Of a DNA stretch of 64,000 nucleotides, positions 1-64,000 are shown one piece after another (the first letter of the stretch is position 1; each line of letters starts with the position of its first letter). The notes below the pieces were generated by a model. It was not told the origin of the DNA. It saw only the letters and a list, made by a program, of their open reading frames with translations, and ran no database searches. The DNA comes from Sphingomonas phyllosphaerae FA2. GTDB taxonomy: Bacteria > Pseudomonadota > Alphaproteobacteria > Sphingomonadales > Sphingomonadaceae. The position numbers and the translations under genes were made by a program. The DNA lies in the NCBI RefSeq assembly GCF_000427645.1, contig NZ_KE386571.1:1415676-1479675 (forward strand), in the 5' to 3' direction.

Positions 1-1
1 C

Positions 2-1930
2 GTCATCAGTTCGGAGGCCGGTAAGCACGGCGACATCTGGTCGTGGAGCCCCGCCGACGGCAAGATCGCCTATCGCATGTCGATGTCGCTGCGCGGCTGG
101 CTCACCGAGACCGACGAGGTGATCACGAGCGGCCCCGATCGCCGTCCGACGGCCATCGCAATCCGCGGCTTCACCGACTCAGGCGATGCCACCGAGAATT
201 TCAGCGTCGCGCGCGATGGCATCGCGACGTGGAAGACCAGCGTCGATGCCGGCTCCGCGCCCTATGCCGCGCGGCGCTACAGCACTTATGGCGGGCCGCC
301 GCTGGCGAACGAACAGGATGTGGCGGCACTGGTCGCGGCGGGGACGAAGGGCGTCGACCTGCTGCCCGGCGGCCATGCGACGCTGACGATGGGTGACGTC
401 ACCGAGATCGACGGGCCGCAGGGCAAGACGCCGGTGCGGCTGGCATTCATCCGCGGCTATGGCTTCTCACCCTCGCCGTTGTGGCTCGACAAGGACAACC
501 GGCTGTTCGGCTATGCCGGGGTCATCTCGATGCTGCCCGAAGGCTATGAGGCAGCCGGACCAAAGCTGAAAGAGGTGCAGGACAAGGCGACCGCCGCGAT
601 GGTCCGCGACGTGGCGCGCACCTTCCTGACGCCCGCCAATCGCACGCCGACGCTGGTCGACCATGTGCTGCTGTTCGATTCGGTGAAGGGCACGTACCTG
701 CCCGATCGCGCGGTGCTGATCGCCGACGGCAAGGTCACGGCGGTCGGAGCGGGCGGCTCGCTGCGCGCGCCTGCGGGCGCGACGACGCTGGACGGGCGCG
801 GCAAGACGTTGGTGCCGGGGCTGTGGGACGCGCACCAGCATGTCGGCGACGACTGGTCGCTGCTCCAGAACATCGCGACGGGCATGACGAATTACCGCAG
901 CCCGGGCTCGCTGATCGAGGATGCGCACAGCATCGTGCAGCGGCGCGCGGCGGGCGACCTGCTGGCGCCGGACGGGCGCGTATCGGTGATCATCGACCGC
1001 AAGGACCCGCTCGCCGCGCAGGGTGCGCTGACTGTCTCGTCGGCGGAGGAAGCGGTCGCGGCCGTGCGCAAGATCAAGGCCGCCGGCATGTGGGGGGTCA
1101 AGTTCTACACGTCGATGACCCCGGCGTGGATCGCACCTGCCGCGGCGGAGGCGCATCGGCTGGGCCTGCACGTCCACGGGCACGTCCCGGCGGGGATGCG
1201 GCCGCTGGATGCGGTGCGCGCGGGCTATGACGAGGTCACGCACATCAACTTCATCATGATGCAGGCGATGCCGCAGGCGGTGGTCGACAAGGCCAACACC
1301 GCCGCGCGGCCGGAAGGCCCGGCGCGTTATGGCAAGGACGTCGATCTCGATAGCGCGGCGATGCGGGCGTTCTACGCCGAACTGGCAAAGCGCAAGACGG
1401 TGATCGACCCGACCTTGACCGTTTGGGAGCCGTTGATGATCAGCGACGGCACCGCGATTCCGCCTGAATATGCTGCCTTCGCCAAGGTCGCGCCGCCAGC
1501 GGTGGCGCGCGGCTGGCGGATCGCGGGCTATCCGTTGAAAGACGGGCTGACCCGCGAGGATTACCGCAAGAGCTTCGGCAAGATGGTCGAACTGGTCGGG
1601 CGGCTGCACAAGGCGGGCGTGCCGATCGTCGCAGGCACCGATGGCTGGGGCGTCGAACTGGTCCGCGAACTGAAATTGTACCGGCAGGCCGGGCTGAGCA
1701 ATGCGCAGGCATTGCAGACCGCGACGATCGTACCGGCGAAGATGGTCGGGATGGGTGACCGGCTCGGCTCGGTCGCGGCCGGGAAGACCGCGGACGTCAT
1801 TCTGGTCGACGGCGACGTATCGCAGGACATCGGCAACCTGCGGCATGTGCGGACGGTGTTTCTGGATGGCTATCGGCTGGACGGGGATGCGCTGCGGAGT
1901 GCGAGCGGGATGAGCGGAATGCCGGAGTGA
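2..1930 (+). CDS. Amidohydrolase family metal-dependent hydrolase (5' end outside window)
   Basis: The reading frame is open from the first bases, so the gene starts upstream and this is its C-terminal ~640 residues. The first ~200 visible residues form a domain of unknown role. From about 'LVDHVLLFDSVKG' an amidohydrolase-type beta-sandwich and TIM barrel follow. Metal-site signatures are visible: 'DAHQHVGDDW' after the first strand, 'GVKFYTS' in the region of the bridging lysine, 'HVHGHVP', and 'GTDGWG' with the late aspartate. This superfamily hydrolyses C-N or other bonds with one or two bound metals, often on peptides or cyclic amides. The substrate cannot be read from sequence. The gene ends just before an inverted repeat. 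Confidence 0.85.
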   Translation, partial: VISSEAGKHGDIWSWSPADGKIAYRMSMSLRGWLTETDEVITSGPDRRPTAIAIRGFTDSGDATENFSVARDGIATWKTSVDAGSAPYAARRYSTYGGPPLANEQDVAALVAAGTKGVDLLPGGHATLTMGDVTEIDGPQGKTPVRLAFIRGYGFSPSPLWLDKDNRLFGYAGVISMLPEGYEAAGPKLKEVQDKATAAMVRDVARTFLTPANRTPTLVDHVLLFDSVKGTYLPDRAVLIADGKVTAVGAGGSLRAPAGATTLDGRGKTLVPGLWDAHQHVGDDWSLLQNIATGMTNYRSPGSLIEDAHSIVQRRAAGDLLAPDGRVSVIIDRKDPLAAQGALTVSSAEEAVAAVRKIKAAGMWGVKFYTSMTPAWIAPAAAEAHRLGLHVHGHVPAGMRPLDAVRAGYDEVTHINFIMMQAMPQAVVDKANTAARPEGPARYGKDVDLDSAAMRAFYAELAKRKTVIDPTLTVWEPLMISDGTAIPPEYAAFAKVAPPAVARGWRIAGYPLKDGLTREDYRKSFGKMVELVGRLHKAGVPIVAGTDGWGVELVRELKLYRQAGLSNAQALQTATIVPAKMVGMGDRLGSVAAGKTADVILVDGDVSQDIGNLRHVRTVFLDGYRLDGDALRSASGMSGMPE

Positions 1931-1950
1931 ATACCGCGCCCACCTTTCAC

Positions 1951-2045
1951 CGTCATCCCCGCGGAGGCGGGGATCCAGAACCTCTGAGGCTTTCGGCTCT
2001 TACGAGAACCTGCGCGTCTGGATCCCCGCCTGCGCGGGGATGACG
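1951..2045. repeat. Intergenic inverted repeat, type D
   Basis: Two ~29-bp arms, 1951-1979 and 2017-2045, are near-perfect reverse complements, starting 'cgtcatccccgcggaggcgg' and ending '..gcggggatgacg'. It lies between two convergent genes and would fold as a long RNA hairpin from either strand. It resembles the REP/BIME-like elements scattered through sphingomonad intergenic regions. Confidence 0.8.
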
Positions 2046-2066
2046 ATGGGGGCTAGGTGCCCCCCC

Positions 2067-2900
2067 TCACCCGAACAGGCCCAGCTCCGTCACCTCCTCG
2101 GCGCTCAGGTCGATGCCGAACATCATGCTCAATCGCATCCGGTAGACGCGCGGATCGGTGATCTCGGCCTCGGCGGTCGTCTCCGAGGCGCGGCGACGGT
2201 ATTGCCGGTCGGTCAGCGAGGCGAAACCGCGCGGCAGGATGATGCTGGTCACCGTCACGTTGGTGAAGCGGCTGGCGGGTGCGCTCATCGACCAATGGTT
2301 GCCCATCGCCAGATCGCTGTCGTGCACCTCGGCGGTGGTGAAGCTGTATTGCGGCTGCCACCCCGGCCCCGCCCCGCGTCCGTCGGTGGTGGTCGGATCG
2401 CCGTCGCGCAGCAGCAGCCAGCCGCCTTCCCCGGCGCGCTCGTCATCGCGCACCAGCAGGAAGCGCGCGCCGTCGGGCGCCTCGCCCTGCGCGCCGTCGG
2501 CGAGCGGCATGACCGGGGCGTAGCTGCCGCCGAAGCCGGCGTCGGCGATCCAGTGCTGGCCGTCGATCGTCACCAGCGACAGCGTGTGCGTCAGCGGCGG
2601 GGTCGCGGTCGCGCCCAGCCAGACGCGCGCGAGCAAAGGGCGGGCGCTGAAATCGAGCGCGGCGAGCGCGTCCAGCAACAGCCGGTTCTGCTCGAAACAA
2701 TAACCGCCGCGCCGCGCGGTGACCAGTTTCGCGGCGACGCTCGCCCCGTCGATCGCGATCGCGCGGCCCAGCCGCACGTCGAGGTTCTCGAACGGAATTG
2801 CGAGCCGGTGGGCGTGCTGGATACGCGACAGGCCGGCGGCGTCGCGAGTGGGACGCGCGGGAAGGTCGATGCGGGCGAGGTAAGCGTCGAGGTCGAACAT
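2067..2900 (-). CDS. nat: Arylamine N-acetyltransferase
   Basis: Predicted 277 residues, the normal length for bacterial NATs. It transfers acetyl from acetyl-CoA to aromatic amines and hydrazines in the cytosol through a Cys-His-Asp triad. The triad is visible: C68 in 'RRGGYCFEQN', H105 in 'LTHTLSLV' and D120 in 'WIADAGFGG'. The start at 2900 (MFDLDAYLARI) aligns with the family N terminus; the frame stays open upstream but that extension is not NAT-like. The gene diverges from the oxidoreductase at 2998, with about 100 bp between them that should hold both promoters. Confidence 0.92.
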   Translation of the reverse strand: MFDLDAYLARIDLPARPTRDAAGLSRIQHAHRLAIPFENLDVRLGRAIAIDGASVAAKLVTARRGGYCFEQNRLLLDALAALDFSARPLLARVWLGATATPPLTHTLSLVTIDGQHWIADAGFGGSYAPVMPLADGAQGEAPDGARFLLVRDDERAGEGGWLLLRDGDPTTTDGRGAGPGWQPQYSFTTAEVHDSDLAMGNHWSMSAPASRFTNVTVTSIILPRGFASLTDRQYRRRASETTAEAEITDPRVYRMRLSMMFGIDLSAEEVTELGLFG

Positions 2901-2997
2901 GCGGCCTTCGGTAGCGTGGTTGCGCGCCGATGAGAACGGGTTTGACCGCCCCCGCCCGCACGCCCATGCCGGGCGCCCACCATAAGAGGAGGCGAGG

Positions 2998-4125
2998 ATG
3001 AGCGACGTCAAGGGATTGGAATTGCGGTCGATCGTCGACGCCGACGGATCGCTGACGCTGCGACTGGAAGAGGTCACCTATCCAGCCCCGGCGGACGACG
3101 AAGTGCTGGTGCGGATCGAGGCGGCGCCGATCAATCCGTCCGATCTGGGGCTGCTGCTGGGGCCGGCGGACGTTGCGACGCTGGAGGATGTCGGGACGCC
3201 CGATGCGCCGGCACTGCGCTTCGCGGTGCCGCGCGGGCGGATGGGCGGCCTGCGCGCGCGGATCGGGCAATCGCTGCCGGTTGGGAACGAAGGCGCGGGC
3301 ACCGTCGTGGCCGCGGGCGCGCAGGGACAGGCACTGGTCGGGCGCAAGGTGGGGATGATCGGTGGCGCGATGTTCGCGCAATATCGGCTCGCAAAGCTGC
3401 GCGAGGTGGTGCCGCTGCCCGAGGGCGCGAGCGCGGCGGACGGCGCGGCGATGTTTGTCAATCCGCTGACCTCGCTGGCGTTCGTCGAAACGATGCGTGC
3501 CGAGGGGCACAAGGCGATCGTCCATACCGCCGCGGCGTCGAACCTTGGGCAGATGCTCCAGAAGATCTGCCTCGCCGATGGCGTGCCGCTGGTGAACATC
3601 GTCCGCAAGCCTGAACAGGCGGCGATATTGCGCGAGATCGGCGCGACCTATGTGCTGAACAGCCAGGACGAGGATTTCCGCACGAAGCTGGCGGATGCGT
3701 GCGCCGAGACCGGCGCGACGATCGCGTTCGATGCGATCGGCGGCGGATCGCTGGGCAGCGACATCGTGCAGGCGATGGAACAGGCCGCCAACCGTACGGC
3801 AGGCGAGTACAGCCGCTATGGCTCGGACACGTTCAAGCAGCTGTATATCTATGGCGCGCTCGATACCGGCGCGACGACGCTCAACCGGCTGGCGTTCGGG
3901 TTCCAGTGGAGCGTGTCGGGCTTCCTGCTGACGCCGTGGCTGAAGAAGGGCGGCGCGGAGACGGCGGGGCGGATGCGGCAGCGGATCGCCGACGAGCTGA
4001 CCACGACCTTCGCCAGCAACTATACCGCGACGATCGGCTTGAAGGAGGCGCTGACCCCCGACGTGCTGCGCGCCTATGAGCGCAAGGCGACGGGCGAGAA
4101 GTATCTGATCGATCCGACGCGCTGA
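2998..4125 (+). CDS. Zinc-independent MDR-superfamily alcohol dehydrogenase/quinone oxidoreductase-like protein
   Basis: 375 residues. The N-terminal GroES-like domain has 'PAPADDEVLVRIEAAPINPSDL', typical of quinone oxidoreductase-like MDR proteins. The nucleotide-binding domain begins near residue 178 with 'AAASNLGQM', replacing the usual GxGxxG, followed by 'LVNIVRKPEQAAILREIGA'. The cysteines and histidines of a catalytic zinc site are not evident, so it is probably a zinc-free NAD(P)H-dependent reductase. The start is supported by an AGGAGG-like site just upstream ('agaggaggcgagg'). It transcribes toward the TonB receptor, with a terminator hairpin between them. The substrate is unknown. 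Confidence 0.85.
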   Translation: MSDVKGLELRSIVDADGSLTLRLEEVTYPAPADDEVLVRIEAAPINPSDLGLLLGPADVATLEDVGTPDAPALRFAVPRGRMGGLRARIGQSLPVGNEGAGTVVAAGAQGQALVGRKVGMIGGAMFAQYRLAKLREVVPLPEGASAADGAAMFVNPLTSLAFVETMRAEGHKAIVHTAAASNLGQMLQKICLADGVPLVNIVRKPEQAAILREIGATYVLNSQDEDFRTKLADACAETGATIAFDAIGGGSLGSDIVQAMEQAANRTAGEYSRYGSDTFKQLYIYGALDTGATTLNRLAFGFQWSVSGFLLTPWLKKGGAETAGRMRQRIADELTTTFASNYTATIGLKEALTPDVLRAYERKATGEKYLIDPTR

Positions 4126-4136
4126 ACGCCCGGACA

Positions 4137-4171
4137 TAAAGAAGGGGCGGCACGCCGCGACGTGCCGCCCC
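4137..4171 (-). terminator. Rho-independent terminator of the TonB-dependent receptor gene
   Basis: Perfect 11-bp stem: 4144-4154 'ggggcggcacg' pairs with 4161-4171 'cgtgccgcccc' across a 6-nt loop. Read on the minus strand, the stem is followed by TTCTTTAT. It sits about 30 bp past the stop of the receptor gene. Confidence 0.8.
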
Positions 4172-4199
4172 CGAGGATGAGCCGAGATCGGCCCGATGC

Positions 4200-7100
4200 T
4201 TACATGTTGATCGTCAGGCCCGCGAAGATGTAGCGGCCCAGCGCGTCGTAGATGCCCGGATAGGTGTTGCCGTTACCGAACGAGCCGATCGGCGCGGCGG
4301 TCTGGCTGAGCACCGGGGGCTCACGATCGAGCAGGTTCTGCGCACCGATGCGGAACGTGTAGTTGTCGGCGACACGCGCGGTCAACGTCAGATCGAAGTA
4401 GCTCTGCGCCGGGATGCGGCGGTCGAGCACGAACGACGTGCCGGCGAGCGCGGCGTTGTCGCTGGTCCGCTCGTAACGGGTCGGATCCAGATAGCGCCAG
4501 CGGCCCGAGATGCCGATGCCGTCGGTGCCCTGCCACGTCAGACGCAGCTGGTGACGCCACTTCGCCTGTGGGAAGCCGCACTGGCCGCCGTAATAGCCGG
4601 CGCAATCGAACGAGGTGCCGACCTTCTCCGAGGTGAATTCATCGACATAGGTGCCGTTGAACGCCGCCGACAGCGAGCCGGCCTCCGCGAAGCGATAGGT
4701 GTAGTTGGCGTTGATATCGATACCGCGGGTCTTGAGAATGCCGCTGTTCAGGTTGGTATCGGCGACATAACCGTTCGGCGTCTGCCAGAGCGAGAAGTTG
4801 GCATCGCGGTTGATCAGGCCGCACAGCGAGGCATCGCCCGTCGCCGCGCACTGGCTGAGGATCGTGTCCGCGCCGATGACCGAGATGATGTCCTTCACCT
4901 TGATGCTGAACGCGTCGACCGTGAGGTTGAAGCCCGGCAGGAACGACGGGGTCAGGATCACGCCGGCGGTGAACGTGTCGGCCGTTTCCGGACGCAGGTT
5001 CAGGTTGCCGCCCAGAAGGCCGTTGTACTGTGCCGACGGGTTCGCCTGGATCAGACCATAACGGTTGAGCGGCACGCCGAGGTTGACGCACTGCGCGGCG
5101 GTAGCCGTCGGTGCGCTGGCGGTGCCGGGCACGCCCGCGCACGGATCGGTCGAGCCGTCGATCTGCACCGACTGCGACTGGAACAGCTCCTGGATGTTCG
5201 GCGCACGGACCGCACGGTTGTAGCTGCCGCGCAGCGCGATGTCGCGCACCGGCGACCAGCTGACCGCGCCCTTGTACGAGCTGACGCCACCCGAAAGGTT
5301 GTAGTCGGAATAACGATAGCCGCCCTCGAGCGTCAGTTCGTGGAAGAACGGACGATCGGCGATCAACGGCACCTGAAGCTCGGCGAAGAACTCCTTGACG
5401 TCGTAGCTGCCCGCGACCGGCAGGGTCGGGCCGCCCTGACCCGCCAGATCGCCGGTGGCGAACGACGTGTCGACGTTCAGCTCGAGCTGCTCCTTGCGAT
5501 ACTCGCCACCGATCGCGAGACCGATGCCGTCGTTCGCCAGCGGGCTCTGGATGCCGTACTCGCCGCCCTTGAAGGTGACCGAGCCGCTGACCACGGTTTC
5601 CTTGGTCTGGCCCTGCTGGAAGCCGGCGACCTGCACGTAGTTCAACGCTTCCGCGGTGATCGGCGTGCTGCCGAAGATGTTGAGCGGGACGCAGTTCGGG
5701 TCGCTGCCGTCGACGACCGAGCGGCACACGATCTGACCGGCCGTGTTGCGGACGGCGTCGAGCGCCTTCTGCGTGCGGCTGACCGAGAATTCGTTTCGGT
5801 AGTTCAGCGTGTACTTGGTCGTGCCATATTGGCCAAACAGGTCGTAGCTGATGCCCTTGTCGAGATCGCCACGCGCACCGACGACGAAGCGGTACGAGGT
5901 ATGCGTGATGTCGGCCTGACGACCGCCACCCTCGACGTTGCGACGGCCGATCAGGACGTTCGCGATCTGGCTGGTGGTGCCGTCCGGGTTGAGCGTGGTC
6001 TGCCCGGTCAGGTTCGAGGCGCGGCAGAAAGTCGCGACCTGCACCGCCGACAGATACGGATTGCCGCAGTTAAGCGTGTTGGTGTTGTTGAAGTTACCCG
6101 ACGGCGCGATCTGCGCGACCGAGCGATCGTCCATGAACATGAACTCGGTGTACGGCTTGAACGCATCGCTGACGTCGTAATGCGCCAGGAAGCCCGCGGT
6201 GTAACGGGTGTCGGGGCGCTGGTAATAGTTCAGCGGATTGGCGTTGTAGAGCGTCGTGCCGGGGACCAGCGCGCCCGCGCCGTTCAGCGTGTACGAGGTC
6301 GGCGGACCGCCCTGCGTCGCGTCGGTCAGCGTGAAGTTCGCCGGGAACGCCGTCGCCGAGCCGCCGCAGCGGAATTCGGTGCCGGTCGACGTGGCGAGAC
6401 CGCACGACGAATAATCGCGGCTGCCCTGCTCGACCGCCGCGATCGAACGATAGCCGAGGTAGCCGACGATGTGGCCGCGGCCGTCATCGGTGCCCGCGCC
6501 GATCTTCATGCTGGCGTCGAAGTTGCGACCATCGGTGGTCAGGCCGTTCGGTGCCGGATAGTTGAAGCTGCGGACCAGGTTCTGCAGGCGATCGTTGTTG
6601 TTGTCGTGGTTGAACACGCCGTAGTTGGCGTCGACGCTGATGCCGGTGAAGTCGGTGTCGAGCACGAAGTTGACGACACCGCCGACCGCATCCGAACCGT
6701 AGGTCGACGAGGCGCCGCCGGTCAGCACGTCGACGCGGCTGATCATGATACCGGGCAGCACGTTGATGTCCGCCGCCGAGCTCTTCGACACCGGGTCACC
6801 CGGCATCAGGCGACGGCCGTTGACCAGCGTCAGCGTGCGCTGGTCGCCGAGGTTGCGCAGGTTGAGCGTCGCGGTGCCGGTCGAGCCGTTCGACACCGAC
6901 GAGCTTTGCGTCGCGAATGCCTGCGGCAGATTGTTCAGCACGTCTTCGAGACGGGTCGCGCCCTGCAGCTTGATGTCCTGCGCGTTGACGACGGTCACCG
7001 GGCTGGCCGAGACGAGGTTCGGCGAGGCGATGCGCGAGCCGGTGACGACGATGTCACCACCACCCGGACCGGCTTCACCCGGTGCGGCGGCGTCCTGACC

Positions 7101-7235
7101 GGCGACGGCGGCCTTCGGCCCGGCATCGGTCGGCGCCTGTGCTTCCGGCGAGGTCGCCTGCGCGAACGCGGGGGTGCCAGCCACTGCCATCGCGATGACC
7201 GCGGAGGCGAGCAACTTCGTGCGAAGTGTCTTCAT
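4200..7235 (-). CDS. TonB-dependent outer-membrane receptor
   Basis: 1011 residues. A signal peptide is evident ('KLLASAVIAMAVAGTPAFAQA', cleavage near residue 26). A disordered linker follows, then a TonB box-like 'DIVVTGSRIA' (61-70), a plug domain ('ATRLEDVLNNLPQAF', 'TLTLVNGRRLMPGDP', 'SRVDVLTGGASSTYGSDAVGGVVNFVLDT') and a large 22-strand-type beta barrel. It transports a ligand across the outer membrane using TonB-ExbBD energy. The plug type ('GGASSTYGSDAVGG') is common in sphingomonad receptors for plant-derived or oligomeric substrates, but the ligand cannot be inferred. The C terminus is '..FAGLTINM', not the usual terminal aromatic residue. Confidence 0.93.
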   Translation of the reverse strand: MKTLRTKLLASAVIAMAVAGTPAFAQATSPEAQAPTDAGPKAAVAGQDAAAPGEAGPGGGDIVVTGSRIASPNLVSASPVTVVNAQDIKLQGATRLEDVLNNLPQAFATQSSSVSNGSTGTATLNLRNLGDQRTLTLVNGRRLMPGDPVSKSSAADINVLPGIMISRVDVLTGGASSTYGSDAVGGVVNFVLDTDFTGISVDANYGVFNHDNNNDRLQNLVRSFNYPAPNGLTTDGRNFDASMKIGAGTDDGRGHIVGYLGYRSIAAVEQGSRDYSSCGLATSTGTEFRCGGSATAFPANFTLTDATQGGPPTSYTLNGAGALVPGTTLYNANPLNYYQRPDTRYTAGFLAHYDVSDAFKPYTEFMFMDDRSVAQIAPSGNFNNTNTLNCGNPYLSAVQVATFCRASNLTGQTTLNPDGTTSQIANVLIGRRNVEGGGRQADITHTSYRFVVGARGDLDKGISYDLFGQYGTTKYTLNYRNEFSVSRTQKALDAVRNTAGQIVCRSVVDGSDPNCVPLNIFGSTPITAEALNYVQVAGFQQGQTKETVVSGSVTFKGGEYGIQSPLANDGIGLAIGGEYRKEQLELNVDTSFATGDLAGQGGPTLPVAGSYDVKEFFAELQVPLIADRPFFHELTLEGGYRYSDYNLSGGVSSYKGAVSWSPVRDIALRGSYNRAVRAPNIQELFQSQSVQIDGSTDPCAGVPGTASAPTATAAQCVNLGVPLNRYGLIQANPSAQYNGLLGGNLNLRPETADTFTAGVILTPSFLPGFNLTVDAFSIKVKDIISVIGADTILSQCAATGDASLCGLINRDANFSLWQTPNGYVADTNLNSGILKTRGIDINANYTYRFAEAGSLSAAFNGTYVDEFTSEKVGTSFDCAGYYGGQCGFPQAKWRHQLRLTWQGTDGIGISGRWRYLDPTRYERTSDNAALAGTSFVLDRRIPAQSYFDLTLTARVADNYTFRIGAQNLLDREPPVLSQTAAPIGSFGNGNTYPGIYDALGRYIFAGLTINM

Positions 7236-7320
7236 GGGTGTCGGTCCCTTTATACTCTAAGGATCGGGTATGGTTCGATCTCGAAGGCCGACCTCGTGTG
7301 CGCACGATCGTCGGGCTTGA

Positions 7321-7370
7321 TGCCCGGCGTCATGACCCTTTGATTTTGCTTAAACAATCATTTCCGGGCA
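7321..7370. promoter_or_regulatory. Possible operator/promoter zone between divergent genes
   Basis: The 233-bp gap between the receptor (minus) and the small exported protein (plus) is AT-richer than its surroundings. It holds a 7-bp inverted repeat, 'tgcccgg' 7321-7327 and 'ccgggca' 7364-7370, enclosing an imperfect palindrome 'ttgcttaaacaa' at 7346-7357. This is suggestive of a regulator site for the receptor, but there is no motif match I can name. Confidence 0.3.
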
Positions 7371-7468
7371 AAAGAGGGCACATTGCCGCCCCAGTGTGAC
7401 GCTTACGCAACATATCCGCGGTCAGCAGATGTTTCGGAAACGATTGATCTAGTGGGAATGATGCAGCG

Positions 7469-7963
7469 ATGAAAAGTTCCTCGTTATTAGTTGCAGCGAC
7501 AATTCTTATGATTGGCGCTCCGAGTGTTGCACAATCGACACGCGCAAACCTGCAAAATCTCTATGCGTGCAAGGCTGTGGACGGCGCAGCGTCCCGGCTG
7601 GCCTGCTACGAGCGGCAGACCGCGATTTTAGAAGATGCGGAACGGCGCAGCGAGATCGCGGTGGTCGATACCCGCGCCGAGCAGCAACGGCGTCGCGCGG
7701 CGTTCGGTGCGAAGGTGTCGGACGAAGCGCGCGCCAGCTCCACGCTGGCCGAGATCAAGACGACGCTGGTTTCCGCCACCCCCGGCGGCGCGGGGCTGCT
7801 GGTCTTCGCGCTAGCGGACGGCGCGCGCTGGATACAGGTCGACGATGCGCCAATCCCGGGACGGCTGCGCCCCGGCAGCGCGGTCGTCGTGAAGCGGACG
7901 ATGCTGGGCGGCTACAAGATGACGATCGACAGCCGCCCGGCGTTCAAGGTTCGCCGGCTATAG
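7469..7963 (+). CDS. Exported hypothetical protein with Cys pair
   Basis: 164 residues. The N terminus 'MKSSSLLVAATILMIGAPSVAQ' is a clear signal peptide with cleavage near residue 22. The mature part begins with 'LYACKAVDGAASRLACYERQ', a two-cysteine helix pair seen in many alphaproteobacterial periplasmic proteins of unknown role. A charged alpha-helical stretch follows, then a small C-terminal beta-rich part ('GARWIQVDDAPIPGRLRPGSAVVVKR') that looks like an SH3-like or OB-like barrel. The last 20 bp overlap the convergent flavoprotein gene. No function is assigned. Confidence 0.75.
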   Translation: MKSSSLLVAATILMIGAPSVAQSTRANLQNLYACKAVDGAASRLACYERQTAILEDAERRSEIAVVDTRAEQQRRRAAFGAKVSDEARASSTLAEIKTTLVSATPGGAGLLVFALADGARWIQVDDAPIPGRLRPGSAVVVKRTMLGGYKMTIDSRPAFKVRRL

Positions 7964-9119
7964 CCTGCCCCGCGGCCCAGCCGCTGGCCCAGGCCCATTG
8001 GAAGTTGTAGCCGCCCAGCCAGCCGGTGACGTCGACCGCCTCGCCGATCACGTAGAGACCGGGCACCTTGCGCGCCTCCATCGTCTTCGAGGACAAAGCG
8101 TCGGTGGCGATGCCGCCGACCGTCACCTCTGCCTTGGCGAAGCCTTCGGTGCCATCGGGGTGGAAGCGCCAGTCGGACAGGCGGCGTTCGGCCTCGGCCA
8201 GCGCGCGGTCGGTGGTTGCACCGAGTTCGCCGACGCCCAGCCGCTCGGCGAGGACGTCGGCGAGCCGCGATGGCAGGCCAAGCGTCTGCGCCAGCGTCGC
8301 GCGCGGGCGGACGCGCTTGGCATTGGTCAGCCAACCGGCCGCGGCATCGGGGCGGAAATCGATCGCGACCGGCTCGCCGTGACGCCAATAGCTCGACGCT
8401 TGCAGGATCGCGGGGCCGGACAGCCCGCGGTGGGTGAACAATGCGGCCTCGGCGAAGGTGGCCTTGCCGGCGCGGGCGACGACCGGCGTAGCGACGCCCG
8501 AGAGCGCGCGGAACAGCGCCTCGTCGCCGGGAAGGGTCAAGGGGACGAGCGCGGGGCGCGGCTCGACGACCTTGAGGCCGAAGCGGCGGGCGATGTCATA
8601 GGCGATATCGGTCGCGCCCATCTTCGGGATCGACGGACCGCCGGTCGCGATCACCAGCGCCGGGGCGGTGTAGCTGCGGTCGCCGTGCGTGATCGTGTAG
8701 CGGCCATCGGCGTGGCCGATCTCGCCAAGCGCCTGCCCGAGCCGGATCGTCACGCCGCCCAGTTCGCATTCGCCAAGCAGCATGTCGACGATCGCGCGCG
8801 CCGGGCCGTCGCAGAACAATTGCCCGAGCGTCTTTTCGTGCCACGCGATGCCGTGGCGCTCGACCATGTCGAGGAAATCACGCGCGGTGTAACGGCCGAG
8901 TGCGGACTTGGCGAAATGCGGGTTGGCGGACAGGTAACGGTCCGGGGCGGTGTGTAAATTGGTGAAGTTGCAGCGGCCGCCACCGGAGATCAGGATCTTC
9001 TTGCCCGGCGCCTCGGCATGATCGAGCACGACGACGCGCCGCCCTCGCTGCCCGCCGACCGCCGCCGCCATCAACCCTGCCCCGCCCGCGCCCAGCACGA
9101 TCGCGTCGAATGTTTCCAT
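7944..9119 (-). CDS. BaiN/HI0933-family NAD(P)/FAD-dependent oxidoreductase
   Basis: 391 residues. An N-terminal FAD-binding Rossmann motif 'GAGGAGLMAA' (from residue 10) is followed by the family hallmark 'PGKKILISGGGRCNFTN' (about 38-54) and a second FAD contact 'ALVIATGGPSIPKMGATD'. The C terminus 'LYVIGEAVDVTGWLGGYNFQWAWASG' is the conserved closing FAD-binding segment. These flavoproteins are cytosolic; BaiN in gut bacteria acts in bile-acid dehydroxylation, but most members have no known substrate. It overlaps the convergent gene's 3' end by 20 bp. Confidence 0.9.
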   Translation of the reverse strand: METFDAIVLGAGGAGLMAAAVGGQRGRRVVVLDHAEAPGKKILISGGGRCNFTNLHTAPDRYLSANPHFAKSALGRYTARDFLDMVERHGIAWHEKTLGQLFCDGPARAIVDMLLGECELGGVTIRLGQALGEIGHADGRYTITHGDRSYTAPALVIATGGPSIPKMGATDIAYDIARRFGLKVVEPRPALVPLTLPGDEALFRALSGVATPVVARAGKATFAEAALFTHRGLSGPAILQASSYWRHGEPVAIDFRPDAAAGWLTNAKRVRPRATLAQTLGLPSRLADVLAERLGVGELGATTDRALAEAERRLSDWRFHPDGTEGFAKAEVTVGGIATDALSSKTMEARKVPGLYVIGEAVDVTGWLGGYNFQWAWASGWAAGQAIAGEP

Positions 9120-9173
9120 CGCGCGGCCGTGTCATAGGTGCGGAACGAAGTCGATGCCGGCCGCGGCCCGAAC

Positions 9174-9250
9174 CGTCATTGCGAGCGAAGCGACCCAATC
9201 CAGGGCGTCCTGATTCGGCTCTGGATTGCTTCCCTCCGCTCGCAATGACG
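9174..9250. repeat. Intergenic inverted repeat, type A (variant copy)
   Basis: Arms 'cgtcattgcgagcgaagcga' and '..cctccgctcgcaatgacg' pair with a few mismatches around a ~20-nt asymmetric loop 'gggcgtcctgattcggctct'. Three other copies occur in this window (13288, 26550, 48718). This copy is the most diverged. Confidence 0.8.
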
Positions 9251-9288
9251 AAGAGCGGTTCGAGTCAGGGAATAGCTCGAAAACCGAC

Positions 9289-9480
9289 CGTCACCCCGGA
9301 CTTGTTCGAGACCTCTGCGCAAGTCCCCTTCTTGTACCCCGGCGAAGGCCGGGGCCCAGTTGGGGGAGGCTGATGATGCGCGTTGCGCTTCGTTTGATAG
9401 GCCTTCCCAACTGGGCCTCGGCCTTCGCCGGGGAACAGAAAGTGGATGTCGTAGAGGGCTTCAACAAGTCCGGGGTGACG
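9289..9480. repeat. Nested double inverted repeat (type C inside an outer repeat)
   Basis: The outer arms 9289-9306 'cgtcaccccggacttgtt' and 9463-9480 'aacaagtccggggtgacg' are perfect complements. Inside them lies a complete type C element: 'ccccggcgaaggccggggcc' from 9337 pairs with 'ggcctcggccttcgccgggg' ending 9433. Together with the repeat at 9174 this fills the 366-bp gap between the flavoprotein and the PLP enzyme; I see no gene there. Confidence 0.8.
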
Positions 9481-9485
9481 GGTGC

Positions 9486-10805
9486 TCAGATCGCCGCCAG
9501 CGCCTGTTCCATGTCGGCGACCAGATCGTCGGCATCCTCGACGCCGATCGAGATGCGGACGAGGTTGTCAGTGATGCCGAGCGCCTGCTTGCGTTCATCG
9601 GCGACCGAGAGATGCGTCATGCCCGCCGGGTGGCTGGCGAGCGTTTCGGTGCCGCCGAGGCTGACCGCGAGCTTCGCGATCTTGAGCGCGTCGAGGAAGC
9701 GGAACGCCTCGGGCTCGCCGCCCTTCAGATACAGCGAGAAGGTCGAGCCGCCGCCGGTGCAATGGCGACGGTAGATGTCGGCCTGCCGCCCCTCGGCCTC
9801 GGCGAGGAAGCCGAGATAGCCGACGCGCTCCACCTTCTCGTGATCGCGCAGGAAAGCGCAGACCTTGGCGGCATTTTCACCGGCGCGGCTCATGCGCAGC
9901 TCCAGCGTTTCGAGGCTGCGCATCAGCATCCATGCGGTGTTGGGGTCGCAGATCGTCCCGATCGTGTTGCGCATCGCGCGGATCGTGTTGATGAGCGGCT
10001 TGGCGCCCAGCACCGCGCCCGCGACCAGATCGGAATGGCCGCCGGCATATTTGGTGAGGCTGTAGACTACCGCGTCGGCACCATGCTGGAGCGGTTGCGA
10101 CCAGAGCGGGCCAAGGAAGGTGTTGTCGATCGCGATAGGGGGCAGCTCCTCCGCACCCGCGAAGATCGCGTCGCGGCTGGCGCGCACCGCCTCGACGTCG
10201 ACCAGCGCGTTGGTCGGATTGGCGGGGCTTTCGAGATAGATAAGTGCGACGCGGCCGGCGTCGTTCGCCTTCTTCATCACCGCGTCGATCTCCTCGCGGG
10301 TCGCCCCCGCCGGAAAGTCGAGCCAGTTGACCCCGAAGCGGCCGAGCACGCGCGCGATCAGTGTCTCGGTCGCGGCATAGAGCGGGCCGGAGTGGACGAT
10401 CGTGTCCCCGGGGCGGACAAGCGACAGAAATAGCGTGGCAATGGCCGACATGCCGCTGGAGAAGGTCAGTGCATCCTCCGCGCCCTCCCAGATGCCGAGC
10501 CGGTCCTCGAGAATCTCCTGATTAGGACCGTTGAAGCGCGAATATACCAGCCCCTCGGCGCCGCCGGGACGCTTTCCGGTGACGCCCTCGAAGTGGCGCT
10601 TGCCCGCGGCGGCATTGGGGAACACGAACGTCGAGGTGAGGAACACCGGCGGCTTGAGCGCGCCCTCGGACAGCGCGGGGTCATAGCCGTGCCCCATCAT
10701 CAGCGTCGCCGGCTTGAGCTTGCGCCCGCCGATCGAATCGATCTCGGCCTTGGGAGAGCGGCGGGTTTCGACGCCGGTCAGATCGTCTTCGGTCGGCTTG
10801 GTCAT
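9486..10805 (-). CDS. Cystathionine gamma-synthase family PLP-dependent enzyme
   Basis: 439 residues, fold-type I PLP enzyme of the Cys/Met metabolism family. The Schiff-base lysine is K252 in 'YSLTKYAGGHSDLVAG' and the pyridine-nitrogen aspartate is D227 in 'IAIDNTFLGP'. 'SSGMSAIATLFLSLVRPGD' and 'SGPLYAAT' supply phosphate and ring contacts. Family members do gamma-replacement or gamma/beta-elimination on homoserine esters, cystathionine or methionine. The ~30-residue N-terminal extension and the acidic insert fit the subgroup annotated as cystathionine gamma-synthase family in sphingomonads. The exact reaction (metB, metC, metZ or megL) cannot be fixed. Confidence 0.88.
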   Translation of the reverse strand: MTKPTEDDLTGVETRRSPKAEIDSIGGRKLKPATLMMGHGYDPALSEGALKPPVFLTSTFVFPNAAAGKRHFEGVTGKRPGGAEGLVYSRFNGPNQEILEDRLGIWEGAEDALTFSSGMSAIATLFLSLVRPGDTIVHSGPLYAATETLIARVLGRFGVNWLDFPAGATREEIDAVMKKANDAGRVALIYLESPANPTNALVDVEAVRASRDAIFAGAEELPPIAIDNTFLGPLWSQPLQHGADAVVYSLTKYAGGHSDLVAGAVLGAKPLINTIRAMRNTIGTICDPNTAWMLMRSLETLELRMSRAGENAAKVCAFLRDHEKVERVGYLGFLAEAEGRQADIYRRHCTGGGSTFSLYLKGGEPEAFRFLDALKIAKLAVSLGGTETLASHPAGMTHLSVADERKQALGITDNLVRISIGVEDADDLVADMEQALAAI

Positions 10806-10816
10806 GACAGTCTCAC

Positions 10817-11224
10817 CTATTGCGAGCGATAAGGAACGAACGAACCCATCGCGCAGCTACCGCTGGGGATGCGCGCCGGGAGGTCGATGGTCTGGGCGAT
10901 GTCGCCGCGGCACAGCCGGGTCTGGAACTGGCGCGTGACGATCGTGTCGCCGCGCGCCACCGCCTCGCAGCCGCCGCCGGTGTCGGTGACGTAGACCAGC
11001 TTGCGGCTGACGCGGTACAGCAGCTTGCCGTCGTAGGCGGTCAGTTGCGGGCGGGTCCAACGCGTGTCGATACAATCCTGCGGCTTGCCGGCGACCTTGC
11101 CGGCGAGCAGCTTTTCGTACGCGATCCGGTTCTTGTCGGGCCTGTCGGGCTTTTGCGCGGGGGCAGCGACCACCGCCGCCGCGCCGAGCGCCGCCGCAGC
11201 GGCGAAGGTGATGAGGAAACGCAT
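10817..11224 (-). CDS. Small exported hypothetical protein
   Basis: 135 residues from the chosen start (MRFLITFAAAAALGAA), preceded by a good GGAGAG site. A signal peptide is evident with cleavage near 'AAPAQK'. The mature protein contains four cysteines (in 'PQDCIDTRW', 'GGGCEAVARGD', 'RLCRGDIAQ' and 'SGSCAMGSF'), probably two disulfides in the periplasm. The family is common in sphingomonads and has no known function. It lies 11 bp downstream of nothing in its own direction and just upstream of the PLP enzyme, possibly co-transcribed with it. Confidence 0.75.
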   Translation of the reverse strand: MRFLITFAAAAALGAAAVVAAPAQKPDRPDKNRIAYEKLLAGKVAGKPQDCIDTRWTRPQLTAYDGKLLYRVSRKLVYVTDTGGGCEAVARGDTIVTRQFQTRLCRGDIAQTIDLPARIPSGSCAMGSFVPYRSQ

Positions 11225-11281
11225 CGCTTTCTCTCCTTCTATCCGCACGTTACCGGCATGGTTACGTGCGATACCATATCG

Positions 11282-11998
11282 TCAGCTCTGATCCTTGCGC
11301 AAGCGGCGTTCGGCAAACGTGGCGACATCGGGCGCGCGCAGGAACGGATTGGTCGCACGCTCAACGCCGATCGTGGTCGGGATCGTCGCTTCGCCGGCGG
11401 CCCGAAGCCGGTCGACCTCCGCCATCCGCGCCACGAGCGCCTGATTGTCGGGCTCAGCCGTCAGCGCGAAGCGGCCGTTCGACTGCGTATATTCGTGCCC
11501 GCAATAGACGCGGGTCGCGTCGTCGAGTTCGGCATAGCGCTGCATGTTCGCGAACATCTGGGCGGGCGTGCCCTCGAAGAGCCGGCCGCAGCCCATCGCG
11601 AACAAGGTATCGCCCGTGAAGATCACGCCATCGTCGGCGAAGTGGAAGGCGATATGTCCGGCGGTGTGGCCGGGGACGTGCCACACGTCGGCGCGATGCT
11701 CGCCGAGCGACACGACATCGCCCTCCCCTACGCCGTCGTCCAGCGCGTCGATCTTCGCGCGCTCGGCTTCCGGGCCGATGACCCGCGCGCCGGTCGCCTG
11801 TTTGATCGCCGCCGCGCCCGCGACATGGTCGCCGTGCCAGTGCGTCAGCCACACCGCGTCGATCGTCCATCCGCGCGCCACCGCCGCGTCGAGCAGCGGC
11901 TGCGCCTCGCCCGGATCGAGCGCGACCGTGCGCGCGCCGTCGTGGAGCAGCCATGCGTAATTGTCGCTCAGGACCGGGACGCGGACGATCTCCAGCAT
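11282..11998 (-). CDS. gloB: Hydroxyacylglutathione hydrolase (glyoxalase II)
   Basis: 238 residues of the metallo-beta-lactamase fold. The binuclear metal signature is H53-x-H55-x-D57-H58 in 'THWHGDHVAG'. Further ligands are in 'VPGHTAGHIAFH', 'FTGDTLFAMGCGRLFEGT' and 'VYCGHEYTQSN', where Y and K-type residues bind glutathione. It hydrolyses S-D-lactoylglutathione to D-lactate and glutathione. It is the middle gene of an operon: gloA ends one base before the gloB start region, so glyoxalase I and II are made together for methylglyoxal detoxification. Confidence 0.95.
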   Translation of the reverse strand: MLEIVRVPVLSDNYAWLLHDGARTVALDPGEAQPLLDAAVARGWTIDAVWLTHWHGDHVAGAAAIKQATGARVIGPEAERAKIDALDDGVGEGDVVSLGEHRADVWHVPGHTAGHIAFHFADDGVIFTGDTLFAMGCGRLFEGTPAQMFANMQRYAELDDATRVYCGHEYTQSNGRFALTAEPDNQALVARMAEVDRLRAAGEATIPTTIGVERATNPFLRAPDVATFAERRLRKDQS

Positions 11999-11999
11999 C

Positions 12000-12443
12000 T
12001 TACCACGTCCCGGTGTTGGGCATCGACGCCCAGGGCTCGGCGGGGTCGAGCGTGCCGTCCTGCAACAGCTCGATCGAGATGCCGTCGGGGGTCTTCACGA
12101 ACGCCATATGCCCGTCGCGCGGGGGGCGGTGGATCGTGTAGCCGTGATCGAGCAGCCGCTGGCAGGTCTCGTAGATATTGTCGACGCGGTAGGCGAGATG
12201 GCCGAAGTTGCGCCCGCCGGTATATTGCTCCGGGTCCCAATTGTGGGTCAACTCGACCTCGGCATTGGCGCGTTCGCCGGGCGCGTTCATATCCTCGGGC
12301 GTGGCGAGGAAGATCAAAGTGAAGCGGCCCTTCTCGTTCTCGATGCGGCGGACTTCCCTGAGCCCGAGCAGCTCGAAGAAGGCGATCGTCGCGTCGGGAT
12401 CGGTGACCCGGATCATCGTGTGCAGATATTTCAACGTCTTCAC
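12000..12443 (-). CDS. gloA: Lactoylglutathione lyase (glyoxalase I)
   Basis: 147 residues, VOC fold with two beta-alpha-beta-beta-beta units. Metal ligands match glyoxalase I: H8 ('LHTMIRV'), E64 ('AEVELTHNW'), H82 ('GHLAYRV') and E125 ('GISIELLQ'). It isomerises the hemithioacetal of methylglyoxal and glutathione to S-D-lactoylglutathione, the substrate of the adjacent gloB product. The short length and absence of an extended loop suggest a Ni2+-type bacterial enzyme. It sits between an alpha/beta hydrolase gene (9 bp upstream) and gloB (1 bp gap), clearly one operon. Confidence 0.95.
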   Translation of the reverse strand: MKTLKYLHTMIRVTDPDATIAFFELLGLREVRRIENEKGRFTLIFLATPEDMNAPGERANAEVELTHNWDPEQYTGGRNFGHLAYRVDNIYETCQRLLDHGYTIHRPPRDGHMAFVKTPDGISIELLQDGTLDPAEPWASMPNTGTW

Positions 12444-12452
12444 TCCCGCCCG

Positions 12453-13178
12453 TCAGGGCACCACATCCTCGACGGCGCGGATCAGCAGCGCGATATCGTC
12501 CTCGCGCGAGAGCCGGTGGTCGCCGTCCTTGACCAACCACGTCTGAACGTGCGGCGAGCGGATCAGTTCGGCGAGCCGGCACGTGCGATGCCACGGCACG
12601 TCCGGGTCCTGCTGCCCTTGAAGCAGCCGCACCGGGCCGTCGAAGGCGACCGCGCCGCCCATCAGGCGGTTCGCCTCGCCGGATTGCCAGAAGCGGCGCG
12701 TGTAGACGGTCGGCTCCGGCCCGTACGGGTTCGGGCGTTCGAGGCGACCGTGCTGGAGCAGGTACATCTTCTCATCCTGCGAGAAGCCCCAGTCCGTGAA
12801 ATCGGGCGCCGGCGCGATTCCGACCAGCGCCGCGACGCGCTCCGGCCGGGCAAGCGCGGCGAGCAACGCGATCCACCCGCCCATCGACGAGCCGACCAGC
12901 ACCACCGGGCCATCGACGTGATCGATCATCGCCAGCGCATCGTCGCGCCAGTCGGCGAGCGACTGGTCCTCGAACTTGCCCTCGCTGGCGCCGCAGCCGC
13001 CGTAATCAAAGCGCAGGTAGGCGCGGCCTTGCGCCTTGGCCCATTCCTCGAGCGCGACCGCCTTGCTGCCGGTCATGTCGGAGGCATAGCCGGGCAGGAA
13101 GACGATCGTCGGCGTGGCGCCAGGGGTATGATGATAGGCGAGCCGCGGACGCGGCGGTTGCGATGTGACGATGCTCAT
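12453..13178 (-). CDS. Alpha/beta hydrolase (peptidase S9-like/esterase)
   Basis: 241 residues from MSIVTSQPPRP. Catalytic features are visible: nucleophile S98 in 'LVGSSMGGWIAL', oxyanion region 'VFLPGYASDMTGSKA', and the C-terminal histidine in 'VKDGDHRLSRE'. 'RFDYGGCGASEGKFED' is typical of small serine hydrolases related to BEM46/palmitoyl-thioesterase-like proteins. It is the first gene of the gloA-gloB operon, so it might act on a thioester or lactoyl compound, but that is inference. The frame is open 36 codons further upstream into a repeat-poor region; this start is favoured because the protein fold begins here. Confidence 0.85.
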   Translation of the reverse strand: MSIVTSQPPRPRLAYHHTPGATPTIVFLPGYASDMTGSKAVALEEWAKAQGRAYLRFDYGGCGASEGKFEDQSLADWRDDALAMIDHVDGPVVLVGSSMGGWIALLAALARPERVAALVGIAPAPDFTDWGFSQDEKMYLLQHGRLERPNPYGPEPTVYTRRFWQSGEANRLMGGAVAFDGPVRLLQGQQDPDVPWHRTCRLAELIRSPHVQTWLVKDGDHRLSREDDIALLIRAVEDVVP

Positions 13179-13287
13179 GCGTCCGGCTTTAGCGGGAAGT
13201 CGCGGGGGAGCGGAAGGGTGGCGGTGGTCGCGGCGCTCGGTCTCAACCGCGCTGAAGGGCGGGATGACGTGGGGTGGATGGTTCATC

Positions 13288-13364
13288 CGTCATTGCGAGC
13301 GTAGCGAAGCAATCCAGGGCGTCTTGATCTGGCCCTGGATTGCTTCGCTACGCTCGCAATGACG
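13288..13364. repeat. Intergenic inverted repeat, type A
   Basis: Near-perfect arms 'cgtcattgcgagcgtagcga' and '..tcgctacgctcgcaatgacg', each about 30 bp, around the loop 'gcgtcttgatctggc'. It has the same orientation of the asymmetric loop as the copy at 9174. Confidence 0.9.
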
Positions 13365-13374
13365 AGAGAATTGC

Positions 13375-13454
13375 CGTCATCTCGGACCTGATCCGGGATC
13401 CCGCTTCTTGGACGGCGGGAAGAAGCGGGTCCCCGGATCAGGTCCGGGGCGACG
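13375..13454. repeat. Intergenic inverted repeat, type B
   Basis: Left arm 'cgtcatctcggacctgatcc..' and right arm '..ggatcaggtccggggcgacg' pair over about 35 bp, with 'cccgcttctt'/'aagaagcggg' near the apex. Related copies are at 43579, 55540 and 56971. It directly follows the type A copy at the 3' end of the Mur-ligase gene. Confidence 0.9.
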
Positions 13455-13464
13455 AAAGGAATGG

Positions 13465-14874
13465 TCAGCGGCCCAGCATCCGCACCATCTCGGCCGCGAG
13501 CAGCGACAGCGTGTCGTCGCGTGCACCCATCACGACGATGCGATCGCCGGGCCGCGCCTGTGCGACGCAATGCGCCGCCGCCGCGGCACGATCGGGAATG
13601 TGCAGCGCGTTGCAGCCGGCGATCGTGACGTCGTGGACGACGTCGGCGCTGGTCACATCGCGCGAGACGGTGCCACCCTGATAGACCGGGTCGGGCAACA
13701 CCAGCAGATCGTCGGCGCGCAGGTGGGTCGCGAACATCGCGGCGAGTTCGGCGCGCATCACCTTGAGCGGGCCGTAGCCGTGCGGCTGGAACAGCGCGAT
13801 GACGCGGCCGGGGAAGGCGTGGAGCGTGTCGAGGGTGGCGGCGATCTTGTCGGGGTTGTGGCCGAAGTCGTCGATCACGGCGACGCCGTTCGCCTCGCCG
13901 ACCAGATCGAAGCGGCGGCGCAGGCCGGTGAAGCGCTCAACCCCTGCGACCGCCTGTTCGAGCGAGAGGCCGGCGGCGAGCGTTGCGCCGATCGCGGCGA
14001 GTGCGTTCGATACATTGTGGCGGCCCGGCACCTTGAGCGCGACGGACAGCCGCCGACCGCCCGCGATAAGCGTGAAGCGGATCGCGAACGGTTCGGCGAC
14101 CATATCGGTCGCGAACAGGTCTGCGCTTTGATCGACCAGCGAGAAGCGGGTTACTCGCGCCGGGGGCAGCGCCATCGCGAGCCGCGCGGCGTCCATGTTG
14201 TCGGCGTTGATCACGGCGGCGCGGGCACGGCCGATGAAGTCGCCGAACAGTTGGTTCAACTCGTTGAGCGACTTGTGATCGAGGCTGACGTTGTTGAGCA
14301 CCGCGACCTGCGGGCGATAGAGCGCGATCGAGCCGTCGCTCTCGTCAACCTCGCTGACATACGGATCGCCCTGCCCGACCAGCGCGCTGGCGAACGGACG
14401 ATCGGTGCTGGCGAAGTCCTTCATCACCGCGCCGTTCATCACGGTCAGGTCGTGGCCGGCGGCGTGGAGGATCGTCGCGATCATGCCGGTCACGGTCGAC
14501 TTGCCGCTGGTCCCCGCCACCCCGATCGGCTGTGCGGCGGCGTTGAAGAGGGCGGCGTTCAACTCGGCGCGCGACAGGCGGCGGCAGCCGAGCCGGGTGG
14601 CGGCGACGATGTCGGCGACACTGTCCTCGACCGCGGCGGAGGCGACGACGATCTGGTCGGGCGCTGTCACGCCGCTGCCGTCCTGCGCGAACAGCTCGAT
14701 GCCGAGCGCGCGCAGGCCGTCGAACTTGGCGGGGACGCGGCCCTGATCGAGCCCGCGGTCGCTGCCGGCGACGATCGCGCCGCGTCCGCGGAGGATCATC
14801 GCCAGCGGCATCATTCCCGATCCGCCGATCCCGACCAGAAAGAAGCGCTGGCCCGATACGTTGCCGTCATGCAT
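13465..14874 (-). CDS. MurC-like UDP-N-acetylmuramate ligase
   Basis: 469 residues with full Mur-ligase architecture. Residues 12-35 form the UDP-MurNAc-binding Rossmann start ('FFLVGIGGSGMMPLAMIL'). The ATP P-loop is 'GTSGKST' at 121-127, the central domain has 'SEVDESDGSIALYRP' and 'VLNNVSLDHKSLNE', and the C-terminal domain has 'DDFGHNPDKIAATL'. Mur ligases add an amino acid or peptide to UDP-MurNAc in the cytosol. The gene is not in a division/cell-wall cluster; it diverges from an LD-carboxypeptidase gene 50 bp away, so a role in murein recycling (Mpl-like tripeptide ligation) is plausible. It could instead be an accessory MurC paralogue. Confidence 0.82.
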   Translation of the reverse strand: MHDGNVSGQRFFLVGIGGSGMMPLAMILRGRGAIVAGSDRGLDQGRVPAKFDGLRALGIELFAQDGSGVTAPDQIVVASAAVEDSVADIVAATRLGCRRLSRAELNAALFNAAAQPIGVAGTSGKSTVTGMIATILHAAGHDLTVMNGAVMKDFASTDRPFASALVGQGDPYVSEVDESDGSIALYRPQVAVLNNVSLDHKSLNELNQLFGDFIGRARAAVINADNMDAARLAMALPPARVTRFSLVDQSADLFATDMVAEPFAIRFTLIAGGRRLSVALKVPGRHNVSNALAAIGATLAAGLSLEQAVAGVERFTGLRRRFDLVGEANGVAVIDDFGHNPDKIAATLDTLHAFPGRVIALFQPHGYGPLKVMRAELAAMFATHLRADDLLVLPDPVYQGGTVSRDVTSADVVHDVTIAGCNALHIPDRAAAAAHCVAQARPGDRIVVMGARDDTLSLLAAEMVRMLGR

Positions 14875-14924
14875 GGCGGCGGGCTATCGGCGCTTTGCGC
14901 GGGCGTGACAAGCAGGAGGTGGCG

Positions 14925-15740
14925 ATGCGGATCGGAGTGCTGGCGGCGAGCAGCGTCGCCAACCCGGACGTGATCGCACCGGTTTCCGCCTTCGCGGCGG
15001 TCGCTTACCCTGAGATCGACCTCGTCTTCCACCCGCAATGCTATGCGCAGGACGGGCATTTCGCCGGATCGGACGCGGTGCGCGCGGCGGCATTCCTCGA
15101 ATACGCCAACGATCCCGCGTTCGATGCGATCTGGTTCCTGCGCGGGGGTTATGGGTCGAACCGGATCTTGGCGACGATCATGCCACAGCTTGGGCCGGCG
15201 GCGCGGGCCAAGAGCTATCTCGGCTATTCCGACGTCGGGTTTCTGCTCGGCGCGCTCTATGCGCGGCGGATCGGACGCCCTGCGCATGGGCCGATGGCGA
15301 GCGATATCCGGCGGCGTGGCGGGGACGCGACCGTGGCGCGGTCGTTGGGGTGGCTGGCGCGGGGCGATCGCGCCGGGCTGGAGCCGGGGCTAGACGGGCG
15401 GCCGGCGGCGGCGTTCAACCTGTCGATCCTCGTCGCGCTGATCGGGACGCCGTACCTGCCAGATCTCGCCGACCATGTGCTGATCGTCGAGGAAGTATCG
15501 GAGGCGATGTATGCGATCGACCGGATGCTGTTCACGCTCGGCAATGCCACACAGCTCCGCAGCATCGCGGGGGTGCGGCTGGGCGCGGTGACGGCGGTGA
15601 AGGACAATGAGCCCGACTGGAGCGAACCGATCGAGGCGATGATGGTGCGCTGGTGTCGTGATCTGGGCGTGCCCTATCTTGGGCGCGCGCAGGTCGGGCA
15701 TACGCACGCGAACCATGTGGTGCCGTTCGGGGTGGCGTGA
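14925..15740 (+). CDS. ldcA: LD-carboxypeptidase (S66 family)
   Basis: 271 residues. The S66 catalytic triad is visible: S102 in 'YLGYSDVGFLL', E189 in 'LIVEEVSEAMYAIDR' and H259 in 'QVGHTHANHVVPFG'. The enzyme removes the terminal D-Ala from cytosolic murein tetrapeptides, yielding tripeptide for re-use. There is no signal peptide, as expected. The ATG at 14925 is preceded by AGGAGG ('agcaggaggt'), which decides the start over an in-frame ATG 30 bp upstream. It is divergent from the MurC-like ligase, its likely pathway partner. Confidence 0.92.
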   Translation: MRIGVLAASSVANPDVIAPVSAFAAVAYPEIDLVFHPQCYAQDGHFAGSDAVRAAAFLEYANDPAFDAIWFLRGGYGSNRILATIMPQLGPAARAKSYLGYSDVGFLLGALYARRIGRPAHGPMASDIRRRGGDATVARSLGWLARGDRAGLEPGLDGRPAAAFNLSILVALIGTPYLPDLADHVLIVEEVSEAMYAIDRMLFTLGNATQLRSIAGVRLGAVTAVKDNEPDWSEPIEAMMVRWCRDLGVPYLGRAQVGHTHANHVVPFGVA

Positions 15741-15758
15741 GCGTCGGACCGACGACCG

Positions 15759-16742
15759 TCAGTGCGCGATGCCGAGCAGCAGGAGCAGCGCCACCCAGAT
15801 CACCAGCGCTGCCAGCGCGGCGAACAGCGCCGCCGCCGTGCGCACCGTCGCGCTGCCGTTGCCGAGCCGGTAGGCGCCGCGCATCTGCGCGAACAGATGC
15901 ACCGGGAACAGCAGCATCAGCAGCGCCACGCCGGACAGATGCAGCGCGCTGGACCACAGGATCATCGCGGTGATGAGCAGGCTGACGAAGCTCATCGAAT
16001 AGGTGACGAACACCGCATGGTCGAACAGGTGCACGTCGCGCCGCCATGCGAACAGCAGCCACATAAACGGCACCGACAACGGGATCAGCGCCCAGGAGAA
16101 TTTGTAGCCGTTCGCCTCCATCTTAAAGAGCAGCAGCTCCGGGTCCTCGATCGCGTGGTTCAGCTTTTCGTCGAGCGTGTGCCAGCCCGTCCTGATCGAC
16201 TCGTTCACGCCATCGGAAGCATTGGGCATCCGATCCATGATCTTCCGGGCGTCCTCCAATTCCTGCGCGTTCGTCGCAAGCTTCGCGATGCGCGCGTCGA
16301 TTTGTCGCGTGTCGCGCCCGGCGGTCGTCGCTTCGGCGCGTTGCCGGCGGAGCGTCTGGCCAAGGTCCTCGATGCGGGTCTGCTCGGCGACGAGCTGCGA
16401 CCGCGCGTCGCGGGTCGGCGCGTTGACGTTGGCGAAGCCGCCGAACAGCGAATAGGCGATGTAGAGCAGGAACACCGAGAAGAGGTACAGAGCCAGCGGC
16501 GAGAGGAAGCGGCGGCGCTCGCCGTTGATATAGCGGCGGGTCAGCGCGCCGGGGTGGCGCAGCAGCATCCCGATCGTGCGCCACACCGCGCCCTCGATGT
16601 GCAGGACGCCGTGGGTGAAGTCGTGCCACCACGCGCCGAGCGTGCGGTGGATGTGTCCGGACTGGCCGCAGACATGGCAATAGTCACCGATGCGCGTCGC
16701 ACCGCAATTCAGGCAGGTCGCCCCGCCGCCGCTCATCTCCAT
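15759..16742 (-). CDS. DUF3667 family membrane protein
   Basis: 327 residues. The N terminus has a zinc-ribbon, C10-x2-C13 and C22-x2-C25 ('CLNCGATRIGDYCHVCGQ'), then 'WWHDFTHGVLHIEGAVWRTI', the signature of the DUF3667 family. About four transmembrane segments follow (for instance 'LSPLALYLFSVFLLYIAYSLF' and the three C-terminal hydrophobic stretches), split by a ~110-residue charged region with coiled-coil character ('ARSQLVAEQTRIEDLGQTLRR'). The function is unknown. It is followed by a retropepsin-like gene upstream on the same strand, 69 bp away. Confidence 0.85.
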   Translation of the reverse strand: MEMSGGGATCLNCGATRIGDYCHVCGQSGHIHRTLGAWWHDFTHGVLHIEGAVWRTIGMLLRHPGALTRRYINGERRRFLSPLALYLFSVFLLYIAYSLFGGFANVNAPTRDARSQLVAEQTRIEDLGQTLRRQRAEATTAGRDTRQIDARIAKLATNAQELEDARKIMDRMPNASDGVNESIRTGWHTLDEKLNHAIEDPELLLFKMEANGYKFSWALIPLSVPFMWLLFAWRRDVHLFDHAVFVTYSMSFVSLLITAMILWSSALHLSGVALLMLLFPVHLFAQMRGAYRLGNGSATVRTAAALFAALAALVIWVALLLLLGIAH

Positions 16743-16811
16743 CTCGCTGATCCGCCCCGTTTATCCCCGCGGCCGGTCTGGCACAAAGCCGGCGCGTGCG
16801 GCAAGACAGCG

Positions 16812-17438
16812 TCAAACGGTGGGCTTCGTCTCTTGCGGATGGTGCGGCGTCAGGATCAGCGTGCGTCCCTCGACGCGCCAGCTCTTCAGCCGCGACAGGA
16901 AGTTCATTCCCAGCACGTCGACGTCGCCGAACGCGGGCGAGACGACCACCGCCAGATCGCGCGCGACGACATTGCCGAAGCGCAGTTCGGGCACTTCGCC
17001 GGTGTCGGCGCGGATCGTGCCGTTGGCGGTCTTGAGCAGCACCGGAAAGACGGCGGGCTTCACCTCGACCCCGGCGGCCGCGGCAGTGGCCGGGGACAGC
17101 GCGGTGATCGTCGCGCCGCTGTCGACCAGCAGCCGGTGCTGCGTCCCGCCGATCGTCGCGCGGACGTAGAAATGGCCGTCGCGGCTCATGCGAATGCGGG
17201 TTTCCTCGCCCGCGACCTTCTGTTCGTCGAGATCGAGCGCCGCCGCCGCGCGGCCGAGCCACGGGTCGAAGCGGCCGCGCTCGGCGATCGTCGCGTAGAG
17301 CAACAGTCCCGCACCGACCCATAGCGCGAGGCTGACCAGCGTCCGCAGGATCGGGATGCGTCGCGCCACCAGCGCCGCGACGAACAGCGCGCCGAGCAGC
17401 AGGTAGAAATGCGGGTTGGCCGAAATCCAGGCGGGCAT
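16812..17438 (-). CDS. Membrane-anchored retropepsin-like aspartic protease (clan AA, TIGR02281 type)
   Basis: 208 residues. Two N-terminal hydrophobic segments (about 10-26 and 34-50) anchor the protein. The C-terminal ~120 residues are a retropepsin fold with the catalytic 'LLVDSGATITAL' (D106-S-G-A) and the closing 'DVDVLGMNFLSRLKSWRVEG'. A single active-site motif means it must dimerise, as retroviral proteases do. Related alphaproteobacterial proteins (for example Rickettsia and rhizobial homologues) are inner-membrane proteases of unknown substrate with the catalytic domain in the periplasm. It is divergent from the thrS leader. Confidence 0.88.
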   Translation of the reverse strand: MPAWISANPHFYLLLGALFVAALVARRIPILRTLVSLALWVGAGLLLYATIAERGRFDPWLGRAAAALDLDEQKVAGEETRIRMSRDGHFYVRATIGGTQHRLLVDSGATITALSPATAAAAGVEVKPAVFPVLLKTANGTIRADTGEVPELRFGNVVARDLAVVVSPAFGDVDVLGMNFLSRLKSWRVEGRTLILTPHHPQETKPTV

Positions 17439-17515
17439 GACGACGATATAGGGACGGCAAGCTTGCTGGAGAATGGCTGGCGCGGGCGCGGGCGGTGCGC
17501 TATGTCGATCGCGTG

Positions 17516-17581
17516 ATGACGATGCCCACTACCACCACGACCCGGCCATGTCCGGGGGCCGGCGCCCGCGTCATCGGCTGA
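17516..17581 (+). CDS. Threonine-rich leader peptide of thrS
   Basis: A 21-codon ORF upstream of thr[22 protein letters not shown]-stop. Codons 5-9 (17528-17542) are five consecutive threonine codons, and six of 21 codons are Thr. There is no Shine-Dalgarno sequence, but a TATGTC hexamer at 17501-17506 would, if it is the -10 element, start the RNA within about 3 nt of the ATG, giving leaderless translation. The position, length and codon content fit a ribosome-stalling sensor of charged tRNA-Thr. See the attenuator that follows. That it is translated is inference. Confidence 0.62.
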
Positions 17582-17660
17582 CGTACGGCACCGCCCGCCC
17601 GGACCGGGTGGAGGCGGTGCGGCGGCTTTCCATCCTGACGATCACCCACGCCGCTCTTTT
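17552..17660 (+). promoter_or_regulatory. Putative ribosome-mediated transcription attenuator of thrS
   Basis: Four mutually exclusive segments follow the Thr codons. Segment 1 (17552-17556 'ccggg') can pair with 17598-17602. Segment 2 (17588-17595 'gcaccgcc') pairs perfectly with segment 3 (17613-17620 'ggcggtgc'). Segment 3's end (17622-17626 'gcggc') pairs with segment 4 (17650-17654 'gccgc'), followed by TCTTTT. Stalling at Thr codons would cover segment 1, favour 2:3 and allow read-through. Translation to the stop at 17579-17581 would mask segment 2 and favour 3:4 termination. The terminator stem is short (5 bp), so folding needs testing. Confidence 0.5.
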
Positions 17661-17717
17661 CGTCGGGGCACGGCATCGCTAGGCCGTTGTCACGACTTTG
17701 TGCAGGAAGACCCTTCG

Positions 17718-19709
17718 ATGGAAATGCTCTCGATCACGCTGCCCGACGGTTCGGTCCGCGAGGTCGCGTCCGGCACCACCCCCGCCGACATCGCCGCCGC
17801 GATCGGGCCGGGGCTCGCCAAGGCGGCGATCGCGGCGCGCGTGGATGGCGAGTTGCGCGACCTCTCGCGCCCGCTGACGCAGGATGCGCGGCTGGCGCTG
17901 GTGACGCAGAAGGACGAGGTGGACGCGCTGGAACTGGCGCGGCACGACTTCGCGCACGTCATGGCCGAGGCGGTGCAGCACCTGTTCCCCGGCACGCAGA
18001 TCACTTTCGGCCCGGCGACCGACGATGGCTTCTACTACGACTTCGCGCCCAAGGACCGCCCGTTCACCGACGAGGACCTGCCCGCGATCGAAGCCGAGAT
18101 GCGCCGCATCATCGCCAAGAACGAGCCGTTCACGCGGGAGGTCTGGTCGCGCGAGCAGTTGATCGAGACGTGGCAGCGGCAGGGCGAGACGTTCAAGGCC
18201 GAATGGGCCGCCGAACTGCCCGACGGTGAGGAGCTGACGATCTATCGCCAAGGCGCGTGGCTAGACATGTGCCGCGGGCCGCACATGCCCTCGACCGGGC
18301 GGCTCGATTCCAATGCCTTCAAGCTGACGCGCGTATCGGGCGCCTATTGGCGCGGCGACCAGAAGAACGCGATGCTCAGCCGCGTCTATGGTACCGGCTG
18401 GCTCAACAAGAAGCAGCTCGACGCGCATCTGACGATGCTGGAGGAAGCCGCCAAGCGCGACCATCGCAAGATCGGCGCGGAGATGGATCTGTTCCACCTC
18501 CAGTCCGAAGCGCAGGGCTCGGTCTTCTGGCATCCCAAGGGCTATATCCTGTGGCGGCAGATGGAGGCGTATATGCGCCGCCGGCTCGACGCCGCCGATT
18601 ATGCCGAGGTCAAGACCCCGCAGCTGATGGACGCGCGGCAGTGGGAACAGTCGGGCCACTGGGGCAAGTATCGCGAGAACATGTTCGTCGTTCCCGACGA
18701 AATCCCGAATACCGAGGACGAGGGCGCGGTCATCTCGGGCGATGCCGATATGATGGCGCTGAAGCCGATGAATTGCCCGGCGCACGTCTTGATCTTCAAG
18801 CAGGGGATCAAATCGTATCGCGACCTGCCGATCCGCATGGCCGAGTTCGGCTGCTGCCACCGCAACGAGCCGCATGGTGCGCTGCACGGGATCATGCGCG
18901 TCCGCCAGTTCACGCAGGACGACGCGCATATCTTCGTGCGCGAGGACCAGCTGGTCGAGGAAGTGCGCAAGTTCTGCGAATTGCTCCACTCGGTCTATCA
19001 GGATCTGGGCTTTACCGATTATGCGGTGAAGCTGGCGCTGCGGCCCGAGAAGCGCTTCGGCTCGGATGAGATGTGGGACCGCTCCGAGCAGGAATTGCGC
19101 GACGCGGTGCAGGCGTCGAATCTGCCGCAGGAGATCAAGGACAAGTTCGAGGAGCTGCCCGGCGAAGGCGCCTTCTATGCGCCGAAGCTGGAATTCCATT
19201 TGACCGACGCGATCGGGCGGACGTGGCAGGTCGGGACGATCCAGTCCGACCGCGTGCTGCCCGACCGGCTCGACGCGAGCTATGTCGGCGAGGACGGCAA
19301 TCGCCATCGCCCGGTGATGCTGCACCGCGCGATCCTGGGCACGTTCGAGCGCTTCATCGGTATCCTGATCGAGCATCACGCCGGGCGCTTCCCGCTGTGG
19401 CTCTCGCCCGTGCAGGCGGTGGTGGCGACGATCGTCTCCGACGCCGACGATTATGCGCATGAGGTCGCGGCGAAGCTGCGCGCGGCGGGCATCCGGGTCG
19501 AGACTGACCTGCGCAACGAGAAGATCAACTACAAGGTGCGCGAGCATTCGGTCGCCAAGGTGCCGAACCTGCTGGTGGTCGGCAAGCGCGAGGCCGAGGA
19601 AGGCAAGGTCGCGCTGCGCCGGCTGGGCAGCCAGGCGCAGACCTTCCTGACGCTGGGCGAAGCGGTGCAGATGCTGCGCGACGAGGCCCGCGCGCCGGAC
19701 ATGCGCTGA
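17718..19709 (+). CDS. thrS: Threonyl-tRNA synthetase
   Basis: 663 residues. The domains in order are TGS (1-~60), the editing domain with '[11 protein letters not shown]' (~75) and 'DMCRGPHMP' (~184), the class II catalytic core (motif 1 around '[14 protein letters not shown]', motif 2 '[19 protein letters not shown]', motif 3 '[18 protein letters not shown]') and the C-terminal anticodon-binding domain. The zinc-site cysteine is in 'KPMNCPAH' (~350). It charges tRNA-Thr with threonine and hydrolyses Ser-tRNA-Thr. An AGGAAGA site lies 7 nt before the ATG at 17718; an in-frame GTG six codons upstream is less likely. Expression is probably controlled by the leader upstream. Confidence 0.97.
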
Positions 19710-19769
19710 CGCTCGACGCCGTCGCTCCGCTCTCCTATGATGCACCTATATCATGGGAGGGCGGAGACG

Positions 19770-20090
19770 ATGCGTATCTTGCTTGCGGCGCTGGCGCTGA
19801 CAGTGCCCCCTCCCACGATGGCGCAGACGGGAATCAACGGACAAGTCGGCGGGGCCGGAGCGAGCGTCCACGACAATAACGGGCGCATCGATCGCGAACG
19901 CGCCGCCGGTCGGCTGTCGCGCAGCGATGCACGGCGCGCGAAGACCGAAAACGGCATCACCGACGATCTGGCGCGGCGTTATGGCGGCGACGGGCGGCTC
20001 ACCGACGCTGAGCAGGCCGAAATCACGAACCGCAACAATGCGATGCAAAGCATCCTCAACGCACCGGCACGTACCGGGCCGAAGCGCTGA
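19770..20090 (+). CDS. Small exported hypothetical protein
   Basis: 106 residues. 'MRILLAALALTVPPPTMAQ' is a signal peptide with likely cleavage after residue 19. The mature chain is short, polar and rich in R, D and N ('NNGRIDRERAAGRLSRSDARRAKTEN'), with an EF-hand-like spacing 'GRIDRERAAGRLS' and 'GDGRLTDAEQAEI' that recalls degenerate EF-hand proteins of sphingomonads. Calcium binding is possible but unproven. The ATG at 19770 is preceded by 'gggagggcggag'. It lies 60 bp after thrS and may be co-transcribed with it. Confidence 0.65.
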   Translation: MRILLAALALTVPPPTMAQTGINGQVGGAGASVHDNNGRIDRERAAGRLSRSDARRAKTENGITDDLARRYGGDGRLTDAEQAEITNRNNAMQSILNAPARTGPKR

Positions 20091-20137
20091 GCGGCAATCC
20101 TCCGCGATGAAGCGCGAGCCGAGCTTGCACTCTTAGG

Positions 20138-20287
20138 CCCTCTCCCCTCCGGGAAAAGGATTGAGTGAGGGTCAGGTGTCTCACCGAGAGCGCCCTCTCT
20201 GCGAAGCCTCTACCCCTCATCCCGGCCAGCATCGGGTGAACAGCAGGGGGCGCTGTTCACCCGATGCTCCCCGCGAGGGAGAGGGAG
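20138..20287. repeat. Type E repeat carrying a perfect 16-bp hairpin, upstream of infC
   Basis: It begins 'ccctctcccctccgggaaaa' and ends 'gcgagggagagggag', matching the copies at 29598 and 41739, with the shared internal 'tctcaccgagagcgccctc'. Unlike those copies it carries an extra perfect hairpin: 20229-20244 'gcatcgggtgaacagc' with 20252-20267 'gctgttcacccgatgc', loop 'agggggc'. Confidence 0.75.
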
Positions 20288-20290
20288 CTA

Positions 20291-20319
20291 TTCCAAAACG
20301 CGAACGGATGCCCTATATT
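20291..20319 (+). promoter_or_regulatory. infC: Possible infC promoter
   Basis: TATATT at 20314-20319 is a good -10 candidate; TTCCAA at 20291-20296 is a weak -35 at 17-bp spacing. It would give a leader of about 25 nt before the infC start and place the type E repeat upstream of the transcript. Confidence 0.35.
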
Positions 20320-20349
20320 GAGGGGGTAATCACCACAGGAGCAATACCC

Positions 20350-20895
20350 ATACGTCCTCCCATGATGCGCCGGCCAAACCAGGCGCCGCCGATGAACGGC
20401 CCGCGGTTCAATGAGTGGATCCAGAGCCCCAAGGTCCGCGTGATCGATCACGAGGGAGAGAACCTTGGCGTGATGTACACGCGCGAGGCGATGGAGCAGG
20501 CGCGCGAGGTCGGGCTCGACCTGGTCGAAGTGTCGCCCAACGCCGATCCGCCCGTCGCGAAGTTCCTGGACGTCGGCAAGTTCAAGTACGAGGCGCAGAA
20601 GAAGGCGAACCTCGCCCGCAAGTCGCAGAAGACGCAGGAGATCAAGGAGATCAAAATGCGTCCGAACATCGACGACCACGATTACGACACCAAGATGAAG
20701 AAGGTCGCCGAGTTCATCGAGGAAGGCGACAAGGTGAAGGTCACGATGCGGTTCCGCGGTCGCGAGCTGAGCCACGGCCAGCTCGGCATGAACGTGCTGC
20801 AGCGAGTCGCCGAGCAGGTGCAGGAAATTGCCAAGGTGGAAGCCTATCCGCGCATGGAAGGCCGCCAGATGCTGATGGTGCTCGCGCCCAAGTAA
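20350..20895 (+). CDS. infC: Translation initiation factor IF-3
   Basis: About 181 residues. The N domain ('[25 protein letters not shown]'), the helical lysine-rich linker and the C domain ending '[18 protein letters not shown]' are all canonical. IF-3 binds the 30S subunit, checks start codons and prevents 70S association. An AGGAG at 20337-20341 is spaced 8 nt from an ATA at 20350-20352; the first plausible in-frame ATG (20362) is 20 nt from that site. I therefore propose an AUA start, consistent with known IF-3 autocontrol at non-AUG starts (AUU in E. coli). Downstream rpmI-rplT, usual neighbours, are absent here. Confidence 0.93.
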
Positions 20896-20926
20896 CCGCG
20901 CCGGATTATCCAGCCTGCCGTAACGT

Positions 20927-20961
20927 CCGCCGCGCGTGATCCGCGCGGCGGCGTTGTATTT
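20927..20961 (+). terminator. Rho-independent terminator of infC
   Basis: A perfect 10-bp GC stem, 'ccgccgcgcg' 20927-20936 with 'cgcgcggcgg' 20942-20951 and loop tgatc, is followed by 'cgttgtatttgt'. It lies about 30 bp after the infC stop codon. Confidence 0.75.
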
Positions 20962-21090
20962 GTCGGACAGTGTTTTCAAAAATCGCCGGCCGATCTTGTA
21001 AAATGGCTGGACGCAGGCGGCTTCTGCGTTACGCTCGCCCGATACCGAACCTTCAAAGAGTTCGGATGACATTGGGAGAGAGATAGCGCC

Positions 21091-23904
21091 ATGCGTCTTA
21101 CCGCCACCCTTCTGTCCACCGCCGCCGCGGTGCTGGCGCTGCCGGCCCTGGCGCAGGACCAGACGAGCCCCGTCACCACCAACGCCGCTGTCGCCGGACA
21201 GAGCGACACCGCCGCCGCGCAATCCGGCGACACCGAAATGCTCAACGCCGGTGACATCGTCGTGACCGCCACCCGCCGCGCCGAGCGGCTGGCCGACGTG
21301 CCGATCTCGATCAACGCGGTCAGCCAGGCCGCCTTGCAGAACTCCGGCGCGACCGACATCCGCCAGCTTGCACAGCTTGCGCCGTCGCTGAACGTGTCGT
21401 CGACCGGGTCGGAGGCGAACGCCTCGGCGCGCGTCCGCGGCATCGGTACGGTCGGGGACAATCCGGGGCTCGAAAGCTCGGTCACGGTGTTCATCGACGG
21501 CGTCTATCGCAGCCGGACGGGGTCGGGGCTCAACGATCTTGGCGAGGTCGACCGGGTCGAGGTGCTGCGCGGGCCGCAGGGCACGCTGTCCGGGCGCAAC
21601 TCCTCGGCGGGCGCGATCAACATCTATACCAAAGCGCCGTCGTTCGACTTCGGCGGCTATGCCGAGGGCACGTACGGCAATTATGATTTCTACCGTGTCG
21701 CGGGGGCGATCACCGGGCCGATCGTCAAGGACCTGCTGGCGTTCCGCATCGATGGCGTCGCGTCCAAGCGCGACGGCTTCTACAAGGATGTCGTCAACGA
21801 CACCGACTATAACAACCGCAATCGCTGGTTCGTGCGCGGTCAGTTGCTGCTCGAACCCTCGCCCGATTTCTCGGTGCGACTGATCGGCGATTATACATGG
21901 CGCAACGAGAAATGTTGCGGGGCGGTCTATGTCGATACGCGCGAGAAGACCGATCCGACGCCGGGTGTACCGGGCGATTATGCGATCAACCCGGCGGGCA
22001 ATCGCATCGTCAGCGTGATGCAGCAGGTGGCCGCGCTGCGCGGCTATCCGGCGGGCAGCGTCTTCCCGGCCGGCAACGATCCCTACAGCCGCCGCATCGC
22101 CTTTACGCCGGGACGTGCTTATTCGAACGTCACCAAGGATTATGGCGGGTCGGGGCAGATCGACTGGAATCTGGGCAGCGCTGCGCTGACATCGATCACG
22201 GCGTACCGCGAGTATAAGTCGGACGGCGCGAACGACATCGACGCCAATGTGCTCGACATCGGCTACCGTCCGAACGACGGCAACAACTATCGGCGATTCC
22301 ATACCTTCACGCAGGAGCTGCGGCTGAACGGCGAGGCGTTCGGTGACAGGCTCAACTGGTTGATCGGCGGCTTCTTCAGCAACGAGGATCTGCAGGTCGT
22401 CGACAATCTGAAGTTCGGGCGCGATTACGGGGCGTTCGCGGCCTGCCGGATCGTCGCGACGATCAATCCCAATGCGGCATTGCGGAACCCGGCCAACCCG
22501 GGCTGCTTGAGCGCGGCGGGGTCGGCGATCCTGCAGGGGCAGGTGCCGGGCACGACCGCGGCGTTCGGGGCCGCAACCCCGATCGTGCTGGGCAGCATCC
22601 GCCTGCTATCGACGCTCAACGACCTGGGCACGACGCGCGACGTCTATAACCAGAATAGCAAGAGCTTCGCGGTCTTCACCCACAACATCTTCCGGCTGAC
22701 CGATCGACTATCGTTGACCGCAGGCCTGCGCTGGACGCGCGAGCAGAAGGACTTCGATGCCACGTTCGGCAACAACAACACCGTCTGTCCGCAGGTGCAG
22801 GCGTTGCTGGGCGCGGGGCCGGGCGGCAATCTGTTCAACAACGCGCAATTGGCGGCGCTGACCCGCGGGATCGCTACCCTCGCCTGCACCGGCAATTCGT
22901 CCAGCGCACTCAACGGGCGCACGATCGACGACAAGCTGCGCGAGAATCAGGTGACCGGCACTGCGGTGCTGAGCTGGAAGCCGACCGACCGGTTGATGAC
23001 CTATGCCAGCTATTCGCGCGGCTACAAGGCGGGCGGGTACAACCTCGACCGTTCCGATCTGGGCGATGCCTATACGGCCGCGACGATCGCCAATATCAAT
23101 GGCAGCCGACTGCGCTTCGATCCCGAGACGGTCAATGCCTATGAGGTCGGGCTGAAATATTCGAGCCGGCAGTTCACCTTCAACCTCGCCGGCTTCCGGT
23201 CCGAGTTCAAGAACTTCCAGCTCAATACCTTCAATGGCACCAATTATGTCGTTGAGAATATCGGCTCCTGCTCGGACGGACTGAACGGGGCGGATCGTGA
23301 CAATTCGCTGGCGACCGGCGCGTGCACCGGCGACGTCCGCTACGGCGTGGTCAGCCAGGGGTTCGAGGCGGAGGCGGGATTCTATCCGGCCGACCATCTT
23401 GCGATCAACATGGGCTATACGTTCGCCGACACGAAGTATCGCCGTAATCTGGTCGGTTCGGACGCGGGCGCGGCGCTCGATCCGGCGCTGTTCCTGCTAT
23501 CGGGATCGCAGATGTCGAATGCGCCGCGCAACGTCATCACCACCTCGGTGAGCTGGAACCCGCCGATCGGCAGCAGCGGCATGTCGGCGCTGTTCTACGT
23601 CGACCAGCGCACGGTGTCCGATTACAATACCGGCTCCGACCTGTTCATCGAGAAGGAGCAGGACGGCTTCACGTTGCTCAACGCGCGCATTGGGTTGCGC
23701 GGCAATCAGGATCGCTGGGCGATCGAGGTCTGGGCGCAGAATCTTCTCGACACCGAATATCAGCAGGTGGCGTTCAACGCGCCGTTTCAGGGGGCGGGCA
23801 GCCAGCAGCAGGTGCAGGCGTTCGGCGGGGTCGGCAACCAGCTGTTCGCGTCGTTCCTGGCCGAGCCGCGGACTTATGGGTTGACGCTGCGGACGCGGTT
23901 TTAA
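21091..23904 (+). CDS. TonB-dependent outer-membrane receptor
   Basis: 937 residues. The signal peptide 'LLSTAAAVLALPALAQ' is cleaved near residue 22. A TonB box 'DIVVTATRR' starts near 55, then comes a plug typical of the siderophore/B12-like class ('ERLADVPISINAVS', 'RVRGIGTVGDNPGLESSVTVFIDGVYRSRTGS', 'VDRVEVLRGPQGTLSGRNSSAGAINIYTK'). The beta barrel closes with '..PRTYGLTLRTRF', the C-terminal phenylalanine recognised for outer-membrane insertion. The 'NSSAGAINI' plug type is very common in sphingomonads. The ligand is unknown and there is no linked regulator or inner-membrane transporter. Confidence 0.94.
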   Translation: MRLTATLLSTAAAVLALPALAQDQTSPVTTNAAVAGQSDTAAAQSGDTEMLNAGDIVVTATRRAERLADVPISINAVSQAALQNSGATDIRQLAQLAPSLNVSSTGSEANASARVRGIGTVGDNPGLESSVTVFIDGVYRSRTGSGLNDLGEVDRVEVLRGPQGTLSGRNSSAGAINIYTKAPSFDFGGYAEGTYGNYDFYRVAGAITGPIVKDLLAFRIDGVASKRDGFYKDVVNDTDYNNRNRWFVRGQLLLEPSPDFSVRLIGDYTWRNEKCCGAVYVDTREKTDPTPGVPGDYAINPAGNRIVSVMQQVAALRGYPAGSVFPAGNDPYSRRIAFTPGRAYSNVTKDYGGSGQIDWNLGSAALTSITAYREYKSDGANDIDANVLDIGYRPNDGNNYRRFHTFTQELRLNGEAFGDRLNWLIGGFFSNEDLQVVDNLKFGRDYGAFAACRIVATINPNAALRNPANPGCLSAAGSAILQGQVPGTTAAFGAATPIVLGSIRLLSTLNDLGTTRDVYNQNSKSFAVFTHNIFRLTDRLSLTAGLRWTREQKDFDATFGNNNTVCPQVQALLGAGPGGNLFNNAQLAALTRGIATLACTGNSSSALNGRTIDDKLRENQVTGTAVLSWKPTDRLMTYASYSRGYKAGGYNLDRSDLGDAYTAATIANINGSRLRFDPETVNAYEVGLKYSSRQFTFNLAGFRSEFKNFQLNTFNGTNYVVENIGSCSDGLNGADRDNSLATGACTGDVRYGVVSQGFEAEAGFYPADHLAINMGYTFADTKYRRNLVGSDAGAALDPALFLLSGSQMSNAPRNVITTSVSWNPPIGSSGMSALFYVDQRTVSDYNTGSDLFIEKEQDGFTLLNARIGLRGNQDRWAIEVWAQNLLDTEYQQVAFNAPFQGAGSQQQVQAFGGVGNQLFASFLAEPRTYGLTLRTRF

Positions 23905-23911
23905 CCTCAAT

Positions 23912-24004
23912 CGTCACCCCGGCGGAGGCCGGGGTCCAGTGGCGGGCCGCTCGTTGTTATACGGCGACGTTCCCCAACTGGGCCCCGGCCTTCGCCGGGG
24001 TGAC
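23912..24004. repeat. Intergenic inverted repeat, type C
   Basis: Arms 'cgtcaccccggcggaggccg..' and '..ccccggccttcgccggggtg' flank a ~30-nt loop. It sits between the convergent TonB receptor and proS and probably folds in both transcripts. Confidence 0.8.
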
Positions 24005-24022
24005 AATATGGGTTGGTTAGCG

Positions 24023-25552
24023 TCAGTACGCGCGCCCGACCAGCACGCGCTCCACCGCGGTGTCGCCGGTGAAGATGCACGCGCCGTCCGCCGCCGCCTG
24101 CCCCATCGGTGCGTTGCGCAGCGTCAGCTTGAGCGCCTTCAGCCGCTCGACCACCGCGTCGAGACCCGCGCCGGTCGGGCGCGACCATTGCACCTCAAGC
24201 CAGCCGGGGTTCTTCGCGCCCTCGGCGAAATGCGCCTCGACCTGCGCCCAGTCACTGGCCGGCGCGATGTTCGCGTCCAGCCGCGCCCTGGCCTGATCGA
24301 ACAGCGTCTGCTGGATGTCGCCCAGTAGCGCCGCGACGCCGCCCGCAAAGCCGTCGCGCGCCACCGCGGCGCTGTCGAGCTTGCCGTCCTCGCGGTACAG
24401 GCGATCGCGACGGATCACCGAGATGTTGCCCGCCGCCATGTCGCGCCCGCCGACCTCGATCACGAGCGGTGCGCCCTTCTTGATCCAGCCCCAGCGCTTG
24501 TTCGTCGCCTTGACCGGCTTGAGGTCGAGCAGCGCGCGCACCGGCTCGCCGAACGCGCTCTCGGCGGCCAGTGCCTGCTGCAGTTCGCGGCAGTACGTCA
24601 CCAGCGCCCCGTCTTCGGGCGTGTCGCGGAGCATCGGGACGATCACCACCTGCCACGGCGCGACGCGCGGCGGCACGCGCAGCCCGTCGTCGTCGCCATG
24701 CACCATGATCAGCGCGCCGATCATCCGCGTCGAGACACCCCAGCTCGTCGTTTGCGCGTAATCGAGCTGCCCCTCGGCATTCTGGAAGCGGATGTTCTGC
24801 GCCTTGGCGAAATTGGTGCCGAGGAAATGCGAGGTACCGGCCTGGAGCGCCTTGCCGTCCTGCATCATCGCCTCGATCGACCAGGTGCCGACCGCGCCGG
24901 GGAAACGCTCGTTCTCGGGCTTCTCGCCGGCGATCACCGGCACCGCGACGCAATTCTCGGCGAAGTCGCGATAAACCTCGAGCATCTTGAGCGTTTCCTC
25001 GCGCGCCTCTTCGGCGGTGGCGTGCGCGGTATGCCCTTCCTGCCACAGGAACTCGGCGGTGCGCAGGAACATGCGGGTGCGCATCTCCCAGCGGACGACG
25101 TTCGCCCATTGGTTGATGAGCACCGGCAGGTCGCGCCACGACTGCACCCAGCGCGCAAAGGCATGGCCGATCACCGTCTCGCTGGTCGGGCGCACGACGA
25201 GCGGCTCCTCCAGCTTGGCGGCGGGATCGGGGACCAGACCGCCCTTCCCGTCCGCGATCAGGCGATGATGCGTGACGACCGCCATTTCCTTGGCGAAACC
25301 TTCGACATGGCTCGCTTCCTGCTCGAAATAGCTGAGCGGGATGAAGACCGGGAAATAGCAATTCTCATGGCCCGTCGCCTTGATGCGATCGTCGAGCAGC
25401 CGCTGGAATCGTTCCCAGATGCCATAGCCCCACGGCCGGATGACCATGCAGCCGCGCACGCCCGATTCCTCGGCCATATCGGCCTCGGTGATGACGGATT
25501 GATACCAGGCGGCGAAGTCGGCCTCGCGGGTGACGGGGAGCGCATGTTTCAT
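24023..25552 (-). CDS. proS: Prolyl-tRNA synthetase, archaeal/eukaryotic type
   Basis: 509 residues. The N terminus 'ADMAEESGVRGCMVIRPWGYGIWERFQ' and class II motif 2 'RTAEFLWQEGHTAHATAEEA' are signatures of the archaeal/eukaryotic-like ProRS class, not of the bacterial class with its inserted editing domain, nor of the short bacterial form common in alphaproteobacteria. Motif 3 lies in 'TTSWGVSTRMIGALIMVHGD'. The C terminus carries the anticodon-binding domain and the extra C-terminal module typical of this class. It charges tRNA-Pro. The gene is divergent from a DMT transporter, with no obvious leader peptide upstream. Confidence 0.95.
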   Translation of the reverse strand: MKHALPVTREADFAAWYQSVITEADMAEESGVRGCMVIRPWGYGIWERFQRLLDDRIKATGHENCYFPVFIPLSYFEQEASHVEGFAKEMAVVTHHRLIADGKGGLVPDPAAKLEEPLVVRPTSETVIGHAFARWVQSWRDLPVLINQWANVVRWEMRTRMFLRTAEFLWQEGHTAHATAEEAREETLKMLEVYRDFAENCVAVPVIAGEKPENERFPGAVGTWSIEAMMQDGKALQAGTSHFLGTNFAKAQNIRFQNAEGQLDYAQTTSWGVSTRMIGALIMVHGDDDGLRVPPRVAPWQVVIVPMLRDTPEDGALVTYCRELQQALAAESAFGEPVRALLDLKPVKATNKRWGWIKKGAPLVIEVGGRDMAAGNISVIRRDRLYREDGKLDSAAVARDGFAGGVAALLGDIQQTLFDQARARLDANIAPASDWAQVEAHFAEGAKNPGWLEVQWSRPTGAGLDAVVERLKALKLTLRNAPMGQAAADGACIFTGDTAVERVLVGRAY

Positions 25553-25640
25553 GCGCGCGGCGATAGCGGCAAAAGCGCCCGCTCGCCAAGCGGCAACGCG
25601 CGGGGTTCCTTTGGCGGAGTGCGACGGTTAGGGACGACCT

Positions 25641-26540
25641 ATGTCGGGTGATCGCGTCCTGAAGGGCATCGCCCTGCGCCTGCTGGCGATTTTCTTCCTC
25701 TCCACCATGTCGGCGCTGGTGAAACTCGCCGAAACGCGCGGCGCTTCGCTGCCCGAGACGATGTTCTGGCGACAGGCCTGCGCGTTGCCGGTGGTGCTGG
25801 GGTTCGTCGCGGCGACCCGCGGGTTGGGGTCGCTCCGCACGACGCGGATCAAGGGGCATTTGGCGCGGTCGTTGGTCGGGGTGGTCGGGATGGTGTTCAC
25901 GTTCGGCGCGGTGCTGTTGTTGCCGCTCGCCGAGGCGACGACCTTCCAGTTCACGGTGCCGATCTTCGCGACGATCCTCGGCGCATTGGTGCTGGGCGAG
26001 CGGACCGGCGTGCAGCGCTGGGGTGCGGTGCTGGTCGGGTTCGCCGGCGTGCTGATCGTCGCGCAGCCGGGCAGTGGCACGCATGTGCCGCTGTTCGGGG
26101 CCATCGTCGGGCTGCTGGCGGCGTTGTTCGTCGCGCTGGTCGCGATCCTGCTGCGGCAATTGCGCGACGAGCCGTCGGGGACGACGGTGTTCTGGTTTTC
26201 AGTGCTGACGCTGCCGCTGATCGCGGTGCCCTATGCGTTTCACCTGAAGGCACATGATCCGCTGACGTGGCTGAACCTCGCGGCAATCGGGCTGGTCGGC
26301 GGGTGCGGGCAACTGGCGCTGACCGGCGCGGCGAAGCTGGCGCCGGTGACGACGGTGGTGCCGATGGACTATTCGGGGCTGATCTGGGCGACGCTCTACG
26401 GCTGGCTGCTGTTCGGGGTGCTGCCGAGCACGATGACGTGGGTCGGCGCGCCGGTGATTATCGCGAGCGGGCTGTTCATCGTCTGGCGTGAACAGCGGCT
26501 GGGGAAGCAGCAGACGGTGACCGCCGCGCCGGAGGATTGA
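25641..26540 (+). CDS. EamA/DMT-family membrane transporter
   Basis: 299 residues with about ten hydrophobic segments in two EamA repeats (roughly 10-140 and 150-285). The first repeat has 'FFLSTMSALVKLAETRGASLPETMFWRQACALPVV' and 'ATTFQFTVPIFATILGALVLGERTG', the classic end-of-repeat 'LGE' motif; the second ends 'DYSGLIWATLYGWLLFGVLP'. It is an inner-membrane drug/metabolite transporter; substrates range from amino acids to nucleotide sugars and cannot be told here. The C terminus is cytosolic and charged. Confidence 0.9.
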   Translation: MSGDRVLKGIALRLLAIFFLSTMSALVKLAETRGASLPETMFWRQACALPVVLGFVAATRGLGSLRTTRIKGHLARSLVGVVGMVFTFGAVLLLPLAEATTFQFTVPIFATILGALVLGERTGVQRWGAVLVGFAGVLIVAQPGSGTHVPLFGAIVGLLAALFVALVAILLRQLRDEPSGTTVFWFSVLTLPLIAVPYAFHLKAHDPLTWLNLAAIGLVGGCGQLALTGAAKLAPVTTVVPMDYSGLIWATLYGWLLFGVLPSTMTWVGAPVIIASGLFIVWREQRLGKQQTVTAAPED

Positions 26541-26549
26541 GCAGCTTTA

Positions 26550-26626
26550 CGTCATTGCGAGCGTAGCGAAGCAATCCAGGGCCGGACCAGGACGCTCTGG
26601 ATTGCTTCGCTACGCTCGCAATGACG
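26550..26626. repeat. Intergenic inverted repeat, type A (inverted orientation)
   Basis: Arms 'cgtcattgcgagcgtagcga' and '..gctacgctcgcaatgacg'. Its loop 'gccggaccaggacgctct' is the reverse complement of the loop type seen at 13288, so this copy is inserted the other way round. It lies between convergent genes. Confidence 0.9.
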
Positions 26627-26635
26627 GTCCGGCGT

Positions 26636-28231
26636 TTACTCCGCCGCCTCGGCCTGCACGACCGGCGGCTTCCACGTCAGCACCGGCTTGCGCGCCGCGA
26701 GCGTCTCGTCGAGGCGTGCGCGCGGGGCGAAGTGCGGGGCGGTCTTGAGCGACGGGTCGCCGGCCTTTGCCCGCTCCGCCACCGAGCGCAGCGCGCCGAT
26801 GAACTGGTCGAGCGCGCCGCGGCTTTCGGTTTCGGTCGGCTCGATCAGCATCGCACCGTGGACGACCAGCGGGAAGTACATGGTCATCGGGTGGAAGCCC
26901 TCGTCGATCAGCGCCTTGGCGGCGTCGATCGTCGAGAAGCCGGCCGCAAAGCCCTTATCCGAGAAGATCGCCTCGTGCATGCACGGCCCCGCCCCCGCGA
27001 ACGGCGCGTCGAGCACGTCCTCCAGCGAGCGCAGCACGTAGTTGGCGTTGAGCACCGCGTCCTCGGCGACCTGCTTCAACCCGTCCGCACCGTGGCTGAG
27101 GATGTACGCCAGCGCGCGCGTGAACATGCCCATCTGGCCGTGAAAGGCGACCATGCGGCCGAAGCTGTCCAGCTTGCCGCCAAAATGCTCGTTCGAGAAT
27201 TCCTCGGCGCGCTCTTCCTCGATCAGATGGACGTACCCGTCCTTCGTCCGCGCGGTGTACGGCAGCGGACCGAACGGCGCGAGCGCCTCCGACAGCACCA
27301 CCGGCCCCGAACCCGGCCCGCCGCCGCCGTGCGGGGTCGAGAAGGTCTTGTGGAGGTTGATGTGCATCGCGTCGACGCCGAGGTCGCCCGGCCGCACGCG
27401 CCCGACGATCGCGTTGAAATTCGCGCCGTCGCAATAGACGTAGCCGCCCGCGGCGTGGACCGCGTCGCTGATCTCCTTGAGATCACGTTCGAACAGCCCG
27501 CAGGTGTTCGGGTTGGTGATCATCACCGCCGCGACGTCCGGTCCGAGCCGCGCCTTGAGCGCCGCGGTATCGATCCGACCTTCGTCGGTGGCGGGAATGT
27601 CCTCGACCGAGAAACCGGCGAAGGCGGCGGTGGCAGGATTGGTGCCGTGCGCCGATTCGGGCACCAGCACGACCTTGCGGTGGCCCTCACCGCGCTTCTC
27701 CAGCGCCGCCTTGATGCACAGGATGCCGCACAATTCGCCATGCGCGCCGGCCTTGGGGCTCATCGCGACGCCGTACATGCCGGTCAGCTTGATGAGCCAC
27801 ACCGCCAGTTCGTTGATGACGCCCAGCGCGCCCTGCACGGTGTCGACCGGCTGGAGCGGGTGGATGTCGGCGAAGCCCGGCATCCGCGCGACCTTTTCGT
27901 TCAGGCGCGGATTGTGCTTCATCGTGCACGAGCCGAGCGGGAAGAGCCCGAGGTCGATCGCGTAATTCTGGCGGCTGAGGCGGGTGTAATGACGCACCGT
28001 CTCCTGCTCCGACAGGCCGGGCAGCCCGATCGCGCTCTTGCGCGTCAGATCGCCGAGCCGCGAGCCTGCGACATCGCCGTCCGCAAAGTCAACGCCGGTC
28101 GTCTCGGTCGAGCCGATCTCGAAGATCAGCGGCTCTTCGAGCATCAGCGCCTTGTTGCCGGTGAAGGTCGGGGCCGCGTTGCCGCCGGCGACCGGCGTCG
28201 TCGGCTTCCAGCCGCTTGCGTTGATGCTCAT
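26636..28231 (-). CDS. gcvPB: Glycine dehydrogenase (aminomethyl-transferring) subunit 2, P-protein beta
   Basis: 531 residues, corresponding to the C-terminal half of one-piece P proteins. The PLP lysine is K295 in '[19 protein letters not shown]', and '[20 protein letters not shown]' and '[20 protein letters not shown]' build the cofactor pocket. With GcvPA it forms the alpha2beta2 P protein, which decarboxylates glycine and loads the aminomethyl group onto the GcvH lipoyl arm. It is the last gene of the gcv operon; its ATG overlaps the gcvPA stop by 4 nt, implying translational coupling. Confidence 0.97.
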
Positions 28232-29586
28232 GCCAGTGCCTCCTCAAGCGCGGTCGCCAGCGCCTCAATATCCTCGTCGGTCGCGGTTTCGGTGACGGCG
28301 ACGATCAGCCCGTTCGCCAGCGCATCCTCGCCCGGGTACAGCCGCCCGAGCGACACGCCCGCGAGCACGCCCTTGTCAGCGAGATCGCGCACCACCGGTC
28401 GCGCCTCCTTGCCGATGTCGAGCGTGAACTCGTTGAAGAAGGTGTCGTTGATGAGCTTGACGCCCGGCACCTTCGCCAGCCGGTCCGCCGCACGGCACGC
28501 GCCCGCGTGGTTGAGCGCCGCGAGGCGTCGCAGCCCCGCCTCACCCAACAGCGTCATGTGAATCGAGAAGGCCAGCGCGCACAGCCCGGAGTTGGTGCAG
28601 ATGTTGCTGGTCGCCTTCTCGCGGCGGATATGCTGCTCGCGGGTGGAGAGCGTCAGCACGAAGCCGCGGCGGCCCTCGGCATCGACGGTCTGCCCGCACA
28701 GCCGACCCGGCATCTGGCGGACGTACTTTTCCTTGCAGCCGAACAGCCCGACATACGGGCCGCCGAACTGAAGCCCGACGCCGAGCGACTGGCCCTCGCC
28801 CACGACGATGTCGGCGTCCATCTCGCCGGGCGAGCGCAGCGCACCGAGCGCGACCGGCTCGGTGACGACCGCGATCAGCAGCGCCTTCTTCGCATGGCAG
28901 GCGTCGGCCAGCGGGGTGAGGTCGGCGATGCGGCCGAGGATGTCGGGATATTGGACGACGACGCACGAGGTGTCGTCGTCGATCTTCGCGATCAGCGCGT
29001 CGAGATCGGTGTCGGCGCCGAGCGTCGGCAGCGCGGTGTCGAGCGCGTCGCCGGTGTACTTCGCCATCGTCTTCGCGACCGAGACGTAATGCGGATGCAG
29101 CCCGCCCGACAGGATCGCCTTGCCGCGCCGCGTAATGCGGCGCGCCATGCCGATCGCTTCCCAGCACGCGGTCGAGCCGTCGTACATGCTGGCGTTCGCG
29201 ACATCGGTGCCGAGCAAGGCGGCGACCTGCGTCTGAAACTCGAACAGCATCTGGAGCGTGCCCTGCGCGATCTCCGGCTGATACGGCGTGTAGGCCGTCA
29301 GGAACTCGCCGCGCTGGATCAGGTGATCGACGCTGGCGGGAACGTGATGGCGATACGCCCCTGCCCCAAGGAAGAACGGCACCTCGCCCGCCACCGTGTT
29401 CTTGCGGGCGAGCGCAGCCATGTGGCGCTCGACCGCCAGCTCGCTGGCGTGGTTGGGCAGGTCATGGATCGGGCCGTCGAGCCGCGCGGCTTCGGGCACG
29501 TCGGCGAACAGAGCGTCGATCGACGATGCGCCGATGACGGCCAGCATGTCCTGGCGGTCGGTGGGGGTCAGGGGCAGGTAGCGCAT
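28228..29586 (-). CDS. gcvPA: Glycine dehydrogenase (aminomethyl-transferring) subunit 1, P-protein alpha
   Basis: 452 residues, equivalent to the N-terminal half of one-piece P proteins ('[15 protein letters not shown]', '[41 protein letters not shown]', '[13 protein letters not shown]'). It pairs with GcvPB in glycine decarboxylation. The Shine-Dalgarno 'ggggggag' 10 nt before the ATG belongs to the type E repeat filling the gcvH-gcvPA gap, so the mobile-looking repeat appears to supply this gene's ribosome-binding site. Read with the riboswitch upstream of gcvT, all four genes probably form one transcript. Confidence 0.97.
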
Positions 29587-29597
29587 GTTCAGAAAAC

Positions 29598-29727
29598 TCC
29601 CCCCTCCGTGTCAGGGAGGGGTCGGGGGAGGGTCAGCGTCCGGGGATACGGGTAGCGGCGGACGGAACGGCTGACGTTCCGCGAGCACGCGCCCCTCCCC
29701 CAACCCCCTCCCCGATGGGGAGGGGGC
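29598..29727. repeat. Type E repeat inside the gcv operon
   Basis: It fills almost the whole 150-bp gap between gcvH and gcvPA. 'ctcccccctccgtgtcagggaggggtc' forms one hairpin, 'cccctccccgatggggagggggc' the other, with 'gacggaacggctgacgttccg' between. On the coding (minus) strand its end provides the 'ggaggggggag' upstream of gcvPA. Confidence 0.75.
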
Positions 29728-29736
29728 TATGTTAGA

Positions 29737-30108
29737 TCACAGCTTCGCGACGAACGCGGCGTAGGCGGTTTCGTCCATCAGCGCGTCCAGCTCGGACGCG
29801 TCCGACAGCGTGATCTTGAAAAACCAGCCTTCGCCTTCCGGGTCGCTGTTGACCAGCGCCGGCTCGTCGGTCAGCGCCGGATTGCCTTCGAGCACATTGC
29901 CGGAGACGGGCGAATAGACGTCCGACGCGGCCTTGACGCTCTCGACGACCGCAGCCTCGTCGCCCTTGCCGAGCGCACGGCCCGCGTCAGGCACTTCGAC
30001 GAACACGATGTCGCCGAGCTGGCTTTGCGCATAGTCGCTGATGCCGACCGTGCCGGTGTCGCCATCGACGTCGATCCACTCGTGATCCTCGGTGAAATAA
30101 CGGCTCAT
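29737..30108 (-). CDS. gcvH: Glycine cleavage system H protein
   Basis: 123 residues. The lipoylated lysine is K59 in '[19 protein letters not shown]', the invariant ESVKA context. The protein shuttles the aminomethyl intermediate between P, T and L proteins on its lipoyl arm in the cytosol. It starts 2 bp after the gcvT stop, so the two are tightly coupled. The C terminus '[19 protein letters not shown]' has the usual length for the family. Confidence 0.97.
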
Positions 30109-30110
30109 CT

Positions 30111-31259
30111 TTACTTCACTCCTCGGAAGTAGCGGTGGGGAACGAACGGCATCGCGGTGACGGTGGCACGGTGCGCCTTGCCACGCTGCGACAGGGTGAC
30201 GACGGTGCCGGGCACGGCATCGGCGAGCGGGACATAGGCCATCGCGATCGGCGCGCCGACGGTCGGCGCGAAGCCGCCGCTGGTGACGCGGCCGACGACC
30301 GCGCCCGCGGCGTCGAGCACGTCGGCACCCTCGCGGACCGGCTGACGCCCCTCAACCAGCAGCCCGACCCGCTTGGTGGCGGGGCCGGCCTCGCGCTCGG
30401 CGAGGATGCGTGCGGCGCCGGGGAAGTCGGCAGCCTCGCGGCGGCGCTTGAACAGCGCGAAGCCGAGATCGGCCTGCACCGGGGTGATCGCGGGATCGAG
30501 GTCGTGACCGTAAAGCGGCAACCCCGCCTCCAGCCGCAGCGAGTCGCGCGCGCCGAGCCCGATCGGCTTGATCTCGGGCTGCGCGACCAGCGCGTCGGCG
30601 AACGCCTCGGCGGCCTCGGCGGGCACCGACATTTCCACGCCGTCCTCGCCGGTATAGCCCGAACGGCTGATCCACAGGGCGTGGCCGTTCCACTCGAACG
30701 CGCCGGCCTGCATGAAGGTCAGCGCGGCGACGCCGGGCACGAGCCGCGCGACGGCTTCGACCGCCTTCGGCCCCTGCACCGCGAGCAAAGCGTGCTCTTC
30801 CATCATGTTGAGCGTGATATCGTCGGGCAGATGCTCGACCATATGCGCGACATCGTCATACTTGGTCGCGCCGTTGACGACCATGTAGATGCGATCCGCG
30901 GCTTGCGGCGTCAGCATCAGGTCGTCGAGGACCCCGCCCTGGTCGTTGAGGAGCAGCGAGTAGCGCGCCTTGTTGAGCGGCGCATCGACGATCGCGGCGG
31001 GCATCAGCGCCTCGAGCGCGGTCGCGACATTGTCGCCAGTGATCGACAGCTGGCCCATGTGACTGACGTCGAACAGCCCGGCATTTTCGCGCGTCCAGAG
31101 GTGCTCGGCCATGATGCTCTCGTACTGGACGGGCATGTGATAGCCGGCGAACTCGACCATCCGGCCGCCCTTCGCGCGGTGCCAGGCGTCGAGCGGGAGC
31201 GTCAGGATCTCCAGCGGCTCGAAACCGTCGTCTTCATGGCTAACGGGCGTTTCGCTCAT
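30111..31259 (-). CDS. gcvT: Aminomethyltransferase, glycine cleavage T protein
   Basis: 382 residues from [10 protein letters not shown]. The folate-binding domain shows '[30 protein letters not shown]', '[15 protein letters not shown]' and the key aspartate region, and the C-terminal barrel has '[20 protein letters not shown]'. It transfers the aminomethyl carbon from GcvH to tetrahydrofolate, releasing ammonia. A longer in-frame start would run into the riboswitch, so 31259 is chosen. It is the first gene of the operon gcvT-gcvH-gcvPA-gcvPB; the L protein (dihydrolipoamide dehydrogenase) is not in the window. Confidence 0.96.
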
Positions 31260-31322
31260 CACAGGTCTTCCGTTACAAGAGGCCGGTCGCATGCGGAGCC
31301 CGGGGCCCGCCATCGATCCGAA

Positions 31323-31527
31323 TGTCCCCCTCTGTCACGGAACCTGAGAGCTTTCCCCGGATATGCCGGGTTACCCCTTCGGTGGGCGTGCGGGCCGAGG
31401 CCCACATGCCGCTTTCCAGAGTGTCGATCGGCCGGCGCGGTCCCTTCTGCCTGAGAGATTCCGGGGTGGTTGCTCCTTCGGCGGCGGCTGATGACCTGAA
31501 AGGCCGGCCGCGCTCTCCCGCGCCTGC
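31323..31527 (-). promoter_or_regulatory. Tandem glycine riboswitch upstream of gcvT
   Basis: Read on the minus strand, aptamer 1 (about 31527-31437) shows 'GCGGGAGAG', 'GCCGAAGGAGCAA' and 'AATCTCTCAGGCAGAAGGGA'. Aptamer 2 (about 31422-31323) shows 'ACTCTGGAAAGC', 'CACCGAAGGGGTAA' and 'GAAAGCTCTCAGGTTCCGTG' with the closing 'ACAGAGG'. These are the hallmarks of the two-aptamer glycine riboswitch, and the placement directly before gcvT makes it an activator of glycine breakdown when glycine is high. About 63 nt separate it from the start codon. No strong terminator is evident in that stretch, so control may be translational. Confidence 0.93.
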
Positions 31528-31559
31528 CCATGCCCCTTGCGCGGCATCGACCGAACCGC

Positions 31560-31587
31560 CCTCTACGCGCGCCGGAGCGGGAGTCAA
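31560..31587 (-). promoter_or_regulatory. Candidate promoter of the gcv operon
   Basis: On the minus strand, TTGACT (31587-31582) is followed after 16 nt by TAGAGG (31565-31560). Transcription would start near 31553, about 25 nt before the first aptamer. It lies in the divergent gap shared with the FkbM methyltransferase gene. Confidence 0.5.
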
Positions 31588-31668
31588 TTGCGGATTGCTC
31601 GCCACGGCTATGGTGTCGTGCACCGACATGGGTCACTATCTATGCGTGGCATGAACGGGGGGTTCTGG

Positions 31669-32583
31669 GTGTCTGACGTACTGAACGGACTGGCAATCGC
31701 GTCGAAAAAGGCCGTGCACCGGCTTCTCGTGGCGCCGAGGCAGCGGCGGCGTTGGGCGGCTGCGCGCGCGCCATTCGATCACCGTACGCCGGAAGGGCTG
31801 ACCTTTCGGCTGTACCCGCACGAATATGTCGACTCCTTCATCTATCAATTCGGCATCTACGAACGGCAGTATCTCGATTTCTTGCTGAAGGTGCTGCCGC
31901 GCGATGCGGTCATGCTGGATATCGGCGCGAACATCGGGAACCACGCACTGTATCTGGCACGCCATATCGCCGCCATTCACGCGTTCGAGCCCAATCCGGT
32001 CACCTTCGCGCGACTGAAGCACAATGTCGCAAGCAACGGGCTGGAGGATCGGGTCACCCTCCACCATGTCGGGCTTGGCGACGAGGAAGGGATGTTCCGC
32101 TTCGCCTCGAACGTGTCGGGCAACCTCGGCGCAAGCGGGTTCCTGCGTGGTGACGAGGCCGCCGACGCTCGTGTGGAGGTGATCGAGCTGCCGATCCGCC
32201 GCGCCGACGATTACGTCGCCGCGCTCGATCTACCGAAGGTCGATTTCGTGAAGCTCGACGTCGAGGGATGGGAAGCCTCGGTGTTCCGCGGGCTGGCCGG
32301 CACGATCGCGCGCCATCGGCCGATCGTGGCGTTCGAGTATCACGGTCACGAGCAGCCCCGCAGCGACTTCGACGCGATCGTCGCGGCGCTGCCGGGCTAT
32401 ACCATCATCGACCCCGCCTTCGCTCCGGCGCAGGCCAGCTATGCCGCGAAGGCGCTGTGGGCGATACGCCGAGCGGGCTGGCCGGAACTGCGCCGTGTCA
32501 CCGACCCTGAACCGCGTACCTACGAGAGCCTGTTGGCCTTTCCCAATGAAGAGCTGCTCGCGAGGTTCGATCGAAAGGATTAG
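31669..32583 (+). CDS. FkbM family SAM-dependent methyltransferase
   Basis: About 304 residues. The SAM-binding motif I is 'VMLDIGANIGNHALYLARH', followed by 'AIHAFEPNPVTFARLKHNV' (the acidic residue binding the ribose) and the FkbM hallmark 'DFVKLDVEGWEASVFRGL'. Family members O-methylate sugars, polyketides and polysaccharide units; the substrate here is unknown and no glycosyltransferase neighbours are present. A GTG at 31669 with a G-rich ribosome-binding site (31656-31662) is chosen; ATG codons at 31642 and 31651 are alternatives. Longer forms would overlap the riboswitch control region. Confidence 0.85.
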   Translation: MSDVLNGLAIASKKAVHRLLVAPRQRRRWAAARAPFDHRTPEGLTFRLYPHEYVDSFIYQFGIYERQYLDFLLKVLPRDAVMLDIGANIGNHALYLARHIAAIHAFEPNPVTFARLKHNVASNGLEDRVTLHHVGLGDEEGMFRFASNVSGNLGASGFLRGDEAADARVEVIELPIRRADDYVAALDLPKVDFVKLDVEGWEASVFRGLAGTIARHRPIVAFEYHGHEQPRSDFDAIVAALPGYTIIDPAFAPAQASYAAKALWAIRRAGWPELRRVTDPEPRTYESLLAFPNEELLARFDRKD

Positions 32584-32639
32584 CGTGGAGCCGCAGCCGG
32601 TTTGAACACGTTGCGGGGTGAAGGACAAGGAGATCGCTT

Positions 32640-32903
32640 ATGGACACTGCCACTTCCCCCGTCGTCGAGCGGATCGCGCGCGTACTCGCTGCGCAGCATC
32701 TGAGCGCCAACGGTCATGGCACCGTCGAATCGCCGAGCGCGCTCGTCGACGCGCAGTGGAAGGATCACCGCGACGATGCGATTGCGGTGCTGCACACGAT
32801 GCGCGCGCCGAGCCCGGCGATGGCCGCGGCGGGCGATGTTGCGGTGTGGGAGCGGATGGTGCTGGCGGCAATCGCGGAGGCAAAGCCCGGCATCGTCATG
32901 TAG
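32640..32903 (+). CDS. Small conserved hypothetical protein
   Basis: 87 residues: 'VVERIARVLAAQHLSANGHGT' followed by 'VDAQWKDHRDDAIAVLHTMRAPSPAMAAAGD' and 'WERMVLAAIAE'. It is predicted to be soluble and all-helical. A good AAGGAG-type site ('aaggacaaggag') precedes the ATG at 32640. Similar short proteins are frequent in sphingomonads, but I know of no function. Its last 8 bp overlap the convergent MFS gene. Confidence 0.75.
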   Translation: MDTATSPVVERIARVLAAQHLSANGHGTVESPSALVDAQWKDHRDDAIAVLHTMRAPSPAMAAAGDVAVWERMVLAAIAEAKPGIVM

Positions 32904-34080
32904 CGGCGCGGCGGTCCACGGCCCACGACACTGCCAGCACGACCAGCCCGGCGACCGCGAGCACGGCCCCGACCGGGCCGGTCGAGGTCCAGCCCCAGCC
33001 GGCGGCGATCGCCATCCCGCCCAGCCACGGCCCCAGCGCATTGGCGGTGTTGAACGCCGAATGGTTGAGCGCCGCGGCGAGCGCCTGCGCGTCGCCCGCC
33101 ACGTCCATCAGCCGGGTCTGGAGGACGGTGCCGAGCGAGCCGCCGATCCCGATCGCCACCATCGCCACCAGCACGGTCGCGAAGTGCTGCGCGGCCAGCG
33201 GCCAGAGCAGCAACGCGGCGATGCTCCACACCAGCACCGCGGCGGCGGTCGGCAGCAAGGCGCGGTCGGCGAACCTGGGAACGATCAGATTGCCTGCGGT
33301 CATCCCAACGCCGAACGCAGCGAGTGCGAACGGCACCATGCGCGGGCCGACCTGCGTCACGTCCGCCATCGTGTCGGCCAGATAGGTATAGACCGCGAAC
33401 AGCCCGCCGAACCCGATCGCGCCGATGCCGAGCGTCAGCCACACCTGTGGCCGCCGGAGCGCACGAAGCTCCCACAGCGGGCTCGCCGCCGGGTCGCCGC
33501 GGTCGCGTGGCGCGAAAAAGGCGACCAGCGCCGCGGTCAGCGCCGCCAGCCCCGCAACGACGATGAAGCACGAGCGCCAGCCGAGCAGCTGCCCCATGAA
33601 ATTGGCGAGCGGCACGCCGACGATCGTTGCGACCGTCAGCCCCAGCATGACGCGCGCCACCGCCTGCGTCCGCTTGCCCGCATCGACCAGCGACGCCGCG
33701 ACCAGCATCGCGATCCCGAAATATGCGCCGTGCGGCAGCCCGGCGATGAAGCGGAACAGCATCATCCAGCCATAGGTCGGCGCGAGCGCGGACAACGCGT
33801 TGCCGAGCGCGAACAGCGTCATTAGCGCGATCAGCAGATGCCGCCGCGCCATCCGCGCGCCGAGCACGGCGAGCAGTGGCGCGCCGACAACCACGCCCAA
33901 GGCATAGGCGCTGATGACATGCCCGGCGGTCGGCGCATCGACACCGAGGTCGCGCGCCATGTCGGGCAGCAGGCTCATCGTCGCGAATTCGGTGGTGCCG
34001 ATCGCAAACCCGCCGACCGCGAGCGACAAATGGATCAAGCCGACGGGTGCGTTGCGCACGTCGGCAATGGCGGTGGCCAT
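32896..34080 (-). CDS. MFS transporter, AraJ/YdhP-like efflux family
   Basis: 394 residues with 12 predicted membrane segments. The N-terminal half has 'SLAVGGFAIGTTEFATMSLLPDMARDLGV', typical of the DHA1 drug/arabinose efflux group (AraJ, YdhP, NepI), the loop 2-3 motif 'GARMARRHLLIAL' and the motif C-like 'RVMLGLTVATIVGVPLANFMGQLLGWR'. It probably exports a small organic compound by proton antiport. The start at 34080 (MATAIADVRN) puts the first helix at the usual place; a longer frame upstream is not supported. There is no linked regulator. Confidence 0.9.
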   Translation of the reverse strand: MATAIADVRNAPVGLIHLSLAVGGFAIGTTEFATMSLLPDMARDLGVDAPTAGHVISAYALGVVVGAPLLAVLGARMARRHLLIALMTLFALGNALSALAPTYGWMMLFRFIAGLPHGAYFGIAMLVAASLVDAGKRTQAVARVMLGLTVATIVGVPLANFMGQLLGWRSCFIVVAGLAALTAALVAFFAPRDRGDPAASPLWELRALRRPQVWLTLGIGAIGFGGLFAVYTYLADTMADVTQVGPRMVPFALAAFGVGMTAGNLIVPRFADRALLPTAAAVLVWSIAALLLWPLAAQHFATVLVAMVAIGIGGSLGTVLQTRLMDVAGDAQALAAALNHSAFNTANALGPWLGGMAIAAGWGWTSTGPVGAVLAVAGLVVLAVSWAVDRRAAT

Positions 34081-34173
34081 GCGATTTCCCCGGTTTCGGC
34101 TTTTGTGGTGAACCGCATAGCTGGCGATGCTGCGGTGCAGCGTCAAGGGTTTGTCGGTCGTGCGGGCAGTAAC

Positions 34174-34306
34174 CGTCGCTCCTGCGCAGGCAGGAGCCTA
34201 TGTCTGTACGTGGCGGCGCGGAGCGTTTGACACAAAATGCCGGGTACGTGTGTCGACGTCTGGCGATACGCGACAGACATGGGCCCCTGCCTTCGCAGGG
34301 GCGACG
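34174..34306. repeat. Intergenic inverted repeat, singleton type F
   Basis: The left arm 34174-34207 'cgtcgctcctgcgcaggcag..gtctgt' pairs imperfectly with the right arm 34273-34306 'acagacatgggcccctgcct..gcgacg', around a ~65-nt loop. I see no second copy in this window. It lies between two minus-strand genes; nothing else is evident in this 282-bp gap. Confidence 0.6.
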
Positions 34307-34362
34307 GAGGGGAAGTCACCTGCCCCCTCATGTCGGGACCCGCTTCTTCTGCGCGCGACGGT

Positions 34363-35574
34363 TTACGCCGCCGGCGTCAGCCGCAACAACCGGCCCTGCG
34401 AATCGCCGCCGTCCTCCAGCACATAGATCGCGCCGTCCGGGCCTTGCTCCACCTCGCGGATCCGCGCGCCCATGGACCATTGGTCGCCCTTGCTCGCGTT
34501 CGTACCGTTGAGGTCGACCCGCACCAGCGACTGCGACGACAGCCCGCCGATAAACGCGTCCCCCTTGTATTGCGGGAACAGGTCGCCCGAATAGATCATC
34601 AGCCCGCCCGGCGAGATCACCGGATTCCACCAGACCTTCGGCGCTTCATAGCCGTCGCCGGGCGCGTGATCGGGGATGTCGCTGCCGTCGTAGTTCGAGC
34701 CGTTCGAGACGTTCGGCCAGCCGTAGTTGCGGCCGGGCAGGATCAGGTTGAGTTCGTCCCCGCCCTTCGGCCCCATCTCCTGCTGCCAGAGATTGCCCTG
34801 CGCATCGAAGGCGAGCCCGAGCAGGTTGCGGTGCCCGTAGCTCCACACCTCGGGTAGAAAGCCCTGCGTCGCGAGTGGGTTGTTCGCCGCCGGCTTGCCA
34901 TCCGGGGTCAGCCGCAACACCTTGCCGAGCGAGCCGCCCTTGTCCTGCGCAGGAGTGAACTTCTGTCGCTCGCCGTTGGTGAAGAACAGATACTGACCGT
35001 CGGGCGAGAAAGCGATACGCCCCGAATAATGGCCGTCGCCGTTGACCAACGGTGTGGCGCGATACAGCGCCTCGATCATCGAAAGACGTTCGGCCCCCGC
35101 GTCGCCCGACAGCACGCCACGCGCGAGCACCACGCCCTTGCCGCCCTGCCCGGGAGCCGAATAACTGAAGTAGACGCGCTTGCTGGTCGCGAAATCGGGG
35201 GCGAGCACCACGTCCATCAATCCGCCCTGCCCGGCGGAATCGACGTCGATGGTCGCGATCGTGCGGCGCGACGAGCCGTCCGCACTGACGAGCAGCAATT
35301 CGCCCTTCTTCTCGGTGACCAGCATCCGGCGGTCGGGAAGGAAGGTCATCGCCCAGGGCGCGTCGAAATCGGCGATCACCGCGCGGGCGAACGGCGTCCC
35401 CGCAACCGGCGTGCTGCTCGGCGAGGGCGACGGGCTCGGAGTCGGCGCCGGCACGCCCGGCGCGTCGGCGACCGGCTGCACCGCGGCCGAATCCTCCCCG
35501 TTGCAGGCCGCCGCAGCGGTGAGCGCGACGGCGGCGAGCGCGATACGGTACAGCACCCGATTCTCCTTTTTCAT
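34363..35574 (-). CDS. PQQ-dependent sugar dehydrogenase (soluble aldose dehydrogenase/Asd type)
   Basis: 403 residues from MKKENRVLYRIAL. An N-terminal hydrophobic segment ends in 'LTAAAACNGED', which could be a lipobox with C near residue 20; a Pro/Ser linker ('APTPSPSPSPSSTPV') follows. The catalytic six-bladed propeller has 'DAPWAMTFLPDRRMLVTEKKG', 'GHYSGRIAFSPDGQYLFFTNGER' and 'VWSYGHRNLLGLAFDAQGNLWQQEMGPKGGDELN', which hold the catalytic His and calcium/PQQ-binding residues of soluble glucose dehydrogenases. It probably oxidises aldoses in the periplasm with PQQ. No PQQ synthesis genes are in the window. Confidence 0.9.
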   Translation of the reverse strand: MKKENRVLYRIALAAVALTAAAACNGEDSAAVQPVADAPGVPAPTPSPSPSPSSTPVAGTPFARAVIADFDAPWAMTFLPDRRMLVTEKKGELLLVSADGSSRRTIATIDVDSAGQGGLMDVVLAPDFATSKRVYFSYSAPGQGGKGVVLARGVLSGDAGAERLSMIEALYRATPLVNGDGHYSGRIAFSPDGQYLFFTNGERQKFTPAQDKGGSLGKVLRLTPDGKPAANNPLATQGFLPEVWSYGHRNLLGLAFDAQGNLWQQEMGPKGGDELNLILPGRNYGWPNVSNGSNYDGSDIPDHAPGDGYEAPKVWWNPVISPGGLMIYSGDLFPQYKGDAFIGGLSSQSLVRVDLNGTNASKGDQWSMGARIREVEQGPDGAIYVLEDGGDSQGRLLRLTPAA

Positions 35575-35634
35575 CCGAGTTTCATTCAACAAATCCGGGT
35601 CACATGCATTGTTCCGGCAAGCTGGGCTAGGCGC

Positions 35635-35663
35635 TTGCGAGCGTAGCGCAGTGGCGCTATATG
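35635..35663 (+). promoter_or_regulatory. Promoter of the rimP-nusA-infB operon
   Basis: TTGCGA (35635-35640), 17-bp spacer, TATATG (35658-35663): a good housekeeping-type promoter about 80 bp before rimP. The leader from about 35670 to 35744 is GC-rich and may fold ('gggctcgctccgcgg'). Confidence 0.6.
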
Positions 35664-35744
35664 GGCGGTGCTTTCTCTTACATCGCGAGGTGATAAGGGG
35701 CTGCGGGGCTCGCTCCGCGGCGGCAAGAAACGCATGTGCGGTAG

Positions 35745-36323
35745 GTGCTTTTGAACGACATCACTCCCCTCGTCCGGTTGATCGAGCCAGAGGCAGACGC
35801 GCTCGGCTTCGCGCTGGTGCGCGTCCGGTTGTTCGGCAAGGACGATGAGCGCACGCTGCAGATCATGGCCGAGCGGCCTGACACGCGGCAGCTGAACATC
35901 GACGATTGCGCCGAACTGTCGCGCCGCATCTCGGACAAGCTCGACGCGCTGGAGGAGGCCGGCAAGGACCCGATCGAGGGTGCGTACCGGCTGGAAGTGT
36001 CGTCGCCGGGCATCGACCGCCCGCTGACCCGTCGGCAGGATTTCATCGACTGGGCCGGGCATGAGGCACGGATCGTGCTGACCGAGGCGGTCGACGGGCA
36101 GAAGCAGTTCAAGGGCGACCTGGAAGGCATCGATGCCGATGGCATGATCGCGATCCGCCACCCGCGCACCGGCGTGCTGGAGCAGGTGCCGTTCGCGCTG
36201 ATCGCCGATGCCAAGCTGGTGCTGACCGATCGCCTGATCGAGGCCACCGTCCCGCTCTCGATGGAGGGCGCGGAAGAAGAGATTCAGATAACGTCCGCGG
36301 ACGAAGAAGAGGAAACCCACTGA
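35745..36323 (+). CDS. rimP: Ribosome maturation factor RimP
   Basis: 192 residues. The N-terminal alpha/beta domain ('LVRLIEPEADALGFALVRVRLFGKDDERTLQIMAERPD', 'LNIDDCAELSRRISDKLDALE', 'YRLEVSSPGIDRPLTRRQDF') and the C-terminal SH3-like domain are both present. RimP is needed for 30S subunit maturation. The start is a GTG at 35745, or a TTG two codons later; neither has an ideal ribosome-binding site. The acidic tail 'EEEIQITSADEEEETH' extends beyond typical homologues. The stop overlaps the nusA ATG by one base (TGATG), so translation is coupled. Confidence 0.95.
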   Translation: MLLNDITPLVRLIEPEADALGFALVRVRLFGKDDERTLQIMAERPDTRQLNIDDCAELSRRISDKLDALEEAGKDPIEGAYRLEVSSPGIDRPLTRRQDFIDWAGHEARIVLTEAVDGQKQFKGDLEGIDADGMIAIRHPRTGVLEQVPFALIADAKLVLTDRLIEATVPLSMEGAEEEIQITSADEEEETH

Positions 36324-37954
36324 TGGCCACCGGCGTCACCGCCAACCGCGCGGAGCTGATCGCGATCGCCAATTCGGTCGCTTCGGAAAAGATGATCGAT
36401 AAGGCGATCGTCATCGAGGCGATGGAGGACGCGATCCAGCGCGCCGCGCGCACGCGCTATGGCCAGGAAATGGACATCCGCGCCAAGCTGGATGCCAACA
36501 ACGGCGATCTGCGGCTGTGGCGCGTCGTCGAGGTAGTCGAGCAGGTCGACGACATCTACAAACAGGTCGACGTCAACGGCGCGCAGAAGCTGCAGCCGGG
36601 CGCGAGCGTCGGCGACTATCTGGTCGATCCGCTGCCCCCGATCGAATTCGGGCGCATCCAGGCGCAGGCCGCCAAGCAGACGATCTTCCAGAAGGTCCGC
36701 GACGCCGAGCGCGAGCGCCAGTATGAAGAGTTCAAGGAACGCGCCGGCGAGATCATCACCGGCGTCGTCAAGCGCGTCGAGTTCGGCCATATCGTCGTCG
36801 ATCTCGGCCGCGCCGAGGGCGTGATCCGCCGCGACGCGCAGATCCCGCGCGAAGTGGTGCGCGTCAACGACCGCATCCGTTCGCTGATCCTGAAGGTGGT
36901 GCGCGAGAACCGCGGCCCGCAGATCTTCCTGAGCCGCGCACACCCCGACTTCATGAAGAAGCTGTTCGCGCAGGAAGTGCCCGAAATCTACGACGGCATC
37001 ATCGAGATCAAGGCCGCTGCGCGCGATCCGGGCAGCCGCGCCAAGATCGGCGTCATCTCGCATGATTCGAGCATCGATCCGGTCGGCGCGTGCGTCGGCA
37101 TGAAGGGCAGTCGCGTGCAGGCGGTCGTGCAGGAGATGCAGGGCGAGAAGATCGACATCATCCCGTGGTCGCCCGACACCGCGACCTTCGTCGTCAATGC
37201 GTTGCAGCCGGCGAACGTCGCGCGCGTGGTGATCGACGAGGAAGAGGATCGCATCGAGGTGGTCGTCCCCGACGATCAGCTGTCGTTGGCGATCGGCCGT
37301 CGCGGCCAGAACGTGCGTCTCGCCAGCCAGTTGACCGCCAAGGCGATCGACATCCTGACCGAGACCGACGCCAGCGAGAAGCGTCAGCAGGAGTTCGTCA
37401 AGAATTCCGAGACCTTCCAGAACGAACTGGATGTCGACGAGACGCTGGCGCAGCTGCTGGTCGCCGAGGGCTTCGGCGCGCTGGAAGAGGTCGCCTATGT
37501 CGAGCTGGACGAGCTGGCCGGGATCGAGGGCTTCGACGAGGATCTCGCGCAGGAGCTGCAGAGCCGTGCGCAGGAAGCGCTCGACCGCCGCGAACAGGCC
37601 AACCGCGAGGAGCGGCAGGCGCTGGGCGTCGAGGATGCGCTGGCCGAGCTGCCGTATCTGACCGAGGCGATGCTCGTCACGCTCGGCAAGGCCGGGATCA
37701 AGACGCTCGACGATCTCGCCGATCTGGCGACCGACGAACTGGTCGAGAAGAAGCGCGCCGAGCCGCGCCGCCGCAACGACGATGCGCCGCGCCGCACCGA
37801 TCGCCCGGAGAACAAGGGCGGCGTGCTCGGTGAATACGGGCTCAGCGACGAGCAGGGCAATGAAATCATCATGGCCGCCCGCGCGCACTGGTTCGACGAC
37901 GAGCCGGCCGCCGAGCAGCCCGCTGAGCAGGCGTCGGAGGATCAGGACGCCTGA
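36323..37954 (+). CDS. nusA: Transcription termination/antitermination factor NusA
   Basis: 543 residues. The N-terminal RNA-polymerase-binding domain (1-~125) is followed by an S1 domain (~130-200, 'GEIITGVVKRVEFGHIVVDLGRAEGVI'), KH1 and KH2 ('DPVGACVGMKGSRVQAVVQEMQGEKIDI', 'QLSLAIGRRGQNVRLASQLT'), and C-terminal HhH-type acidic repeats ('LAQLLVAEGFGALEEVAYV', 'ETLGKAGIKTLDDLADLATDELVE'-like). It controls pausing, termination and antitermination. A further ~40-residue disordered acidic tail ends the protein. Its stop overlaps the next ATG by one base. Confidence 0.97.
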   Translation: MATGVTANRAELIAIANSVASEKMIDKAIVIEAMEDAIQRAARTRYGQEMDIRAKLDANNGDLRLWRVVEVVEQVDDIYKQVDVNGAQKLQPGASVGDYLVDPLPPIEFGRIQAQAAKQTIFQKVRDAERERQYEEFKERAGEIITGVVKRVEFGHIVVDLGRAEGVIRRDAQIPREVVRVNDRIRSLILKVVRENRGPQIFLSRAHPDFMKKLFAQEVPEIYDGIIEIKAAARDPGSRAKIGVISHDSSIDPVGACVGMKGSRVQAVVQEMQGEKIDIIPWSPDTATFVVNALQPANVARVVIDEEEDRIEVVVPDDQLSLAIGRRGQNVRLASQLTAKAIDILTETDASEKRQQEFVKNSETFQNELDVDETLAQLLVAEGFGALEEVAYVELDELAGIEGFDEDLAQELQSRAQEALDRREQANREERQALGVEDALAELPYLTEAMLVTLGKAGIKTLDDLADLATDELVEKKRAEPRRRNDDAPRRTDRPENKGGVLGEYGLSDEQGNEIIMAARAHWFDDEPAAEQPAEQASEDQDA

Positions 37955-38184
37955 TGCCGTTCGTATCGATCCGACTGGCCGGCGCCGCGACGCGCGAGCA
38001 GAAAGCGGCGATCGTGGCGGACGTCACGACGTCGCTGGTCACGCGGCTGGGCAAGAACCCGGCCGCGGTGCAGATCGTGATCGAGGAAGTGTCGACCGAG
38101 AATTACGGTGCGGGCGGCCAGTTGCTGGCCGACCGCGACGCGCCCGTTGCCAAGGGAGACGCATATGCGGACCCCCGACAATGA
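37954..38184 (+). CDS. 4-oxalocrotonate tautomerase family protein
   Basis: 76 residues starting M-P-F-V-S-I, so Pro is the N terminus after Met removal, the catalytic base of the tautomerase superfamily. 'GAATREQKAAIVADVTTSLVTRLGKNPAAVQIVIEEV' is the usual beta-alpha-beta unit. Such enzymes interconvert keto and enol acids, as hexamers or dimers. Its location is odd: it is translationally coupled to nusA (TGATG) and overlaps the next gene by 20 bp, inside an otherwise translation-related operon. Whether it has a metabolic role or is a passenger is unknown. Confidence 0.85.
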   Translation: MPFVSIRLAGAATREQKAAIVADVTTSLVTRLGKNPAAVQIVIEEVSTENYGAGGQLLADRDAPVAKGDAYADPRQ

Positions 38185-38899
38185 GACGCTAGACGGCACC
38201 CCCGAACGGTCCTGCATCCTCACCCGCGAGCGTGCGTCGCCCGCGGCGCTGATCCGACTGGCGCTCGCCCCTGACGGGTGGGTGCTGCCGGACGTGCGCG
38301 CCAAGGCGCCGGGCCGCGGGGCGTGGATCGGGGTCGATAGCATCGAACTCGAACAGGCGATCGCCAAGGGCAAATTACGCGGCGCGCTCGCGCGGGCGTT
38401 CAAGACCGGCGAGCTGACGATCCCCGACGATCTGCCCACGCTGATCGCCGCCGCGCTGGAGCGCAACGCGCTCGACCGGCTCGGGCTGGAATCGCGCGGG
38501 GGCACGATCCTGACCGGCTCGGAGCGGATCGAGACCGCCGCACGCTCGGGCAAGCTGCACGCGCTTTATCATGCCGCCGATGCCGCCGAGGACGGGTGCC
38601 GCAAGCTGGCACAGGCATGGCGCGTCGGGTCCGATCGCGAAGGTTCCGACGTCAGGGGCTTGGCACTGCCGGTGGCGCGCCCCATATTGTCGTTGGCGCT
38701 TGGCCGCGAAAATGTGGTACACATCGGCGTCATCGACCGCGCTGCGGCCAAACGACTCAGCGAAGCGCTCGATCGTTGGCTGCACTTTATCGGCCCTGAT
38801 CTGAATACAGCACCTTGCGCTACGGCCGCGCAAGGCGCATCGGCGCCCGGCATTGCCGGGGCGACCACTACCGGCCGTGAGACTGCACGAGGAATTTGA
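38165..38899 (+). CDS. YlxR (DUF448) - L7Ae-like RNA-binding fusion protein
   Basis: 244 residues. The N-terminal YlxR domain carries 'PERSCILTRERASPAALIRLALAPDGWVLPDVRAKAPGRGAWIGVD', the RNA-binding GRGAW motif. The second domain ('LDRLGLESRGGTILTGSERIETAARSGKLHALYHAADAAEDG') resembles L7Ae/YlxQ ribosomal proteins. In Gram-positives these are two adjacent genes between nusA and infB; here they form one polypeptide, as is usual in alphaproteobacteria. A ~90-residue C-terminal extension ends 'TTTGRETARGI'. It abuts the infB GTG directly. Confidence 0.9.
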   Translation: MRTPDNETLDGTPERSCILTRERASPAALIRLALAPDGWVLPDVRAKAPGRGAWIGVDSIELEQAIAKGKLRGALARAFKTGELTIPDDLPTLIAAALERNALDRLGLESRGGTILTGSERIETAARSGKLHALYHAADAAEDGCRKLAQAWRVGSDREGSDVRGLALPVARPILSLALGRENVVHIGVIDRAAAKRLSEALDRWLHFIGPDLNTAPCATAAQGASAPGIAGATTTGRETARGI

Positions 38900-41725
38900 G
38901 TGAGCGAGACCGACAACGACAAGCCGAAGCTCGGAATGCGCCAGCCGCTGGGGCTCAAGCGCACGGTCGAGACCGGCAAGGTGAAGCAGAGCTTCAGCCA
39001 CGGCCGTAGCAATACGGTGGTGGTCGAGGTGAAGCGTCGCCGCGTGCTCGGTCCGCAAGGCGGTGCGCCCGAAGCGGCGGCCCCGGCGCCCGAGCCGACC
39101 CCGGCGCCCGCCGCGCCGGTTGCCCCCGCACGCCCCGCGCCGCGCCCGCCGGTCTCGAACGAGACCGCGCAGGAGCGTCAGGCTCGGCTGCTGCGCGAGG
39201 CCGAGGACCAGCGGATGCACACGCTGGAGGAAACCCGCCGTCGCGAGGACGCCGAGCGCCAGCGCGCTGCCGAGGAAGAGCGTCGTCGCGTCGAGGAGCG
39301 TGCGCGCAACGAGGCCGAAGCGGCTGCCAAGGCCGCTGAGCCGACGCCTGCCCCGGCACCGGCCGCGCCGGAGCCGGTCGCGGCCCAGCCCGCGCCTACG
39401 CCGGCCCCGACGCCCGCTCCCGCCCCGGTCGAGGCGGCGGCACCTGCGCCGGTCGCCGCGCCTGCTCCGACGCCGGCACCAGCTCCGGTTGCCGCGGCAA
39501 CGCCCGCGCCTGCCGCAGCAGCGCCGACGCCGGCTCCTGCGCCACGTCCGGCACCGACGCCGGCCCCCGCTCCGGCCCCTGCCCCGACGCTGGGTCTGGG
39601 TCGTGACCCGTCGATGCCCGCGCCGCGCCGGTTCTCGCCGGTCGCGCGTCCTGAGATTCCCAAACCGCAGCCCAAGCCGGCTCCGGCACCGACGCCCGCG
39701 GCCTCCCCGGCTGCGTCAAGCGCATCGGCTGGCGGCGGCAGCAACGCCCCGCGCAGCCTGCCCAGCGGTCAGGCGACCCCGCGCAACACCAACGTGGCAC
39801 GTCCGCAGCAGCGTGACCGCAAGGGTGACGAGCGTCGTGGCGGCAAGCTGACCGTTACGCGTGCGCTCAACGAGGATGGCGCACGCGCGCGCAGCCTCGC
39901 GGCGCTGAAGCGCGCCCGCGAGAAGGAGAAGCGTGGCTTCGGCGGCCCGCGCGAGCCGCAGGCCAAGCAAGTCCGCGACGTGCAGGTGCCGGAAGCGATC
40001 ACGGTGCAGGAACTCGCGAATCGTATGGCGGAGCGCGGCGCCGATCTGGTCAAGACGCTGTTCAAGATGGGCATGCCCGTCACGATGACGCAGACGATCG
40101 ACCAGGACACCGCCGAGCTGCTGGTGACCGAATTCGGCCACAACATCGTCCGCGTGTCGGACTCGGACGTCGATCTCGCGATCGACACCACCGAGGATGC
40201 GGAGGACACGCTGCAGACGCGTCCGCCGGTCGTGACGATCATGGGCCATGTCGACCACGGCAAGACCTCGCTGCTCGACGCGCTGCGCGGCACCGACGTG
40301 GTGCGTGGCGAGGCCGGTGGCATCACCCAGCATATCGGCGCCTATCAGGTCACGCTGAAGGACAAGTCGAAGATCACCTTCCTCGACACGCCTGGTCACG
40401 AGGCGTTCACTGCCATGCGTGCGCGTGGCGCGGACGTGACCGACATCGTGGTGCTGGTGGTGGCGGCCGACGACGGGCTGATGCCGCAGACGATCGAGGC
40501 GATCAACCACACCAAGGCGTCGGGCAAGCCGATGATCGTGGCGATCAACAAGATCGACAAGCACGAGGCGAATGCGCAGCGCGTCCGCGAGCGTCTGCTC
40601 GAGCACAACATCCAGGTCGAGATGATGGGCGGCGAGACGCAGGACGTCGAGGTGTCCGCGCTCAAGAAGATCGGGCTCGACGAACTGATCGAGAAGATCC
40701 AGCTTCAGGCGGAACTGCTCGACCTGCGCGCGAACCCGGATCGCGCCGCCGAGGGCAGCGTGATCGAGGCCAAGCTCGACAAGGGCCGCGGCCCGGTCGC
40801 GACCGTGCTGGTCACGCGCGGTACGCTGAAGGTCGGCGACGTGTTCGTCGTCGGTGCGGAAAGCGGCAAGGTCCGTGCGCTCGTCGACGATAAGGGACGT
40901 CAGCTCAAGGAAGCGGGTCCATCGATGCCGGTCGAGGTACTCGGCCTGTCGGGCACGCCGTCGGCGGGCGACCAGTTGCAGGTCGTCGAGAACGAGCAGC
41001 GCGCGCGCGAAGTCGCGGAATATCGTCAGAGCGTGCTCACGCAAAAGCGCACGACCTCGGCGCCGACCAGCCTCGAGAACATGTTCTCGGCGCTGCGCGC
41101 GAACGCCGCGATCGAATATCCGCTGGTCGTGAAGGCCGATACGCAGGGTACGGTCGAGGCGATTGTCGCGTCGATCAACAAGATCTCGACCGATCTGATC
41201 CGTGCGCGGGTGCTGCATTCGGGCGTCGGCGGGATCACCGAGAGCGACGTGACGCTGGCGGGTGCCAGCGGCGCGCCGATCATCGGCTTCCACGTCCGCG
41301 CCAATGCCAAGGCGCGCGAGATCGCCGAGCGGCAGAAGGTGGCGTTGAAGTACTACGACGTCATCTACGACCTGATCGACGAGATCCGCGCCGGCATGGC
41401 GGGCGAGCTGGGGCCGGAGGCGTTCGAAACCGTCGTCGGTCGTGCGGAAATCCGCGAGGTCTTCTCGGCGGGCAAGCACGGCAAGGCCGCCGGTCTGCTG
41501 GTCACCGAAGGCGTCATCCGCAAGGCGCTCAAGGCGCGCATCACGCGCAACGACGTCATCATCTACAATGGTGAAATCGCGTCGCTGCGCCGCTTCAAGG
41601 ACGACGTACCGGAAGTGCGCGCCGGTCTGGAGTGCGGCGTCACGTTCACGCAGAACTTCGTCGACATCAAGGCGGGGGATTACCTCGAAACCTTCGAGGT
41701 CGAACTGCGCGAGCGCACGCTGTAA
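38900..41725 (+). CDS. infB: Translation initiation factor IF-2
   Basis: 941 residues. A GTG start abuts the previous stop codon. After an IF-2-associated N domain ('[14 protein letters not shown]'-like region at ~15-35) comes a very long Ala/Pro-rich linker and charged helix. The GTPase core has G1 '[11 protein letters not shown]' (~449), G3 'DTPGHEAF' and G4 'NKIDK', then domains II and III and the C-terminal fMet-tRNA-binding domain ending '[14 protein letters not shown]'. IF-2 brings initiator tRNA to the 30S subunit and promotes subunit joining. The Ala-Pro linker of several hundred bases is highly repetitive and GC-rich. Confidence 0.97.
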
Positions 41726-41738
41726 TATACTGCAACTA

Positions 41739-41844
41739 CCCCTCTCCCCTGCGGGGAGAGGGTTGGGTGAGGGGTCGCCCCAAGCGCTGGTCTCGGTGAG
41801 ACGCCCTCCCCTCACCCCGCCCCTCTCCCCGGGGGGAGAGGGAG
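41739..41844. repeat. Type E repeat between infB and rbfA
   Basis: Two hairpins, 'cctctcccctgcggggagagg' and 'cctctccccggggggagagg', flank complementary 'ttgggtgagggg' and 'cccctcacccc'. The right end 'gagggag' stops 9 nt before the rbfA ATG and is its only credible Shine-Dalgarno sequence. Confidence 0.8.
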
Positions 41845-41853
41845 TTATCCGAT

Positions 41854-42237
41854 ATGACCGACAAGCCAGAAAAATCTGTCCGTACGCTGCGCGTCGGCGA
41901 GCAGGTCCGCCATATCCTGTCGGAAGTGCTTCAGCGCGGCGACGTCCATGACGAGACGCTCGCCAGCCATATGGTCAGCATCACCGAAGTGCGCATGTCG
42001 CCCGACCTGCGCCATGCGACGGTGTTCGTGAAGCCGCTGCTCGGCAAGGACGAAGAAGCGGTGCTGAAGGCGCTGCGCACCAACACCGCCTATCTGCAAC
42101 GCGAGGTCGCGACCCGCGTGAAGATGAAATATGCCGCGCGGCTGAAGTTCCTCGCCGATGAGAGCTTCGACGAGGGCAGCCATATCGACTCGCTGCTGCG
42201 CCGCCCCGAGGTGGCGCGCGATCTGGGCGACGACTGA
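41854..42237 (+). CDS. rbfA: Ribosome-binding factor A
   Basis: 127 residues, KH-like fold: '[24 protein letters not shown]', '[24 protein letters not shown]', '[37 protein letters not shown]', all characteristic. RbfA helps late 30S assembly and 16S rRNA processing, often needed at low temperature. It follows infB as usual. The ribosome-binding site lies in the end of the type E repeat. Confidence 0.96.
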
Positions 42238-42248
42238 CGTCTACCTCC

Positions 42249-42638
42249 GTGAGCAACGCTACTTCGGCGGCGCTCACGGTCTGGATCGAGCCGTGGTGCA
42301 ATGAATTGACGCTCCCGCCGCGATCGACATTGGCGCTTTGTTCCGGCGCAGGGCGATGTGCCGATAGCGTTGCCGATCTGGAGATCTTGGACGATCGCCT
42401 TGTCATATGGGCGACTTCTCCGGGGACGCTGATCGTCACGATCGATGGTTTTGTACAGGATACCGGCAGTCGCAAGATCGACTTGCCGCCAGAGTTGGTC
42501 GAGGTGCCGGTCAGGACCTTCGTGAACATCGCCTTTCGTCACCACCCTGGCGCGCGCATAACGGGTGCCCCTTATCTGCCATGGGGCAAGCGCCTGACGC
42601 GACTATGCGGGCGGATCAAGGCCCTTCTCCGGCCGTAG
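42249..42638 (+). CDS. Hypothetical protein
   Basis: 129 residues, starting 11 bp after rbfA and so probably co-transcribed. It has a beta-rich middle ('ADLEILDDRLVIWATSPGTLIVTIDGFVQD') and a basic C terminus ('LPWGKRLTRLCGRIKALLRP'). The base composition is noticeably less GC-biased at third positions than its neighbours. I recognise no family. Its 3' end overlaps the convergent gene by 36 bp. It is the first gene of the stretch separating rbfA from truB. Confidence 0.55.
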   Translation: MSNATSAALTVWIEPWCNELTLPPRSTLALCSGAGRCADSVADLEILDDRLVIWATSPGTLIVTIDGFVQDTGSRKIDLPPELVEVPVRTFVNIAFRHHPGARITGAPYLPWGKRLTRLCGRIKALLRP

Positions 42639-42941
42639 ACTTTCGCCGACGGCAAAGCGTCTGTGAGCCCCGACGATGCTGTTCCGACGAATCAGTCGGG
42701 CGATGGCGTCATCCGCCGAGTTTGCGCTTGCGATCCACGAAGGGGCATCGCTCCAGAAATCCGACGCCCACACATCGCCACCGCCGGGACCGTCGACCAT
42801 GACCCATGCGACGCGCGTCGTACCATTCAAGGATCGGTCAGCCTGCGCGATAGCCAGCCACGCTCCACCCGAATAAACACCCTGATAACGATCCTGCACC
42901 ACGATGATCGGGTAGAGTTCGGGCGGCACGGTGCTGGACAT
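42603..42941 (-). CDS. Hypothetical protein, small soluble
   Basis: 112 residues from MSSTVPPELYPI; an in-frame ATG 12 codons upstream is an alternative. The segment 'PIIVVQDRYQGVYSGGAWLAIA' resembles short proteins with an N-terminal DRYxGxYSGG motif found sporadically in bacteria and phages, but no function is known to me. Like its convergent partner it has weaker GC bias than the surrounding housekeeping genes, which would fit later acquisition. It overlaps that gene by 36 bp and its start is 28 bp from the thymidine kinase start. Confidence 0.6.
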   Translation of the reverse strand: MSSTVPPELYPIIVVQDRYQGVYSGGAWLAIAQADRSLNGTTRVAWVMVDGPGGGDVWASDFWSDAPSWIASANSADDAIARLIRRNSIVGAHRRFAVGESLRPEKGLDPPA

Positions 42942-42969
42942 GATTGTCATCATCCGGTCTGACGGGTGC

Positions 42970-43554
42970 ATGGCCAAGCTCTATTTCTACTACGCCAGTA
43001 TGAACGCCGGCAAATCGACCAATCTGCTGCAAGCCGATTTCAACTATCGCGAGCGCGGGATGGCGACGATGCTGTTCACCGCGGCGGTCGATGATCGCTT
43101 TGCCGCGGGGACGATCGCGTCTCGGATCGGGCTGTCCGCACCGGCCACGATGTTCGATCCGGCGACCGATCTCGCCGGGCTGGCCCTCGCGCGTCATGCC
43201 GAAGCGCCGCTCGCCTGCGTGCTGGTCGACGAGGCGCAGTTCCTGACTGCCACGCAGGTGGATCAGCTCGCCGCGCTGGCCGATCGCGCGGGGATACCGG
43301 TGCTCGCCTACGGGCTGCGCACCGATTTCCGCGGCGCATTGTTCGAGGGATCGGCGCGGCTGCTGGCGCTGGCGGACTCGCTGGTCGAGATCAAGTCGGT
43401 GTGCGAATGCGGACGCAAGGCGACGATGAACCTCCGCGTCGATGCCGAAGGCCGCCCGGTCGCGGAGGGGCGGCAGACCGAGATCGGCGGCAACGATCGG
43501 TATGTCGCGCTGTGCCGACGGCATTTCAGCGAGGCGTTTCAGGCCAAAGGCTAG
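42970..43554 (+). CDS. tdk: Thymidine kinase
   Basis: 194 residues, type II thymidine kinase. The P-loop is at residues 9-17 ('ASMNAGKST'), the DE motif in 'CVLVDEAQFLT', the lasso region in 'AYGLRTDFRGALFEGS', and the zinc cysteines and histidine in 'VCECGRKATMN' and 'LCRRHF'. It phosphorylates thymidine in salvage, using ATP, as a tetramer. The start at 42970 is preceded by 'gacgggtgc'; an upstream in-frame ATG adds 13 unrelated residues. It sits in the interruption between rbfA and truB. Confidence 0.95.
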   Translation: MAKLYFYYASMNAGKSTNLLQADFNYRERGMATMLFTAAVDDRFAAGTIASRIGLSAPATMFDPATDLAGLALARHAEAPLACVLVDEAQFLTATQVDQLAALADRAGIPVLAYGLRTDFRGALFEGSARLLALADSLVEIKSVCECGRKATMNLRVDAEGRPVAEGRQTEIGGNDRYVALCRRHFSEAFQAKG

Positions 43555-43578
43555 GGCCGGTCGCTCGCCTGCCTCCCT

Positions 43579-43666
43579 CGTCATCCCGGACCTGATCCGG
43601 GATCCCGCTTCTTCTTACCTCGGTCGCCAAGAAGAAGCTGGGCCCCGGATCAAGTCCGGGGCGACG
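43579..43666. repeat. Intergenic inverted repeat, type B
   Basis: Left arm 'cgtcatcccggacctgatcc' and right arm '..ccggatcaagtccggggcga', with 'gcttcttctt'/'aagaagaagc' near the tip. It lies just after the thymidine kinase stop codon. Confidence 0.9.
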
Positions 43667-43792
43667 AATTAAGGGGACTTGCGGTTAAAAAACACGACAA
43701 CCCAGCCCGGAAGGCCTGAATGTCAATCGGTCCTATCCAAAGCGAGCTACTTGGCGCTTGTCCTCCCTGTCGCGAACCGACAACCTATAGCA

Positions 43793-43951
43793 ATGACGAT
43801 CTTCGGCGAGGTGGTAGCAGAGGTGGTCCAGAGCCTCTGGGGCAGTTCGATCGACGCGGCGTATAAGCGCTGGGGTTGGGCGGGCGGCATCGTCACTTTC
43901 TTTGGCCCGATTATGCTTCTGGCTTTGCTGGTGTGGGCAACCCTCAGATAG
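43793..43951 (+). CDS. Possible small single-span membrane protein
   Basis: 52 residues from 'MTIFGEVVAEVVQSLWGSSI'. The C-terminal ~20 residues ('GIVTFFGPIMLLALLVWATLR' is the hydrophobic stretch) form one transmembrane helix ending in Arg. The ATG has only a weak ribosome-binding site, and upstream in-frame starts exist (frame open from about 43679). It could be a genuine small membrane protein or a chance frame. Confidence 0.4.
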   Translation: MTIFGEVVAEVVQSLWGSSIDAAYKRWGWAGGIVTFFGPIMLLALLVWATLR

Positions 43952-44006
43952 CTGCACTCGCTATCCCGCCTAGCCATCCCCCCACCCCCGCCCTATCTGC
44001 GCGGGC

Positions 44007-44699
44007 ATGAACCCCAACGGCATCATCTGGTCGGCGGCGATCTGGATCATTCCGCTCGTCATCGCGATCGTCTTCCACGAGGTCGCGCATGGCCTGGCCG
44101 CGCGCGCGCTCGGCGATCCGACAGCGCAGGAACAGCGGCGGCTGTCGCTCAACCCGCTGCGCCACGTCGATCCGATCGGCACCGTCGCGCTGCCGCTGAT
44201 GCTCGCGATCGCCAAGGCGCCGGTGTTCGGCTGGGCCAAGCCGGTGCCGGTCGACTCCCGCCGCCTGCCCCACCCGCGCCGCGACATGATGCTGGTCGCG
44301 CTCGCCGGCCCGGGATCGAACCTCGTGCTGGCGCTGATCGGCGCGGTGCTGCTGGGGCTGTTCACGCGCAATATCTATGGCGTCGCGCCGGGCAGCCTCC
44401 CCGCGTTCGTCGCCGCCAACCTGCTCAATTTCGTCCTCATCAACGTCTTTCTCGCGATCTTCAACCTGATCCCGCTGCCGCCATTCGACGGCGGGCATGT
44501 CGTCGCCGGCTTGCTCCCCGAGCGGCTGGCACAGCGCTGGGACCGGCTCGCGCGGTTCGGCTTTCCGCTGCTGATCGTGCTGCTGCTCGTCTTGCCCTCA
44601 CTGGTGCCCGGGGCGAACATCGTCCAGCGGCTCGTCCAGCCGCCCGCGCAGGCGCTCGCCGAATGGTATCTCGCGCTGGCGGGAGCGATCGGCGCGTGA
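44007..44699 (+). CDS. Site-2 protease family (M50) metalloprotease
   Basis: 230 residues with about five to six membrane segments. The zinc motif H24-E-x-x-H28 is in 'FHEVAHGLAA' and the third ligand aspartate in 'LIPLPPFDGGHVVAG'. It belongs to the short group-3 M50 proteins without a PDZ domain; these cut membrane-embedded substrates, and physiological targets are mostly unknown. Its TGA overlaps the truB GTG (GTGA), so the two are translationally coupled, which ties the protease to the truB-rpsO-pnp transcript. Confidence 0.9.
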   Translation: MNPNGIIWSAAIWIIPLVIAIVFHEVAHGLAARALGDPTAQEQRRLSLNPLRHVDPIGTVALPLMLAIAKAPVFGWAKPVPVDSRRLPHPRRDMMLVALAGPGSNLVLALIGAVLLGLFTRNIYGVAPGSLPAFVAANLLNFVLINVFLAIFNLIPLPPFDGGHVVAGLLPERLAQRWDRLARFGFPLLIVLLLVLPSLVPGANIVQRLVQPPAQALAEWYLALAGAIGA

Positions 44700-45595
44700 C
44701 GCTGCATGGATGGCTGATCCTCGACAAGCCGCTCGGGCTCGGCTCGACGCAGGGCGTCTCGGCGGCAAAGCGCGCGCTGCGGAACGGCGGCTATGGCAAG
44801 GCCAAGGTCGGGCATGGCGGGACGCTCGATCCGCTGGCGACCGGCGTGCTGCCGATCGCAATCGGGGAGGCGACCAAGCTGGCCGGGCGGATGCTCGACA
44901 GCGACAAGGTCTATGACTTCACGATCCGGTTCGGCGAGCAGACCGACACGCTGGATGCGGAGGGCAAGGTGATCGCGACCAGCGACGTGCGGCCCACCGC
45001 CAGCCAACTCGAAACGGTCCTGCCGCGCTTCACCGGCCCGATCGCGCAGGTGCCGCCGGCCTATTCGGCGCTCAAGGTCGACGGGCAGCGCGCCTACGAC
45101 CTCGCGCGCGCCGGCGAGGAGGTGGTGCTGGCCACGCGCGACGTGACGATCCACGCGCTGACGCTCGCCACCCCGCCCGGCGATGATCCGCTGCACGACG
45201 CGACGCTGACCGCGCATGTCTCCAAGGGCACGTACATCCGCAGCCTCGCGCGCGACATCGCGCTGGCGCTCGGTACGGTCGGCCATGTCACCTATCTGCG
45301 CCGGACGAAGGCGGGGCCGTTCACGCTCGATCAGGCGATTACGCTGGACAAACTGGACGAAATCGCTAAGGCGCGCAGCCTTGAACACTCTCTCCTGCCA
45401 TTGAGCGCAGGGCTGGACGACATCCCGGCTCTCGCACTCACGCCCGACCAGGCAGGGGCGCTCCGTCAGGGGCGTGTACTGGCCGGGATCGCCGCCGACG
45501 ACGGTCAGGCCTTTGCGATGCTGGGGGTATTGCCCGTCGCACTGGTCGAGGTGGAGCATGGCTCCGTTCGCGTCGTCCGCGGCTTCAATTTGTAG
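44696..45595 (+). CDS. truB: tRNA pseudouridine(55) synthase
   Basis: 299 residues from a GTG at 44696, inside the M50 stop codon. The catalytic aspartate is D45 in '[16 protein letters not shown]'; '[18 protein letters not shown]', '[19 protein letters not shown]' and '[14 protein letters not shown]' are further family motifs. TruB makes pseudouridine 55 in the T loop of all elongator tRNAs and also acts as an RNA chaperone. A C-terminal ~60 residues form the TruB-C/PUA-like domain. It is followed 20 bp later by rpsO. Confidence 0.96.
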
Positions 45596-45615
45596 AAGAT
45601 GTCGTAGGAACCTAT

Positions 45616-45885
45616 ATGTCGATTACCGCAGAACGCCGTCAGGAAGTCATCAAGGACAACGCCCGCGCCGAAGGCGACACCGGTTCGCCCGAGGTCCAGG
45701 TCGCGATCCTGACGGAGCGGATCAAGAACCTGACCGAGCACTTCAAGGGCCACGCCAAGGACAACCACTCCCGCCGCGGTCTGCTGATGATGGTCAACAA
45801 GCGGCGCTCGCTGCTGGACTATCTCCGCAAAAAGGACGGTGATCGTTATCTGGCGCTCATCGCGAAGCTCGGGCTCCGCAAGTAA
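45616..45885 (+). CDS. rpsO: 30S ribosomal protein S15
   Basis: 89 residues, exact family length. '[51 protein letters not shown]' is the four-helix S15 body that binds the 16S rRNA three-way junction. The gene sits between truB and pnp as in most proteobacteria and is closed by an intrinsic terminator, so pnp is made either by read-through or from its own promoter. Confidence 0.98.
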
Positions 45886-45889
45886 CATG

Positions 45890-45920
45890 AAGGGGCGGCC
45901 CGCAAGGTCGCCCCTTTTGT
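45890..45920 (+). terminator. Rho-independent terminator after rpsO
   Basis: 'aaggggcg' 45890-45897 pairs with 'cgcccctt' 45909-45916 around an 11-nt loop, followed by TTGT (total run cccttttgt). It begins 4 bp after the rpsO stop. Confidence 0.85.
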
Positions 45921-45959
45921 CATTCCTCTTTGTCATCCCGGCGTAAGCCGGGTCCAGCA

Positions 45960-46102
45960 TGTAGGGGCGCCAGACGGCACCCCCTCCCCGGCCCGCTGGA
46001 GCCGGGACGGAAGAGACGGCAATACGGCCATATCTTCCCGGGCCACTACCGGCCCGTACGCAGGCCCCCCGCGCATCGGGTGCGGGGAGTGAAGGAAATC
46101 AT
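45960..46102 (+). promoter_or_regulatory. Structured pnp leader
   Basis: It contains several GC hairpins: 'cgggcc' 46039-46044 with 'ggcccg' 46051-46056, and 'ccccgc' 46067-46072 with 'gcgggg' 46082-46087; another can form around 'ccggcccgctggagccgg'. The pnp ribosome-binding site 'gaagga' follows the last hairpin. In E. coli the pnp leader is processed by RNase III and bound by PNPase for autocontrol; similar control here is inference. Confidence 0.45.
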
Positions 46103-48457
46103 ATGTTCGATACCAAGAAGGTGGAAATCCAGTGGGGCGGCAAGACGCTGACCCTGGAGACGGGCAAGGTCGCCCGCCAGGCCGACGGCGCGGTGATCGC
46201 GACGCTCGGCGAAACGGTGGTGCTGTGCGCCGTGACCGCCGCCAAGACCGTGAAGGAAGGGCAGGACTTCTTCCCGCTCACCGTTCACTATCAGGAGAAG
46301 TTCTCCGCCAGCGGCCGCATCCCCGGCGGCTTCTTCAAGCGCGAGCGTGGCGCGACCGAGCGTGAAACGCTGGTCAGCCGCCTGATCGATCGCCCGATCC
46401 GCCCGCTGTTCCCCGAAGGCTTTTACAACGAGATCAACTGCATCGCGCAGGTGATGTCGTATGATGGCGAGAACGAGCCCGATCTGCTGGCGATGATCGC
46501 GGCCTCGGCGGCGATGACGCTGTCGGGCGTGCCGTTCATGGGCCCGATCGGCGCGGCGCGCGTCGGCTATCAGGACGGCGAATACATCCTCAACCCGTCC
46601 GACGCGCAGGTCGTCGAGGGCGAACTGGACCTGATGGTCGCCGCCACCCACGACGCGGTGATGATGGTCGAGTCGGAAGCCAAGGAGCTGTCCGAGGACG
46701 TGATGCTGGGCGCGGTGATGTTCGCGCACAAGGCGTCGCAGGACATCATCAACGCGATCATCGACCTGGCCGAGCAGGCGGCGAAGGAGCCGTGGGAGCT
46801 GAAGGTGCAGGCCGACAGCGCGGCAGTGAAGACCAAGCTGAAGAAGCTGATCGGCAAGGATCTGGAGGCGGCCTACAAGCTGACCGACAAGCAGGCGCGT
46901 CAGACCGCGATCAACGCCGCACGCACCAAGGCGCGCGACGGCATGGCCGACCTTAAGGACAGCGATCCGCAAGGCTATCTCGCCAGCCTGAAGCTGGTGA
47001 AGAAGCTGGAGGCGGATATCGTCCGCACCGCGATCCTGAAGACCGGCCGCCGCATCGACGGGCGCGACACCAAGACCGTCCGTCCGATCGAGGCAGAAGT
47101 CCACTTCCTGCCGCGCGCGCACGGCTCGGCGCTGTTCACGCGTGGCGAGACGCAGACGATCGCGACCACGACGCTGGGTACCCGCGATGCGGAGCAGATG
47201 ATCGATGGTCTGAACGGCCTGTCGTATCAGCACTTCATGCTGCACTATAACTTCCCGCCTTATTCGGTCGGCGAAGTGGGCCGCTTCGGCGCGCCGGGTC
47301 GTCGCGAAGTCGGCCACGGCAAGCTGGCGTGGCGTGCGCTGCACCCGGTGCTGCCGACCAAGGAGGAATTCCCCTACACGATCCGCGTCACCAGCGACAT
47401 CACGGAGAGCAACGGCTCGTCGTCGATGGCGACGGTGTGCGGCGGTTCGCTGTCGATGATGGACGCCGGCGTGCCGCTGAAGCGCCCGGTGTCGGGCATC
47501 GCGATGGGGCTGATCCTCGAGGGCAAGGACTTTGCAGTCCTGTCGGACATCCTCGGCGACGAGGATCACCTCGGCGACATGGATTTCAAGGTGGCCGGCA
47601 CCAGCGAGGGCATCACCGCGCTGCAGATGGACATCAAAATCTCCGGCATCACCGAAGAGATCATGAAGGTCGCGCTGGCGCAGGCGCATGAGGGCCGCGC
47701 GCACATCCTGGCCGAGATGGCCAAGGCGCTCGACTCGACCCGCACCGAACTGTCGGCGCACGCGCCGCGGATCGAGACCTTCACGATCGACAAGTCGAAG
47801 ATCCGCGAAGTGATCGGCACCGGCGGCAAGGTGATCCGCGAGATCGTCGCCACCACCGGCGCGAAGGTCGACATCGACGACGAGGGCGTTATCAAGGTGT
47901 CGTCGTCGGATCACGCGCAGATCGACGCCGCGATCAAGTGGATCAAGGGGCTGGTCGAAGAGGCCGAGGTCGGCAAGATCTACGACGGCAAGGTCGTCAA
48001 CATCGTCGACTTCGGGGCGTTCGTGAACTTCATGGGCGGCAAGGACGGTCTCGTCCACGTCAGCGAAATGAAGAACGAGCGCGTCGAGAAGCCGGGCGAC
48101 GTCGTGACCGAGGGGCAGGCCGTGAAGGTCAAGGTCCTCGAGATCGATCCGCGCGGCAAGGTCCGCCTTTCGATGCGCGTCGTGGATCAGGAAACCGGTG
48201 CCGAGCTGGAAGACACCCGTCCGGCGCGCGAGCCGCGCGAGCGCAGCGATCGCGGCGGCGACCGTGGTCCGCGTCGCGACGGCGGCAGCCGTGACGGCGG
48301 TGGCCGTGGCGGCGACCGCGGTGGTGATCGCGGCGGCGACCGTGGCCCGCGTCGTGAGGGCCGCGGCCCGCGTCGCGAGCGCGGCGAAGGTGGTGGTAAG
48401 GAAGAGGGCGATGCGCCCGCTTTCGCCCCGGCCTTCCTGACCGGCGACCGCGACTGA
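46103..48457 (+). CDS. pnp: Polyribonucleotide nucleotidyltransferase (PNPase)
   Basis: 784 residues. Two RNase PH-like domains flank a helical domain; the second carries the catalytic region '[27 protein letters not shown]' and '[25 protein letters not shown]'. A KH domain ('[22 protein letters not shown]') and an S1 domain ('[27 protein letters not shown]') follow. It degrades RNA 3' to 5' by phosphorolysis, usually within the degradosome. The ~80-residue C-terminal tail is unusual: Arg-Gly-Asp-rich repeats, then '[14 protein letters not shown]' at the end, which looks like a short docking motif. Confidence 0.97.
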
Positions 48458-48486
48458 TCCCAAGTCGCTTTGCGTGCAGCAAGCGA

Positions 48487-48523
48487 ATGGCCCCGGCAGC
48501 AATGCCGGGGCCATTTTGGTTTG
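48487..48523 (+). terminator. Rho-independent terminator after pnp
   Basis: A perfect 12-bp stem, 'atggccccggca' 48487-48498 with 'tgccggggccat' 48503-48514 and tetraloop gcaa, is followed by TTTGGTTT. Confidence 0.9.
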
Positions 48524-48595
48524 GGGTGTGTCGTCGCGGATTCAATCAGGGGCGCGCTATGCTTGACGGGAACCCGGGACCTCGATGCAATTTCT

Positions 48596-48701
48596 CGTCA
48601 CCCCGGCGGGAGGCCGGTGCCGGTTGGGGGACGTTGGTTAGGAGCGTCGCGCTTCATTTCGCTAGCCTTGCCAACTGGGCCCCGGCCTTCGCCGGGGGAC
48701 G
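48596..48701. repeat. Intergenic inverted repeat, type C
   Basis: 'cgtcaccccggcgggaggcc' pairs with '..ggccttcgccgggggacg'. The loop ('gcgtcgcgcttcatttcgct') resembles the loop of the inner copy at 9337, so the whole unit, not only the arms, is conserved. With the terminator and the next repeat it fills the 343-bp gap after pnp; no gene is seen there. Confidence 0.75.
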
Positions 48702-48717
48702 GGAACATGCCCGAGCC

Positions 48718-48794
48718 CGTCATTGCGAGCGTAGCGAAGCAATCCAGGGCCGGATCAGGACGCCCTGGATTGCTTCGCTACGCTCGCAATGACG
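48718..48794. repeat. Intergenic inverted repeat, type A (inverted orientation)
   Basis: The arms are nearly identical to the copies at 13288 and 26550. The loop 'gccggatcaggacgcc' has the same orientation as at 26550. It lies just past the stop of the sialate esterase gene. Confidence 0.9.
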
Positions 48795-48800
48795 CCGCGC

Positions 48801-50741
48801 TCACTCCACCACCCGTTCGAACGGCGCGGCGGGCAGGTCCACGCCATCGAACAGGTTCGTTAACGGCGCATCGCTCCACGCATAGCGCACCTTCGTCACC
48901 GCCGCGGCGTTCGCGCCCGGCAGCACCACCGTATCGCCGCGCGCCTCCGCCGGCACGTAGCGGCAGGTATCGCCCGCGCACGCCTCGAACCCGATGGCCT
49001 GCCCGGCGCTGTACGTGTGCAGCCCGCCGGTGACGTTGCGGTAGCGCACCACCAGATCGCTGCCACTGCGGGATACGCCCGCCACCTCCGGCCCGCTGCG
49101 CAAGCCCGGCTGACCGTAGGCAACGACGCGCGCCAGCCGCGCCAGCCGCTCGCCGACCACCGTCTTCTGCGTCGGATGGATGTCGAACCGGTCGCCGACG
49201 TCCAGCGTCACCGCCAGCCCGGCGTTGGCGTCCTGCGCCACCGCCTGCGCCTGCGCCTCGCGCAGCTCCGCCCAGCCGGACTGGAGCGGCGCGGTCGACG
49301 GCTTTCCATAAGAAGTGAGCTGGACGACGAAGAACGGCAAGGTCGGCGCCGCGAAGGTCCGCCGCCAGTCGGCCATCAACAGCGTCATCAGTTCGCGATA
49401 GGTCGACGCCTCGCCCGCGTTCGACTCGCCCTGATACCAGGCGGCGAGCTTCAGCCCGTAGCCGGCGAACGGCGCGATCATGCCGTTGTGGAGCGTTGCG
49501 AGGCTGTTCGGCACGTCCCACGGCGCGGGCGCGATCTTCTCCCCGGTCAGCGCGCGGCCCTTTAAATAGCGCCACGGCCCCGCGAACGGCACCAGCGTCC
49601 CGTCGCTCAGCTCCAGCCCGCGCGGCGCGGCGCCGGTAAGCCCGCCGCCGTTCACCCCGCCCAGCACGCGCATCGCGACGACGTTGCGCCCGACCTTCCA
49701 CGTCCCCTTCGGCGCATCGTAATGCCGCCACGCCCAGTTGACGCTGCCGCCGCCGACATAGCGGCCGTTGACCCACGTCTCCTCATATTGGTCGATCGGC
49801 CCGAGTTGCAGCGTCTTGGCCGCCGCGACCTGTTCGGCCGTCAGGTCGATCGTGCCACGCAGCCACATCACCCCCTCGAATGCCGACAGCGCAGGCACGC
49901 CCGCTTCCTTCCACGGCGCGGTCGGGATCGTCGCCCATTTGGCATCGTCGAAGTCGGGCCGCCGGAACGCCGCCTGCCGCGCGGCGGCGGGATCATGCGC
50001 CTTCCACCACGCCTCCCGCCGCGCACCGTCCTGCGCTAGCGCCTTGGCCGGATCGCGCCCGTAGAGATCAACCGCGGCGATTCCGTCCTTCAGCCGTGGA
50101 AGGGTCGCGAGCGACGTCGGGCCGATCCAGCTCTCGATCCGCGTCCCGCCCCATTCGGAATTGATGAAGCCGATCGGCACCTTCTCGCTCTGCCGCAGCG
50201 AACGCGCCATGTAATAACAGACCGCCGAGGCGTCGCCGACCGTCTCCGGCCCGACGCGCTGCCATTTGGCGGGCGCTTCCAGATCGGCGAGCGGCTGCGC
50301 GCGGCTGGTGTCGGGGATGGTGGCATAGCGCAGGTCGGGGTCTGCCGGGGTCTGCAGCGCGCCCCAGGCATTGGTCGACTGTTTGACCATGAATTCCATG
50401 TTCGACTGGCCGCCGCACAGGAAAACGTCGCCGACCATGATGTCGCTCAGCGTCTGCCCGCCCTCGACGGCCAGCGTGTACGGCCCGCCGGCCGCCTGCG
50501 CCGGCAGCGTCGCGCGCCAGCGCCCCTGCGCATCGGCGGTCGCGGTCGCGCTCTGCTGGCCGAGCCGCACCGTCACCGCAGCGTTCGGCGCGCCCTGCCC
50601 CCACACCGCGATCGGCCGGCCGCGCTGGAGCACGGCATGATCGGCAAAAATATGCGCGAAGCGCGGGGTCGCCTCCTGCGCCATCGCCGGCGCCGCGAGC
50701 GCCATTACCGATCCCGCCAACAACATGCGCCACATCGCCAT
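48801..50741 (-). CDS. Sialate O-acetylesterase-like SGNH hydrolase
   Basis: 646 residues. The signal peptide 'MAMWRMLLAGSVMALAAPAMAQ' is cleaved near residue 22. The catalytic serine is S113 in 'FLCGGQSNMEFMV' and the C-terminal His-Asp dyad lies in 'DVGDRFDIHPTQK'. Between them is a jelly-roll insertion ('FEGVMWLRGTIDLTAEQVAA'). Family members de-acetylate sialic acids or hemicellulose in the periplasm. The codon chosen is the second ATG after a GGAGGGG site that overlaps earlier ATGs. No sialic acid catabolic genes are adjacent, so plant cell wall acetyl esters are a possible substrate. Confidence 0.9.
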   Translation of the reverse strand: MAMWRMLLAGSVMALAAPAMAQEATPRFAHIFADHAVLQRGRPIAVWGQGAPNAAVTVRLGQQSATATADAQGRWRATLPAQAAGGPYTLAVEGGQTLSDIMVGDVFLCGGQSNMEFMVKQSTNAWGALQTPADPDLRYATIPDTSRAQPLADLEAPAKWQRVGPETVGDASAVCYYMARSLRQSEKVPIGFINSEWGGTRIESWIGPTSLATLPRLKDGIAAVDLYGRDPAKALAQDGARREAWWKAHDPAAARQAAFRRPDFDDAKWATIPTAPWKEAGVPALSAFEGVMWLRGTIDLTAEQVAAAKTLQLGPIDQYEETWVNGRYVGGGSVNWAWRHYDAPKGTWKVGRNVVAMRVLGGVNGGGLTGAAPRGLELSDGTLVPFAGPWRYLKGRALTGEKIAPAPWDVPNSLATLHNGMIAPFAGYGLKLAAWYQGESNAGEASTYRELMTLLMADWRRTFAAPTLPFFVVQLTSYGKPSTAPLQSGWAELREAQAQAVAQDANAGLAVTLDVGDRFDIHPTQKTVVGERLARLARVVAYGQPGLRSGPEVAGVSRSGSDLVVRYRNVTGGLHTYSAGQAIGFEACAGDTCRYVPAEARGDTVVLPGANAAAVTKVRYAWSDAPLTNLFDGVDLPAAPFERVVE

Positions 50742-50800
50742 CATCCCCTCCATCGCTTGTTAGCGCTCACGTATCGCACCCGGCAGGGGCTCGCCAAGCA

Positions 50801-51571
50801 TCAATCGCGGTACGAGCGGTCGATCCGGTCGAGCTTGCGCAACAATGCAGGCCACGCCAGTCCGCGCGCCAACATGCCGATCCCGGCCGGTGGCGATTGT
50901 CGCGCGACCTTGTCCTCGACGCCCTGCGGCGGCGTGTGCAAGCCGTGGGCGCCAGCAGAAAGCATCATCACCTGCGCCTCGCACGCACGTTCGAGGAAAT
51001 AGAGCCGCAGGAAACATGACGCGACCGAGTCGCCGACGGTCAGCGTGCCGTGATTGCGCAGGATCATCGCATGACGCGTACCCAGATCGGCCACCAACCG
51101 CTCGCGCTCCTCAAGATCGGTCGCGATCCCCTCATATTCATGATAGGCGACATCGTGCGATGCGATCATCGCGGTCTGCGTATGCGGCAACAGCCCGCAC
51201 GCCATCGCCGACACCGCCTGCCCGTGCGGCGTGTGGAGGTGCATCACCGCCTGCGCATCGTCGCGCGCCATGTGGATCGCGGAGTGGATCGTGAAGCCGG
51301 CCGGATTGACCGGATGCGCACTCGCGCCGACCGGTTGCCCGTGGACATCGATCTTGACCAGCGACGAGGCGGTGATCTCCTCGAACATCATGTCATAGGG
51401 GTTGATGAGGAAATGATGCTCCGGTCCCGGCACGCGCGCAGACAGATGCGTGAAGATCAAATCGTCCCAGCCGTAGAGCGCCACCAGCCGATAGGCGGCG
51501 GCGAGATCGACCCGCGCCTCCCACTCGCCCGGAGCCATTGCCGTGGACTCCCCCGTCACCGCCGTCGCCAT
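50801..51571 (-). CDS. Class II aldolase/adducin family protein
   Basis: 256 residues from MATAVTGEST. Zinc ligands of the family are in 'VMHLHTPHGQAVSAM' (two His) and 'ILRNHGTLTVGDSVAS' (third His). The N-terminal 'RVDLAAAYRLVALYGWDDLIFTHLSARVPG' is the adducin-like substrate-binding region. This group includes fuculose-phosphate aldolase-like enzymes and many uncharacterised proteins; the reaction here is unknown. 'ggagaggaag' precedes the start at 51571. The open frame extends far upstream but into the divergent aldehyde oxidase gene. It is divergent from the aldehyde oxidase operon. Confidence 0.85.
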   Translation of the reverse strand: MATAVTGESTAMAPGEWEARVDLAAAYRLVALYGWDDLIFTHLSARVPGPEHHFLINPYDMMFEEITASSLVKIDVHGQPVGASAHPVNPAGFTIHSAIHMARDDAQAVMHLHTPHGQAVSAMACGLLPHTQTAMIASHDVAYHEYEGIATDLEERERLVADLGTRHAMILRNHGTLTVGDSVASCFLRLYFLERACEAQVMMLSAGAHGLHTPPQGVEDKVARQSPPAGIGMLARGLAWPALLRKLDRIDRSYRD

Positions 51572-51728
51572 GCGCTTCCTCTCCATGCTTTTGACATGGA
51601 TGTTAATACAGGCGATGGCCGCCCGCCAGCGGCGCGTGTATCCAAGTATTGCAGCCGGATATAACATGGATCGGGCGCGTTTCATCGAAGGGAGCGGCTC
51701 TCCTGCCCGTTCCCGCAGCAGGACCGAC

Positions 51729-52367
51729 ATGACCGACACCAACGGAATCAGCCTCACGCGACGCGGGGCGCTCGTCAGCGGAGTTGCCGCCGCCTCCACC
51801 ACCGCGCTGCCGCTCGACGCCCAGCCGCTGCCCGCGGAAGCACCCGCCGCCACCGTCCCGGTGTCGTTCACCCTCAACGGCAAGAAGCGCGCGCTCGATC
51901 TCGATCCGCGCGTCACGTTGCTCGACGCGCTACGCGAGCATCTGCACCTGACCGGCAGCAAGAAGGGCTGCGACCACGGCCAGTGTGGCGCCTGCACGGT
52001 GATGGTGGAGGGCAAGCGGATCAACTCCTGCCTGACGCTCGCGGTAATGCATGACGGCGACGAGATCACGACGATCGAGGGCCTCGGCAAGCCGGGCGAC
52101 CTCCACCCGATGCAGGCCGCGTTCGTCAAGCATGACGGTTATCAGTGCGGCTATTGCACCCCCGGCCAGATCATGGCCGCGGTGGCGATGTTGCAGGAGG
52201 TGAAGGACGGCGTGCCGAGCTACGTCTCGACCGACCTCACCGCCGCCGGCCGCATCGACGCGCAGGAAGTCCGCGAGCGGATGAGCGGCAACATTTGTCG
52301 CTGCGCTGCTTACTCGAACATTGTCGCCGCGATCGCCGATGTCGCCGGTGCGGAGGACGTCGCATGA
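51729..52367 (+). CDS. Aldehyde oxidoreductase, [2Fe-2S] subunit, Tat-exported (PaoA/YagT-like)
   Basis: 212 residues. The N-terminal '[21 protein letters not shown]' is a twin-arginine signal. The plant-type [2Fe-2S] cluster is bound by '[22 protein letters not shown]', and the second cluster by '[15 protein letters not shown]' and '[12 protein letters not shown]'. It passes electrons from the molybdenum site to FAD. The three genes 51729-55509 overlap by ATGA at each junction and form one operon resembling E. coli paoABC, whose complex oxidises aromatic aldehydes in the periplasm. A PaoD-like maturation factor is not present nearby. Confidence 0.93.
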
Positions 52368-53317
52368 AGCCCTTCACCTATGAACGCGCCACCTCGCCCG
52401 CCGCAGCCGCCGCGGCGGTCGCCGCGAAGCCGGGCGCGAAGTTCGTTGCGGGCGGCACCAACTTGCTCGACCTGATGAAGCTGCAGATCGAGGCGCCGAC
52501 GCATCTGGTCGACGTCAACCGGCTCGGGCTAGACACGATCGAGGCGACACCGGACGGGGGCTTGCGCGTCGGGGCGCTGGTCCGCAACACCGCGCTCGCT
52601 GCCGACACCCGCGTGCGCCGCGACTATGGCGTGCTCAGCCGCGCGTTGCTGTCGGGCGCGTCGGGGCAGTTGCGCAACAAGGCGACAACCGCGGGCAACC
52701 TCCTCCAGCGGACGCGATGCCCGTACTTCTACGACACCAATCAGGCGTGCAACAAGCGCAAGCCCGGATCGGGCTGTGCGGCGCTGGGCGGCTACAGCCG
52801 TGCATTGGCGGTGATCGGCACCAGCAAAGATTGTATCGCCACCCACCCCAGCGACATGGCGGTGGCGATGCGCGCGCTCGACGCGACCGTCGAGACGGTC
52901 GACGGCGGCGGGCGTACCCGCACGATCGGAATCGCCGACTTTCACCGCCTGCCCGGCAGCACGCCGTGGATCGAAACCGCGCTCACCCCCGGCGAGATGA
53001 TCACCGCGGTGACGCTCCCCGCACCGGTGCGCGGCACGCACATCTACCGCAAGGTCCGCGACCGCGCCTCCTACGCCTTCGCGACGATCTCGGTCGCGGC
53101 GATCCTGCCCGAGAGCGGCACGCCGCGCTTTGCCTTCGGTGGCCTCGCGCACAAGCCGTGGCGCGTCGCCGCCGCCGAGACGCGGGCCGATGGCGGCGCG
53201 AAGGCGATCGCCGCCGCCGCGCTCGCCGGTGCCACGCCGACGTCGCAGAACGCCTATAAAATCCCGCTGGTCGAGCGCACGCTGACCGCGGTGCTCGCCG
53301 AAGGACGCGCAGCATGA
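52364..53317 (+). CDS. Aldehyde oxidoreductase, FAD-binding subunit with [4Fe-4S] insert (PaoB/YagS-like)
   Basis: 317 residues. '[30 protein letters not shown]' is the FAD-binding start of the CO dehydrogenase medium-chain family. The distinctive insert '[19 protein letters not shown]' plus 'GSGCAALGG' and a later '[10 protein letters not shown]' provides four cysteines like those binding the extra [4Fe-4S] cluster of E. coli PaoB. Electrons flow from the [2Fe-2S] subunit to FAD and on to an acceptor. The ATG overlaps the previous stop (ATGA), and the stop overlaps the next ATG. Confidence 0.92.
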
Positions 53318-55509
53318 AGTTCGACACCCCCGCCGGCCGCAACCCGATCGACCAGCAGAAGGTCATCGGCCGGCCCACCGACCGCATCGACGGTCCGCTC
53401 AAGGTCACCGGCACCGCGCCTTATGCCTTCGAACGCAACGATGTCGCGCCGAACCATGCCTATGGCGTGATCGTCGGCGCAGCCGTCGCCAAGGGCCGTA
53501 TCACGCGGATCGACACCGCCGATGCACAGCGCGCGCCCGGCGTGCTGTCCGTCGTGACCTATGAAAACGCCGGCAAGCTCGGCAAGGCCAAGGCGCATAC
53601 CGCGACGATGCTCGCCGGGCCGGAGGTTGAGCATTATGATCAGGCGGTCGCGATCGTCGTCGCCGAGACGTTCGAGCAGGCGCGCGACGCCGCCAAACGC
53701 GTCCGCGTCGACTATGCGCGCGCCAAGGGCAAGTACGAGCTGAAGGCGGTCAAGGACGCCGCGCCGATCGCGAAGGGCGACAAGATGAAGACCGCACGCG
53801 GCGACTTCGCGGGTGCCTTCGCCAGCGCGCCGGTCAAGCTCGACGCGACCTATACCACGCCCGACCAGAGCCACATGATGATGGAGCCGCACGCCACGAT
53901 TGCGGCATGGAACGGCGACGAGCTGACGCTGTGGACCAGCAACCAGATGATCGCCTGGGCGGTCCGCGATATGAGCGAGACACTGCTGATCCCCAAGGAG
54001 AAGATCCGCGTCGCCTCGCCTTATGTCGGCGGCGGCTTCGGCGGCAAATTGTGGGTGCGCTCCGACGCGGTGATGGCGGCGCTCGCAGCGAAGGCGGCGG
54101 GTCGTCCGGTCAAGGTCGCGCTCGCGCGGCCGCAGGTGATGAACAACACGACCCACCGCCCGGCGACGATCCAGCGCATCCGCATCGGCGCGGACAAGGC
54201 CGGCAAGATCACCGCAATCGCGCACCAGACGTGGTCGGGCGACCTGCCTGGCGGCGGCCCGGAGACCGCGGCCAACCAGACGCAGCTTCTCTACGCCGGC
54301 GACAACCGCCTCACCGAAACACATCTTGCGGTGCTCGACCTGCCCGAAGCCAATGCGATGCGCGCACCCGGCGAAGCGCCGGGCATGATGGCGCTCGAGG
54401 TCGCGATGGACGAGATGGCGGAGAAGCTGGGCATGGACCCGGTGCGCTTCCGCATCCTCAACGACACGATGGTCGATCCCGAAAAGCCCGAGCGCAAATT
54501 CTCCGACCGCAACCTCGTCCGCTGCCTTGAGGAAGGTGCGAAAAACTTCGGCTGGGACCGCCGCAACCCGAAGCCGGCGCAGGTGCGTCACGGCGACTGG
54601 CTGGTCGGCATGGGCATGGCGGCGGCGTTCCGCAACAACATGAACATGAAGTCGGGCGCGCGCGTCGGGGTCGACCGCAAGGGCGTGGTGACGGTCGCCA
54701 CGGACATGACCGACATCGGCACCGGCAGCTACACGATCATCGCGCAGACCGCCGCCGAGATGCTCGGCGTGCCGCTCGACAAGGTCGTCGTGCTGCTTGG
54801 CGACAGCCGCTTCCCGGTGTCGGCCGGCTCGGGCGGACAATGGGGCGGCAACAGCTCGACCGCGGGCGTCTATGCCGCCTGCGTCGACCTGCGCCGCCGG
54901 ATCGCGCAGAAGCTAGGCTTCAACTCCGACGACGTGTCCTTCGCCGACGGCAAGGTGTCGAGCGGCAACCGCGCGGTCGATCTCGCCGAGGCGGCGGGCG
55001 ACGAGGGGATCAGCGGCGAAGACACGATGGAGTACGGCACGCTGGAGAAGGATTACGCGCAGGCGACCTTCGGCGCGCATTTCGTCGAGGCGGCGGTCAA
55101 CGTCTATACCGGCGAGATCCGCGTGCGGCGCATGTCAGGCGTCTACGACGCCGGGCGCATCCTCAACCCGAAATCGGCGCGCAGCCAGGTGATCGGCGGG
55201 ATGACGATGGGGATCGGCGCGGCGCTGATGGAAGATGCAGTCGTCGACCCGCGCTTCGGCTATTTCGTCAACCACGATCTCGCCGAGTACCACGTGCCCG
55301 TACACCTCGACGTTCCGCATCAGGAGGTGGTGTTCCTCGACACGCTCGACGACAAGACCTCGCCGATGAAGGCCAAGGGCGTTGGCGAACTCGGGCTGTG
55401 CGGCGCCGCGGCGGCGGTCGCCAACGCCGTCTACAACGCCTGCGGCGTCCGCATCCGCGACTATCCGCTGACGCTCGACAAGGTGCTGGAGGGGCTACCG
55501 ATGGCGTGA
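53314..55509 (+). CDS. Aldehyde oxidoreductase, molybdenum-cofactor-binding subunit (PaoC/YagR-like)
   Basis: 731 residues of the xanthine oxidase family large subunit. '[23 protein letters not shown]' opens it, with '[18 protein letters not shown]' and '[23 protein letters not shown]' as molybdopterin contacts. The catalytic glutamate is in '[20 protein letters not shown]' near the C terminus. The enzyme hydroxylates aldehydes to acids with water as oxygen donor. It has no signal peptide itself and would be co-exported with the Tat-bearing Fe-S subunit. The substrate range cannot be read; PaoC acts on aromatic aldehydes. Confidence 0.93.
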
Positions 55510-55539
55510 GAGCGGGCGCGGCGGTCCCCTCAACCACAC

Positions 55540-55624
55540 CGTCGTCCCGGGCTTGACCCGGGACCCCGCTTCTACCCAACGGCTCGAAAAAGAAGCGGGG
55601 TCCCGGATCAAGTGCGGGACGACG
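55540..55624. repeat. Intergenic inverted repeat, type B, overlapping the end of the ferredoxin gene
   Basis: 'cgtcgtcccgggcttgaccc' pairs with '..gtcccggatcaagtgcggga'; the apex is 'gcttctacccaacggctcga' flanked by 'aagaagc'. Its last 17 bp (55608-55624) code for the final residues and stop of the minus-strand ferredoxin. Confidence 0.85.
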
Positions 55625-55922
55625 GCGGAAGGCTCAACTGCCCCGCTAACGCCTCGACATTCGCCCCCGCCGGCACGATCCGCCAGCACCCCGGCGCGCG
55701 GCTGTCGACGATCGTCACCGCGCCCCTCGGACAGATGCCGAGGCACTTCACCTCGACCACCCCGACCGCAGCCTTGCGTCCCTTGCCGAACCCCGGCTCA
55801 CTGCGAAGCGCCTTGGCGAGCGACGCCTTGCCCTTCGCGCCGAACCCGCCGCCCAGCTTCTTGGAGCACTTCCCGCACACCAGCACCGCGCCGGTCCAGC
55901 CGGAGCGCACCTGATCCTTCAT
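55608..55922 (-). CDS. Thioredoxin-like [2Fe-2S] ferredoxin family protein
   Basis: 104 residues. Cysteines are in 'VLVCGKCSKKLGGGF' and 'EVKCLGICPRGAVTIVD', the pattern of thioredoxin-fold (2Fe-2S) ferredoxins; a fifth cysteine lies in 'RAPGCWRIVP'. It is probably a soluble electron carrier. The start overlaps the DnaJ-domain gene's stop by 4 nt (ATGA), so the two are coupled. The last codons, for S-S-R-T and the TGA stop, lie inside the type B repeat, so the native C terminus appears to have been replaced or extended by repeat insertion. Confidence 0.82.
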   Translation of the reverse strand: MKDQVRSGWTGAVLVCGKCSKKLGGGFGAKGKASLAKALRSEPGFGKGRKAAVGVVEVKCLGICPRGAVTIVDSRAPGCWRIVPAGANVEALAGQLSLPPSSRT

Positions 55923-56467
55923 GGCTCGGCGCGCGGCTTCCACGTCCGCGCCTCCTCCGCGACGCGCAGCACGTCATAGGCGGCCTGGATCGCCTGAAAG
56001 CGGGTCGCGGCGTCCTTGTCGCCGGGCCGCACGTCAGGATGGTTCGACTTTGCCATTCGCCGCCACGCGAGCCGCACGTCGTCGAACGACGCATCGACCT
56101 CCAGCTCCAGCACCTCCAGCGCGCGCAGTTCGTCGCGTGAGCGCGTACCATCGCCCGAGCCCGCCCACGCCTGATGCTTCGATTGCGAGAAGCCGCCCGC
56201 GTCACGCCGCTCGTTCGCCTCGCGCTGCGCCGCTTCCTCGGCGGACAGGCCCTCGAAATAATTCCAGCCGCGATTGTATTCGGCGGCGTGCGCCTGACAG
56301 AAATACCAGCGGTCCGGGCTGTTCGGCGACTTGGGCGCGGGACACGTCCCCGGCTCCGTGCAGCCGTGGCGATCGCACAATCGCACCGTCGTCGCCTCGC
56401 GATTGGCGCCATAGCCGCGCCAGCGGGGAAAGCCCCAGTCGTTCGATCGGGTGGGAATACGTGCCAT
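55919..56467 (-). CDS. J-domain (DnaJ-like) protein
   Basis: 182 residues from MARIPTRSNDW. The N-terminal half has 'GYGANREATTVRLCDRHGC' and 'PDRWYFCQAHAAEYNRGWNYFEGL', a cysteine/histidine-containing region conserved in alphaproteobacterial short J proteins. The C-terminal ~65 residues form a J domain with the essential HPD in 'KSNHPDVRPGDKDAATRFQAIQAAYDVL'. It should stimulate DnaK ATPase. The frame runs on upstream into RNase P RNA, so the start at 56467 is preferred. It is coupled to the ferredoxin gene downstream. Confidence 0.9.
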   Translation of the reverse strand: MARIPTRSNDWGFPRWRGYGANREATTVRLCDRHGCTEPGTCPAPKSPNSPDRWYFCQAHAAEYNRGWNYFEGLSAEEAAQREANERRDAGGFSQSKHQAWAGSGDGTRSRDELRALEVLELEVDASFDDVRLAWRRMAKSNHPDVRPGDKDAATRFQAIQAAYDVLRVAEEARTWKPRAEP

Positions 56468-56525
56468 CGCTGCGGCACATAAGGACGCGCCGCGCCCGCG
56501 CCAACTGACTAGCGTCCGCCAATTT

Positions 56526-56917
56526 GCCAGAGGGCCTGTAAGCCGGGTTCTGTCCACCCCGCGAACGGGGATAGGCGACCATTCCTCTCGGCGCGCCGTT
56601 GCCGACGCGCTCCAGCAACCAACCCGGGCAGCGGGTGGGAACACACCCCGGTGACGCAAGCGCCGCCATGCCGCCCCTATTCGGTCTTGCTCCCGGTGGG
56701 GTTTACCGTGCCACGACCGTTACCGGCCGCGCGGTGCGCTCTTACCGCACCCTTTCACCATGACCGGGCCGAGGCCCAGGCCGTCTGCTCTCTGTTGCAC
56801 TGTCCCTGACTGCGGGCCGAAGCCCGAGCCGGCGGGCGTTACCCGCCACCGTCGTTCCGTGGAGCCCGGACTTTCCTCGGCACGCTTACGCGCGACGCGG
56901 CCGCCCGGCCCTCTGGC
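56526..56917 (-). ncRNA. rnpB: RNase P RNA (bacterial class A)
   Basis: On the minus strand the RNA begins in 'GCCAGAGGGCC' (56917 side) and closes with 'GGCCCTCTGGC' (56536-56526), the P1 helix. The universally conserved 'GAGGAAAGTCCGGGCTCC' lies about 40 nt in, and 'ACAGAACCCGGCTTA' is near the 3' end. The conserved 'ACAGAGAGCAGACGGCC'-like and 'GGTAAGAGCGCACCG' segments are also present. It cleaves tRNA 5' leaders with RnpA. The 596-bp region between the J-protein gene and the amidase is explained by this RNA plus one repeat. Confidence 0.96.
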
Positions 56918-56970
56918 GCGCTCGCCGTAGCGCGGCGGAAGGCGTTAGGGAAGCAGTGCGATCAGGCTTT

Positions 56971-57055
56971 CGTCATCCCGGACTTGATCCGGGATCCCGC
57001 CTCCTTCTTCTGTCGCAAAGAAGAAGCGGGGCCCCGGATCGAGTCCGGGGCGACG
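56971..57055. repeat. Intergenic inverted repeat, type B
   Basis: 'cgtcatcccggacttgatcc' pairs with '..ccggatcgagtccggggcga', with 'cctccttcttctg'/'aaagaagaagcgg' near the tip. It lies between the amidase 3' end and the rnpB 5' region. Confidence 0.9.
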
Positions 57056-57063
57056 GATGTGTT

Positions 57064-57753
57064 CTAATCATCGCCCTGCGGCTTGGGCAGCAGTAGCGCC
57101 AGCAGGATCATCCGGCACTCCGCATCCATCTCCCCGTCGATCAGTTCGGGGCGGAAGCGGCGCTGGAACGCCATGATCGCTGCCATCCGGTCGCTGACAT
57201 CATAGCCGAACCGCTCCAGCGCGAGGCAGAACGCCGCCTCGCCCCACATCGGATCGACGAGGTTCTTGGTCGGCCGCGGCAGCGCCAGCCGCAGCCGCGC
57301 GAGCCGGTGCCAGGGGAACAGCTCGCCCGGATCGCGCTTGCGCAGCGGCGCGACGTCGGAATGGCCGACGATATTGCCGCGCGTGATCTCGTACCTGTCC
57401 TTCAGATGCGCGACGAGCCGGATCACCGCCTCGACCTGCGGTTCCGGGAAGGCGCGATAGCCATGGTCGTGGCCGGGGTTGACGATCTCAATGCCGATCG
57501 ACGCCGAATTGACGTCGGTCACGCCGCGCCAATGCGATGCCCCCGCGTGCCACGCGCGCTTGTCGTCGGACACCAGCCGCATAATTGTGCCGTCCTCATC
57601 GACGAAATAGTGACACGACACCTCGGCGGCAGGATCGCAGAGCCGGTCCAGCGCCTCCTGCGCGGTCTTCATGCCGGTATAGTGCAGCACGATCATCGAG
57701 ATCGGCAGCGACCGCTCGTTGAAGTTGGGCGACGGCACCTCGCGACACCTCAT
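57064..57753 (-). CDS. N-acetylmuramoyl-L-alanine amidase (AmpD/AmiD family)
   Basis: 229 residues from MRCREVPSPN. Zinc ligands are H24 ('IVLHYTGM'), H131 ('NIVGHSDVAP') and D141 ('RKRDPGELFPW'), with the same 10-residue spacing as AmpD. The C-terminal ~60 residues ('AFCLALERFGYD', 'AIMAFQRRFRPELIDGEMD') look like a peptidoglycan-binding domain, as in AmiD. It cuts the bond between MurNAc (or anhydro-MurNAc) and L-Ala. I see no signal peptide or lipobox, so a cytosolic recycling role is favoured. It may follow cheR on the same transcript (83 bp gap). Confidence 0.92.
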   Translation of the reverse strand: MRCREVPSPNFNERSLPISMIVLHYTGMKTAQEALDRLCDPAAEVSCHYFVDEDGTIMRLVSDDKRAWHAGASHWRGVTDVNSASIGIEIVNPGHDHGYRAFPEPQVEAVIRLVAHLKDRYEITRGNIVGHSDVAPLRKRDPGELFPWHRLARLRLALPRPTKNLVDPMWGEAAFCLALERFGYDVSDRMAAIMAFQRRFRPELIDGEMDAECRMILLALLLPKPQGDD

Positions 57754-57836
57754 GCGCCCGATCCGCCCGTCCGACGCTCCCCGCCTGTCACCATCGACCT
57801 CGCCATCGTTACCCGATGCCACCGTCGTTCGCGAAA

Positions 57837-58661
57837 TCAGCGCCCGGTGTAAACCCGGTTGCTGTCGGCCGGGTCGGGAACGCGCTCGTAAAGACCACGC
57901 GCCCGCGCACTGGGACGGAGCCGTTCCGATTGCCCGATCACCGTCTCACCGGCACCGAGCAACAGGAAACCGTCGGGCTTCAGCGCCCCCGCCAGCCGCG
58001 CCAGCACCTGTTCGCGCTGATGCGGCGCGAAGTAGAACAGCAGGTTGCGGCACAGGATCAGGTCGAACTCGCCGATCGGCGGCACGTCGGCGATCAAATT
58101 GTGACGGCGATAATGGATCGCGCCCAGCAACGTCGCCGACGCGCGCCAGTGATTGTCGGCGGCCGGCTCGAACCAGCTGACCATCCGCCGCACCGGCAAC
58201 CCGCGCTGGATCTCGAATTGCGAGTAAGTGCCTTCGCGCGCGCGGGAAATCGCCGCCGAGGACACGTCGGTGGCGACGATCTCCGGCATCGTACCGCCGG
58301 CCTCGGCGAACAGCATCGCCAGCGACAGCGGCTCCTGTCCCGTCGCGCACGCCGCGCACCACACGCGCAATGGCGCGCGATCCGCGACCGCCTCCACCGC
58401 GCCCTCGATCACGCCGGCGTCGCGGAAGAACGACGTCTCCTGATTGAGCAGCGCATCGACAATCCGGTCGGCCAGTTGCTTGTCCTTCCCTTCGATCAGC
58501 CGCGCGGCGAGCTGGTCGACGCGGTCGAGCGAATGCGCCTGGAGCAGCGGGCCGAGCGCCGCCTCGAACCGCCAGCTGCGGCCGACCGCGATCCGCTGCC
58601 CGGTGCGCGCCTCTAGCAGTGCGGCGAACACCCGGGCGGAGCCGGAATCGATCCCCGCCAT
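57837..58661 (-). CDS. cheR: Chemotaxis protein methyltransferase CheR
   Basis: 274 residues. The N-terminal helical domain is followed by the SAM-binding fold: 'LRVWCAACATGQEPLSLAMLFAE', 'EIVATDVSSAAISRAREGTYSQFEIQRGLP' and 'FDLILCRNLLFYFAPHQREQVLARL'. CheR methylates receptor glutamates to adapt the array. The ATG overlaps the cheB stop by one base. No methyl-accepting receptor gene lies in the window, so receptors must be encoded elsewhere or just outside. Confidence 0.95.
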   Translation of the reverse strand: MAGIDSGSARVFAALLEARTGQRIAVGRSWRFEAALGPLLQAHSLDRVDQLAARLIEGKDKQLADRIVDALLNQETSFFRDAGVIEGAVEAVADRAPLRVWCAACATGQEPLSLAMLFAEAGGTMPEIVATDVSSAAISRAREGTYSQFEIQRGLPVRRMVSWFEPAADNHWRASATLLGAIHYRRHNLIADVPPIGEFDLILCRNLLFYFAPHQREQVLARLAGALKPDGFLLLGAGETVIGQSERLRPSARARGLYERVPDPADSNRVYTGR

Positions 58662-59722
58662 TACGCGCGCACGCCCGTCCGCCGCGCCGCGATCATGGCG
58701 CCGATCTCACGCGGCGCGAGCACCGCATCGGCAAGCCCGGCTTCCGCGACCGCGCCCGGCATCCCCCAAACGACCGACGAATTGCGATCCTGCACCACGA
58801 TCGTGCCCCCGGCTGCACGCACTGCGCGCGCGCCCTCCAGTCCGTCGCGCCCCATCCCGGTCAGCACGATCGCCAGCAGACGCGGGCCATAAGCCTGCGC
58901 CAGGCTGGTGAACATCGGGTCCACGGAGGGCAGATTGCCGGTCGGGCTGGGCGCCTGCGACAGCCGGATCGCTACATGCCCGTCGGGCTGTAATCCACCG
59001 AGCAGATGCGCATCGCCCGGCGCGATCAGCACTTCGCCGTCGGCCACGCGCCGCCGCTCCTGCCCGATCGCGCAGGGGCGCTTGGCTGAGACTCCGACCT
59101 GCGCGGCGAAGAACGGCGAGAAGGATGGTGGGAGGTGCTGGGTGACGAAGATCGGCTGCGTCATCTCGGCCGGCACCTGCTCCAGCAGCGACGCGAGGGC
59201 ATGGATGCCGCCGGTCGAGGCGCCGATCGCGATCGCGTCGAACGGCGGCGGCGCGATCACCGTCGCGCGCCGCGGTAGCGCGCGATTGCCGCCATGCGTG
59301 GCGAGCAGATCGAGCCGCGCCAGCAAGGTCTCGCCGAACCGGCTCGCAAAGGCGCCTATGCCGGGCTTCACGAGCGTATCGGCCGCACCCAGCGCCAGCG
59401 CACGCATCGTCACCACCGCGCCGTCGGCCGCCGAGCTGGACACCACCAGCACCCGCGCCCCCGCCCCGGCCTTCAGCAGTTCGGGCAGCGCGTCGATCCC
59501 GCTCTGGTGCGGCATGACGAGATCGAGGAGGATGAAGTCGACCGCTTCCTTGCGCAGAAACGCCAGTGCGCGCTGCGCGTCGGGCAAGGCGCCGGCCAGC
59601 TCGAACCGGCCGCTGCCGAGAATGAACCGCGACAGCGCCGCGCGTGCGACCGCCGAATCGTCGACGATCAGGACACGCGGTACCCGGCGGTCACCCGCGC
59701 TTGGATCGCTGCGCTGAATCAT
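58661..59722 (-). CDS. cheB: Chemotaxis methylesterase CheB
   Basis: 353 residues. An N-terminal receiver domain ('RVLIVDDSAVARAAL', phosphoacceptor aspartate in 'FILLDLVMPHQSG', lysine in 'TLVKPGIGAF') is joined to the methylesterase domain with catalytic serine in 'AIGASTGGIHAL', histidine in 'FVTQHLPPSFSPFFA' and aspartate in 'VLTGMGRDGLEGAR'. Phospho-CheB demethylates receptors, antagonising CheR. The start (MIQRSDPSAG) lies 29 bp after cheY, so cheA-cheW-cheY-cheB-cheR form one operon. Confidence 0.96.
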   Translation of the reverse strand: MIQRSDPSAGDRRVPRVLIVDDSAVARAALSRFILGSGRFELAGALPDAQRALAFLRKEAVDFILLDLVMPHQSGIDALPELLKAGAGARVLVVSSSAADGAVVTMRALALGAADTLVKPGIGAFASRFGETLLARLDLLATHGGNRALPRRATVIAPPPFDAIAIGASTGGIHALASLLEQVPAEMTQPIFVTQHLPPSFSPFFAAQVGVSAKRPCAIGQERRRVADGEVLIAPGDAHLLGGLQPDGHVAIRLSQAPSPTGNLPSVDPMFTSLAQAYGPRLLAIVLTGMGRDGLEGARAVRAAGGTIVVQDRNSSVVWGMPGAVAEAGLADAVLAPREIGAMIAARRTGVRA

Positions 59723-59751
59723 GGCGGGTTCCGGCACGTCTCCGGCGGGGA

Positions 59752-60117
59752 TCAGGCGACGCCGACGATCTGGAGCTTGCTGTGCAGCGTCTCCCGGTCG
59801 AACGGCTTCATCACATATTCGTCCGCGCCCGCCTCGATCGCGGCGCGGATATGCGCCATGCCGTTCTCGGTGGTGCAGAACACCACCTTCGGCCGGCGCG
59901 GCATCGGCTCTTCGCCCAGCGCGCGCAGGAATTCCATTCCGCTCATCACCGGCATGTTCCAGTCGAGCAGGATCACGTCTGGCACCGTCTGCCGGCAATG
60001 CGTCAGCGCCTCGCGCCCGTCGCCCGCCTCGGACACCGAGAAATCGAGCGCCTCCAGGATGTGGCGCGCCACCTTGCGGATCACCTTGGAATCATCGACG
60101 ATCAGGCAGGTCTTCAT
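59752..60117 (-). CDS. cheY: Chemotaxis response regulator CheY
   Basis: 121 residues, a lone receiver domain. The acidic pair is in 'CLIVDDSKVIRKVA', the phosphoacceptor is D52 in 'VILLDWNMPVMSG', the switch threonine is in 'VVFCTTENGM' and the lysine in 'YVMKPFDRETL'. It should accept phosphate from CheA and act on the flagellar switch or another target. A longer in-frame start is possible 11 codons upstream, but the domain begins at MKTCLIV. Confidence 0.95.
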   Translation of the reverse strand: MKTCLIVDDSKVIRKVARHILEALDFSVSEAGDGREALTHCRQTVPDVILLDWNMPVMSGMEFLRALGEEPMPRRPKVVFCTTENGMAHIRAAIEAGADEYVMKPFDRETLHSKLQIVGVA

Positions 60118-60190
60118 GCTAACTTCCGATTTTCCCTGATGATGCCGCACCTTGGCCGCGGCGCAGTAAGGATGGAGTTAATGGCGGGGC

Positions 60191-60625
60191 TCAGCCCAGC
60201 GCACTTGCGCGCGCCACCAGCCGGTCGATGTCGACTGCCATCAACGTCTCGCCATCGCCCTCGGCGACGCCGGTGACGAAGTCCCAGTCGCCCGCCGTCC
60301 CCTGCGCGATCGGCGCGGGCGCGAGCGTGAAGGTGGCGACATCCTCCAGCGCATCGACGGCAATCGCATAGAGGTGCCCGTCGACGAGGGTCGCGATCGC
60401 CCGCCCGCCCTTGCCGTCGCGCACCATCGGCACCCCGCCGAACAATTCGCGCACGTCGATCACGGTCGCCACGCGGCTGCGCATCGCCGCCAAGCCGACG
60501 ACCGCCGGGGCAGCGCCCGGCGCGGGGACGGTGCTGTGCACCTCCACGACCGAATCGACGCGTTCGGCGTCGAAAAGCAATCCACGGTCACCGACCCGCG
60601 CGACCAGATGCAAGGCGCCCATCAT
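60191..60625 (-). CDS. cheW: Chemotaxis coupling protein CheW
   Basis: 144 residues, a single CheW SH3-like domain ('LVARVGDRGLLFDAERVDSVVEV', 'VVGLAAMRSRVATVIDVRELFG', 'ALVDGHLYAIAVDALEDVA'-type strands). It links receptors to CheA. The start overlaps the cheA stop by 4 nt (ATGA). The sequence is short and divergent from enteric CheW, which fits the divergent cheA beside it. Confidence 0.9.
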   Translation of the reverse strand: MMGALHLVARVGDRGLLFDAERVDSVVEVHSTVPAPGAAPAVVGLAAMRSRVATVIDVRELFGGVPMVRDGKGGRAIATLVDGHLYAIAVDALEDVATFTLAPAPIAQGTAGDWDFVTGVAEGDGETLMAVDIDRLVARASALG

Positions 60626-62910
60626 GCGGCATATCCCTTCAGCGCGGCGATCAACGCGGCACGATCGAAGCGGTAGAGCGGCTTGCCGCGCTCGCGGCTC
60701 AGCCGCAGGGCCGGCACCGGCGGGGCGTCGGCATCATCCTCCATCGCCAGCGCGAGGGCGACCGGCATGTCCGGCGACGCGCGCCGCACCACGCGGTAGC
60801 CGGCCTGCTCGATCGCAGGCTTCAGGAACGCTTCCATCCAGCCGCTCTCTGCGCCGTGCAGCAGGCAGACCGGGCGCTCGGCGGCGGCCGGCGCGTCGGC
60901 GAACAAGGCCAACGGGTCGACCAGCTCGATTGGCTCGCCGTCGATCACCGCCAGCCCCGCGATCACGCCATGCGGATCGACGGCAGGCGCGACGTCCTGC
61001 GGCAGCGGCACGATCTCGATCGCGTCGGCGATCGGATAGGCGAGCTCCTGATCGTCGAGCTGGAGGCGAAGCACCGTGCGCACCTCGCTCGCCACCGCGC
61101 CGGTGCCGGACCATACCGGGATCGAACGGTCGCCGATCGTCAGCCACAGCCCGCCCGCCAGCGCACGCACCGCGCCCGCCGCGACGCCCTCGATCCGGTC
61201 GACCGCGTCTGACACGATCATGCGCCGCACGCCGTCGATATCGTCGAACAGCAACGCGCGAACCGGCTCGACCGCCTCGGCCTCGGCCACCGCCTCGTCG
61301 GGACGCTCGAATGCCAGCGCCGCGCGCGCCGCAATCGCCGAGCAATCCAGCAACAGGATCGGCGCGCCATCATCGGGCAACATCTGCCCGGCGTAGATCC
61401 CCGCGCACATCACCGCCGGCGCGGCAGGCTTGACCACCAGTTCCTGCGTATCGTTCACCCCGTCGAGCGCGAGCGCGAACCGCCCCTCGCGCAGCGACAC
61501 GATCGCCAGGAAGCCCGGCACCGCCGTCGCCTCCCGCCGCCCCAACAGCGTCGGGAGCGACACCATCGGCAGCCGCTGCCCGCGCAGCAGCACCACCGCG
61601 CCCGCCGCGACCCGGTCGACGCGCACCGCGCCGCCGTCCACCGCCACGATCTCGTCGACCGACTGGCGCGGAATCGCGAAGCGCGTGCCCGCCGCCTCGA
61701 CCAGCACCGCGTTCAGGATCGCCAGCGTCAGCGGCACTTCCAGCGCGATCGTCAGCCCCTGTCCCGGCCGGCTGAGCACCGAGATGCGACCGCCGGCCTG
61801 TTCGACATTGGCCTTCACCACGTCCATGCCCACACCGCGCCCCGACAGCGCGGTCACCTCGTCGCGCGACGACAGGCCGGGTTCGAAGATCAACTTCAGC
61901 CGCCCGTCCTCGTCGAGCGCGGCCAGCTCGGCGGCGCGCTCGGGATGGTCGCGCAGCGCCTTGGCGAGCAGCCGTTCGCTGTCGATCCCGCGTCCGTCGT
62001 CGGCGATCTCGATGATGATCAGATTGCCCGCCTGCCGCGCGACGATCCGCAACTGCCCGGCGGCCGGCTTGCCCGCGCGCATTCGTCCGGCGCGATCTTC
62101 GATTCCGTGATCGACGGCGTTCCGCACCAGATGAACCAGCGGATCGCGCAACAGCTCGATCATCTCGCGATCCAGCTCGACGTCGCCGCCCTCGATCGTC
62201 AGCGTCACCGATTTGTCAAGCGCCGCCGCCGAATCGCGCGCCAGCCGTGGCAGCGCCGAGAACAGCGATTCGACCCGCTGCATCCGCGTCCGCGTCACCG
62301 TATCGCGCAATTCGTCGACCGAGATGCTCAGCCGCTCCAGCATCGATTCCAGCCGCGGGTCGTCGATCATCCGCAAGTGTCGCGCCAGCTGGTTTCGCGC
62401 CAGCACCATGTCCGACACGCCGCTCATCATGCGGTCGAGCAAGTCGACCGACAATCGCACGGATCGCTTCGGGGTCACCCGCGCGGCCTGCGCCACCGCG
62501 GCCGTGTCCGCGGGCTCCGGTGTCGCTGCCGTATCACCGGCGATCGCGCCGTCCAGCGCGGCGATAAGCATCGCCTCGCCCGATTCGGACAGCGCCTCGC
62601 CCGCGTCGATCGCCTCGACGATCTCGCCGATCCGGTCGATGATCGCCAGAATCACCGTCACCAGCGCCTGATCCGGCGCGCGCTCGCCCGCGCGCACCGC
62701 GGCCAGCGCATCCTCGGCGGCGTGGCTCAGCCGCGCGAGCCGCGGCAGGTCGAGGAAGCCGCAGCTGCCCTTGATCGTGTGGACGAAGCGGAAGATCGCA
62801 TCCAGCCGCGAACGATCGTTGGGGTCGGCCTCCCACCCCACGATCTCGCCCGAGATCGCTTCCAGCGTCTCACGCGTTTCGGCAATGAATTCCTGCAGTA
62901 GGTCGTCCAT
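60622..62910 (-). CDS. cheA: Chemotaxis histidine kinase CheA with extra CheW-like and degenerate receiver domains
   Basis: 762 residues. The domains in order are HPt with phosphohistidine H44 ('FRFVHTIKGSCGFLDLP'), a short linker where the CheY-binding P2 domain should be, P3 dimerisation helices (~150-210), the HATPase ('DPLVHLVRNAVDHGIEDR', 'IADDGRGID', 'GRGVGMDVVKANVEQAGG'), a CheW domain (~400-520), then a second CheW-like domain (~545-665, 'ALLFDDIDGVRRMIVSDAVDRIEGV') and a ~85-residue tail resembling a receiver ('VCLLHGAESGWMEAFLKPAIEQAGY', 'YRFDRAALIAALKGYAA') but without the phosphoacceptor region. It should phosphorylate CheY/CheB; the lack of P2 suggests different partner recognition. 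Confidence 0.95.
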   Translation of the reverse strand: MDDLLQEFIAETRETLEAISGEIVGWEADPNDRSRLDAIFRFVHTIKGSCGFLDLPRLARLSHAAEDALAAVRAGERAPDQALVTVILAIIDRIGEIVEAIDAGEALSESGEAMLIAALDGAIAGDTAATPEPADTAAVAQAARVTPKRSVRLSVDLLDRMMSGVSDMVLARNQLARHLRMIDDPRLESMLERLSISVDELRDTVTRTRMQRVESLFSALPRLARDSAAALDKSVTLTIEGGDVELDREMIELLRDPLVHLVRNAVDHGIEDRAGRMRAGKPAAGQLRIVARQAGNLIIIEIADDGRGIDSERLLAKALRDHPERAAELAALDEDGRLKLIFEPGLSSRDEVTALSGRGVGMDVVKANVEQAGGRISVLSRPGQGLTIALEVPLTLAILNAVLVEAAGTRFAIPRQSVDEIVAVDGGAVRVDRVAAGAVVLLRGQRLPMVSLPTLLGRREATAVPGFLAIVSLREGRFALALDGVNDTQELVVKPAAPAVMCAGIYAGQMLPDDGAPILLLDCSAIAARAALAFERPDEAVAEAEAVEPVRALLFDDIDGVRRMIVSDAVDRIEGVAAGAVRALAGGLWLTIGDRSIPVWSGTGAVASEVRTVLRLQLDDQELAYPIADAIEIVPLPQDVAPAVDPHGVIAGLAVIDGEPIELVDPLALFADAPAAAERPVCLLHGAESGWMEAFLKPAIEQAGYRVVRRASPDMPVALALAMEDDADAPPVPALRLSRERGKPLYRFDRAALIAALKGYAA

Positions 62911-62988
62911 GCGGTCCCGTTGCCCTGGCTAGGGGGGCGGCATCGCACGACAGGCGTTAAAAGGGTCTTTACCGCGCCCCGGCGGGCG

Positions 62989-63636
62989 TCATCGGTGCGG
63001 CAGTGCGGCCCCGAACAGCAAGGCGCCGTCGACCGGCTCGCTGACTACCACCGATCCGCCCGCTTCGCCCACCAGTTCGTGGACCAGGAACGCCGCGGCG
63101 GCACGCGGCGCGACCGCGCTGTCGTCCGCCGGCCCCTCGGTCAGCGTGGTGCGCAAATCGGGGTCGAGCACGATCCGCGGCCCCTCGGCACGTAGCACGA
63201 TCTCGGTCGCCTCGGCGCTCTCCTCGGTGCCGATCGTCACCGTGCCGCCGCGCACCAGCGTATCGCCCGCGATCAGTGCGAGGTTCAGCAGCACCTTCAC
63301 CGCCGTCTTGGGCAGCTCGGTCGCCTCGACCATCCATTGCAGGTTCAGCCGCTTGTTGTCGCCCAGCAGCGCCTCGACCGCCTGCCCCGCCTCGCGCACG
63401 TCGACGCGCTCGCCGAACCCGCCCGCCGCGCCGAACGCCAGCCGGAAGAATTTCAGCTTGTTCGCCGAGGTGCGGGCGCTCTCGTTGAGCAGTTCCAGAC
63501 AGCGCGCGCGCATCTCGGGATCGGTTTCGTCGTTCAACAGCTCCAGCCCGTTGTTCAGCGCGCCGACCGGCGACAGCAGGTCGTGGCACAGCCGCGAACA
63601 GAGGAGCGAAGCGAAATCGACCGGGCTGATGGTCAT
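62989..63636 (-). CDS. chpT: Histidine phosphotransferase ChpT
   Basis: 215 residues. The N-terminal helical hairpin carries the phosphohistidine H18 in 'LLCSRLCHDLLSPVGALNNGLELL', and the C-terminal part is a catalytically dead HATPase-like domain, as in Caulobacter ChpT. In alphaproteobacteria ChpT relays phosphate from CckA to CtrA and CpdR, controlling cell cycle and motility genes. It lies 78 bp upstream of cheA on the same strand and 8 bp after the M67 peptidase gene. The direct linkage to cheA is notable. Confidence 0.9.
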   Translation of the reverse strand: MTISPVDFASLLCSRLCHDLLSPVGALNNGLELLNDETDPEMRARCLELLNESARTSANKLKFFRLAFGAAGGFGERVDVREAGQAVEALLGDNKRLNLQWMVEATELPKTAVKVLLNLALIAGDTLVRGGTVTIGTEESAEATEIVLRAEGPRIVLDPDLRTTLTEGPADDSAVAPRAAAAFLVHELVGEAGGSVVVSEPVDGALLFGAALPHR

Positions 63637-63644
63637 CGGAAAGG

Positions 63645-64000
63645 CTACCTCGGCGGGATGGCGTTACGGCCTTGTGGCGAGTCGCCGGAGTCTGCGCAAC
63701 CGCTTACGTCGAGGACCAGCGGATCGAACCGGCCGTGCACCCCCCCGTCCGCCACCGCGCGCCACGCGGTCACCGCCTCGCCCGCGACGATCAGCCAGAT
63801 GCTGCCGTCCGGCGCGGAATCGGCGGCATCGCGCGGCGACGGCCTCGCCACGCCCGACGGGTGCGAGTGATAATGCCCGATGACCTGCGCGCCGCCGTTT
63901 CGCGCGACGCGGTGTGCGGCGATCAACGCGCCCGGATCGATCTCGAAACGCACCGCACGGTCGCCTGCGACGTTACGGCACGGCACCAATCGCATGATTT
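63645..64000 (-). CDS. M67-family JAMM metalloprotease (5' end outside window)
   Basis: About 118 residues are visible; the frame remains open to the window edge. The JAMM zinc site is 'IGHYHSHPSGVARPSPRDAAD': His, His and the later Asp. Full-length sphingomonad M67 proteins have an N-terminal segment with a catalytic glutamate and 'CGLLLG'-type residues, absent here because it lies past position 64000. Family members (Mec+/PSMD14-like) often cleave C-terminal residues from ubiquitin-like sulfur carrier proteins, but the partner here is unknown. The TAG stop is 8 bp from chpT. Confidence 0.85.
   Translation of the reverse strand, partial: IMRLVPCRNVAGDRAVRFEIDPGALIAAHRVARNGGAQVIGHYHSHPSGVARPSPRDAADSAPDGSIWLIVAGEAVTAWRAVADGGVHGRFDPLVLDVSGCADSGDSPQGRNAIPPR

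Follow-up and report, generated by a model that had tools for sequence, protein, structure and literature searches.

The region analysed lies within a 64,000 nucleotide stretch of the Sphingomonas phyllosphaerae FA2 genome, hereafter the window, on which all coordinates are given. Its thrS gene (17718-19709, plus strand) encodes a threonyl-tRNA synthetase with TGS, tRNA_SAD, class II core and anticodon-binding domains, and the start codon, ATG at 17718, is preceded by CAGGAAG (17703-17709). Upstream, on the same strand, is a 21-codon ORF (17516-17581) whose translation contains five consecutive threonines, encoded by ACT ACC ACC ACG ACC (17528-17542), with third positions that vary among relatives. 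This leader ORF, thrL, starts either with ATG at 17516 or with GTG at 17513 (total extent 17513-17581). The GTG is placed 6 nt past a -10-like hexamer, TATGTC (17501-17506, plus strand), whose spacing to the start is kept in relatives; the corresponding -35, TGGCGC (17478-17483, plus strand, 17 nt spacing), is weak in the window. A divergent gene for a retropepsin-like aspartyl protease (PF13975; 16812-17438, minus strand) lies about 77 bases from the leader ORF.

A first-pass annotation of this DNA, made from the letters alone, had pointed to the ORF with its five threonine codons, to the nearby -10-like hexamer and to a hairpin with TCTTTT, and all were found at the places given, the hairpin being formed by 17619-17624 with 17649-17654. 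It had also drawn alternative pairings between the ORF and thrS. These competing folds are supported, but the drawing had to be corrected to a six-segment relay with two anti-terminator pairings, all on the plus strand. Segment 1 (17534-17547), made of threonine codons and the following bases, pairs with segment 2 (CCGGGGGCCGG, 17552-17562; placed by coevolution and alignment), the family register of this stem 1:2 not being favoured in the window's own fold. The leader stop codon (17579-17581) comes 12 nt ahead of segment 3 (17591-17602), which pairs either with segment 2, as an anti-terminator, or, by 17595-17600, with segment 4a. The latter (17606-17612) pairs with segment 3 by 17606-17611, or with segment 5 (TCCATCC, 17629-17635), the register of which was taken from the sequence and from the family pairing 4a:5. 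Segment 5 is itself located in the loop of a terminator-like hairpin, whose arms, 4b (GCGGCG, 17619-17624) and 6 (CGCCGC, 17649-17654), were assigned by their coevolution and which is followed by the tail TCTTTTCG (17655-17662), a position that is U-poor in most relatives. The family consensus reads CCGGGGGCGG for segment 2, then the stop codon, CCGCCGCCC for segment 3, GGTTTCGGGCGG for 4a, GGCGTC for 4b, CCTCCCGAAACC for 5 and GACGCC for 6.

Taken alone, the window sequence is unremarkable. The raw fold of 17513-17700 barely beats shuffled sequences (z -1.46, 19 of 200 shuffles equally good), and a mechanical consensus scan of 17200-18000 returned no terminator and no promoter. Neither the Rfam Thr_leader model (RF00506) nor the T-box model matched the window at the gathering score, three other Rfam matches only being obtained, none of them at the leader. 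The case thus rests on the relatives, and a dismissal based on the single-sequence fold and the consensus scan alone would have been wrong. Elsewhere in the window, tandem glycine riboswitch aptamers (RF00504; 31322-31530, minus strand, 61.1 and 45 bits) and a bacterial RNase P class A RNA (RF00010; 56523-56916, minus strand) were recorded.

Of 149 genomes drawn from the family, 148 yielded a thrS gene. Upstream regions from 130 of these genomes, together with 80 named genome contigs, gave 205 that were unique and long enough. Using a strict rule, by which a short ORF between -270 and -100 had to contain four or more Thr within six codons, 39 of 163 unique thrS upstreams were positive, compared to a mean of 0.0 over five dinucleotide shuffles of the set. 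Applied to the same 163 upstreams, the rule gave 0 on the opposite strand and 0 on a control stretch at -570 to -400; no other amino acid exceeded its shuffled count by more than Arg did (12 versus 6.4). With a looser rule the leader was present in 61 of the 205 unique upstreams, that is 46 of 129 rows of the family draw plus 15 among the named contigs, and in 0 of 24 non-sphingomonad rows. These 61 are what remained of 68 threonine-run matches after 7 (L049, L052, L140, L157, L163, L181 and L205) were discarded by eye as unlike the family. They are a lower bound, since the 300-nt rule overlooked one genome, G059, whose leader is 570 nt away from thrS. At this locus (L251) a 168-codon ORF, exonuclease-like by eye (629..123, minus strand), lies between attenuator and thrS, and the attenuator is directly ahead of another gene's start codon; its 4b and 6 arms have changed together and its tail is without U.

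Named carriers include Sphingomonas sp. 8AM and Ag1, Blastomonas, Croceicoccus, Erythrobacter, Porphyrobacter, Altererythrobacter, Allopontixanthobacter and Novosphingobium. Under the looser rule the leader is absent from 144 of the 205 upstreams (24 of them non-sphingomonad), many close relatives included; it was not found in the Sphingobium and Sphingopyxis sampled, nor in many of the Sphingomonas. On a ThrS tree (quick method, 116 rows, most non-sphingomonad rows left out), the leader is clustered, with 8 changes against a shuffled mean of 38, and patchy within Sphingomonas; as 30 of the loci in the tree were chosen for carrying the element, the tree bears on clustering and not on frequency. 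The pattern fits an old element that would have been lost several times, transfer being also possible.

At least four consecutive threonines are present in 51 of the 61 leaders. The last four codons of the run hardly vary at their first two positions and do vary at the third (over all leaders, ACC 231, ACG 91, ACT 89 and ACA 23), so that the amino acid is what is kept. The next six conserved codons behave differently, the third position being the tightest in five of them. Past the run it is therefore mainly the RNA that appears to be kept, although GC-richness of a genome by itself restricts the choice at third positions. A functional peptide, to which the conserved C-terminus (RGR-VA) might have pointed, was considered and judged less likely than an RNA effect on the same count of five codons in six.

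The first-pass annotation had suggested that the leader would be leaderless, and the promoter spacing agrees with this. An in-frame ATG or GTG is found 6-8 nt past a -10-like hexamer (TANNNN agreeing with TATAAT at three or more of its six positions) in 58 of the 61 leaders, versus 7.8 after shuffling of the upstream letters; in a further set of 44 loci (alignment A3, described below) this holds for 43. A -35 that agrees at four or more of six positions, at a spacing of 16-18 nt, accompanies it in 48 of the 61 leaders and 38 of the 44 loci, counts that are given without a null. This spacing predicts a leaderless mRNA for the leader, with a transcript that would begin at or beside the leader start codon rather than downstream of the ORF.

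Pairing was analysed first on all 61 leaders, the segments being cut by the columns of one alignment and each scored with its own partner or with mismatched partners. On average, own partners fitted better for every stem, with z of -3.8 for 1:2, -5.3 for 2:3, -5.1 for 3:4a, -12.3 for 4a:5 and -8.0 for 4b:6, and for each of the five stems 0 of 2000 permutations were as good. The own partner beat the median of the others in 36, 38, 41, 50 and 48 of the 61 sequences, respectively. Six control pairings in the same 61 sequences, which share the same relatedness, showed no coevolution (z -1.8 to +2.1).

The seed alignment A1 holds 42 of the 61 leaders, 6 near-copies having been removed and then 13 irregular or gappy leaders (L003, L077, L078, L083, L089, L101, L138, L173, L184, L188, L189, L197 and L199); a smaller one, A2, holds 35 of these 42 rows. 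On A1 the covariation score was above that of all 500 shuffles. When partners were slid by 1-3 columns, on A1 and likewise on the alignment A3 described next, paired cells dropped from 85-91% to at most 66%; some of the slid controls on A1 had as many or more pairs changed on both sides, with far fewer paired cells. Alignment A3 has 44 rows outside A1, namely 26 later-fetched loci and 18 of 30 loci found by the covariance model R1 (of the others, 10 were from genomes already examined and 2 were near-copies); one row (L226) is more than 90% like an A1 row, and two (L252 and L255) are probably from the same genomes as L138 and L137, which belong to the 61 and not to A1. On these 44 rows, covariation was 0.168 versus 0.090 shuffled for the ON pairs, which the model does not use, and 0.218 versus 0.128 shuffled for the OFF pairs, a result that leans to OFF because A3 was aligned to the OFF structure; in both cases 0 of 500 shuffles did as well. 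Of the stems, 1:2 is conserved least (in 79.1% of cells on A1, and in 63.6 and 75.0% for its outer parts on A3), and stem 4b:6 is kept in 93.8% of cells on A1 and in 98.8% on A3, which was fitted to 4b:6. The annotation had held the short terminator stem to be the weakest part of the case. This proved misplaced: the stem is well kept and covaries, and it is the U tail that is weak.

The proposal of a threonine-leader attenuator for thrS is thus supported, and the check that went with it, namely conservation of the threonine run and of covarying stems in relatives, came out in its favour. That the ORF would be a chance threonine-rich frame in GC-rich DNA with accidental stems, as a window fold that barely beats shuffles and the mechanical scan without terminator could suggest, we regard as next to impossible, given that conservation, coevolution and spacing are all far above controls, also in sequences outside the seed.

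The spread of the element was followed with covariance models. R1 gave one match each in 67 of 246 genomes of the order, a lower bound since its filters were strict. All matches that were fetched are located upstream of thrS (30 of 30 and 26 of 26), and the other 11 are loci already examined. In 289 genomes of the class, R1 found three members of the family and one weak match (genome G607, locus L243, E 0.062). This last one was rejected as due to chance: two long ORFs that overlap each other (656 and 482 aa) enclose it, and in 3.1 kb no match to ThrS was better than E 0.21. A second model, R2, was built without the window's lineage and found the window at E 2.2e-5, as well as five other genomes of the same genus at 2.2e-6 or better. 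The nearest relative of the window (L091) reached only 0.0043; R2 was poor on L101 (0.29), L034 (0.48) and L173 (0.48) and missed L003, four loci for which R1 gave 0.036, 0.003, 0.058 and 0.54, respectively.

We propose that thrS is controlled by ribosome-mediated attenuation that responds to charged tRNA-Thr through the six-segment relay, a reading to which we give a probability of roughly 0.84. The leader and its competing folds would probably turn thrS up when charged threonine tRNA is short. Support for this is a conserved ORF, codons cognate to the regulated gene, a promoter spacing of the leaderless type, five coevolving stems and the association with thrS; from it we infer ribosome stalling, transcription termination as output and an effect on the level of thrS. 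A transcript that begins at the start codon of a leader of about 20 codons would let a ribosome start at once. If charged tRNA-Thr is present, the ribosome would reach the stop codon, cover segment 2 and halt about 12 nt before segment 3; 3:4a would then pair, 4b:6 would form the terminator-like hairpin, and transcription would mostly end. If charged tRNA-Thr is short, the ribosome would stall on the threonine run and cover segment 1, so that 2:3 pairs. This would free 4a, which could pair with 5 before segment 6 is made; 4a:5 would hold 4b in a loop and hinder 4b:6, and thrS would be transcribed. The stop codon is suitably placed in most of the family: its distance to segment 3 is 10-17 nt in 57 of the 61 leaders, where a ribosome, judged by its usual footprint size, would mask segment 2 and spare segment 3.

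The relay was also followed by folding only the RNA past the ribosome edge and averaging the expected pairs over the 61 leaders. Between a stall in the middle of the run and a ribosome at the stop codon, 2:3 falls from 8.23 pairs to 0, 3:4a rises from 1.26 to 5.81 and 4b:6 from 3.8 to 6.2, the last being higher at the stop in 52 of 61 leaders and shifted the wrong way by more than 1 pair in 4. The place of the stall matters. At the first threonine codon, 2:3 is at 7.37 and 4b:6 at 4.84, above its value in untranslated RNA (4.16); at the last one, 3:4a (4.91) forms instead of 2:3 (3.41). Untranslated RNA is a mixture (1:2 5.35, 2:3 4.86, 3:4a 3.44, 4b:6 4.16), and so shows no clear OFF state in the absence of translation. 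Before arm 6 exists, 4a:5 is at 7.78 in the stall versus 4.88 at the stop; the stall gives the higher value in 42 of 61 leaders and does not in 19, of which 11 are lower there by more than 1 pair. For the window, 4b:6 goes from 6.6 pairs mid-stall to 9.5 at the stop and is at 0.0 in untranslated RNA, where the simple model expects OFF, and 4a:5 before arm 6 from 6.8 in the stall to 2.4 at the stop. The calculation gives a switch that is sharp in its upstream half and less so at its final step, the change in 4b:6 being modest at equilibrium.

The output step deserves separate consideration. A terminator check gave a GC stem that is well kept and a U run that is weak in most members: the longest T run in the tail after 4b:6 is 2 in 38 of 61 leaders, 3 in 13 and 4-6 in 10. 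Loop lengths were counted on 42 rows: L1 measures 5-7 nt in 37 of them, L2 3-5 nt in 36 and L3 12-15 nt in 35. With such loops 4a:5 and 4b:6 could form together, in a pseudoknot whose geometry would fit the H type. At L251, compensated 4b:6 arms and a tail without U are kept right before another gene's start codon. The relay could then act with an output other than an intrinsic terminator, 4b:6 working through Rho, through pausing or as a pseudoknot with 4a:5. We take this to be a serious possibility, if the lesser one, because 4b:6 is well kept and ends a few nt ahead of a mostly conserved CTT, and because a TTTT run is found in six of the eight Sphingomonas-type members, window included (our grouping: L001, L003, L034, L091, L101, L126, L143 and L173). 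Terminator-like sites with a U run are themselves not clearly above chance in 60 kb of the window (9, 13 and 15 observed versus 9.5, 9.8 and 10.3 expected), which suggests that a U-poor tail is a weaker objection to termination in this genome.

Beyond what the first annotation had described, a possible second promoter or separate element was noticed between the attenuator and thrS. In the window it is a putative proximal promoter, P2 (17657-17685, plus strand), with TTTTCG and TAGGCC (17680-17685) separated by 17 nt; it lies where the relatives have a conserved inverted repeat, at about -75 to -35 of thrS, with a TTGTGCCATGGCGCG-like core. The two arms of the repeat (7:8) coevolve (z -6.3), and TGCCATGG is found in 30 of the 61 upstreams with a leader and in 8 of the 144 without. 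This conserved repeat may be a second promoter, an operator or both. With a U-poor tail, an overlapping repeat and a possible pseudoknot, termination is an output that we infer.

If P2 were the main source of thrS expression, the leader transcript would be minor or vestigial. The -35/-10-like pair with its 17 nt spacing, which overlaps the tail, would be in line with this, as would the promoter-like sequences seen by eye near thrS, at about the same place, in some genomes that lack the leader, and the persistence of TGCCATGG without leader in the 8 upstreams just mentioned. We nevertheless find it unlikely, since five coevolving stems and threonine codons kept across genera indicate present selection on the leader, and P2 matches the consensus poorly, by eye, in leader genomes. 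The coevolving arms of the repeat and its core in leader-lacking upstreams could alternatively be read as an operator to which ThrRS would bind to repress its own translation, the threonine leader being secondary. Such an operator is known in E. coli, where ThrRS binds the mRNA at an anticodon-like loop near the ribosome-binding site. Here the loop keeps no threonine anticodon (TTGTGCC, TTCTGCC and others, by eye) and the repeat leaves the ribosome-binding site uncovered in the sequences inspected by eye, which makes this reading very improbable.

Attenuation of thrS through the threonine leader, our preferred reading, was compared to known systems. Among the matches listed in the open-licence literature, no leader attenuator of a proteobacterial thrS was found described in the portions available, which do not comprise Vitreschak et al. 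2004, reportedly the classic survey of proteobacterial attenuators; no sphingomonad leader attenuator was found described among them either. The enterobacterial thrL attenuator of thrABC (RF00506) relies on threonine control codons and ribosome stalling, and its leader has its own ribosome-binding site; the sphingomonad element shares codons and stall logic with it, whereas thrL serves a biosynthesis operon. The attenuator of the his operon has six segments, A-F, forming three stems when OFF and two when ON. The relay resembles it in these numbers and differs in that 4b and 5 are distinct, so that in the ON state 4b would be kept from the terminator by sitting inside the loop of the stem, not by being paired in it. 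In enterics, the pheST leader is likewise an attenuator of an aminoacyl-tRNA synthetase gene, with Phe codons; the likeness is one of description only.

Closest is the thrL-thrS pair of Streptomyces lividans TK24, for which a leaderless leader peptide of 18 residues with two threonines has been proposed and for which, in the excerpt available, the authors report one hairpin and no uridine-rich sequence (PMC8079986). The annotation's statement that no sphingomonad case was described thus stands among the matches listed, but a threonine leader of thrS as such had already been put forward (PMC8079986, same excerpt). Both have a leader of predicted leaderless type ahead of thrS, and most sphingomonad tails are likewise U-poor. 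In that excerpt, the S. lividans leader is proposed for one strain, with no covariation seen, and has two threonines, whereas the sphingomonad leaders belong to many genera of another phylum, have five coevolving stems and mostly carry runs of at least four threonines. In excerpts on another alphaproteobacterium, Sinorhizobium meliloti, the 5' end of the rnTrpL RNA is the AUG of its leader ORF, and roles in trans are reported for the RNA and its peptide, peTrpL (PMC7298713, PMC10117765). The start is of the same type as that predicted here from promoter spacing, but rnTrpL concerns Trp and trpE. As for feedback on thrS itself, T-boxes precede the gene in Bacillota, according to the part of PMC12452182 available, and E. 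coli ThrRS is named self-regulating in an excerpt of PMC2965389, which also mentions a histidine leader predicted for hisS paralogues in bacilli. Both controls of thrS differ from the leader: a T-box RNA binds uncharged tRNA, and in the E. coli operator ThrRS binds the mRNA.

Leader attenuators of synthetase genes were already known, and the novelty here, among the matches listed, lies in a thrS attenuator of Sphingomonadales that is conserved, covaries and has a start of predicted leaderless type. A large bacterial group thereby gains a well-supported family of regulatory RNAs. The element points to another possible means of tuning thrS in bacteria, next to T-boxes and to binding by ThrRS, and would be a clean example of a sensor based on the translation of a leaderless mRNA. 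A more elaborate version, which as a whole we find doubtful, would be a new sphingomonad RNA family combining the leaderless threonine leader with a U-poor hairpin or 4a:5/4b:6 pseudoknot that needs a factor (Rho, NusA/NusG), a separate repeat before thrS and a short RNA that might act in trans like rnTrpL. Direct tests would be easiest on the Erythrobacter-Novosphingobium members, whose threonine runs are long and whose alternative stems are nearly perfect, with related lineages that lack the leader as natural controls. Downstream of thrS lies infC (IF-3 domains, in the region 20308-20951), so the attenuator might affect infC too; a GC hairpin follows infC at 20927-20951.
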